Shown: positions 1-32,134 of the stretch, in pieces
How the letters are laid out: every line of letters starts with the position of its first letter
Position numbering within the stretch: the first letter of the stretch is position 1
DNA from: an uncultured Clostridia bacterium
GTDB taxonomy: Bacteria > Bacillota > Clostridia > Lachnospirales > Lachnospiraceae
Reading direction: 5' to 3'
Assembly (NCBI GenBank): GCA_946403295.1
Contig: CAMIZL010000024.1
Coordinates: 1-32,134 of the forward strand
Length of the DNA stretch: 32,134 bases
Translations under genes and position numbers: made by a program
The notes under the pieces: model-generated
Told to the model about the DNA's origin: nothing
Seen by the model: only the letters and a program-made list of their open reading frames with translations
Database searches by the model: none

Positions 1-10
1 TCGCACAAGA

Positions 11-45
11 AACCGTGTACCCGGCTTTTTACCGGGTACACGGTT
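11..45. terminator. Strong bidirectional intrinsic terminator
   Basis: A perfect 14-bp inverted repeat (11-24 with 32-45) encloses a 7-nt loop. It is followed by TTTTGTTGTT on the plus strand and TTTCTTG on the minus strand. It lies 32 bp beyond the stop codon of the minus-strand gene ending at 77, so it most likely ends that transcript. It may also end a plus-strand transcript coming from outside the window. Confidence 0.9.
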
Positions 46-76
46 TTGTTGTTATATTACCGATCGATCTACAGCT

Positions 77-1603
77 TTATGCAACAGGCAATAATTTGGT
101 GGATAATTTGGTGAATTTCTTCTTTATCTCGTCTTTTATTCCGGTATAGTTAAATTCACTCATGACCAAAGTCAGTTCTTCGACTGTTTCAGGATCGACA
201 CCCGCAGCAATCTCAACTTTAACGGCCACACTGCCTGAAACGGTCGAGATCGCTGAGCCCGAAGCGATGGTAACGGTTACCCATGTGGTGTTTCCATCCT
301 TAAGCTCAAATGTTATATCCGTAATAGCCGAGCCCGAAGCGATCGTACCCGTATAAGCTCCTTCTGTGAGCGTAAGCGAGATTGCCGAGCTTGTAGCCGG
401 TCCGATGGGAATAATGGCTTTGGTAATAAATGAAGCGGTGATCGTCACATCCCCAACAATGTCACTTACGATCCACGTATCGTCGTCTGTATGCGCAAGC
501 ACACCGGCACCGTCATTAATGGTAACGCCAAGAACATCGTAATTATCGTCAGCCGTAAGTTTGATAGTTATACTGCTTCCGGTTGCGACCTTTCCACCCG
601 AGGAAAGGTCCGTTGTTCCCTGTGTAACCGACACTTTTCCGCCTGTTACCGGAGCAATTCTGATCGTCACTTTACCCGAATCATCCGGGGTTACCGGATT
701 AACGGGATCGGTCTGTGACGGAGAAGGATCGGATGAAGGAGTGCTGTTATCCGTTGCGGGTGTAGCATCCTTGTTCTCCTCTTTCTTTTCTTCCTTCTTT
801 TCCTCTTTCTCAGGTTCCTGAACGGTCTTGCCGTCTTCTGTTACCGTAGCCTGCTTTTCTGCGGCTCCCGAGATATCAACATCAACATCCTTGCCCGAAT
901 CAACCGTGGATCCCTCGGAACCTTTTTCAAGAACAACATCGGTATCCTTCTCGGCAACGATATCTACAGGTGCGGTTGCGGTGATCTTGCTGTCGGACGC
1001 CTGAGAAACAACCTTGATATCGGCTGTCTTATCACCGGTTACGGTAAGGTCTGCCTTCTTCTTAATGGTTATGTTAGCCTCGGCGTTCTTTGCTACCGCA
1101 ACAGTGATGTCAGCTTCTTTCTTGTTGCAGACAATATCGCCTACATTACCGTTGCTGGCTACTTTAATTACAACATCCGTAGCGGTAATGCTGACTTTCC
1201 TGGCTTCGATACCCTTTGAAACCGTGAGCTTTACGCCGTCGCCCTTAATGTAGAGTGAGTTGTCATTTCCTCTCTCGTTGAAATACTCGGACTCATTAAG
1301 AGTGATCGTCTTGAAAGTTGCCTTGTTGAAAGCCCTGGCATTGGGAGCTTCCATGACAAGCTTCTTGTTTGCGCTTGTTTCAATTGCGGGGATTATGAAT
1401 CTCGTCTTCCTGTTTGTTCTGAAGATGATCGTAGCGGAAGACTTCTTCTCCATAGCCTTGAGGAGCTGTTTCTTTGTCTTAACCACAACCTCTTTAGACG
1501 CCGCATTTGCGGGCAGGACGCCCACGACCAAAACAAGAGCCAGTGTTACAGCCACAAGCTTTGAAAGACGAGACCAAAACTTGCGTGAGTTCTTTTCTCT
1601 CAT
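77..1603 (-). CDS. Secreted repeat protein with a Lys/Glu-rich linker and a bacterial-repeat (InlB B-like) domain
   Basis: This 508-residue protein is predicted to be exported. A basic N-terminus and hydrophobic core (about residues 15-33) end in a PANAA-type signal peptidase I site. Residues about 40-260 form short beta-rich repeats with many Thr/Val/Lys/Asp residues, suggestive of a beta-helix or adhesin stalk. A charged linker of KEE repeats (about 265-285) and a Ser/Pro/Asp/Thr stretch follow. Then comes a domain like the Flg_new_2/InlB B-repeat family (about 310-395, ending ITASF) and a tail with repeated ASGSAI motifs. No catalytic motif and no sortase motif were found, so attachment is unclear. 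The start is supported by AGGAGGG 7 nt upstream and by a consensus promoter at 1668-1696. A role in surface adhesion or matrix is inference only. Confidence 0.75.
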   Translation of the reverse strand: MREKNSRKFWSRLSKLVAVTLALVLVVGVLPANAASKEVVVKTKKQLLKAMEKKSSATIIFRTNRKTRFIIPAIETSANKKLVMEAPNARAFNKATFKTITLNESEYFNERGNDNSLYIKGDGVKLTVSKGIEARKVSITATDVVIKVASNGNVGDIVCNKKEADITVAVAKNAEANITIKKKADLTVTGDKTADIKVVSQASDSKITATAPVDIVAEKDTDVVLEKGSEGSTVDSGKDVDVDISGAAEKQATVTEDGKTVQEPEKEEKKEEKKEENKDATPATDNSTPSSDPSPSQTDPVNPVTPDDSGKVTIRIAPVTGGKVSVTQGTTDLSSGGKVATGSSITIKLTADDNYDVLGVTINDGAGVLAHTDDDTWIVSDIVGDVTITASFITKAIIPIGPATSSAISLTLTEGAYTGTIASGSAITDITFELKDGNTTWVTVTIASGSAISTVSGSVAVKVEIAAGVDPETVEELTLVMSEFNYTGIKDEIKKKFTKLSTKLLPVA

Positions 1604-1667
1604 TTCTTACCCTCCTATCGATATAGTAAGTCCTTTGTACACTTCAAATTTCGAAGCGGATAGGCGT

Positions 1668-1696
1668 AGTATACCATCTCGTGTTTTAGGAGTCAA
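1668..1696 (-). promoter_or_regulatory. Sigma-A type promoter for the secreted repeat protein
   Basis: On the minus strand TTGACT (1691-1696) and TATACT (1668-1673) are separated by 17 nt. This gives a leader of about 55 nt ahead of the start at 1603. Confidence 0.75.
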
Positions 1697-1796
1697 TGAT
1701 TTGCAAACAAGATAATAAGAATTCACGCAAGTTGTATTTTGTGTTTATTTTACCCCTTTTAAGCATGCCTACACGATATATGTAGTGTGTTGTTCG

Positions 1797-2219
1797 TCAT
1801 TCCTTCCCGGGATCACTTTCTCCGTCCTTATAATCCTTACCGTGCTTACCCTTGGGGTTCATAAAGATGACTCTCAAAAGAAGGCCGGCGCCACCGAAGA
1901 GCAGGACAAACATAACGATTCCCGCAAAAAGAGAAGTCGAATTCCAGCGGAGTCTCATGTTCATGATCACGTTTACAAGAATGAGTATAACGCTCAAGAT
2001 GCAGCATATCTTCGATGCCAGGCAATATTTATAGAACAGGAAGATAATGCTGGCGATGAGCGGAACAAATACGAGTCCGTCCATTCTTCTGCCCGCGATG
2101 GTGAAAGCAAAAAGATCACCGTCTATGATCGATACATTCTTAAAGAAAAGGAATCCTCCGACCACAAGCATGACCAGACCGATGAAAAATTGTATGACAT
2201 CATTATTCTTTTTGAGCAT
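1797..2219 (-). CDS. Small four-helix membrane protein of unknown function
   Basis: This 140-residue protein has about four predicted membrane helices: VIQFFIGLVMLVVGGFLFF, LVFVPLIASIIFLFY, ICCILSVILILVNVIM and AGIVMFVLLFGGAGLLLRVIF. It ends in a short charged tail rich in Lys, Asp and Gly. The start is placed at 2219 because GGAGGG lies 7 nt upstream of this ATG. An ATG ten codons earlier (2249) has no ribosome site and lies only about 6 nt downstream of a -10 box. I do not recognise the family. The gene stands alone with its own promoter. Confidence 0.7.
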   Translation of the reverse strand: MLKKNNDVIQFFIGLVMLVVGGFLFFKNVSIIDGDLFAFTIAGRRMDGLVFVPLIASIIFLFYKYCLASKICCILSVILILVNVIMNMRLRWNSTSLFAGIVMFVLLFGGAGLLLRVIFMNPKGKHGKDYKDGESDPGKE

Positions 2220-2254
2220 TTTTGTACCCTCCAAATTTTTTATTTCCATAGCAC

Positions 2255-2283
2255 ATCATAGCATATGACGATCGATCGTACAA
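2255..2283 (-). promoter_or_regulatory. Promoter of the small membrane protein gene
   Basis: On the minus strand TTGTAC (2278-2283) and TATGAT (2255-2260) are separated by 17 nt. The start point near 2248 would exclude the upstream ATG at 2249 and fits translation from 2219. Confidence 0.65.
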
Positions 2284-2336
2284 TAAACTGTCTTATTGTG
2301 ACTTCTTTTGAAAAAAACGGTTTATCATAGCTGACT

Positions 2337-3356
2337 TTACATCATCAGGACTTCGTTTACGTATTTTTCAAGATAAGGATCGGTTTCGCGGATAAAGCCG
2401 CGCTGGCCGAGCATTCTTACTATGTGAGAAGCCAGTTTCTCGGTTATGACCACAACCTCATCATTCATGTTCAGCTTATCGGGATCATAGGTTCTTCCCT
2501 CCCATGCCCCTGTGTTGCAGTTGCGAAGCGAAAGATCCCGCAGGAGCGAGGAAAATGTGCCCTCCCTGTCAAGCTCGCAAAGCCTTCTGTAGGTCCATTT
2601 GTAATAGGGAGGATATTCTCTCTTCATCAGGAAAAAGAGCTGCATCGCGGCCTCGAGTCCGCGCAGTTTGCACTCAGCCGCCGCGACAACATCACCGCGT
2701 GTCATGCACCTCGCATAATTGACCTGAAGCGCCGCCGAATAATTATGTAATTCTTCCGCTGTCCTCACTCTCCAGACGCTTTCGGGATAATAATCAAGCA
2801 ATATCTTGCGAAATGCGGAAAATATCCCAAGGTCATCTCTAAAGATCTCGCCGTTTACAGCGGTGGCAAGGCAGGTATGATCAAGACCGGTCCGGAATAC
2901 ATCTTCGGACGTGTAATCCCGGCCGCAGTCGGTTCGCGATCTGTCGCCCGGATCCCGGTCACGGTCGGCCGGTTCTTCCGGACGGCGGGAGCAAAATGCC
3001 TCCGCATCCACATCCGCGCCAAGAACATTGCTGTAAAAATCATTAATGGTCATGACCCCTCGTCTCTCCCTGAGGCGCAGGCTCAGGGAGCCTGTGCGCT
3101 GCAACCCGACCAATGCTTCATAGGCATCGGAAAGATCATGTCCGAACGCTTGCATATCCTCGTCCGTAAGCCACAGGCAGACGCCCGTGCCGAAATCGTG
3201 GTCACGCGAGATCAGATCATCGTAACCGAAACAGTCGGAACCTTCTCCTGCGATCCCTACTGCTATTCTGTCCTCCGCTTCACGGAATTTCTCGTGTATC
3301 ATGGGCGCAACCTCCGTTTCGTAAAAACGGCGGCTGCTTTCAAATCTCGTGTCTAT
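2337..3356 (-). CDS. DUF4037 nucleotidyltransferase-like protein, apparently with an ATA start codon
   Basis: The product resembles the DUF4037 family: a nucleotidyltransferase-like N-terminus with GEGSDCFGYDDLISRDHDFG, followed by CLWLT, and a helical remainder. The family's biochemical role is not established to my knowledge; the DHD/DD residues suggest metal-dependent nucleotide chemistry. The frame stays open to 3584, but three things place the start near 3356. A promoter (TTGCTA, 17 nt, TATGAT) lies at 3387-3415. AGGAGG lies at 3365-3370, exactly 8 nt before an in-frame ATA codon. Family members, from memory, begin about 10-20 residues before the FYETEVAPMIHEKF region. No ATG, GTG or TTG sits at that site. 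An internal ATG at 3302 with GGAGGT upstream is a fallback that would trim the conserved N-terminus. The length from the ATA is 339 residues. Confidence 0.7.
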   Translation of the reverse strand: MDTRFESSRRFYETEVAPMIHEKFREAEDRIAVGIAGEGSDCFGYDDLISRDHDFGTGVCLWLTDEDMQAFGHDLSDAYEALVGLQRTGSLSLRLRERRGVMTINDFYSNVLGADVDAEAFCSRRPEEPADRDRDPGDRSRTDCGRDYTSEDVFRTGLDHTCLATAVNGEIFRDDLGIFSAFRKILLDYYPESVWRVRTAEELHNYSAALQVNYARCMTRGDVVAAAECKLRGLEAAMQLFFLMKREYPPYYKWTYRRLCELDREGTFSSLLRDLSLRNCNTGAWEGRTYDPDKLNMNDEVVVITEKLASHIVRMLGQRGFIRETDPYLEKYVNEVLMM

Positions 3357-3386
3357 GATGTAAGCCTCCTCTGTATGAGTATATAT

Positions 3387-3415
3387 ATCATACCATATGT
3401 GTGACCTCGTAGCAA
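3387..3415 (-). promoter_or_regulatory. Promoter of the DUF4037 gene
   Basis: On the minus strand TTGCTA (3410-3415) and TATGAT (3387-3392) are 17 nt apart. The transcript would begin near 3380, leaving only about 10 nt before the AGGAGG at 3365-3370. Confidence 0.65.
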
Positions 3416-3505
3416 AACCGTTCCTGCTCTTTAAACTCATATTTCTTTGAGGAAAGGGCGTCAGAATAAAACCCTGCTCCAAGCTTTTACGAACGGATCG
3501 AAAAC

Positions 3506-3540
3506 TATAATACCACGCGGCCCTGTTCTTCGTGTATAAT
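3506..3540 (+). promoter_or_regulatory. Candidate -10 boxes for the biotin ligase gene
   Basis: Two exact TATAAT hexamers occur at 3506-3511 and 3535-3540, which is 67 and 38 nt before the start codon. Neither has a good -35 hexamer at 16-18 nt, so which one is used is uncertain. Confidence 0.4.
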
Positions 3541-3577
3541 ATGGTGTGACAATAATTACGGTTAGGAGTATTACGGC

Positions 3578-4378
3578 ATGTCAAACGATCCGGTCAACCT
3601 GATATATAAGGAAAGCATTGATTCGACGAACCTTGAGGCGAGACGGATCATCGAAGCATGCAAAACGACCCCGCCCGGGGACTATAAGGCTGCAGACAAA
3701 CCTTTTGCTGTGGTCGCGCGCGAGCAGACCGCAGGACGCGGCAGGCAGGGCAAGAGCTTCTTTTCACCCAAAGGAAGCGGTATTTACATGACGATAGCAC
3801 TCCCGGCGGGCGAGATCCCTTCGGGGATCGTCACTCTCACATGTCGCGTCGGTATCGCCGTTTCAAAAGCGATAGACGCGCAGTTTTGCTGCCGTACCGG
3901 GATCAAATGGGTAAACGATATCTTCCTCTCCGGCAGAAAGATCTGCGGGATCCTTTGCGAAGCCATCTCCGAGAATAACGGCGCTCCCAACCACATACTC
4001 ATAGGGATCGGGATCAACATAAGCACCGAAGATTTCCCCGATGACATCAAAGACACAGCCGGTAGCGTGCTGTCCGATCCTTCCGAAGGAAAAAACTGCA
4101 TGACGAAGGAATTTGTTAAGTCTTTCTCCATGCGCATATACGACTGCGTGATCAAACACCTTGAACCGTCTTATGATCCCATAACCGACTACAAAGAGCG
4201 CTCCGTCGTGATTGGGAACGATATTACGTTTTATGAAAACGGAGTCGCTTACTCCGCGCACGCCGTCGATATCGATGAAGCCGGCGGCCTTGTGGTAAGG
4301 CTCGCGGACACAAACCGGATTAAAACCCTTTCTTCGGGAGAGATTTCTCTCAGGGTGAATATGCGGCCGGGTTCGTGA
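3578..4378 (+). CDS. birA: Biotin--[acetyl-CoA-carboxylase] ligase, without the DNA-binding domain
   Basis: Biotin protein ligase activates biotin with ATP to biotinyl-AMP and transfers it to a lysine of biotin carboxyl carrier proteins in the cytoplasm. The protein (266 residues) shows the biotinyl-AMP loop GRGRQGK (53-59), the KWVND motif (110-114) followed by GRKICGIL, and the GIGIN segment. A short BPL C-terminal domain closes it. The N-terminal winged helix of the repressor form is missing, because the catalytic domain begins within the first 15 residues. It should therefore be a class I, non-regulatory ligase. An AGGAG lies about 10 nt before the ATG. The gene is divergent from the DUF4037 gene and lies about 200 bp before the MoxR operon; no functional link to either is visible. 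Confidence 0.9.
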   Translation: MSNDPVNLIYKESIDSTNLEARRIIEACKTTPPGDYKAADKPFAVVAREQTAGRGRQGKSFFSPKGSGIYMTIALPAGEIPSGIVTLTCRVGIAVSKAIDAQFCCRTGIKWVNDIFLSGRKICGILCEAISENNGAPNHILIGIGINISTEDFPDDIKDTAGSVLSDPSEGKNCMTKEFVKSFSMRIYDCVIKHLEPSYDPITDYKERSVVIGNDITFYENGVAYSAHAVDIDEAGGLVVRLADTNRIKTLSSGEISLRVNMRPGS

Positions 4379-4579
4379 CGGTGCCCGCCGGATACTCGCC
4401 TCTGCGTCAAACATGATTACGGTACATTCTTCAACTCACGGTTTATCGATTTTGCTTTTTATCGGGTAGAATTAGCACCTCTCTTAAGTTATAATCTTTA
4501 ATATGTCCGGCCCCGATCGGCCGACGTCAAAAAATGCCGCCTGCCACGGTCGCAGCGCACGTCACAAAGAGGAGCCCCT

Positions 4580-5500
4580 ATGCTTAACAGATTACGCGAA
4601 ACAATAGAATCTTATTTTATCGGAAAGCCCGAAGCGGTTGAGAACATGCTCATCTGCCTTATTGCGGGAGGTCATGTTCTTCTCGAAGATGTTCCCGGCG
4701 TCGGCAAAACGACACTTGCCAAAACGATCGCCGCAGCCCTCGACTGCTCCTTCGGTCGTATCCAGTTCACGCCCGACACGCTTCCCGGCGATGTGGTCGG
4801 TCTTTCCGTATTTAATATGAAGACCGGCGAATTCGAACACCGCGAAGGTGCGATCATGAAGCAGATAATCCTCGCGGACGAGATCAACCGTACTTCGCCC
4901 AAAACCCAGTCTGCTCTCCTCGAGGCCATGGCCGAAGGTCAGGTCTCCGTTGACGGCAATATCTATAAACTTCCCGAACCCTTCATGGTGATCGCGACCC
5001 AGAACCCCGTCGAATTTCTCGGAACATATCCTCTTCCCGAGGCTCAGATCGACCGTTTCATGATGAAGCTTTCGCTAGGGTATCCCTCCAAGGAGATGGA
5101 GGAAACTCTCGCCAGGAACATGCTCGCGGGCAAGACTCTCGATGACGTTTCACCCGTTTGCAGCGGTGAAGATGTAATGCGTCTTAGGAGTGAAGCAAGC
5201 GCCGTTCATGTGAGCGATCGTGTGCTCGAATACATAAGCGGTATCATCTCACGCACAAGGCAGGAGAAGCGTTTCGCTCTCGGTGCCAGTCCCAGAGCTT
5301 TCCTTGATCTGACCAAGGCGTGTCAGGCGAGGGCTCTTATTTCGGGCCGCGATTTTGTGAGACCCGACGATGTAAAGGCTGTTGCTCTCTGCACGCTTCA
5401 CCACAGGATCATGCTCACCCCCGAAGCCAAGATCGGTCACGAAGATGTCGACCAGATCCTGCCTTCGCTCATCCTCACTGATGAAGTTCCCGTGGCATAA
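4580..5500 (+). CDS. MoxR-family AAA+ ATPase
   Basis: This 306-residue MoxR-type ATPase is a cytoplasmic chaperone-like AAA+ protein. The family is thought to help assemble or activate partners that carry VWA or DUF58 domains. Walker A is DVPGVGKTT (37-45), Walker B is ILADE (96-100) and sensor 1 is ATQNPVE (about 138-144). A C-terminal lid domain follows (about 215-300, with SPRAFLDL). GAGGAG lies 6 nt before the ATG. It is the first gene of a MoxR / DUF58 / transglutaminase operon, a gene order common in bacteria. A TATAAT at 4490-4495 is the best visible -10 box, without a convincing -35. The approximately 200-bp region before the gene also holds a CGGCC/GGCCG dyad near 4507-4522. Confidence 0.92.
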   Translation: MLNRLRETIESYFIGKPEAVENMLICLIAGGHVLLEDVPGVGKTTLAKTIAAALDCSFGRIQFTPDTLPGDVVGLSVFNMKTGEFEHREGAIMKQIILADEINRTSPKTQSALLEAMAEGQVSVDGNIYKLPEPFMVIATQNPVEFLGTYPLPEAQIDRFMMKLSLGYPSKEMEETLARNMLAGKTLDDVSPVCSGEDVMRLRSEASAVHVSDRVLEYISGIISRTRQEKRFALGASPRAFLDLTKACQARALISGRDFVRPDDVKAVALCTLHHRIMLTPEAKIGHEDVDQILPSLILTDEVPVA

Positions 5501-5554
5501 ACGCTCCCGGCCGGTTTTCAAACAGCCTTACTCCACCACAAGGACCCTGAAAAA

Positions 5555-6715
5555 ATGCGCAGAAACCGATTGATCCTTTTGTTTTTGTTTATCCTGTCCC
5601 TCGTGCTCATAACGTACCGGGGCGGGTCTCTTAGCTATGGTTTCTTTTTCCTGATCGTTTCGGTTCCCCTCGTTTCTCTCATCTATCTTTTATATGTCAG
5701 GATAACGTTCAAGATCTTTCAGGAGCTCGCGACAAAATCCGTGGTTGCCGGCGAGCCGACATCCTTCAGATTCATCCTGAGGAACGAGAACATCTTCACT
5801 TATTCGGGCGTCCGTGTGCTCTTCCACTCCGACTTTTCAAGCATAAACGGTCTCTCCGACCTCATCGAATACGAGCTTCAGCGCGGTGACGGTATCTCGC
5901 GCGAGACGACGCTCACCTGTCGCTACCGCGGCTCTTACAGCGTGGGCATCAAAGCAGTCCGTGTCACGGATTACCTGCGCCTCTTCTCGCTCACATACTG
6001 GAAGAGCCCTCTCTTTGTGAACGTAAAACCCCGCATCGTACGTCTCAGATCCCTCGCAAGCTTTGATGTAACGCATGTATCCCCCCGTCGGTCCAACTCT
6101 CTTTCTTCCGAAAGGGACTTTACGGTCCGCGATTATATCCCCGGAGACAGTATCCGCGACATTCACTGGAAAGCCACTGCGGCGCTTTGCAAGCCCATGG
6201 TCAGAAAACACACCGGTCCCGAGGAACCCTCCGTCGTTATCATCATGGATTCCTTCCGCAGAAACGAAGAACCCGCGGTTTTCCTCCCTCTCGAGAACAA
6301 GATCCTCGAAACAACGCTTTCCCTTTCGCTTTATTTCGTGAACGGATCTGTCACAACAAAAGCCCTCACATGGCAGGGTGCGCTAAGCGAACGCGTTCTC
6401 GACGGCAGTGAGTCCTTTGAGAAGTTCTATTCGGAGATGTCGGCATTTGTGTTCCGCCCCGCCGATGATCCCGCTTTATTCCTTGCCTGCGCCGGAAGCT
6501 CCCCTACATTACTCGGTGCTTCCTATGTATATCTGGTTTTAAGCGAGTGGACCCCTCAGGCCATGGCCCTTTGCGACCGCCTCGGCAGAAGCGGCACGCC
6601 CTGTATGGTCTGCCTCATAACCGACGACACCTCAAACATCCCGAACGATGCGCCCCCCGCCCTGACGGACCTGATCGTCATCCCCACGGAAGGGGAACTT
6701 GAAGAATATCTGTAA
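5555..6715 (+). CDS. DUF58 domain protein
   Basis: The protein has 386 residues. Two N-terminal membrane helices (about residues 5-20 and 25-45) are followed by a beta-rich domain and the DUF58 core. The core shows RDYIPGDSIRDIHWKATA and, after it, VVIIMDSF, which resembles the start of a VWA-like fold. DUF58 proteins are common partners of MoxR ATPases and are believed to work at the membrane, but their biochemical role is not firmly known. The gene begins 54 bp after the MoxR gene. Its ribosome site is weak (AGGA about 10 nt upstream), so translation may depend on operon context. The C-terminal part (about 300-386) is less conserved and ends in a Glu-rich tail. Confidence 0.87.
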   Translation: MRRNRLILLFLFILSLVLITYRGGSLSYGFFFLIVSVPLVSLIYLLYVRITFKIFQELATKSVVAGEPTSFRFILRNENIFTYSGVRVLFHSDFSSINGLSDLIEYELQRGDGISRETTLTCRYRGSYSVGIKAVRVTDYLRLFSLTYWKSPLFVNVKPRIVRLRSLASFDVTHVSPRRSNSLSSERDFTVRDYIPGDSIRDIHWKATAALCKPMVRKHTGPEEPSVVIIMDSFRRNEEPAVFLPLENKILETTLSLSLYFVNGSVTTKALTWQGALSERVLDGSESFEKFYSEMSAFVFRPADDPALFLACAGSSPTLLGASYVYLVLSEWTPQAMALCDRLGRSGTPCMVCLITDDTSNIPNDAPPALTDLIVIPTEGELEEYL

Positions 6716-6803
6716 AAAGCACCCCCGGGCAGCAAAAAGTCATCTCAAAAGTCTCTCAGGCAGAGGGACACTAGAATAAAATCGATCGAAAGGAGGAAAT
6801 CAC

Positions 6804-9032
6804 ATGCTCATCGCGATACTCGGCTCTATGATCTACGCAGTGCCCATAAGCATTATTTGCGCCGTGCATCTTTTCCCCCTTTTCTGTCCCGCGGAGGCGA
6901 CCGTTGCACCGTGGATCATATCGTTCGCTTTTCTTGCGGTCTGTGCGCTTTTCAGGCACGGGTCCCTCAAAGTGCGTTTGATCATCATCGCCGCGATCGT
7001 TGCTCTGTCGACAGGTCTTTTGTTCGCGGTCGAACTCGGGGAAAATGCCGAATTCTTTTCCGAAAGACTTTATATAGCGCTCATATTGGCGATCGCAATC
7101 GCAACGTACATAGCAGGTGAGCTTCTCTCCGCATTCAGACCCCTGCGGATCATCGTTTCCGCACTGGCTTTCGGTGCGATCATCTATATGCTCATCATCG
7201 GCAACGACCCCGGTGTGATGACCTCCGTGATGCTGCTTATGGTCATACTCGTCACGATAATGCGCGAAGTCCAGCAATTATGGGAAAAAGAGGGCGATAC
7301 GGACACTCGAAGACATATGGTCAGTATCCTTCCTTTCATTATCCTAATAGCACTGTTTGTTACCGTGAGTCCCTCGTCCGAGGAGCCCTACGACTGGCCC
7401 ATCGCGCACAGGATCTGGCAGTTTGCCAAGGATACCGCCACAAAGATAAGTCAGTTTTTTTCTGAAGGTGACGGCCTTGAGCACGTGATCGGTTTTTCCT
7501 TTGAGAACCCTTCTTTGGCGTCCAACCTCAGTGAGGGTGATCTCACGAATCTGTTCACCGTATCCTTCTCCAGAAAGAACACGCCTTCCCTTAATCTCGG
7601 AGCCTGCGCCTACAACGAATTCGACGGAAGGACATGGTCAAATTCCGTCGGCAGCGGCATGATAAGTCGCAGACACCCCTTTGACAACATAGAGACGCTC
7701 GGATATCTGAACACGAAAGGAGCGGATGCGGTATCGGATCATACGCGTTATTACAATGTCTCGGTAACATATTCGAAGCTTCACACCCGTTTTGCGCTCC
7801 TCACGACCAAGTATAAGGACGCCTATGTTCAGGGTAAGCTTGTAGACACGATCTCCGACCGCGATGAAACAATCTTTAAAAACGGGCCGGAGGGTTTCGG
7901 TACCTATTACACTTTTGTAGCGGCCGCGCTCAACAAAAGACACAAAGAGTTCATCGAATTCATGAAGGACACGGGCAAGCCGCTTTCCGAAGAGGACTGG
8001 ATCCATTCGGTCAGCGATATCTGCCAGCTGAGCAGACCCGACTATCCCTATGAGGATTATCTTTCATATATTAAAGATATCAAAAAGAATTATTGCCGCG
8101 AAGTGGACATCTCTCCCGAACTTCGCGTAAAGCTCGACGAACTTTACGAGGGATGCTCAAGTTCCTACGAAAAGATGATCCGCCTCGAAGCGCTCCTTTC
8201 GAACATGACTTATACGACCGATCCGGGACCTTTTCCCGAGGATATAGATTCGGCGGAGGACTTCGTCCAATGGTTCATGCTCCGCAACCCCAGGGGGTAT
8301 TGCAATTATTTTGCGACGGTCATGGTCCTTCTCGCACGCGCCGAGGGTCTTCCCGCGCGTCTTGTCGAGGGATTCCATGTTTCACCCACCTCAAGCGGCG
8401 GTTCCGAGGTCACTAACCGCGATGCTCATTCATGGGCAGAGATCTATTTTGAGGGCTTTGGTTTCGTCCCCTTCGATCCCACCCCCGGTATTTCAACCGA
8501 TTCCGTTTGGCAAACCACTTCCGAACGCCTCGATTATCTCTCCTCATTGTCGAAGGGTTCCCTCGAGGCATTCACAACAGGTTGGGAAGTCGACGAAAAC
8601 ACACTGTTGCCTCTCGAGCCCGAACCCGAAGGAAATTCACTCGCGCTCATTCTTATCCCGACGCTTATGTGTGCAATCCTCTTCCCTGCCGTCATTCTCC
8701 TCTATCGCGCCATCATGCGGAGGCGATTCGCCGGGCTGCCTTTAAGCGAGAAGGCTGTTTCGTTGTGCCATTCGAACATGCGCCTCTTGCGCTTCCTAGG
8801 TGCAAAGCCCGCTCCCGGCGAGACCCTTCACGAATTCGCCGAACGTATTAAGGAGGATCTTGCGGACGGCCTTGTCGACTTTCTCTTCTTATATGAAGTG
8901 ATCTCATATTCCGACAAAACGACAGACGACGAAATGCTCCTTGCGCTCATGCGGTCGAACCGCGATCTTTCCGCATATGCGTCAGCAAAACGCCGCATCG
9001 CATATTTCTTCTACAGCCTGTTTACGATGTAA
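6804..9032 (+). CDS. Membrane protein with extracytoplasmic transglutaminase-like domain (TgpA type)
   Basis: The 742-residue protein has a block of about six membrane helices (residues 1-190), a large external region, and a last membrane helix (LALILIPTLMCAILFPAVILLYRAI) before a cytoplasmic tail. The transglutaminase-like core has a complete triad: Cys500 in GYCNYFATVMVLLAR, His542 in DAHSWAEIYF and Asp558 in PFDPTPG. The tail (about 640-742) resembles the DUF4129-type end of such proteins. AAAGGAGG lies 7 nt before the ATG, and the gene follows the DUF58 gene by 88 bp. The MoxR/DUF58/transglutaminase trio suggests a linked envelope function, perhaps peptide or protein crosslinking or cleavage. 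The substrate is unknown. Confidence 0.9.
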   Translation: MLIAILGSMIYAVPISIICAVHLFPLFCPAEATVAPWIISFAFLAVCALFRHGSLKVRLIIIAAIVALSTGLLFAVELGENAEFFSERLYIALILAIAIATYIAGELLSAFRPLRIIVSALAFGAIIYMLIIGNDPGVMTSVMLLMVILVTIMREVQQLWEKEGDTDTRRHMVSILPFIILIALFVTVSPSSEEPYDWPIAHRIWQFAKDTATKISQFFSEGDGLEHVIGFSFENPSLASNLSEGDLTNLFTVSFSRKNTPSLNLGACAYNEFDGRTWSNSVGSGMISRRHPFDNIETLGYLNTKGADAVSDHTRYYNVSVTYSKLHTRFALLTTKYKDAYVQGKLVDTISDRDETIFKNGPEGFGTYYTFVAAALNKRHKEFIEFMKDTGKPLSEEDWIHSVSDICQLSRPDYPYEDYLSYIKDIKKNYCREVDISPELRVKLDELYEGCSSSYEKMIRLEALLSNMTYTTDPGPFPEDIDSAEDFVQWFMLRNPRGYCNYFATVMVLLARAEGLPARLVEGFHVSPTSSGGSEVTNRDAHSWAEIYFEGFGFVPFDPTPGISTDSVWQTTSERLDYLSSLSKGSLEAFTTGWEVDENTLLPLEPEPEGNSLALILIPTLMCAILFPAVILLYRAIMRRRFAGLPLSEKAVSLCHSNMRLLRFLGAKPAPGETLHEFAERIKEDLADGLVDFLFLYEVISYSDKTTDDEMLLALMRSNRDLSAYASAKRRIAYFFYSLFTM

Positions 9033-9219
9033 GCAGGCTTCACGTATTGTGTTTATCCGTTATATTTCATAAACATGCTCCATTTTGCAATCAGTTCCAT
9101 CTTTAAATGCAATCCAATTATTTCAATTTCTTTAATATGTTAAATGACACCCTTCAACTTCTCATAAAGCAAATTAAAATTAAATTTTACGGTTTTTAGA
9201 ATTTTTTACAATCGAGATA

Positions 9220-9248
9220 TTGAGTTTTGCAGATGTTTATGCTATATT
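9220..9248 (+). promoter_or_regulatory. Promoter of the tandem chemoreceptor genes
   Basis: TTGAGT (9220-9225) and TATATT (9243-9248) are separated by 17 nt in an AT-rich region. The start point near 9255 lies after the first ATG (9249) and before AGGAGG, so it supports translation from 9279. No clear flagellar sigma-28 promoter was seen. Confidence 0.65.
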
Positions 9249-9278
9249 ATGAACAATTCCATTACTAGGAGGTTCTAC

Positions 9279-11270
9279 ATGAAGAGGACTATCAAAGGCA
9301 CTCTTACTGTCGCAGTTATCATAATCGTTGCACTCGGTATGCTTGTCTGCGCTTCGGTAATAGTAGCTATAGCAGGCAATAACATTAAATCCGGCAAGAA
9401 GAATGAGATCCAGCTCAATGCCGATAAATATGCCAATTCGATCAACAGCTGGATAGAGAAAGAAAAAGGTCTTAATATCGCAGGCGCTACGGCACTCGCC
9501 GCACTTTCCGACGAAAGCTATAACGCGGCAAATATGCAGAACATTGTAACCATAGAATCTAATGAAAGAAGTAATCTTCTCAATCTTTATTACGGAACCG
9601 AAGATAAACTCTTCCTTCAGACCGACCCCAACGCTACCACTCCCGACGGCTACGATCCCACAGCCAGAGGCTGGTACAAATCAGCAAAAGCAGCAGGCGG
9701 CACGATCGTTACCGATCCTTACATGGACGTTCTTATCGGCGGTATGTGTATCACCATCGCTTCCCCCGTTTACAGGAACGGACAGCTCGTGGGCGTTCTC
9801 GGAGCCGATTTCACACTCGACTACATAAACGGCGTAATAAACGCTATCCCTTACGAGTCAGGTGAATACGGATTCCTTGTTGATTCAAGTGCAAATTACG
9901 TTATCCATCAAAATACCGAATTCCTTCCCGGCGAAGACGTGGCAACCGCAGTCAGCAGTGTTATGCCCGCTCTCAAGGGGATCATCGACAAACCCGGCAG
10001 CGAGATCCTTACCACCGATGATTATGACGCAAGCTCCAAGTGTTTCGTAACATCAAGTATCGAGGGTTGCAACTGGCTTCTCGGACTTGCAATGCCTTAT
10101 TCAAACATCAACAGGTCCGTTATAACCATGATCATTCTTGCGATCGTGATCGCGCTTGTTGCCATCGTTCTCGTTGTCTTCATCATGACGACCCTCATCA
10201 GAAAGCAGCTTGCTCCCATGGAAAAGATGAAGACATTTATCACGGAAAGGATCGTTTCCGATACGAATTCTTCCGAACACAAAGACGAAGTCAAGCAGAT
10301 CGATTACCTCATCGGCGAGCTCGAGACACGCTTTGTTAACGCTATGCGCAAGACTATGAGCGAGTCGGAGATCATCTCTGACAAGATGACTTCCACCACC
10401 GAAAAGATCAACGGAATCAACGATTCGATCGCTCAGATCAACGAAGCAATGATCAGAACAGAGTCCGGTATTGAAAGCCAGACAACGAGCATCAAGACTA
10501 TCGAAGGCATCTGTACCGATGTTACTTCCGCATCAGATACATTTGCAAGGGATACTCAGGAGATGAACAAGAAGACCGACGAGATCATCGAACGTGTCGA
10601 GCAGACCATCCCTCAGATCCTCACAAACAAGAAACATGCGGTGGACGTTACGGGTCAGGCAAGCACGCAGCTTGAAGAAGCTCTGAGCGGTATCAGGGTT
10701 ATCGAGCAGATCGGCGAAGTTGCCGGCGCGATCAGAAGCATCGCAAGCCAGACGAACCTCCTCGCGCTCAACGCTTCCATTGAGGCAGCAAGAGCAGGTG
10801 AGGCGGGACGCGGATTCGCAGTCGTTGCCGACGAGATCAACAACCTCAGTACAACAACCTCCAGCGAGATCGACAAAGTTAACTCTCTTATCAGCACCGT
10901 TAATGAAAATGTCAACTATCTCGCAAACACCAGCCGTCAGATCATCAAATTCCTTAATGAAAATGTTCTTTCGGACTATGATAACCTCGAGACTCTTGCA
11001 AACAATTACAGAAACGACGCAACATATTACAGCGAAGTCAGCAAAGTTCTCGGCGACTGCGCAAATGACCTGACCGCTTCCGTTTCGGACATCAACAGAG
11101 TCCTTGACCAGATCTCATCCGCACAGGGAGAGCTCGGAAGCGCTGTACATGATATTTCAAACAATATGCAGTCGATCACAAGTGCATCCCGGAACATGTC
11201 CGGCGAAGCAGGCGATGTTGTTGACAGTATTGCGGCCCTTCGTGAAACGACCGCACACTTTAACATATAA
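9279..11270 (+). CDS. Methyl-accepting chemotaxis protein with double Cache sensor domain
   Basis: This membrane chemoreceptor has 663 residues. A first membrane helix lies at about 8-32. An external Cache region of about 240 residues follows; it contains [11 protein letters not shown], the typical DPTxRxWY signature of dCache_1 domains that often bind amino acids or other small metabolites. A second membrane helix lies at about 282-308. After it comes a short, atypical HAMP-like segment and a cytoplasmic coiled coil whose hairpin tip is [16 protein letters not shown] (about 495-510), the CheA/CheW contact region. The start is set at 9279, where AGGAGG lies 6 nt upstream; the earlier in-frame ATG at 9249 overlaps the -10 box. 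It shares an operon with the next receptor, 46 bp downstream. The ligand cannot be read from the sequence. Confidence 0.93.
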
Positions 11271-11316
11271 AACAGATTGACGAGCATACAAAAAATATGC
11301 AGAAGGGAGAATCCAT

Positions 11317-12993
11317 ATGAAACAAGGCAAAAAGCTCACTCTTAATCTCACGCTTGTTTTATTTGCCCTTGTACCTGTTTTGGTAACCGCTGTGGTTCTT
11401 GCGATAGTTACCTCAAGTATTACGGCCAGCAGGCTCGAAGACAATATACGCGAAGAGCTCGAGATTTCGGCAAACAGTCTTTTGGAGTATTATCAATACG
11501 ATTTTGAGGAAGCTCACGATCTCGACGACGGTTTTATTTCATATGATAACGATTATGTGGACACCATGGGTGTTTTCGGCGTTGACTTTACCATATGCAA
11601 AGAAAACGTCAGATTTATCACTACGATAAAAGATGACAGCGGCAAACGTATCGAAGGAACTAAGGTTTCCGAGACCATCTGGAACTCGGTTAAGGAAGGA
11701 AACACCTACTTCTCCGAAAGCATTGTCATCCTCGAAAGACCTTATTACGGCTTCTATCTTCCTTTGAAGAATTCCTATGGTCAGGTAGTCGGAATGGTAT
11801 TTGCGGCAAAACCCGCGGTAGATGTTCAGGCCGCCAAGACCGTGAGCATAATAACCATTGTTATCCTTTCTCTCGGTCTTGTTGCTGTCTTTGCTGTTCT
11901 TGCAATCCTTGTGGCTCGTAAGATCGCAAAACCCATGGCAAAGGCTACGGCAGGAATTGAAGAACTTGCGAACGGAAATACCGAGATCGTCATTGACGGT
12001 TCCTCCTTTGTAAAAGAAACATCCCGTCTGCTTGATTCGGCGAAGATACTCGCAGGCGTTCTTGCCGAATCCATCGGTAAGATCAGGAACTGCACCGGCA
12101 ATATCGTTAACAGCATCGGTTCTACCAACGAGCAGACAAGAGTTTCTGCCGATTCGATCGCACAGATCAACCAGTCGATGGATGATCTCTCCAAAACAAC
12201 CGTTACCATGGCGGAAAGCGTTCAGGATATCAGCAGCGAGATTATCGAGATGGGTCAGATGGTTGATACGGCTACGGGAAGCGCCGAAAAACTCAGTGAC
12301 AACGCCAAGGCCATGAATAAAGCAAATGCCGAAGCAAGTCAGTGTATCGAAAGCGTTGTTTCTTCTTCCGACAAATCATCAAAGGCCATCGATACCATCA
12401 CAGACAGGATCAAGGCTACAAACAATGCTATCGTAAAGATCAACGAGATGGTCAAGATGATCACCGGCATAGCAAACCAGACTAACCTTCTTGCACTCAA
12501 TGCTTCGATCGAAGCCGCAAGAGCAGGCGAAGCAGGTCGCGGATTTGCTGTCGTTGCCGAAGAGATCGGCCAGCTTGCTGCCCAGAGTAACGAGTCCGCA
12601 AGACAGATCGACGACATAGTTGACGAGATCGGCAAACTCTCGAAAGAATGTGTTGAGGAATCTTCGATCGTTAAAACGCTTATCGATGAAGAGAAGTCCC
12701 TCCTCTCCACCACTCTCGAGAAGTTCAAAGCTCTCGATTCAAATATCAAGGCTTCAATCGACGAGATTTCGGATATTGCCGATATCACCAAGAAGCTTGA
12801 TTCGGTCAAGAACAACGTAACGACTTCCATCAGCGACCTTTCGGCCATCTCTCAGGAAACATCGGCCACCAACGAGGAAGTCAGCGCAACAGTCGAATCC
12901 GTTGCTTCAAACATGCGTCAGCTTTCACTCGACAGCGACTCAATGAGCAACGAAGCAAAACAGCTCGAAGACGCGGTTTCATATTTCAAATGA
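11317..12993 (+). CDS. Methyl-accepting chemotaxis protein with single Cache domain
   Basis: This is a chemoreceptor of 558 residues. The first membrane helix lies at about 8-32. The external domain is small (about 130 residues), with [15 protein letters not shown] and a closing [13 protein letters not shown] strand, typical of single Cache domains. The second helix is at about 170-196 and a HAMP segment ([20 protein letters not shown]) follows at about 197-217. The signalling tip [16 protein letters not shown] is near residue 395. The C-terminal coiled coil ends at SYFK, and no CheR/CheB-docking pentapeptide is seen. A GGGAGA site lies about 8 nt before the ATG. It is co-transcribed with the receptor before it, and a strong terminator follows the stop codon. 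Confidence 0.92.
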
Positions 12994-12998
12994 TTAAA

Positions 12999-13032
12999 GA
13001 GAGCCCCGGAGGATCCATCCTCCCGGGCTCTC
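12999..13032. terminator. Bidirectional terminator between convergent genes
   Basis: A 16-bp stem with one C-C mismatch (12999-13014 with 13017-13032) has a tiny loop. It starts 5 bp after the chemoreceptor stop codon and 11 bp beyond the end of the convergent NhaC gene. It is followed by a moderately T-rich tract on the plus strand, and a TTTAAT tract follows on the minus strand. It probably serves both genes. Confidence 0.85.
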
Positions 13033-13042
13033 CTTATGTTAT

Positions 13043-14686
13043 TTAATTGTCTGCCGTTACTTGTTCTTTCCCGGATCTGAACGACTTCATCACGAGAAGG
13101 AATGCCACCGTGAGCAGGATTCCGAGCGGGATCGATAACCATGTGAGACCGATCCGGTCAAGCAGACCGGCTGCAAGGAACGAAACGAACGATATACATG
13201 CGACCGTGATCGCGTATGGCAACTGCGTCTCTACGTGATCGATATGATTACATTGGGCACCCGCCGAAGACATGATCGTCGTATCGGAAATAGGCGAGCA
13301 ATGATCGCCGCAAACAGCGCCTGCAAGACAAGCCGAAATACCCACATAGAACAGTGAACTGGTCTCAGGGAATACGTTCGAAACGATCGGTATAAGAATA
13401 CCGAATGTTGCCCACGAAGTTCCGGTCGCAAACGCTATGATGCAGGCAACAACGAAGATAACCGCGGGAAGGAGCCACGTAAGATCCCCTGCGCCTTCCA
13501 TAAAATCCTTAACAAATGCCGTTGCGGCAAGTTCTTCTTTGGTCATGTTCTTAAGAGCCTGTGCAAGCACAAGGATCGTAATGGCGGGAACCATGGCCAT
13601 AAATCCCTTCGGAATGCAATCCATGGCGTCTTTGAAATTGATAATACGTCTCGCAACAAGGTATACGATGATCATTACGAGAGCGATTATACTTCCCCAG
13701 GGGAGTCCTATACCGGAATCGGTTTCGGAAAATGCATAAATGAAATCGCCTTCCCAATTGATGTTTTCAAAACCGTTATAAAGGAGACCGCCTACGCAAC
13801 AAACGATCAGAAGTATGATCGGGATGATAAGATCGTGCGTCTTTCCGCGACCTTTTTTCTCGGGACCGTTCTCTTCCACCTCGCGACGACTGTGATCCTT
13901 ATCGGGATCCGAATCAAGGATCGAAAGATCTCCGGTTTCACGGGCTTTTATCTCGAAGCCGCTCATCTTTCCGTAATCAATTCCAAAAAAGATGATACCG
14001 ATGATAAATACAAATGTGAGGATTGAATAGAAATTATAAGGGATAGATCTTATAAAGAGCTCGATACCCGAATACTGCTCACTTTCAACGCAGCTGGAAA
14101 CCGCTGCGGCCCACGATGATACGGGTGCTATCATACAAACGGGAGCCGCCGTCGCATCAATGATATATGCAAGCTTAACTCTCGATATCTTCTTGCTGTC
14201 GGTGATCGGTGACATAACCGAACCTACCGTAAGGCAGTTAAAATAATCATCGATAAAGATCAGAACACCGAATACAAATGTTGCAAACAATGCTCCCGGT
14301 TTTGTCTTGATATTAGTTGATGCCCATCTGCCGAACGCACGCGAAGCACCTGATTTATTGATCAGAGCAACGATGACACCCAGAATGACAAGGAAGATAA
14401 ATACTCCGGCATTATCTCCGATAGCTTTCGAAAGTGCATTAACCGTCAATACGTTAAGAGTATTCCCGACAGAACACTCTGCCACCATAAACGCGCCGAG
14501 CAGAACTCCGATAAACAGTGACGAATACGCTTCCTTTGTAATAAGAGCGAGCGCGATCGCCACAAAAGCCGGAAGCAGCGCCCACGCAGTTCCCACAAAT
14601 GATACTCCGAGCTTTTGCTCAATAATCACCAGCACGAATGGTAAAATAATTACTGCCAGCGCGATCGGGATCCGTTTTTTATTCAT
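13043..14686 (-). CDS. NhaC-family Na+/H+ antiporter-like transporter
   Basis: This 547-residue integral membrane protein of the NhaC family (ion transporter superfamily) has about 11-12 helices. Characteristic segments are FIDDYFNCLTVGSVM, the following ATAAPVCMIAPVSSWAA, GTSWATFGILIPI and GDHCSPISDTTIMSSAGAQC. A charged cytoplasmic loop, rich in Asp, Arg and Lys, lies at about 255-290. Family members exchange Na+ and H+ or move organic substrates such as amino acids or malate/lactate. Position here, directly after a racemase and an amino-acid ABC transporter, makes an amino-acid exchanger (histidine is the first guess) plausible, but this is inference. AGGAGGAGGT lies about 5 nt before the start. 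The 158-bp leader has strong secondary structure. The gene is last in the minus-strand cluster. Confidence 0.88.
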   Translation of the reverse strand: MNKKRIPIALAVIILPFVLVIIEQKLGVSFVGTAWALLPAFVAIALALITKEAYSSLFIGVLLGAFMVAECSVGNTLNVLTVNALSKAIGDNAGVFIFLVILGVIVALINKSGASRAFGRWASTNIKTKPGALFATFVFGVLIFIDDYFNCLTVGSVMSPITDSKKISRVKLAYIIDATAAPVCMIAPVSSWAAAVSSCVESEQYSGIELFIRSIPYNFYSILTFVFIIGIIFFGIDYGKMSGFEIKARETGDLSILDSDPDKDHSRREVEENGPEKKGRGKTHDLIIPIILLIVCCVGGLLYNGFENINWEGDFIYAFSETDSGIGLPWGSIIALVMIIVYLVARRIINFKDAMDCIPKGFMAMVPAITILVLAQALKNMTKEELAATAFVKDFMEGAGDLTWLLPAVIFVVACIIAFATGTSWATFGILIPIVSNVFPETSSLFYVGISACLAGAVCGDHCSPISDTTIMSSAGAQCNHIDHVETQLPYAITVACISFVSFLAAGLLDRIGLTWLSIPLGILLTVAFLLVMKSFRSGKEQVTADN

Positions 14687-14701
14687 ATTTACCTCCTCCT
14701 T

Positions 14702-14822
14702 GGAAACGATTGTGATCGCTTCCGTTTCCTTGCCTCTTCAATTCCCGAAGGGAATGATCAAGGCCTTTAGGTCAAAGACTGCACACGTGTTGCTCGTGTA
14801 GCAGGCATTTACCTCGCAACAC
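14702..14822 (-). promoter_or_regulatory. Structured leader with possible pseudoknot before the NhaC gene
   Basis: On the minus strand, a 9-bp stem with one bulge (14795-14804 with 14779-14787) has a 7-nt loop. That loop is complementary to an upstream GUGUUGC (14822-14816), so an H-type pseudoknot is possible; alternatively the two pairings exclude each other. A small hairpin AUUCCC-UUC-GGGAAU follows near 14741-14755. A 7-bp stem GGAAACG/CGUUUCC (14723-14729 with 14702-14708) then ends just before the ribosome site. I could not match it to a known riboswitch class. Confidence 0.45.
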
Positions 14823-14844
14823 TTTAATTTTACAGAAAAACTGC

Positions 14845-15693
14845 TTAAAAATCAAAGGCTTCCGTGATATTTACAGTTCCGGAAAGAAGCAAACGCATCT
14901 CCCGGTCGCAGGTTCCTCCCGGTACCGCCTCAACGGTAAGGATCCCGCCGGGTTCGGTCAGACTGATTTTTACGGGTCTGTTCTCTTTATGTGCGAGATA
15001 CGCTCCGATCGCGGTCGTTCCGCTGGCACAACTGCTCTCCCATACAAGAGTTCCGGCTTCGGGAACATACACAAGCGGATCGAGTCTGTTCTGCGCGCTG
15101 TCATATATCATTAACCCGAGGCACCCGGCCCGAAGTGTGTCACACCACATCATCACGGCTTTTTCGGGGTCGAAATTGTTTTTTGAAGATTCCCCGGCGT
15201 CGATGATCACATGCGTAATACCGCCAAAATCAACAACCGGAAGCTCATATTCTTTCCCTTCGAACAGAAGCTTCTCCGCTTTGACCGAAAGAGGTTTCGG
15301 CATTTCGACAGTTCCGACATACGAGCCGTCTTCTTTTACTTCGACAAGTACTTTGCAGATTTCTTCGACGCCGGACGCAAGCACCTTTACCTCATGGATC
15401 CCGGGGACCCTTTGCCTGCCCCCAAAGGATCCTAAGAGCCCCTCCTTTTTCGCGACAAAAAGAACCGCCGCCGACATGGTGGCATTTCCGCAAAATTCTC
15501 CACCCGCCATCATAAGGCTTATGTCAGCGGGATCATTTTCGCTTCCGTAACTGATAAAGCCGACCTGCTCGGCGGTCGGCTCTTTATCCATTAATTTTGC
15601 GGCTACCCCGGCACGTTTGTCCGCAGGTACGTCGCCTTCCGCCAGAATCGTAATATTCCCGGTAGGATCCGGGATGTAATACTTTAATTTCAT
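14845..15693 (-). CDS. CntK-type amino-acid racemase, probably histidine racemase
   Basis: This 282-residue protein has the diaminopimelate-epimerase fold, but its motifs match the histidine racemase branch (Staphylococcus CntK) rather than DapF, as I recall those sequences. The motifs are DPTGNITILAE near the N-terminus, EQVGFI, GGEFCGNATMSAA with Cys68, LVYVPE, and WESSCASGTTAIG with Cys222. The two cysteines should act as the acid/base pair of a cofactor-free racemase. The start is taken at 15693, where AAGGA lies about 7 nt upstream; an ATG nine codons earlier (15720) has a poorer site. The genes cntL and cntM needed for staphylopine are not in the window, so D-histidine is more likely made for another use. 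It lies between an amino-acid ABC transporter and an NhaC-type transporter on the same strand. Confidence 0.8.
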   Translation of the reverse strand: MKLKYYIPDPTGNITILAEGDVPADKRAGVAAKLMDKEPTAEQVGFISYGSENDPADISLMMAGGEFCGNATMSAAVLFVAKKEGLLGSFGGRQRVPGIHEVKVLASGVEEICKVLVEVKEDGSYVGTVEMPKPLSVKAEKLLFEGKEYELPVVDFGGITHVIIDAGESSKNNFDPEKAVMMWCDTLRAGCLGLMIYDSAQNRLDPLVYVPEAGTLVWESSCASGTTAIGAYLAHKENRPVKISLTEPGGILTVEAVPGGTCDREMRLLLSGTVNITEAFDF

Positions 15694-15733
15694 AGCGTTT
15701 TCCTTCCGGTCGTCACTCATTTTATTGACGACC

Positions 15734-16492
15734 TCATTGTTCGTATGACTTGAGGAATTTACGGGTTCTTTCCTGCTTCGGGTTGCCGAAGACTTCCTCG
15801 GGGTCGCCCTGTTCGACGATCACGCCGCCGTCCATGAAGATCACGCGGTTGCTCACCGCCCTCGCGAAGCTCATTTCGTGTGTGACAATGACCATGGTCA
15901 TGTGTTCTTCCGCAAGCTTTCTGATGATCTTCAAAACTTCGATCGTAAGCTCGGGGTCGAGCGCCGATGTAGGCTCATCAAAGAATAATATCTCAGGCTT
16001 CATCGCAAGCGCCCTCGCGATGGCGACTCTTTGCTGCTGTCCTCCCGAGAGCTGGCAGGGATAGGCGTCTGCCTTGTCCTCAAGACCCATGGAGCGCAAC
16101 AGTTCCACGGCTTCCGCACTGACCTCTTCCTCGTTTCGGCCGTGAACCTTGACCGGTGCGTCGCAAATATTCTTGAGCACCGAGAAATGAGGAAAGAGGT
16201 TGAATTGCTGGAACACGAGACCGAAGTATTCCTTGACGGTCTTCATTTTTTCTTTCGGCAGGTATGAAACCTTTCCCGAGGAGTCGGTGGAGGCTGCTGT
16301 TGTGTCCATATACGTTACGGAACCGCCGTCAATGGTTTCAAGGAATGTCGCGCAGCGCAGGAGTGTCGATTTTCCGGATCCCGAAGGGCCGATTATGCTG
16401 ACAACCTCGCCGTGATCTACAGACAACGAAATGTCCTTTAAAACTTCCTGTCCGTCGAAGCTTTTCTGTATGTTTTTCATTTCAAGAACCAT
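15734..16492 (-). CDS. Amino-acid ABC transporter, ATP-binding protein
   Basis: This is a 252-residue ATPase of the polar amino-acid uptake family (GlnQ/HisP type). Walker A is GPSGSGKST (35-43), the Q-loop lies in [13 protein letters not shown], the signature is [14 protein letters not shown], Walker B is [13 protein letters not shown], and the H-loop is VTHEM. It differs slightly from close relatives by a small insertion around the [19 protein letters not shown] segment (about residues 60-80), which this subfamily often has. The start is placed at 16492, with AAGGAG 6 nt upstream. The frame extends further but would overlap the permease gene. It begins 10 bp after the permease stop codon, so both are surely co-transcribed. 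Confidence 0.93.
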
Positions 16493-16502
16493 AGAGGACT
16501 CC

Positions 16503-17150
16503 TTAATTGTAGTACTTGAGCGATTTTTCGATACGTTCCATACCGAAAGCCACGACATAATTTGCAACAAAATAGAATACGCCCGCGATCACGAACGGCG
16601 TGAAGCTTGTTTGCGACGCCGAGATCTGCTTTGCGATCGAGAATACTTCCGAATACGCTAACGTATATGCGAGCGAGGTGTCCTTTACAAGCGTGATGAC
16701 CTCATTCGTTATCGAGGGGAGAATACGCTTAAACACCTGAGGCATGATGATCCTGAAGAACGTCTGCGCTTTTGAATATCCGAGCACTTCCGCCGCTTCA
16801 TATTGGCCGATCGGCATCGATTCTATGCCGCCGCGGTAGATCTCCGCGAAATAACATGCATAATTAACGACAAAGCCGAGCAGCAGACCGGGGAATCTCC
16901 ATCCTCTGATGGACCAGCCGAAGAGATAGTAGGGTCCGAAGTACCACACAAGGAGCTGCAGCATAAGCGGTGTACCGCGGATCACCGCGATAAACGCTTT
17001 GGTTATGCCGGAAACGACCTTGTTCTTCGAGGTCCTCAAAAGCATGATCCCGACACCGAGGGGGAGTGACCCGAGAAGAGTCAAAAGGAAGATCCCGATG
17101 GTGGCCAGCATGCCTTCGCCCATGGTTGTGAGCATTGTACCGAAAGTCAT
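16503..17150 (-). CDS. Amino-acid ABC transporter, permease
   Basis: This 215-residue permease belongs to the HisM/GlnP type. About five membrane helices are visible, along with the EAA-type loop that contacts the ATPase ([21 protein letters not shown]) and the N-terminal family signature [22 protein letters not shown] lies about 7 nt before the ATG. A single permease gene implies a homodimeric channel. It lies between the binding-protein gene (64 bp upstream, with a weak terminator-like hairpin) and the ATPase gene (10 bp downstream). Confidence 0.93.
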
Positions 17151-17171
17151 AAAATTCTCCTGTTGTTTTCC

Positions 17172-17208
17172 AAAAAAAGGTTCCGCCTCACTCTAAATCA
17201 CACGGACC
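17172..17208 (-). terminator. Weak, leaky terminator-like hairpin after the binding-protein gene
   Basis: On the minus strand GGUCCG (17203-17208) can pair with CGGAACC (17179-17185, one bulged A), followed by seven U residues (17172-17178). The loop is long. Such partial terminators after a binding-protein gene often give more binding protein than permease. Confidence 0.35.
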
Positions 17209-17214
17209 GGCTCT

Positions 17215-17991
17215 TTATTTTCCGAGACAAAGATATTCGTAGATGTCGGGATATTTCTTTCCGATCTTGTCATATGTTCCGTCCTTAACAAGATCGTCGA
17301 TCGCTGCATTAACCTTGTCACGAAGCTCCGTATCGTCCTTGCGGAATCCGATGGCGTACTGTTCGCTGCCGAGTACTTCGTCAAGGAATTTATATCCCTT
17401 TTCGTTGTTCATAAGGAAGTTGCCGCTTGTAACATCGATCGCAATAGCATCGATGGCGCCTGCCTTAAGATCGTTGAATGCGATCGTATATGTCTCATAG
17501 ATGCCAAGGTTTCCGAATGTCTTCGCAAGCTCGGCCTGACCTTCTTCGTCCTGCAGGAGGTCATATGCTGATGTCGCGGTCTGAACGCCGACGCTCTTGC
17601 CGGCAAGATCTGTGAGTGTCTCGATGCCGCTGTTCTCAGCGACCATGATCATCTGTGTATTGTCCGAATATGCCTTACTCCAGCAATAATCGTCTTCACG
17701 GCCGTTGATCGTGAAACCCGACCAGATGCAGTCGCAGCTGCCCGAATTGAGCTCGGCATCCTTTACGTCCCAAAGGAAAGGAACTGCTTCATACTTCCAT
17801 CCGAGGTGTTCGCAAACTGCCTGAGCGAACTCAACGTCAAATCCGCCGACCGAACCGTCATCGTTACGGAACGAATAAGGCGGATAATCAAGATCAAATC
17901 CGTGTTTAAATGTAAATTCCTCCTCTTTGCCGCAAGCAACAAGTGAGAGAACCATAACTGCAACGAGTAAAAATGCCAAAACTTTTTTCAT
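17215..17991 (-). CDS. Amino-acid ABC transporter, substrate-binding lipoprotein
   Basis: This 258-residue extracellular binding protein of the SBP_bac_3 family is anchored by a lipid at Cys20 (lipobox SLVAC). Family motifs include YPPYSFRNDDGSVGGFDVEFAQAV, followed by LTDLAGKSVGVQTATSA and the DAIAIDVTSGNFL hinge region. It should deliver a polar amino acid to the permease and ATPase downstream. Histidine is suggested only by the neighbouring racemase. The ribosome site is modest (AAAGG about 11 nt upstream). Upstream lies a 527-bp divergent intergenic region with repeats and a terminator-like hairpin, so control by a leader RNA is possible. Confidence 0.92.
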   Translation of the reverse strand: MKKVLAFLLVAVMVLSLVACGKEEEFTFKHGFDLDYPPYSFRNDDGSVGGFDVEFAQAVCEHLGWKYEAVPFLWDVKDAELNSGSCDCIWSGFTINGREDDYCWSKAYSDNTQMIMVAENSGIETLTDLAGKSVGVQTATSAYDLLQDEEGQAELAKTFGNLGIYETYTIAFNDLKAGAIDAIAIDVTSGNFLMNNEKGYKFLDEVLGSEQYAIGFRKDDTELRDKVNAAIDDLVKDGTYDKIGKKYPDIYEYLCLGK

Positions 17992-18040
17992 TTCGTATAT
18001 ACCTTTCTGTGTTTCATTTTGAGTGAAAGCACTGCGCCCG

Positions 18041-18166
18041 CCCCGTGCGCCCGTTCCCTGTTTTGCAGAGCATCCCGGCTTTCCCCGTGCGCCCCTTCCC
18101 GGTTTCGCAGAGCATCCCGGCTCTCCCCGTGCGCCCGTTCCCGGTTTCGCAGAGCGTCCCGGCTTT
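18041..18166. repeat. Three tandem copies of a 42-bp GC-rich repeat
   Basis: Units begin near 18041, 18083 and 18125, each containing CCCGTGCGCCC and GCAGAGC(A/G)TCCCGGCT, with only a few differences. The array lies 50-175 bp before the binding-protein gene and, read on the minus strand, would be in its leader. Each unit can form a short AGAGC/GCTCT hairpin. No gene covers it; the plus-strand open frame across it just repeats 14 residues and is not convincing. Confidence 0.85.
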
Positions 18167-18204
18167 CACCACCGCATTACTCTGCTACTATACTACAAAC
18201 GCGG

Positions 18205-18232
18205 CAAAAATAAAAGCCTCCCCGCGGGAGGC
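18205..18232 (-). terminator. Minus-strand intrinsic terminator hairpin in the divergent region
   Basis: A perfect 7-bp stem, GCCTCCC (18226-18232 read on the minus strand) with GGGAGGC (18216-18222), has a 3-nt loop and is followed on the minus strand by TTTTATTTTTG. It lies about 215 bp before the binding-protein gene. It either ends a small or antisense RNA, or acts as an attenuator in a long leader of the transporter operon. Confidence 0.65.
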
Positions 18233-18327
18233 CGTCGTCCGCCCGACACACGGGGGATCTTGATTCATCCGCCGCCTGCACTTGCAGCCCGTCATGAAAA
18301 AAATCAGGAAGTAAGACGACACGTGTA

Positions 18328-18356
18328 TTTACAAATTATCGTGCAACGTATAGAAT
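18328..18356 (+). promoter_or_regulatory. Promoter of the auxin-efflux-carrier gene
   Basis: TTTACA (18328-18333) and TAGAAT (18351-18356) are separated by 17 nt. The transcript would begin near 18363, giving a leader of about 155 nt that contains all three 39-bp hairpin repeats. Confidence 0.65.
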
Positions 18357-18379
18357 AATGGGCTGTGAAAAAAAATCGG

Positions 18380-18507
18380 TCACATATACATTAAGAAGTT
18401 TAATCCGCCCCGAACGGATCATATATACATTAAGAAGTTTGATCCGCCCCGAACGGATCATATATACATTAAGAAGTTTGATCCGCCCCGAACGGATCAC
18501 ATATACA
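18380..18507 (+). repeat. Three tandem 39-bp repeats, each with a hairpin, in the leader of the AEC gene
   Basis: Units begin at 18380, 18419 and 18458, with a partial fourth at 18497-18507 that touches the ribosome site GAGGAG (18508-18513). Each unit has ATTAAGAAGTTT and a GATCCG-CCCCGAA-CGGATC hairpin. In the first unit the initial G is A, weakening the stem. The units differ at only a few positions. Confidence 0.9.
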
Positions 18508-18518
18508 GAGGAGTTATT

Positions 18519-19460
18519 ATGAGCTTAACGATCATGCTGCAGCAGATGGGCGTTATCTGCATTCTTGTTGCGATAGGTTTCTTCCTTGAGAAGAAGAACG
18601 TTATAGATTCCCTCACTTCGAAGAAATTGTCCGCCATCGTTGTCGATGTGTGCAATCCCGCGATGATCCTTGCTTCGATCCTGGGCGGGAACATAACGGC
18701 CGGTCATGCGGATCTCATTAACGCCATCATCCTCGGAGCGGTATTTTACGCGGTTCTCGTGGTCATCGGCATCATCATGCCGCACATCCTCCGCGTCGAG
18801 CGCGATAAGCGTAAGTTCTATAATCTCATGTGCGTTTATACGAACACGGGCTTTCTCGGGATTCCCGTGGCGAAAGCCATCCTGCCCGCGAACGCTATCA
18901 TATACGTTATCGTTATAAATGTGTTTTACAGCCTTTTCTTCTACACACACGGCCTGACGGTGCTCGGTAACGGCCCGGAGGACGAGGGCAAAAAGAAGGA
19001 AAATCCCCTTAAGCACATCATTAACCCCGGAACGATCATGGCGATCTTTGCGCTTGTAGTGTTCTGGTTCAACCTCGAACTTCCGCCCATTATCGCAAAT
19101 ACAGTCGAATATGTCGGCAACGCAACCGTTTTCCTGTCGATGACGATGCTCGGCGTGTCGATCGCGCGCTCGAATATCCTCAAAAGGATTGGGGATGTGC
19201 GCATCTGGGTGTTCATTGTGTTAAGACTTGTCATCTTCCCCGTGATCGTTGTGCTCCTCATGCACGTGCTCGGGTTTGATAAGACAGCTACGCTCGGTAT
19301 CGCCCTCATGGCAGCCGTTCCCGTCGGAAACCTGCCCATGATCCAGGCCGAGAAGAAAGGCATGGATTCAACCATCCTCTCCACCGCCGTCGCTATCACC
19401 ACCACGGTATCGCTGATCACAATAACAGCGCTGATAGCCGTAGCCACAGCGCTGCTGTAA
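18519..19460 (+). CDS. Auxin efflux carrier (AEC) family permease
   Basis: This 313-residue membrane protein of the AEC family has about 10 helices in two halves. Family features are an N-terminal half with LSAIVVDVCNPAMILAS, the YTNTGFLGIPV segment, and the C-terminal LGIALMAAVPVGNLPMI region. Bacterial AEC proteins carry organic acids (malate, malonate) or amino acids; the substrate is not clear here. GAGGAG lies 5 nt before the ATG. The gene stands alone, divergent from the amino-acid ABC operon. The 155-nt leader with three hairpin repeats suggests post-transcriptional control. The reading direction is convergent with the EAL gene, and no clear terminator is seen between them. Confidence 0.9.
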   Translation: MSLTIMLQQMGVICILVAIGFFLEKKNVIDSLTSKKLSAIVVDVCNPAMILASILGGNITAGHADLINAIILGAVFYAVLVVIGIIMPHILRVERDKRKFYNLMCVYTNTGFLGIPVAKAILPANAIIYVIVINVFYSLFFYTHGLTVLGNGPEDEGKKKENPLKHIINPGTIMAIFALVVFWFNLELPPIIANTVEYVGNATVFLSMTMLGVSIARSNILKRIGDVRIWVFIVLRLVIFPVIVVLLMHVLGFDKTATLGIALMAAVPVGNLPMIQAEKKGMDSTILSTAVAITTTVSLITITALIAVATALL

Positions 19461-19570
19461 AATCTTCAGTCCATTTTTAGTTCGACGCCTTCTTTATATG
19501 ATCTCTGTTTCTCCCGTTTCTGCCTGTCCCACACGGCCGTCACGGTCCGTGAGCCCCATCCCCATAGGGA

Positions 19571-21988
19571 TCACAGCTTCGTGAACCACTTCGTTCTGTC
19601 GGCTATCATGCCGTCGCGCTTTATCGTATATGCATTCTGGTTCTCGTTGAAATTCTCGTCCGTACAGCCGAAAAGCATGCAATTGGCCGAGAACAGACAC
19701 ATGTCTATGCCCACGTTGTCGAGCGTAAGATGCGCAAGCGCATCGCGGCTTCCTATGCCGGTCGCGATATTTGCTTCGCCGGTAAGCAGCAATCTGCTGT
19801 GCCTGCAATCCACCGAGACATCGCCCTCTTCCGCGCCGATGGCGTTTATGTTCCAGCCTTTCAAAGACACGTCGATCGTGCTGTCGTTCACAAAGATCCC
19901 GCCTCCGGTCTTGTCGTTCGAGCCTATGCCGGTAACCTTGTTTCCCGAACCGAAGATCCGCAACAGCGTATTGCTGATGTGCGTATCCTGCTCTCCGAAC
20001 ATCGATCCGACCATCGAGCCCTTGTCGATCCTGACATCGATCGATATATCCATGTTTTTGATGTATACGGACGGCTTTTCCTGATATGCGCCGATACATA
20101 CGCAATTCGATGCGGAGCACACGCTCTTAAAGACACCGCTGCGCAGGTCGATCGCTCTTTCGCTTTCGGAAGACCTTCCTCCTACGCATATGCAGTTTTC
20201 TCCGCTTATGACGATCTCAAGCGTACCCGTCATCTCCGAAACGATCCTGCCGAATGCACTGCGGTACTCGTTTCCGATACCGTATGCATTGGTGAAGGTC
20301 GGCCTGATCGAGAGGACTCCGCTGCCTTCAAGACTCAGCTCCGATCCGCTCGGAACGCGGATGCCGTTGCCCGTGAAGACGTTGTATCCCCTGACATTAA
20401 GGACGAGCGACGACTCTTTTCCGAGGTCTATGCAGGGCGTCGTATCGACATCTCCTATATTTACATTATTTATCGTAAGTCTGCAATTGCAATGATCCTT
20501 AACGCGTATCGAAACGGCCGATGTGAAATCGGGATTTCCGACAAGCGTTATGTCCCCGCCCGAAAGCAGGATCGCGTTGTATTTCTGAAGCGAAAGGTCA
20601 ACGAGCGAAAGCTGCGTCTCGTCTTTAACGATGAAGACTTTTTGCCTCGAATTATTGGAAACCGAATCGAGATTCGCACGGCTGATCTCCGAAAGGAGGT
20701 TCGCGGGAAGCATCTGCAAAGGCTCGGGCGCAGGCTTCGCGGTATAAAATCCCTGTATAAGATCGACACCCATGCATATGACGGCGTTCAGCTCTTCCGA
20801 TGTCTCAACGCCCTCCGCAAGTGCCTGGAATCCGTTATCATGCGCGAACTGGATGATCGTATTGACGAAATGCTGCTTTCTCGGATCAAGCTGAAGCTCC
20901 GAGATAAGGAATCTGTCGATCTTAACATAATTGGGCAGGAATTTGAGCAGGTTCTTAACATTCGAATAACCTGTACCGAAATCGTCGACCGCCACCTGAA
21001 TTCCGCAGTCCGCGGTCCTCGAGCTGAGTATTTTCAAAGTGCCCTCTTCCATGTTGGTCTCTTCCGTAACTTCTATGACCACCCTGTCAAAAAGCGAGCC
21101 GTATTTTTCCGTGAGCGCGCCGAATTCTTCATCATTGAGATAGTGCCCCGGGATACTGTTCACGAACACCTTGCGGTTCCCGATCTCGTCCTTGAGCTCC
21201 ATCATCTTCTTCATAACATTGAACATCGTCGATCTCTCGACATCGCTCAGTCTGTTAAGCTCCGACGCATATTTGAGCAGAGTCAGCGGGCTCACGCCGT
21301 ACTCGCGGGGCATACGCATGAGTGCTTCATAGCCCACGATATCGCCGGTCTTGGCGCTGACGATGGGCTGGAAATGATAATCGATGTAATTGTTATCAAG
21401 GATCTTGTTCACGACGCTGCGCAGCTCGGGGTCGTTCTCGCCCTCGGGCACAACGGCATAGCGGCTTTGAGGATTGGCGTCGATGATCTCCCTGTTCTTC
21501 GCGAGCATGCACACCAGCACATCCTCGGGAGTCATCTGCGACCCGGGCTCAATGGTCATGGTCGAGATGATCGGATTGAGCGTATAATCCTTTGCGGAGA
21601 TCTTGTTATATCTCTCGAAGCGGAAAGCAAGCTCTTCCTTAATGGAATTGACCGCGGTGACACCGTCGTCATCAACGACCGTCGCTATGAGATATGCGTC
21701 CTCTGAAATCCTCACGCACACGGCACGCCCTCTCATAACATCGGCGATGATCTTCGCACTTGCGCTTATGATCCCGGCCGACTCCGACTTCTCCCACAGC
21801 TCGCTTATACGCTTATAGTTGATGAGCTTAATACTCAGCAAAACAAGGCTTTTCTTCTCAATCGAAGCCAAAGCCAGCATATTGGTAACAAAATTATAGA
21901 AAACGCTGCGGTTTAAGAAACCTGTCATCGGGTCGATCGATTCCGACACCTTGCCGATGATACTGTCTTCCTTATTCAGATCTTCCAT
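19571..21988 (-). CDS. Cyclic-di-GMP phosphodiesterase (EAL) with degenerate GGDEF and C-terminal beta-helix-like domain
   Basis: This is an 805-residue cytoplasmic protein without signal peptide or membrane helix. Residues about 19-180 are a degenerate GGDEF domain (DPMTGFLNR; ISEDAYLI in place of GGDEF). Residues about 195-430 are an EAL domain whose catalytic and metal residues seem intact: E221 (EAL), N277, E306, D335/D336 (DDFGTGYS), K356 (VKID), E392 (EGVET) and Q412 (QGF). It should hydrolyse cyclic-di-GMP. Residues about 465-790 form many short beta repeats (for example TLEIVISGENCICVGG, CIGAYQEKPSVYIKN, VTGIGSNDKTGGGIFVN), resembling a right-handed beta-helix. GGAAGGG lies 8 nt before the ATG, and a good promoter is at 22095-22123. 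The C-terminal domain may bind a ligand or partner; its function is unknown. Confidence 0.88.
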   Translation of the reverse strand: MEDLNKEDSIIGKVSESIDPMTGFLNRSVFYNFVTNMLALASIEKKSLVLLSIKLINYKRISELWEKSESAGIISASAKIIADVMRGRAVCVRISEDAYLIATVVDDDGVTAVNSIKEELAFRFERYNKISAKDYTLNPIISTMTIEPGSQMTPEDVLVCMLAKNREIIDANPQSRYAVVPEGENDPELRSVVNKILDNNYIDYHFQPIVSAKTGDIVGYEALMRMPREYGVSPLTLLKYASELNRLSDVERSTMFNVMKKMMELKDEIGNRKVFVNSIPGHYLNDEEFGALTEKYGSLFDRVVIEVTEETNMEEGTLKILSSRTADCGIQVAVDDFGTGYSNVKNLLKFLPNYVKIDRFLISELQLDPRKQHFVNTIIQFAHDNGFQALAEGVETSEELNAVICMGVDLIQGFYTAKPAPEPLQMLPANLLSEISRANLDSVSNNSRQKVFIVKDETQLSLVDLSLQKYNAILLSGGDITLVGNPDFTSAVSIRVKDHCNCRLTINNVNIGDVDTTPCIDLGKESSLVLNVRGYNVFTGNGIRVPSGSELSLEGSGVLSIRPTFTNAYGIGNEYRSAFGRIVSEMTGTLEIVISGENCICVGGRSSESERAIDLRSGVFKSVCSASNCVCIGAYQEKPSVYIKNMDISIDVRIDKGSMVGSMFGEQDTHISNTLLRIFGSGNKVTGIGSNDKTGGGIFVNDSTIDVSLKGWNINAIGAEEGDVSVDCRHSRLLLTGEANIATGIGSRDALAHLTLDNVGIDMCLFSANCMLFGCTDENFNENQNAYTIKRDGMIADRTKWFTKL

Positions 21989-22094
21989 GCATTACGCCCT
22001 TCCGGTTTTTAGTATTTATTCCACCTTTTCGGTAAATCTTTGTTTTATCGTGTTGGTTAAGGGTACGACGTGTCGCGCTCTCCCTATTGTGAAT

Positions 22095-22123
22095 ATGATA
22101 CTCCAAAAATCGTTTTATATCAA
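22095..22123 (-). promoter_or_regulatory. Promoter of the EAL protein gene
   Basis: On the minus strand TTGATA (22118-22123) and TATCAT (22095-22100) are separated by 17 nt, about 100 nt before the start codon. This suggests the gene is transcribed independently of the gene upstream. Confidence 0.65.
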
Positions 22124-22235
22124 GTTATTTGCGTAATTCATGAAATGTTTTGCAGCGCCTTGCAATTTTACAACGCCGAACTATCGTCCGGCAAAATTCT
22201 CCGGAAAAATTCGTCCGGTAAAGATCTCCGCGCGA

Positions 22236-23540
22236 TCAGAAGCCCTGATCGATCACGGGCGGTACATAATTATTTGAGAACAGCACTGTCGATGTGATAT
22301 CGAACGCCTTTACATTGCCGCTCACTTCTCCCGAAAGTGCCGAAGCCGGCGTGGGCACCCAGATGCCTGTCGCCTTGTGCCTGCGCATTCCGATGCGAAG
22401 GACCGCATTGTGCTCGACATAAACGGGAGTTGAAAGCTCGGTCGCCTTTTCAAGCGTGTATCTCTGAGGGCAAACGGTTATATAGCCGTTGTCGATATCG
22501 CCGTTATATACATATTCATCTACGACGATCTGCCATTTTGTCTTGTCACTGCCGCCGTCCGGGGTATAATCGTTCTCCGGTGTAGCTCCTTTCATGTAGG
22601 CGCGGGGTGCGAAACTGCTGATCGGAACCTTCGCTCCACCGTCCGGAACCGCCTCTCCCATTCCGTAATTTACATTAATGCGCTGAACCGCGAAATTATC
22701 CACTCTGTAGACCGACTTGTCGAGTATGCCCGCACCCGTGTAGATCGATTCGATCATCGCGATCGTCGTTCCGGTGCGGTCATTCATGTCCTTGCCTTTT
22801 TCGTAATTCTCGAGCGCAACGATGAAAAGCGCCGCCGTCACATAGGGATCACTGTAGTTTCTTATTATATATTCAACCTGTTCAACCGTCGTAGGCCAAG
22901 GATCGAAGCTTACATATTTTCTGGTGAGGTCGTTTGCCTCCTTGATCTGAGGCTTCCCGCTCTCGTTTGTTTCATACTTGCCGGAGAAAGTCTCGGAGGT
23001 CACGGTCACAGTGACTTTGTCGGAAGTTACGGGTGAAGCGGTGTCCTTTTTGTCATCCCTCCCGGCGTACTCTCTGTCATCGTCGTCATCATCGTCATCG
23101 TCGTCATGATCATCATCGTCCTCATCATCCTCGACGGTGACTTTTATCTTTTGACTGAGTTTCTTGCCGGAAGAATTCTTTCCTTTCGTTTTAACGGTGA
23201 TCACGCAAGATCCCGAATCTTCGGCCGTGACAGTTATCTTTGTGACGCCCGACTTTGCTTTCCCGACCTTAACGGTAGCAACATCCGTATCGGAAGATCT
23301 CGCAGTGACGGTTTGCTTTGCGCCGCCGGAAACCTTGACGGTTGCCGTGACGACTGCTTTTTCTACCTCGTCTTCGATCAATGTTACATTCTTATCCGAG
23401 AGCGTGAGTGACGAAACATACCCCCCTGCTGCCTGCGCGTCTTGCGAACTCCCTGCGACAGGTGCGATGATCAAAGCGATCAGTGAAGCGATCGCCATTA
23501 CAGAGCAAGTCCTAAGTAACAGATCTTTGAGATTTTTCAT
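22236..23540 (-). CDS. Secreted protein with an Ig-like domain, Asp-rich linker and DUF6935-like domain
   Basis: This is a 434-residue exported protein. The signal peptide (about residues 1-37) ends in DAQAA. Residues about 40-135 form an Ig-like/Big-type domain (VSSLTLSDKNVTLIEDE to KIKVTVEDDE). A run of Asp with one His (about 137-155) makes a very acidic linker that could bind calcium. The C-terminal half contains DPWPTTVEQVEYIIRNYSDPYVTAALF and RAYMKGATPENDYTPDGG. From memory these resemble the DUF6935 family of Clostridia, whose role is unknown. AAGGAAGG lies 5 nt before the ATG. A surface or secreted role is inferred; no sortase motif is seen. Confidence 0.8.
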   Translation of the reverse strand: MKNLKDLLLRTCSVMAIASLIALIIAPVAGSSQDAQAAGGYVSSLTLSDKNVTLIEDEVEKAVVTATVKVSGGAKQTVTARSSDTDVATVKVGKAKSGVTKITVTAEDSGSCVITVKTKGKNSSGKKLSQKIKVTVEDDEDDDDHDDDDDDDDDDREYAGRDDKKDTASPVTSDKVTVTVTSETFSGKYETNESGKPQIKEANDLTRKYVSFDPWPTTVEQVEYIIRNYSDPYVTAALFIVALENYEKGKDMNDRTGTTIAMIESIYTGAGILDKSVYRVDNFAVQRINVNYGMGEAVPDGGAKVPISSFAPRAYMKGATPENDYTPDGGSDKTKWQIVVDEYVYNGDIDNGYITVCPQRYTLEKATELSTPVYVEHNAVLRIGMRRHKATGIWVPTPASALSGEVSGNVKAFDITSTVLFSNNYVPPVIDQGF

Positions 23541-23593
23541 GTCTACCTTCCTTTCGTCCGAGTACGGATCTTCCGCGCGATAACATATGTATT

Positions 23594-23622
23594 ATTTTAT
23601 CAGGTTCGGAAGGATTTGTCGC
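23594..23622 (-). promoter_or_regulatory. Promoter of the DUF6935-like gene
   Basis: On the minus strand GCGACA (23617-23622), a 17-nt spacer and TAAAAT (23594-23599) preceded by TGA (extended -10). It is divergent from the FIST gene promoter 26 bp away. Confidence 0.5.
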
Positions 23623-23647
23623 CCTAATTATTTTTTGTGGTTTTTTC

Positions 23648-23676
23648 TTGATTTATTTTCATTTGTGTAGTATGAT
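23648..23676 (+). promoter_or_regulatory. Promoter of the FIST/chemoreceptor operon
   Basis: TTGATT (23648-23653) and TATGAT (23671-23676) are separated by 17 nt. The leader to the start codon at 23798 would be about 115 nt. Confidence 0.6.
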
Positions 23677-23797
23677 ATAAGAGTTACTAGACTTTAATAT
23701 TTTTTATCGCAAAACTTGACGTTATGAATTGCGTATATGCGTGCTATCGTATCAAATTTCACGATTTGCATGTCATTCAGAAAGGAGTCCATTCGCC

Positions 23798-24892
23798 ATG
23801 AAAAGTATCGTCAGATCAAGCAAGGCCGGGAATGTTTCAACAGCCGTTTCCGAAACAGCCGTTTCCGATTCCCGCCCCCTCGGAATAATTTTTATGTCAG
23901 ACTACGCAAGATTTGCCGACATTTCCAAAGCTCTCCGTGACAGATTCCCCGACACACAGATCATCGGAACTGCCGGAACGGTTTATCACGGAAGTCAGAT
24001 CGACGACACCTCGATTTTGATCGTGACCATGATCACCGGCGACGCATCAGTTTCCGCCGGAGTTATCACAAATCTTTCCAAATGTCCCCTCGGTGACATG
24101 TACAAGCTTTCGGAAAGCGTTCGCAGTGTAAATCCCCAGCGCGACGACACCGTTTGCATCGAATTCTGTACAACAAATGAGGAAGTTCTCGTTTCGTCGA
24201 TGAACGTCGTTCTCAAGCAGAGCAACGTTGCTCTCGCGGGCGGAACTGTTTTCGGCGCGCCCGAGGGTCAGCCCTCACTTGTGTCCTACAACGGCCTGGT
24301 CACACAGGATGCCTGCGTGTACATTGTCGTTAAAAACCTTACCGGAAAGGCATACGTCCTTCGCGAGAACATATACGACCGTGCGGACGGGCCCGCTCAC
24401 ATCGCAACAAAGGTTAATCTCTTGAAGAAGGAAGTTACCGAACTCGACCATCGTCCCGCAGCCGACGTTTATGCCGCAGAAACCGGCGTAGACCGTAACA
24501 ACATCGTCAATAACGTTATGCAGGCGCCTTTCGGAAGAGTCGTGGATCAGGACATATACATTTCTTCGATGAACGGCGTGGATGCTCACGGCGGTATCAC
24601 CAACTACAAGAAGATCAACCAGAACGATGCCCTGTACATCCTTAAACTCCTTGATTACCGTGCCATCAACGAACAGACCAGAAAGCAGATCTCGCAGAAG
24701 GTCTCAAAGCCTTCGCTCATCTTCTCGGTCAACTGCATATACCGCTATCTGCTCTTCAAGCAGGAAGGTTATCTTTCGGATTTCCTGTCCGGCATGGCTA
24801 AGCTCGGACCGTTCGTCGGCTATATCGGCGGAGGCGAGCAGTATAACCGTCAGCACGTTAACCAGACCATGGTATGCGCGGTATTTGACTGA
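23798..24892 (+). CDS. FIST domain sensory protein
   Basis: The 364-residue protein carries the FIST N (about 25-215) and FIST C (about 220-350) regions. Typical pieces are DTQIIGTAGTVYHG, the AGGTVFGAPEG segment and VGYIGGGEQYN near the end. FIST is a ligand-sensing module, thought to recognise small molecules such as amino acids. No membrane helix or signal peptide is present, so it works in the cytoplasm. No output domain is fused to it; instead a soluble chemoreceptor gene begins 18 bp downstream, which probably acts as its output. The start at 23798 has GGAG about 10 nt upstream. The earlier frame extension to 23729 has no ribosome site. The N-terminus has a short direct duplication (TAVSETAVSDS). 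Confidence 0.88.
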   Translation: MKSIVRSSKAGNVSTAVSETAVSDSRPLGIIFMSDYARFADISKALRDRFPDTQIIGTAGTVYHGSQIDDTSILIVTMITGDASVSAGVITNLSKCPLGDMYKLSESVRSVNPQRDDTVCIEFCTTNEEVLVSSMNVVLKQSNVALAGGTVFGAPEGQPSLVSYNGLVTQDACVYIVVKNLTGKAYVLRENIYDRADGPAHIATKVNLLKKEVTELDHRPAADVYAAETGVDRNNIVNNVMQAPFGRVVDQDIYISSMNGVDAHGGITNYKKINQNDALYILKLLDYRAINEQTRKQISQKVSKPSLIFSVNCIYRYLLFKQEGYLSDFLSGMAKLGPFVGYIGGGEQYNRQHVNQTMVCAVFD

Positions 24893-24910
24893 TTTAAAGG
24901 AGGGACATGT

Positions 24911-25870
24911 ATGTTTTGGAATAAAAAAACTGACAAGACTGAACCCGCGGCTGTACAATCCACAAACATTTCTTCCGTCGATCTGAGCAGGAGTCTGTCT
25001 CCCATCGCCGAATCGAGCAAGTACCTTCTCTCCGAGAAAGACCGTCTTCAGCAGGAAGGCGATGATTTCAGAAGCATAAGCGATTCGTTCGATATCCTCG
25101 CCGAGCAGGAGCAGGAAGTCAAGAATTCCGTCGACAATTTCAGGAAGAAATTTGATGAAGTCAGCGAGGTTACCACCCAGTTCGACACTATCGTAAAAGA
25201 TATCCATAAATCGGTATCGAGCACCGGTGAGAATATCAACAATGTAAGAAGTTCTTCGAATTCGGTTAATGAAATGATCGCTTCCGTAAGCGAAGCTATC
25301 AAGGATTTCCGCGAGAATTTCGACACGATCCTTCAGACGGTAGACAAGGTCAACGGCATCGCCAACCAGACCAACCTCCTCGCACTCAATGCCAATATCG
25401 AGGCAGCACGTGCCGGCGAGGCCGGACGCGGATTCGCTGTCGTTGCGGACCAGGTCAACGTCCTTGCAGCCGACACGAAGAATCTCGTTGCAACCATAAA
25501 GACTGCCATGGAGACACTCGAAAGCAACAACAACCGTCTCCTTGATTCGATCGGCAAGACCCAGGAGGCCATGACGAGATCGCTTGAATACATCGGCCAC
25601 ACCGAGCAGGTAGTCGGAAGCATCACCGAAGTAGCTTCCCGCATCAGCGAGAAGAACAGAGACATGGACGAGGCTTTCAACGAATGCCGCAAGTGCCTCA
25701 TCGACGTCGACAAGACCATCGACTCCTCACAGTCCTACTTCGAAGATGTCAGCCAAAATCTTGACAAGATGGAGCGAACCATCACCAAGAAGAGCCTGAT
25801 ATTCGAGGACATGACCAACATTCTCGAGCAGTACCCCGTCATGATCGAAGGCATCATCCGAAAATATTGA
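24911..25870 (+). CDS. Soluble (cytoplasmic) methyl-accepting chemotaxis protein
   Basis: This 319-residue chemoreceptor has no membrane segment and no recognised sensor domain. Residues 1-50 are a short linker, and the rest is a long coiled coil with the signalling tip [16 protein letters not shown] near residue 160. AAGGAGGG lies about 6 nt before the ATG. It lies 18 bp behind the FIST gene, so the two proteins are probably co-translated and may form one receptor: FIST as the ligand sensor, this as the CheA/CheW contact. No CheR/CheB tail motif is seen. No obvious terminator follows; a weak CCTGAA/TTCAGG dyad lies at 25917-25938. Confidence 0.92.
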   Translation: MFWNKKTDKTEPAAVQSTNISSVDLSRSLSPIAESSKYLLSEKDRLQQEGDDFRSISDSFDILAEQEQEVKNSVDNFRKKFDEVSEVTTQFDTIVKDIHKSVSSTGENINNVRSSSNSVNEMIASVSEAIKDFRENFDTILQTVDKVNGIANQTNLLALNANIEAARAGEAGRGFAVVADQVNVLAADTKNLVATIKTAMETLESNNNRLLDSIGKTQEAMTRSLEYIGHTEQVVGSITEVASRISEKNRDMDEAFNECRKCLIDVDKTIDSSQSYFEDVSQNLDKMERTITKKSLIFEDMTNILEQYPVMIEGIIRKY

Positions 25871-25961
25871 ACGCTTGATCTGAAAAAATAATTACACTCC
25901 ATAGATCATCGATCTCCTGAAAGAACGCTACTTCAGGGTCGGCAGCCTCTTCTGCAACGGA

Positions 25962-25989
25962 TTGAAAAATCCTAAATCACTGATATAAT
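25962..25989 (+). promoter_or_regulatory. Promoter of the DUF975/CmpB-like gene
   Basis: TTGAAA (25962-25967), a 16-nt spacer and TATAAT (25984-25989) preceded by TGA (extended -10). The start codon is 32 bp further on, so the leader is short. Confidence 0.75.
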
Positions 25990-26021
25990 ATAGTAATTCA
26001 CTGATCAGGAGATCGGATGGC

Positions 26022-27659
26022 ATGGAGTGGAAAACAAAGAGCATTGTGGGAAATGCTTTTAAAACTGTATACGGCAAAGGTGTCAAGGCTTGCTTGATGC
26101 TTATTTTTGCTGTGTTTCTTTTCTCCTACATCGGGATCAGGGCTCCTTTGCAGACAACTTTTGTAAACCGTATCGACCACTGGGTGGGCATTGATTATGC
26201 GCCGTCTGCCAGCAACGTGGAGTTGCTTCGCGAATATGCCGCAAATTCAGGGATCGTAAGCTCGCTTCCGTCCTTCGTTTCGGAATATCTTTTGACCATA
26301 TTTGACGGCTGCACAAGAAGCTTTTCATGGGTGATCCGATTCTTTACGCTAAACAACGTCTACTATGCGCAGAATCTGGGGGAAGTCATAGCCGCGCTGA
26401 TAATGACCGCGGTTATATCCATTGTGGTGCGCGTTTTTGTAATGATCTGGGTGAATCTGGGTCTTTACCGATACTGCATGGAATGCAGGCACGACAAAAA
26501 TGTGCCGCTACGCCGTCTGATCAGTCCGTTTCAGGCCGGATTAAAGAAAAATGAATTCAAGGTCATGTTTACACGCGAGCTCGTTCTTCTTTTGTGGTCC
26601 TTCACGATCGTCGGGTGGTTTTATTACACATACAAGTACATGATGGTCCCCTATCTGCTCGCCGAGGATCCGTCCATCAGCTGGAAAGAAGCGAAAAAGC
26701 TTTCCTCCGACATGACTGACGGCTATAAATTCAAGATTTTCAAGACTCATCTTTCGGTATTTTATCTTTTCATAGTTCTCTTTGTGCCGTTCCTCGGCCT
26801 TATTACGGGTCTGCCCACGCTCACTATGCTGGATACCGAAATATATTTTACTCTTCGCGCGAGATCCGATATCGACCGTTCTCACTTTGTCGAGCCGCTT
26901 TTTGATGAAGACGCCTATGTCGTAAGGAAGGCCTCCGGCTCGCTTGCATCATCCGCTTCTTCGGAGGCCGGTGCCCTTGCGACCCGGAATACCAAACTCT
27001 CCTCTTCGGAGGCCGGTGCCCTTGCGACCCGGAATACCGAGCTCTCCTCTTCGGAGGCCGACGCCTATGTCCTTAAGAACGTGAAATTCGCGCCCAAACT
27101 GCATGTCGGACATTTTACCGAGTATTCGCTCACGGATTTCATATACATGTTTTTTGTCTTTGGGATCGGCGGATGGATATGGGAATGCGGACTGTATGTC
27201 GTCCGCGATCACATGATAGTCAACCGCGGGTCACTGTATGGTCCGTGGATCCCCATCTATGGCTTTGGCGGCGTATTGATCGTATTTCTTCTCGATCGTT
27301 TTAAAGATAATAAGATCCGCGTTTTCCTGATCGGGACAGGCATCAGTGCCGTGCTTGAATACTTTGTCAGCTTCATGCTTGAATTTGTGTTCAATTCCTC
27401 ATATTGGAACTACGACGAGGATTTTCTAAACATCAACGGCAGGATCTGCATTTCGGGACTCACCGCCTTCGGCATCGGAGGTCTGGCAGCCGTTTATCTG
27501 CTGGCTCCGACCGTCTCAGCCTTCGCCGAAAAACTAAAGCCCCACACAAGGAAAGCCCTTGCGATAGGATTTTGCTGTCTGTTCTTTGCCGACCTGATAT
27601 TCTGCATCGTCTTTGGATTCAACTCCGGTGAAGGTATCAGTGGGAACATCGCGCAATGA
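26022..27659 (+). CDS. Membrane protein with DUF975-like region and CmpB-type (PF06541) putative permease domain
   Basis: This is a 545-residue protein. The N-terminal half (about 1-285) has about five helices and the DUF975-like motif MVPYLLAEDPSISWKEAKKLS. A repeat-rich, Ser/Ala/Glu linker (about 305-350) follows. The C-terminal half (about 365-535) resembles the ABC_trans_CmpB family: GGWIWECGLYVVRD, NRGSLYGPWIPIYGFGG, VLEYFVSFMLE and NINGRICISG. Both parts are common in Firmicutes as separate or joined proteins; the transport role is only predicted, and no ATPase gene is near. AGGAG lies about 10 nt before the ATG. The linker holds in-frame 45-bp repeats. Confidence 0.8.
   Translation: MEWKTKSIVGNAFKTVYGKGVKACLMLIFAVFLFSYIGIRAPLQTTFVNRIDHWVGIDYAPSASNVELLREYAANSGIVSSLPSFVSEYLLTIFDGCTRSFSWVIRFFTLNNVYYAQNLGEVIAALIMTAVISIVVRVFVMIWVNLGLYRYCMECRHDKNVPLRRLISPFQAGLKKNEFKVMFTRELVLLLWSFTIVGWFYYTYKYMMVPYLLAEDPSISWKEAKKLSSDMTDGYKFKIFKTHLSVFYLFIVLFVPFLGLITGLPTLTMLDTEIYFTLRARSDIDRSHFVEPLFDEDAYVVRKASGSLASSASSEAGALATRNTKLSSSEAGALATRNTELSSSEADAYVLKNVKFAPKLHVGHFTEYSLTDFIYMFFVFGIGGWIWECGLYVVRDHMIVNRGSLYGPWIPIYGFGGVLIVFLLDRFKDNKIRVFLIGTGISAVLEYFVSFMLEFVFNSSYWNYDEDFLNINGRICISGLTAFGIGGLAAVYLLAPTVSAFAEKLKPHTRKALAIGFCCLFFADLIFCIVFGFNSGEGISGNIAQ
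26959..27066 (+). repeat. In-frame 45-bp tandem repeat in the linker of the DUF975/CmpB-like gene
   Basis: Units begin near 26959, 27004 and (partial) 27049. They encode SSEAGALATRNT-type repeats of 15 residues. The first two units are nearly identical, which points to recent duplication. Confidence 0.85.
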
Positions 27660-27660
27660 G

Positions 27661-27768
27661 CCAAAACAGAACAAAAACTCTCACAATATGTGCCAAGATA
27701 GAACAAAAACCTTCCCGATATATGCCAAGATAGAACAAAAACCTTCCCGATATGTACCAAAATTAATA
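27661..27768 (+). repeat. Three tandem 32-bp repeats and a partial fourth, noncoding
   Basis: Units start at 27661, 27693, 27725 and (partial) 27757, each with CCAA, (A)GAACAAAAAC and a (C/G)ATAT end. The first unit differs most, and the second and third are almost identical. The array begins right after the stop codon of the gene before it and ends at a terminator, so it lies in the 3' end of that transcript. Confidence 0.85.
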
Positions 27769-27769
27769 A

Positions 27770-27797
27770 ATGCGACCCGCCGGGGTCGCATATTTTT
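27770..27797 (+). terminator. Intrinsic terminator of the DUF975/CmpB-like gene
   Basis: A perfect 9-bp stem, ATGCGACCC/GGGTCGCAT (27770-27778 with 27783-27791), has a GCCG loop and is followed by ATTTTTT. Confidence 0.88.
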
Positions 27798-27814
27798 TGC
27801 CTTAAAAAGGGTAC

Positions 27815-27871
27815 CGGGCCGGTAGCAAGAATAGCACCGACCCGTCTGGGAGCGTCCTGATTAATCAGGAC
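27815..27871. promoter_or_regulatory. Hairpin and 18-bp perfect palindrome between genes
   Basis: A 9-bp hairpin with one mismatch (27815-27823 with 27836-27844) is followed by GTCCTGATTAATCAGGAC (27854-27871), a perfect palindrome. The latter could be an operator for a dimeric regulator of the lipoprotein gene at 28072. The rest of 27872-28020 is very AT-rich with no other feature seen. Confidence 0.4.
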
Positions 27872-28026
27872 AATGTTATTATGCCGTATTTTTTACTTTT
27901 TTGCAAGTGTAAATTTTTATTTTTTTTATCAAAATAAATTGTCTGTTTTTTATCCTTTAATTCTGCTCTTCTGTATCGTTTTTGCTATCGTTTTTTCATC
28001 AACGCTTATTTTTTTTACCGTCCATA

Positions 28027-28035
28027 TGGTATAAT
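28027..28035 (+). promoter_or_regulatory. Extended -10 promoter of the zinc-finger lipoprotein gene
   Basis: TGG-TATAAT (28027-28035) is an extended -10 element with no good -35 hexamer. A run of eight T residues lies just upstream. Confidence 0.55.
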
Positions 28036-28071
28036 TATCGGTAAATACTACGAAAGGGGACATTAACGCTT

Positions 28072-29352
28072 ATGAATAATCATGCCGAAACAAAACGAAC
28101 AAAAACATTCATTAAAGCTATAGCGTTATCACTGATCATCGTGCTCTCCTGCTCTGTGCTCATATCCTGTTCTTGTGAAGCTCCGATCGATGAAACAGCG
28201 CTCACACCCACTTCGGAACCGCAGCCGTCCCCTGTACCTTCACCTGCCGCACCTCCCGTTACGGAGTCCGGCGAGACCGACTGGCAGGCAGTGCTCAGTC
28301 GCAGCAGTGCTGTTGTTTACCTCACGATAAATCCCGAAGTTGCCCTTTATGTGGATGAAAACAATTTCGTCATATGCGGTGACTGCCTTAATGACGATGC
28401 CCGCGAAGCATATTCGGGCATAAACTTTTATGGTACAACAATAGACGAATGTACCAAGCTCGTCATCGAAGCGGCGATCGATCAAAAATACCTTACCTCA
28501 TATAAAGAAGTCAAAGTCGATGTCGCAGTGCTCGACGAGAGCGCCGACAGCAGCACGATCAAGGAAAAAGCTCAGGAATCCGTAAACGAAACGGCATCCC
28601 GTCATGATATGTCCATAAACGTTGTGGTTTCCGACTTCGATCAAAATGGCAAGGTCCTTTGTTTCGAATGTCACGGCTCGGGCAAGTGCATCTACTGCGA
28701 TACCTGCGACCCTTGCGAATTATGCCACGGCGTGGGCGATATGATCTGCGAACATTGTAACGAAGGTTATGTCACATGCTCTTTTTGTAACGGCATTACG
28801 GAATCCGAGCAATTCATCACCGAAATCATAGACATGGATGTCGAATACTGCAAACTCTGCGGTTTCCCGGTAAGCGAGACCGACCACATATGCCCTATCT
28901 GTAAAGGTTCGGGCAAGGCTCCCTGCCATATGTGCGGCGGCGTGGGACGAACATTTTGTACCGAGTGCTCCGGCAAGGGCTACCACATACTCGACAGAGA
29001 CAACTCGAAAGCCGAATGCAGCCGATGCGGCGGTACGGGTCTTAAGCATTGCAACGAATGTGACGGTACCGGTTATGAGCCGGAACCCTGTCCCGTATAC
29101 TGCAACCACCCCGGCGATATGCATGAATTTAGAAACGAACCCACGGAAGTGATGATCGATAATCCCAATTGGTGTCCTTATTGCCGGGGTCAGGGGACTT
29201 TCCTCTGCAATCATTGCAACGGCGATTATATCCACACCTGCCCCGCTTGCGAGGGCACAGGCATCACTCCTTGCGGAATGTGTACGGAAAACGGCGCGCA
29301 TAAAAAAGGCGTTTGCGCAATATGCCTCGGCACCGGAATGATCGAACCTTAG
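28072..29352 (+). CDS. Lipoprotein with RsgI-like domain and multiple DnaJ-type zinc-finger motifs
   Basis: This is a 426-residue exported protein. Its lipobox is LISC with Cys33, followed by a Thr/Pro/Ser linker (about 38-70). Residues about 78-205 (VVYLTINPEVALYVDENN, CLNDDAREA, then GTTIDECTKLVIEAAI) resemble the extracytoplasmic domain of RsgI-type anti-sigma factors, but there is no RsgI cytoplasmic domain. Residues about 200-426 carry around fifteen CxxC pairs, many as CxxCxGxG repeats (CSRCGGTGLKHCNECDGTGY, for example) like the DnaJ zinc-binding region. There is no J domain. Zinc-finger repeats of this kind outside the cell are unusual. The ribosome site is poor (AAAGGGG about 12 nt upstream). 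No SigI-like gene is near. Confidence 0.85.
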   Translation: MNNHAETKRTKTFIKAIALSLIIVLSCSVLISCSCEAPIDETALTPTSEPQPSPVPSPAAPPVTESGETDWQAVLSRSSAVVYLTINPEVALYVDENNFVICGDCLNDDAREAYSGINFYGTTIDECTKLVIEAAIDQKYLTSYKEVKVDVAVLDESADSSTIKEKAQESVNETASRHDMSINVVVSDFDQNGKVLCFECHGSGKCIYCDTCDPCELCHGVGDMICEHCNEGYVTCSFCNGITESEQFITEIIDMDVEYCKLCGFPVSETDHICPICKGSGKAPCHMCGGVGRTFCTECSGKGYHILDRDNSKAECSRCGGTGLKHCNECDGTGYEPEPCPVYCNHPGDMHEFRNEPTEVMIDNPNWCPYCRGQGTFLCNHCNGDYIHTCPACEGTGITPCGMCTENGAHKKGVCAICLGTGMIEP

Positions 29353-29403
29353 AGTATACCTTTATCAGCAGATACTCTTGTTTCCGGCCTGATATGAGGT
29401 TCT

Positions 29404-29461
29404 TATATGTCGAGCCGCATACCTCGGATCCGGCCATGATTTTTACATGTCGAGCCGCATA
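29404..29461. repeat. Direct repeat duplicating the 3' end of the GNAT gene
   Basis: Two 18-bp copies with one mismatch (29404-29421 and 29444-29461) are 40 bp apart. The right-hand copy includes the GNAT stop codon and last codons, and the left-hand copy lies just past the stop. Confidence 0.75.
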
Positions 29462-29922
29462 TCCCTATATTTCGAATTCTTGTCGGCAAACCCGACCTTC
29501 TTGTAAACCGGATACCCCTTATCGGTTGCTTTCAGGTCAACAAAGCTCAAGTGCTTCTCCCGTGCAAATTCGACCAGATTTTTCATGATCCGCGTGCAGA
29601 TCCCTTTGCCCCTGTACTCCTTCTCGGTGAACACACTGTAGACCTCTCCGACAAGGCCGTTCGGCATGTTCGGATTTGCCGGTTTTTCAATGATCAAAAG
29701 ATATGCCACTGCCACAAGCCTTCCCTCCGCTCTCGCGACAAAAACGTTAAGCTCTCTTCCAAGCTTCTTCTCAAAATACCCGGGCAGCTGTTCCTCCATC
29801 GCACGGCGCTCCGATTCGCTGACCGAACCGAAATCATCCTCTATATACGCAATCCGAAGCCTCACCAGATCCGGAATATCATCCTTATTTGCAGTATCAA
29901 AAATCAGATCACTCTTGTCCAT
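29443..29922 (-). CDS. GNAT-family N-acetyltransferase
   Basis: The 159-residue enzyme belongs to the GNAT superfamily, which transfers acetyl groups from acetyl-CoA to amines. The acetyl-CoA-binding segment is VFTEKEYRGKGICTRIMKNLVEFA, with YRGKGI as the pyrophosphate-binding loop. The preceding VAVAYLLII and the following LSFVDLKATDKGYPVYKKVGF complete the fold. The substrate cannot be read from the sequence. AGAGGAG lies about 9 nt before the ATG. The gene has its own extended -10 promoter and is convergent with the lipoprotein gene, with a weak AGAGTAT/ATACTCT dyad (29351-29378) between them. Confidence 0.88.
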   Translation of the reverse strand: MDKSDLIFDTANKDDIPDLVRLRIAYIEDDFGSVSESERRAMEEQLPGYFEKKLGRELNVFVARAEGRLVAVAYLLIIEKPANPNMPNGLVGEVYSVFTEKEYRGKGICTRIMKNLVEFAREKHLSFVDLKATDKGYPVYKKVGFADKNSKYRDMRLDM

Positions 29923-29959
29923 GCCTTTTATCTCCTCTCCGAATCTTTAGATGCATATT

Positions 29960-29968
29960 ATTATAGCA
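29960..29968 (-). promoter_or_regulatory. Extended -10 promoter of the GNAT gene
   Basis: On the minus strand TGC-TATAAT (29960-29968), 38 nt before the start codon. No good -35 hexamer is visible. Confidence 0.5.
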
Positions 29969-29985
29969 TTTTATTCCAAGCAATG

Positions 29986-29994
29986 TGATATAAT
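29986..29994 (+). promoter_or_regulatory. Extended -10 promoter of the HEYGH protein gene
   Basis: TGA-TATAAT (29986-29994), divergent from the GNAT promoter. The preceding bases ATG are shared with the promoter at 31254-31262 (ATGTGATATAAT in both). Confidence 0.5.
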
Positions 29995-30069
29995 GATCCG
30001 TACACGAGAGCGCTTAACGCTTATGCCAAAAACATAACATTTCAAAACAAGGGAAGCATAGATCAAGTT

Positions 30070-30495
30070 ATGACACTACGACGTATTATTTTTATTGTAT
30101 TAAATTGTACCTGGGGAATAGGCGCAACACTAGTCGGTCTGTTCTTCTTCATAAAACACAGGAAATGCACGCACCGGATCTACCGGGGAGCGATAGAAAC
30201 ATGTTGGGAAAAACCTTATGCGGGACTCAGCCTCGGATTGTTCATCTTTACACCAAATGTAAACCCGGAACACACGTTGAAAGTGCGGGTTCATGAATAT
30301 GGGCATTCCGTTCAGAACATCGTTCTCGGACCGCTCATGCTGATCGTCGCGTTGTTCTCCGTGATCTGGGCAAATCACCCGCATTTTGTCAAGAAACGCA
30401 AGGAACAACACATCCCCTACACCGCTTGTTTTGTGGAATCCTGGGCAAGCCGTTGGGGCGAGGCAGTCACAAAAGAAAGTGCTATTTGGGACTGA
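30070..30495 (+). CDS. Small membrane protein with HEYGH motif
   Basis: This is a 141-residue protein. A first membrane helix lies at about 5-28, a hydrophobic segment at about 50-62 and another helix at about 85-102. Between them lies VRVHEYGHSVQN, a HExxH metal-binding motif (His75, Glu76, His79). The C-terminal part has WASRWGEAV, with a conserved-looking Glu-Ser-Trp-Ala. I recall related small proteins in Lachnospiraceae with HEYGHxxQ, but do not know a function. HExxH suggests a membrane-associated metallopeptidase or metal-binding protein; the short length makes activity uncertain. No strong ribosome site is seen (GGGAAG about 15 nt upstream). Confidence 0.7.
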   Translation: MTLRRIIFIVLNCTWGIGATLVGLFFFIKHRKCTHRIYRGAIETCWEKPYAGLSLGLFIFTPNVNPEHTLKVRVHEYGHSVQNIVLGPLMLIVALFSVIWANHPHFVKKRKEQHIPYTACFVESWASRWGEAVTKESAIWD

Positions 30496-30687
30496 ACCGC
30501 GACCGGATTGTTCCGAAAGAAATCACCAAATCTGACTTCAGTATCTGTTCACTCTATCATAAATAAGAGGACTTACCAAGCTATGGTCTGCAAACTTTTG
30601 ATCCGAACAGTGAGATCGCGGTACCTGAGATGACATCATCCGACAGATGAAACAGAGTTGGATGTGAGCGACGGAAAAGGAGAAGAC

Positions 30688-31155
30688 ATGAGATCCTACA
30701 AAAAAGCATTGGCATTTACCCTGTGTGTATTTTTTTGCATCTGTATGATCGGATGTGGCAAGGACGATAACGAGGAGGCATTGATGAACCCGATTATAAG
30801 CACAAGTACAGATCTGAAACTTGTTGAAAGATTGTTCCCTTCATTGGAAGGTGCTGTTTCTCTGGAGATGGAGCAACTCAAATACGGAGGCAGCGAGGGT
30901 ACTGACAAGCTGCCCGGACCCACCGACTATATCTACAGAGGATATATCGTACTTTCCGACGAAAAGGCCGGGCTGTACACAAACACCTATAATTTTACCG
31001 CGACCGAAGCGAAAGTTCCGTTCGAATCGATCAAAGAGCGCACGGGCAATTGGAAATATTCGTATGATTTCACTAAAGAGATAATTCCCGCGGGATATGT
31101 CGGAACCGTGTGGATTGACGGAAACACGTTGCTCTTTGACTTCGGCACCATGTAA
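30688..31155 (+). CDS. Small lipoprotein of unknown function
   Basis: This 155-residue exported lipoprotein has its lipobox at MIGC (Cys23). The mature part is mixed alpha/beta with several aromatic residues (YIYRGYIVLSDEKAGLY, WKYSYDF, GTVWIDGNTLLFDFG). I do not recognise the family. The start at 30688 has AAGGAG 5 nt upstream; an in-frame ATG ten codons earlier (30658) has no site. The 192 bp before it hold no clear promoter; ACCGCGA (30496-30502) and TCGCGGT (30616-30622) are complementary over a long distance. Confidence 0.75.
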   Translation: MRSYKKALAFTLCVFFCICMIGCGKDDNEEALMNPIISTSTDLKLVERLFPSLEGAVSLEMEQLKYGGSEGTDKLPGPTDYIYRGYIVLSDEKAGLYTNTYNFTATEAKVPFESIKERTGNWKYSYDFTKEIIPAGYVGTVWIDGNTLLFDFGTM

Positions 31156-31253
31156 ATCTGTTGCGGGATCGTTCTATCCCTTGAAGAGATCATCACATCT
31201 CATGATCACTCCTCTTCCGGGTACAAGTTACGCCTGATTTTTTAACGCTTATG

Positions 31254-31262
31254 TGATATAAT
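31254..31262 (+). promoter_or_regulatory. Extended -10 promoter of the Big_2 protein gene
   Basis: TGA-TATAAT (31254-31262), preceded by TTAACGCTTATG (31242-31253). The closest -35 candidate is CTGATT (31234-31239, 17-nt spacer), which is weak. Confidence 0.55.
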
Positions 31263-31309
31263 CTTAACTGACATTTCAAAGACAGATAAGCAAATCGGAG
31301 GTACATTTT

Positions 31310-32038
31310 ATGAATAGAATTACCAAAATCCTGCTCAGCGCGGTTCTCGCACTCGCGCTTATCGTTACAGTATTTGCGCCGTTTGACACCGTTGCCGCTC
31401 GCGCAGACGGCGACAAAGAATCCGTGCATATCCTCTACCGCACCACAGACGGCGAACTAAAGGCTGTTTGGAACTTCGAGGTAAAAAAAGACACCGGCAA
31501 TGATGTGCCTGCCGACCTTATGACGGGCTACGACCCCGAGGGGATCATCGGAACTATCGAAGATCTCAATAACATCCGCGGGATCATCGTCCTTAAGTTC
31601 AGACCGGACCGCGATACCGAGACCGCTCCCGAGGATCTGGAAGCTTTTATAAAGACTCTTACCAAGATAGACACCTTCCAGACATCAACCGCATTCGGAA
31701 ATCTTTGGACCTATGACGACCCCTCAGGCGAATTCGATTGGGGCGGATCGCTTCTTCTGAAAGCCGATTCAAGGTTCCTGGTACAGAAGATCACGATTGA
31801 AAACGCTCCTCAGACTCTTAAAGTCGGCAAGTCGATAAAGCTCAAGGCAACCCTCGAGCCCGAAGACGCGTTAACCCGCGAACTCAAGTGGAAAGTCAGC
31901 AACAAGAAATATGCCAAAATCACCAAGACCGGCAAACTCACAGCCCTCAAGGCAGGCAAAGGCAAGACCGTCAAAGTGACCGCCACCGCAACCGACGGAA
32001 CAGGCTGTAATGTAACTATCAAAGTCAAGATCAAATAA
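31310..32038 (+). CDS. Secreted protein with C-terminal Big_2 (Ig-like) domain
   Basis: This 242-residue exported protein has a signal peptide (about 1-32) ending in AARA. Residues about 35-155 are an unrecognised domain with many Asp and Thr residues. Residues about 160-242 form a bacterial Ig-like domain of the Big_2 type (LKVGKSIKLKATLEPEDA, then ITKTGKLTALKAGKGKTVKV). GGAGGT lies 7 nt before the ATG. No anchor motif is seen. Such Ig-like domains are common in clostridial surface and secreted proteins; the function of the N-terminal domain is unknown. Confidence 0.8.
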   Translation: MNRITKILLSAVLALALIVTVFAPFDTVAARADGDKESVHILYRTTDGELKAVWNFEVKKDTGNDVPADLMTGYDPEGIIGTIEDLNNIRGIIVLKFRPDRDTETAPEDLEAFIKTLTKIDTFQTSTAFGNLWTYDDPSGEFDWGGSLLLKADSRFLVQKITIENAPQTLKVGKSIKLKATLEPEDALTRELKWKVSNKKYAKITKTGKLTALKAGKGKTVKVTATATDGTGCNVTIKVKIK

Positions 32039-32060
32039 CAGATAGCTCGTACTCATACAG

Positions 32061-32122
32061 GGAGCGTTTAGGATAACATGCGGGAATCCTCGGTAATTCA
32101 ATTGCCGAGATGAAAGCGCTCC
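32061..32122. other. Nested inverted repeats after the last gene
   Basis: An inner 10-bp stem with one G-U pair (32089-32098 with 32100-32109) lies within an outer 6-bp pair, GGAGCG/CGCTCC (32061-32066 with 32117-32122). No T-tract follows, so it is not a classical terminator. It could be a structured 3' end or a small RNA; it lies 23 bp after the stop codon of the Big_2 gene. Confidence 0.35.
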
Positions 32123-32134
32123 TACTGCACCCAT

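Follow-up and report, generated by a model that had tools for sequence, protein, structure and literature searches.

The first four of five consecutive minus-strand genes in the DNA analysed here (the window, a stretch of 32,134 nucleotides) would, on the evidence of sequence comparison, constitute a histidine uptake-and-racemisation operon, probably one that turns D-histidine from outside into the L form when histidine runs short. In this scheme, a HisXYZ-type ABC transporter would bring in both enantiomers of histidine, and the racemase, probably co-transcribed, would interconvert the two forms through a pair of cysteines, with no need for a cofactor. The operon would be turned on when L-histidine is scarce, via a HisR-like operator of the kind found in many relatives, with the net flow most likely running from D to L so that D-histidine feeds L-histidine for protein synthesis; the fifth gene, for an NhaC-type transporter, may have joined the operon in the window's genus as an additional histidine permease. 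The computed basis for this proposal comprises gene content, the conserved four-gene order, operator enrichment, phylogeny, the presence of the HisR repressor and histidinol dehydrogenase, and the lack of any match to histidine ammonia-lyase in those genomes.

Gene order and its conservation

The five genes and their families were as the earlier note had described them, with five open reading frames in a row on the minus strand (13043..17991) and Pfam matches for four of the proteins, the racemase giving none at E up to 1. The features, in transcription order of the genes, are as follows.

17215..17991, minus strand: family-3 solute-binding lipoprotein (SBP), HisX-like (SBP_bac_3, 8e-32)
16503..17150, minus strand: amino-acid ABC permease, HisY-like (BPD_transp_1, 4e-24; TIGR01726 above cut-off)
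15734..16492, minus strand: ABC ATPase, HisZ*-like (ABC_tran, 8e-33)
14845..15720, minus strand: predicted CntK/HisR-type cofactor-independent racemase (NF033599, NF052224 and PDB matches)
13043..14686, minus strand: NhaC/Tet(35)-type secondary transporter (PF03553, Na_H_antiporter, 1.9e-53)
18173..18192, minus strand: weak candidate HisR operator, TATAGTAGCAGAGTAATGCG (matrix score 8.8 bits)
18041..18167, no strand assigned: tandem repeat of 3 x 42 bp, flanked by the candidate operator and the start of the SBP gene

The ATPase frame extends over 15734-16570 with a TTG start, and the ATG at 16492 was preferred because it better fits the lengths of homologues, mostly 252-260 residues. From the SBP gene to the NhaC gene, successive genes are separated by 64, 10, 13, and 158 bp, the last gap making the NhaC gene the loosest member. 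The transporter is best read as the histidine importer HisXYZ. The closest PDB sequence match of the SBP is 4ohn (1.3e-35), a structure reportedly solved with histidine bound, and the SBP and permease are 62% and 72% identical, respectively, to their counterparts in the operon of one relative (L003).

The conserved unit is the four genes binding protein–permease–ATPase–racemase. In 44 of 60 inspected racemase loci of the window's taxonomic order, the first three immediately precede the racemase in this arrangement, and a contig end cuts the importer set of one further locus. Since the arrangement recurs in so many loci, in many genera, and with differing flanks, it is not due to chance. Furthermore, the gap between ATPase and racemase measures -20 to 20 bp in 36 of 43 four-gene loci, the window aside (median 12). 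Gene order is kept in relatives for four genes and not for the fifth: among the 60 loci, those of the window and two other genomes (G011 and G015) are the only ones with NhaC next to the racemase. At one locus (L037), the racemase is paired with a distant ABC transporter, the SBP of which is 31% identical.

The racemase itself is dispensable, since two close relatives (G023 and G012) keep both importer and NhaC and are missing the racemase, with no convincing racemase remnants in the corresponding gaps. BLAST gives 54% identity for the racemases of the window and G015, and the aligned columns give 64-65%; the transporter parts of the two are 89.5-94.4% identical. An importer–racemase operon of this kind was not found in print in our literature search.

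The racemase and its relatives

By sequence, the enzyme is of the CntK/HisR type and not DapF, as had been claimed. The motifs EQVGFI, EFCGNATMS, and WESSCASGT on which that claim was built are all present, and a PDB sequence search returned CntK (5e-24) and the HisR racemase (6e-23). The best NCBIfam models are those for CntK (NF033599, 135 bits against a cut-off of 300) and Fusobacterium HisR (NF052224, 114 bits against a cut-off of 400); because the protein falls under both curated cut-offs of this equivalog test, it is filed as a relative probably working like CntK and the F. nucleatum HisR racemase, rather than as either. The predicted catalytic residues Cys77 and Cys231, in EFCGN and E-x-x-C-x-SG, are invariant in 35/35 aligned relatives, as are Glu51, Glu75, and Glu228, which align with glutamates of CntK and the HisR racemase. 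Glu46/Glu208 of CntK and Glu65/Glu206 of the HisR racemase are proposed to bind the imidazole in the accessible part of PMC11602996. At the position of Glu75, the genome's own DapF has Lys. The racemase being a true DapF was rejected, with no PF01678 match in it and the genome's PF01678 match, DapF, lying elsewhere (contig C16).

Phylogeny gave the same grouping. In the first tree, a 41-row set (99/98) holds the validated CntK and HisR racemase together with the operon racemases, DapF standing apart on a very long branch that makes the rooting weak; in the second, a 30-row set (90/98) unites the operon racemases, CntK, and the cntLM-linked L093 and L094. Both were built without L061 and L063 (broken racemase frames) and with L007, L010, L011, L012, and L038 trimmed to 290 residues. 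The second tree was also built without nine rows (DapF_own, L010, L011, L044, L052, L056, L059, L062, and L064) and the 15 loci L078-L092, with one protein present twice (L004 = L096); the ABC tree was computed without L030 and L031 (fused SBP–permease) and L051.

Compared with CntK of Staphylococcus aureus staphylopine biosynthesis, the window racemase belongs to the same family and carries two cysteines and three glutamates at equal places, but it is tied to a histidine-type importer, scores below the CntK cut-off, and lies in a genome without a detected staphylopine dehydrogenase. The absence of the other staphylopine genes, remarked on in the earlier note, was borne out for this enzyme: its model (CntM, NF033600) matched in 0 of 29 importer-bearing genomes, G000, that of the window, included, and did match both positive controls (2 of 2), though below the curated cut-off. 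A metallophore cluster was rejected on these counts; a PF10100 search matched nothing, controls included, and is uninformative on opine dehydrogenases. With the HisR racemase of Fusobacterium nucleatum, the available text of PMC11602996 allows likeness to be drawn in cofactor-independent family and in the lack of a metallophore tie, whereas that enzyme belongs to an orphan operon close to folate genes and the window racemase to a conserved importer operon that suggests a role.

A survey of other families of the phylum (20 of 22 racemase genomes, G1067 and G1077 being left out) placed racemase relatives beside histidine ammonia-lyase in 6 of 20 loci, confirmed by HMM (L103, L104, L106, L107, L109, and L112), and others beside cntL/cntM (L093). 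In a Blautia metagenome-assembled genome, the racemase gene overlaps hisS; hutH, hisS, and hisC all occur among the neighbours of relatives. A broader proposal can be put forward tentatively: D-histidine may be a widespread nutrient, imported by many Bacillota via the HisR-repressed importer–racemase operon and degraded by others via a racemase beside histidine ammonia-lyase; salvage would then have come first in the family, with the metallophore enzyme CntK recruited from that use. Such a reading would hint at the origin of CntK and at trade in D-histidine as a nutrient. For F. nucleatum, the part of PMC11602996 at hand leaves open what such racemases do apart from metallophores; the importer–racemase operon, HisR-like operators, and degradation-gene neighbours make the question reducible to growth with D-histidine as the sole histidine source. 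Two points speak against the salvage reading: growth of an F. nucleatum hisR mutant was not restored by added D-histidine (PMC11602996), and where outside D-histidine is absent, a racemase would drain L-histidine.

Candidate HisR operators and the direction of racemisation

The accessible portion of PMC9413887 describes HisXYZ* as an ABC transporter for histidine controlled by HisR, a TrpR-type repressor that needs L-histidine. The window system resembles it in its SBP–permease–ATPase set and, in many relatives, in a similar operator consensus, and differs in the racemase gene that follows the ATPase; the word "racemase" does not occur in that paper's main text.

Of 48 racemase-linked relatives, 33 (12 of 23 genus-level groups) have, ahead of the SBP gene, a site matching the published 14-letter repressor consensus at 11 or more letters, compared with 7 of 518 control upstreams. 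The 48 targets exclude the window, and two of the 23 groups, L003 (genus unassigned) and L013, were not part of the order draw. Exact half-sites, TTTA-N6-TAAA, occur in only 5/48 targets (8/518 controls), which makes the majority of the sites variants. A shortened core, CTTTA-N6-TA, is present in 36/48 targets, 13/23 groups, and 5/518 controls; it was picked after the sites had been inspected, and the published consensus is therefore given first. A leave-one-out matrix gave 26 of 33, and with a matrix built without the window's genus, G011 and G002 scored above all 403 controls and G015 above all but one. The window's candidate operator reached 8.8 bits with the matrix from outside the genus, ranking 6 of 64230 window positions, a score also reached by 18 of 512 control upstreams (512 in this earlier run, 518 after one more locus was added); it aligns with the stronger sites of G011, G015, and G002.

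The HisR repressor is encoded in the window's genome (TIGR02531 above cut-off, contig C12) and in 29 of 30 genomes, and histidinol dehydrogenase in 30 of 30, while the histidine ammonia-lyase family was matched in 0 of the same 30. Control by a T-box was rejected, with no Rfam match in window positions 12000-19500 and, among 22 relative loci searched whole, a single T-box (L072, 1176-1412, minus strand) that does not precede the SBP. Since the repressor requires L-histidine, the operon would be expressed when L-histidine is low, and expression under such shortage makes net flow from D to L the most likely. This operator evidence for a histidine-repressed uptake operon is also why, in the "D-amino-acid exchange or salvage" of the earlier note, salvage is the better fit.

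The opposite direction, with imported L-histidine turned into D-histidine for export (perhaps through NhaC), the cell wall, a signal, or another product, is unlikely. CntK does work from L to D for staphylopine (PMC7438024, as far as its available text goes), family members are found beside cntL/cntM, and a secondary transporter lies downstream of the racemase. However, no staphylopine dehydrogenase accompanies the importer in the genomes searched, a shortage-induced operon would be a poor site for an L-histidine-consuming step, and NhaC is outside the unit beyond the genus, within the order.

It is improbable that transporter and racemase act on another amino acid and that the likeness to CntK misleads. 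Identity to most other family members is about 30%, scores fall below the curated cut-offs, the SBP also matches models for cystine, glutamine, and Lys/Arg/Orn binding proteins, and L037 combines a racemase with a distant transporter; against this stand the HisR-like operators, the hutH, hisS, and hisC neighbours, and the invariant glutamates, proposed imidazole binders in the portion of PMC11602996 consulted.

The NhaC-type transporter

The five-gene unit built on NhaC exchange, which the earlier note had favoured, was not supported in that form. A single five-gene machine that imports histidine by the ABC transporter, racemises it, and exchanges the D and L forms through NhaC is very improbable: the five consecutive genes shared by three members of the genus, the order NhaC–racemase–SBP in L108, and evidence on the S. 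aureus NhaC-type transporter (PMC10817146, in its accessible part) speak for it, but NhaC accompanies the importer even in the genomes that lack the racemase (G023 and G012), occurs in only L023 and L024 out of the order's remaining 59 racemase loci, and is preceded by the widest gap. Within the genus, NhaC lies downstream in 5 of 5 loci with a visible downstream gene, whether the racemase is present or absent; elsewhere, its association with racemase and SBP was seen once, the L108 protein being 46% identical to that of the window. The proposed salvage operon is seen as gaining, in one genus, what is probably an additional histidine permease. A PDB sequence search with the NhaC protein gave 0 matches, and its best-scoring model is Tet(35), far below that cut-off. 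The likeness to YuiF and S. aureus 0846, the latter an NhaC-type histidine transporter in the available text of PMC10817146, is that of an NhaC-type transporter in a histidine setting, YuiF subfamily membership aside; with 0846 as precedent, the simpler reading of the window's NhaC is that of a further histidine permease.

The five-gene locus and its conservation

The operon is best read as a histidine importer plus a histidine racemase for D-histidine salvage, and its five minus-strand genes stand in the order claimed by the earlier note, separated by intergenic gaps of 64, 10, 13, and 158 bp:

17215-17991, minus strand: family-3 binding lipoprotein (SBP)
16503-17150, minus strand: ABC permease
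15734-16492, minus strand: ABC ATPase (most likely start, 16492)
14845-15720, minus strand: DapF-like racemase
13043-14686, minus strand: NhaC-type transporter

A Pfam search of the racemase gave no match; its NCBIfam matches were to CntK, the staphylopine histidine racemase of Staphylococcus aureus (2.7e-39), and to the Fusobacterium racemase HisR (8e-33), both below the curated cut-offs, and the PDB sequence matches were likewise to CntK (5e-24) and HisR (6e-23). The single DapF of the genome (2.39 Mb, 99.2% complete) is located away from the operon.

By profile search, the racemase was detected in 17 of 397 family genomes and in 47 of 392 order genomes, both samples being even draws out of larger groups; with two genus relatives (G011 and G015) added to the union of 58 genomes, 60 loci were inspected. 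The SBP, permease, and ATPase genes lie immediately upstream of the racemase on the same strand in 44 of these (the window and 43 others), a four-gene order conserved in relatives, with an ATPase-racemase gap of -20 to 20 bp in 36 of the 43 (median 12). Flanking genes vary from family to family, and the 44 importers are not uniform, that of L037 being distant from the others (SBP 31% identical). One upstream region is interrupted by a contig end (L081), and the other settings (15/60) comprise convergent (L048) or divergent (L051) ABC genes, an SBP alone (L043 and L046), an Opp-like ABC set (L075), and ten loci with none of these importer genes.

Within the genus, the racemase was matched in 3 of 24 genomes, all with the five genes; because these loci share most flanking genes, they were counted as one case. 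Two relatives, G023 and G012, keep the binding protein, permease, ATPase, and NhaC, the racemase being missing between the last two. In the ABC tree they are nested among racemase-bearing rows, which favors loss of the racemase there; this tree has three changes in total, one at the outgroup, and joins two long branches (L037 with L035), distant from the G023/G012 part. The racemase diverges fast relative to the transporter parts: the window and G015 enzymes are 54% identical by BLAST (64-65% over aligned columns), as against 89.5-94.4% for the transporter parts.

Several side observations concern these loci. Long inserts missing from the window copy occur at several places in the racemases of L024 (5930-7246, minus strand), L023 (6428-7387, plus strand), and L003 (3289-4551, plus strand), those of L024 and L003 being low-complexity or repeated. 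The racemase reading frames of operon-bearing L061 and L063 (genomes G678 and G681) are broken, by decay or assembly error. In one genome a D-hydantoinase-family gene (L036, 7117-8649, plus strand; TIGR02033, above cut-off) immediately follows the racemase. In two genomes of different families the binding proteins are naturally circularly permuted (L041, 3458-4396, and L066, 3755-4576, both plus strand), with the signal peptide still at the front; residues 200-256 and 26-198 of the window SBP correspond to 66-122 and 142-312 in L041, and L066 is similar.

Probable regulation by L-histidine

A comparative study of Firmicutes places the histidine ABC importer HisXYZ* under a TrpR-type repressor, also named HisR, with the operator cacTTTAnnnnnnTAAAgtg, and reports that Ruminococcus gnavus HisR requires L-histidine for DNA binding (PMC9413887). 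In the 200 bp upstream and first 50 bp of the SBP gene, 33 of the 48 loci linked to a racemase (12 of 23 genus-level groups) match the published operator at no fewer than 11 of the 14 fixed letters; for other genes within the same loci, 7 of 518 upstream regions do so (Fisher p 5e-14, computed on genus-level groups). A shorter core, picked after the sites had been viewed, occurred in 36/48 versus 5/518. Exact half-sites (TTTA-N6-TAAA) were scarce (5/48 versus 8/518); most sites thus follow a variant close to TACTTTAGCGTGGTAATGTG.

With a matrix built outside the genus, the sites of G011 and G002 exceeded all 403 controls and that of G015 all but one, and no site was found in G023 or G012. The aligned candidate in the window is a weak one: at 8.8 bits it ranks sixth among 64230 window positions, and 18 of 512 control upstreams score as high. 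A 3 x 42 bp repeat lies between it and the SBP gene; a plain consensus search of the window allowing three mismatches found no operator. The repressor is encoded in 29, and histidinol dehydrogenase in all, of 30 genomes tested (26 of them known racemase carriers), and the histidine ammonia-lyase family in none, the same search being positive in 5 of 14 control genomes. From these counts, these bacteria probably make and sense histidine without breaking it down through the usual pathway.

Racemase relatives and the metallophore question

In a 57-row tree the window racemase, CntK, and Fusobacterium HisR fall in one 41-row set (99/98), outside which lie the operon rows L003, L036, and L040; Candidate-Phyla, Lactococcus, Blautia, and other sequences form a separate group (99/100). 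A second tree, of 68 rows, has a 30-row set (90/98) that includes the operon racemases entered from the order, L048, and the CntK group (CntK, L093, L094, and L075; 100/99), with Fusobacterium HisR and the hutH-linked rows outside it; the placement of CntK beside a second operon group is weakly supported (83/56), under a chosen root. The staphylopine dehydrogenase profile (NF033600), which matched both positive controls below its curated cut-off, matched none of 29 importer-bearing genomes (26 racemase-bearing); of the staphylopine genes that the earlier note calls absent, the genome-wide search covered this dehydrogenase.

A phylum-wide draw gave racemase matches in 23 of 398 genomes, and 20 of the other 22 loci were examined. 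Histidine ammonia-lyase adjoins the racemase in six (L103, L104, L106, L107, L109, and L112; HMM-confirmed), accompanied in L104 by urocanate hydratase, and the N terminus of a neighbor in L111 resembles this lyase. L093 has cntL and cntM homologues by HMM, though below curated cut-offs, and the L094 genome has a cntM match at the same place. Elsewhere, hisC lies two genes upstream of the racemase and SBP-permease-ATPase downstream (L097), hisS lies two genes upstream (L100), a sodium-solute symporter adjoins it (L105, by HMM, and L110), or the order is NhaC-racemase-SBP (L108), this NhaC being 46% identical to that of the window across 500 residues. L096, from this draw, and Selenomonas ruminantium (L004) encode identical racemases, which suggests that the phylum is Bacillota in the wide sense. 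No histidine gene was recognized adjoining the racemase in the remaining loci of this draw. On a Blautia MAG contig (L009), hisS overlaps the racemase, and genes for an NhaC-family protein and for an aromatic amino-acid lyase are also present; glutamate formimidoyltransferase is near the racemase of L050, and L054 is similar in appearance. In the order draw, the settings of L044, L045, L049, L052, L053, and others were uninformative on substrate.

On Candidate-Phyla contigs and one Erysipelotrichaceae contig (L005-L008 and L010-L012), a D-Ala-D-Ala-dipeptidase-like protein, so labeled by HMM for L008 and by look for the others, is encoded close to a relative of the racemase; the racemase frame continues into an apparent acyltransferase in L007 and L010, and hisS follows a few genes further on in L008 and L012.

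Probable substrate and direction, and a possible role of NhaC

Cysteines 77 and 231 and glutamates 51, 75, and 228 of the racemase are conserved without exception across 35 aligned sequences, and the glutamates have been proposed to hold the imidazole (PMC11602996); the window enzyme would racemize histidine by a two-base mechanism. The operon, if repressed by L-histidine, would be on during L-histidine shortage, and this regulation suggests D-to-L as the useful direction of flow. The histidine ammonia-lyase neighbors in other families, assumed to use L-histidine, point the same way. Against D-to-L salvage stand the racemase-less close relatives, the fast racemase divergence, and an F. nucleatum hisR mutant, whose growth is reported not to be restored by D-histidine (PMC11602996).

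The exchange through NhaC proposed earlier is demoted, as just three of the 60 loci (the window, L023, and L024, all of one genus) have NhaC beside the racemase. Since the NhaC-type protein 0846 is described as the main histidine transporter of S. aureus (PMC10817146), a histidine permease would be a sound reading of the window NhaC.

No description of an importer-racemase operon was found in mostly open-access literature on histidine racemases, D-histidine, CntK with histidine transporters, YuiF, and permuted binding proteins. The Leuconostoc histidine racemase was rejected as an enzyme of the same kind because it is called PLP-dependent (PMC11602996, PMC6955911).

Between the operon and a divergent AEC-family transporter gene, the window carries two intergenic tandem repeat arrays:

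18041-18167: 42 bp x 3
18380-18507: 39 bp x 3.3

Two genes that look chemoreceptor-like in sequence (9249-12993, plus strand) end adjoining NhaC, a position kept in G011, G015, and racemase-less G023; a ligand such as histidine would be a guess.
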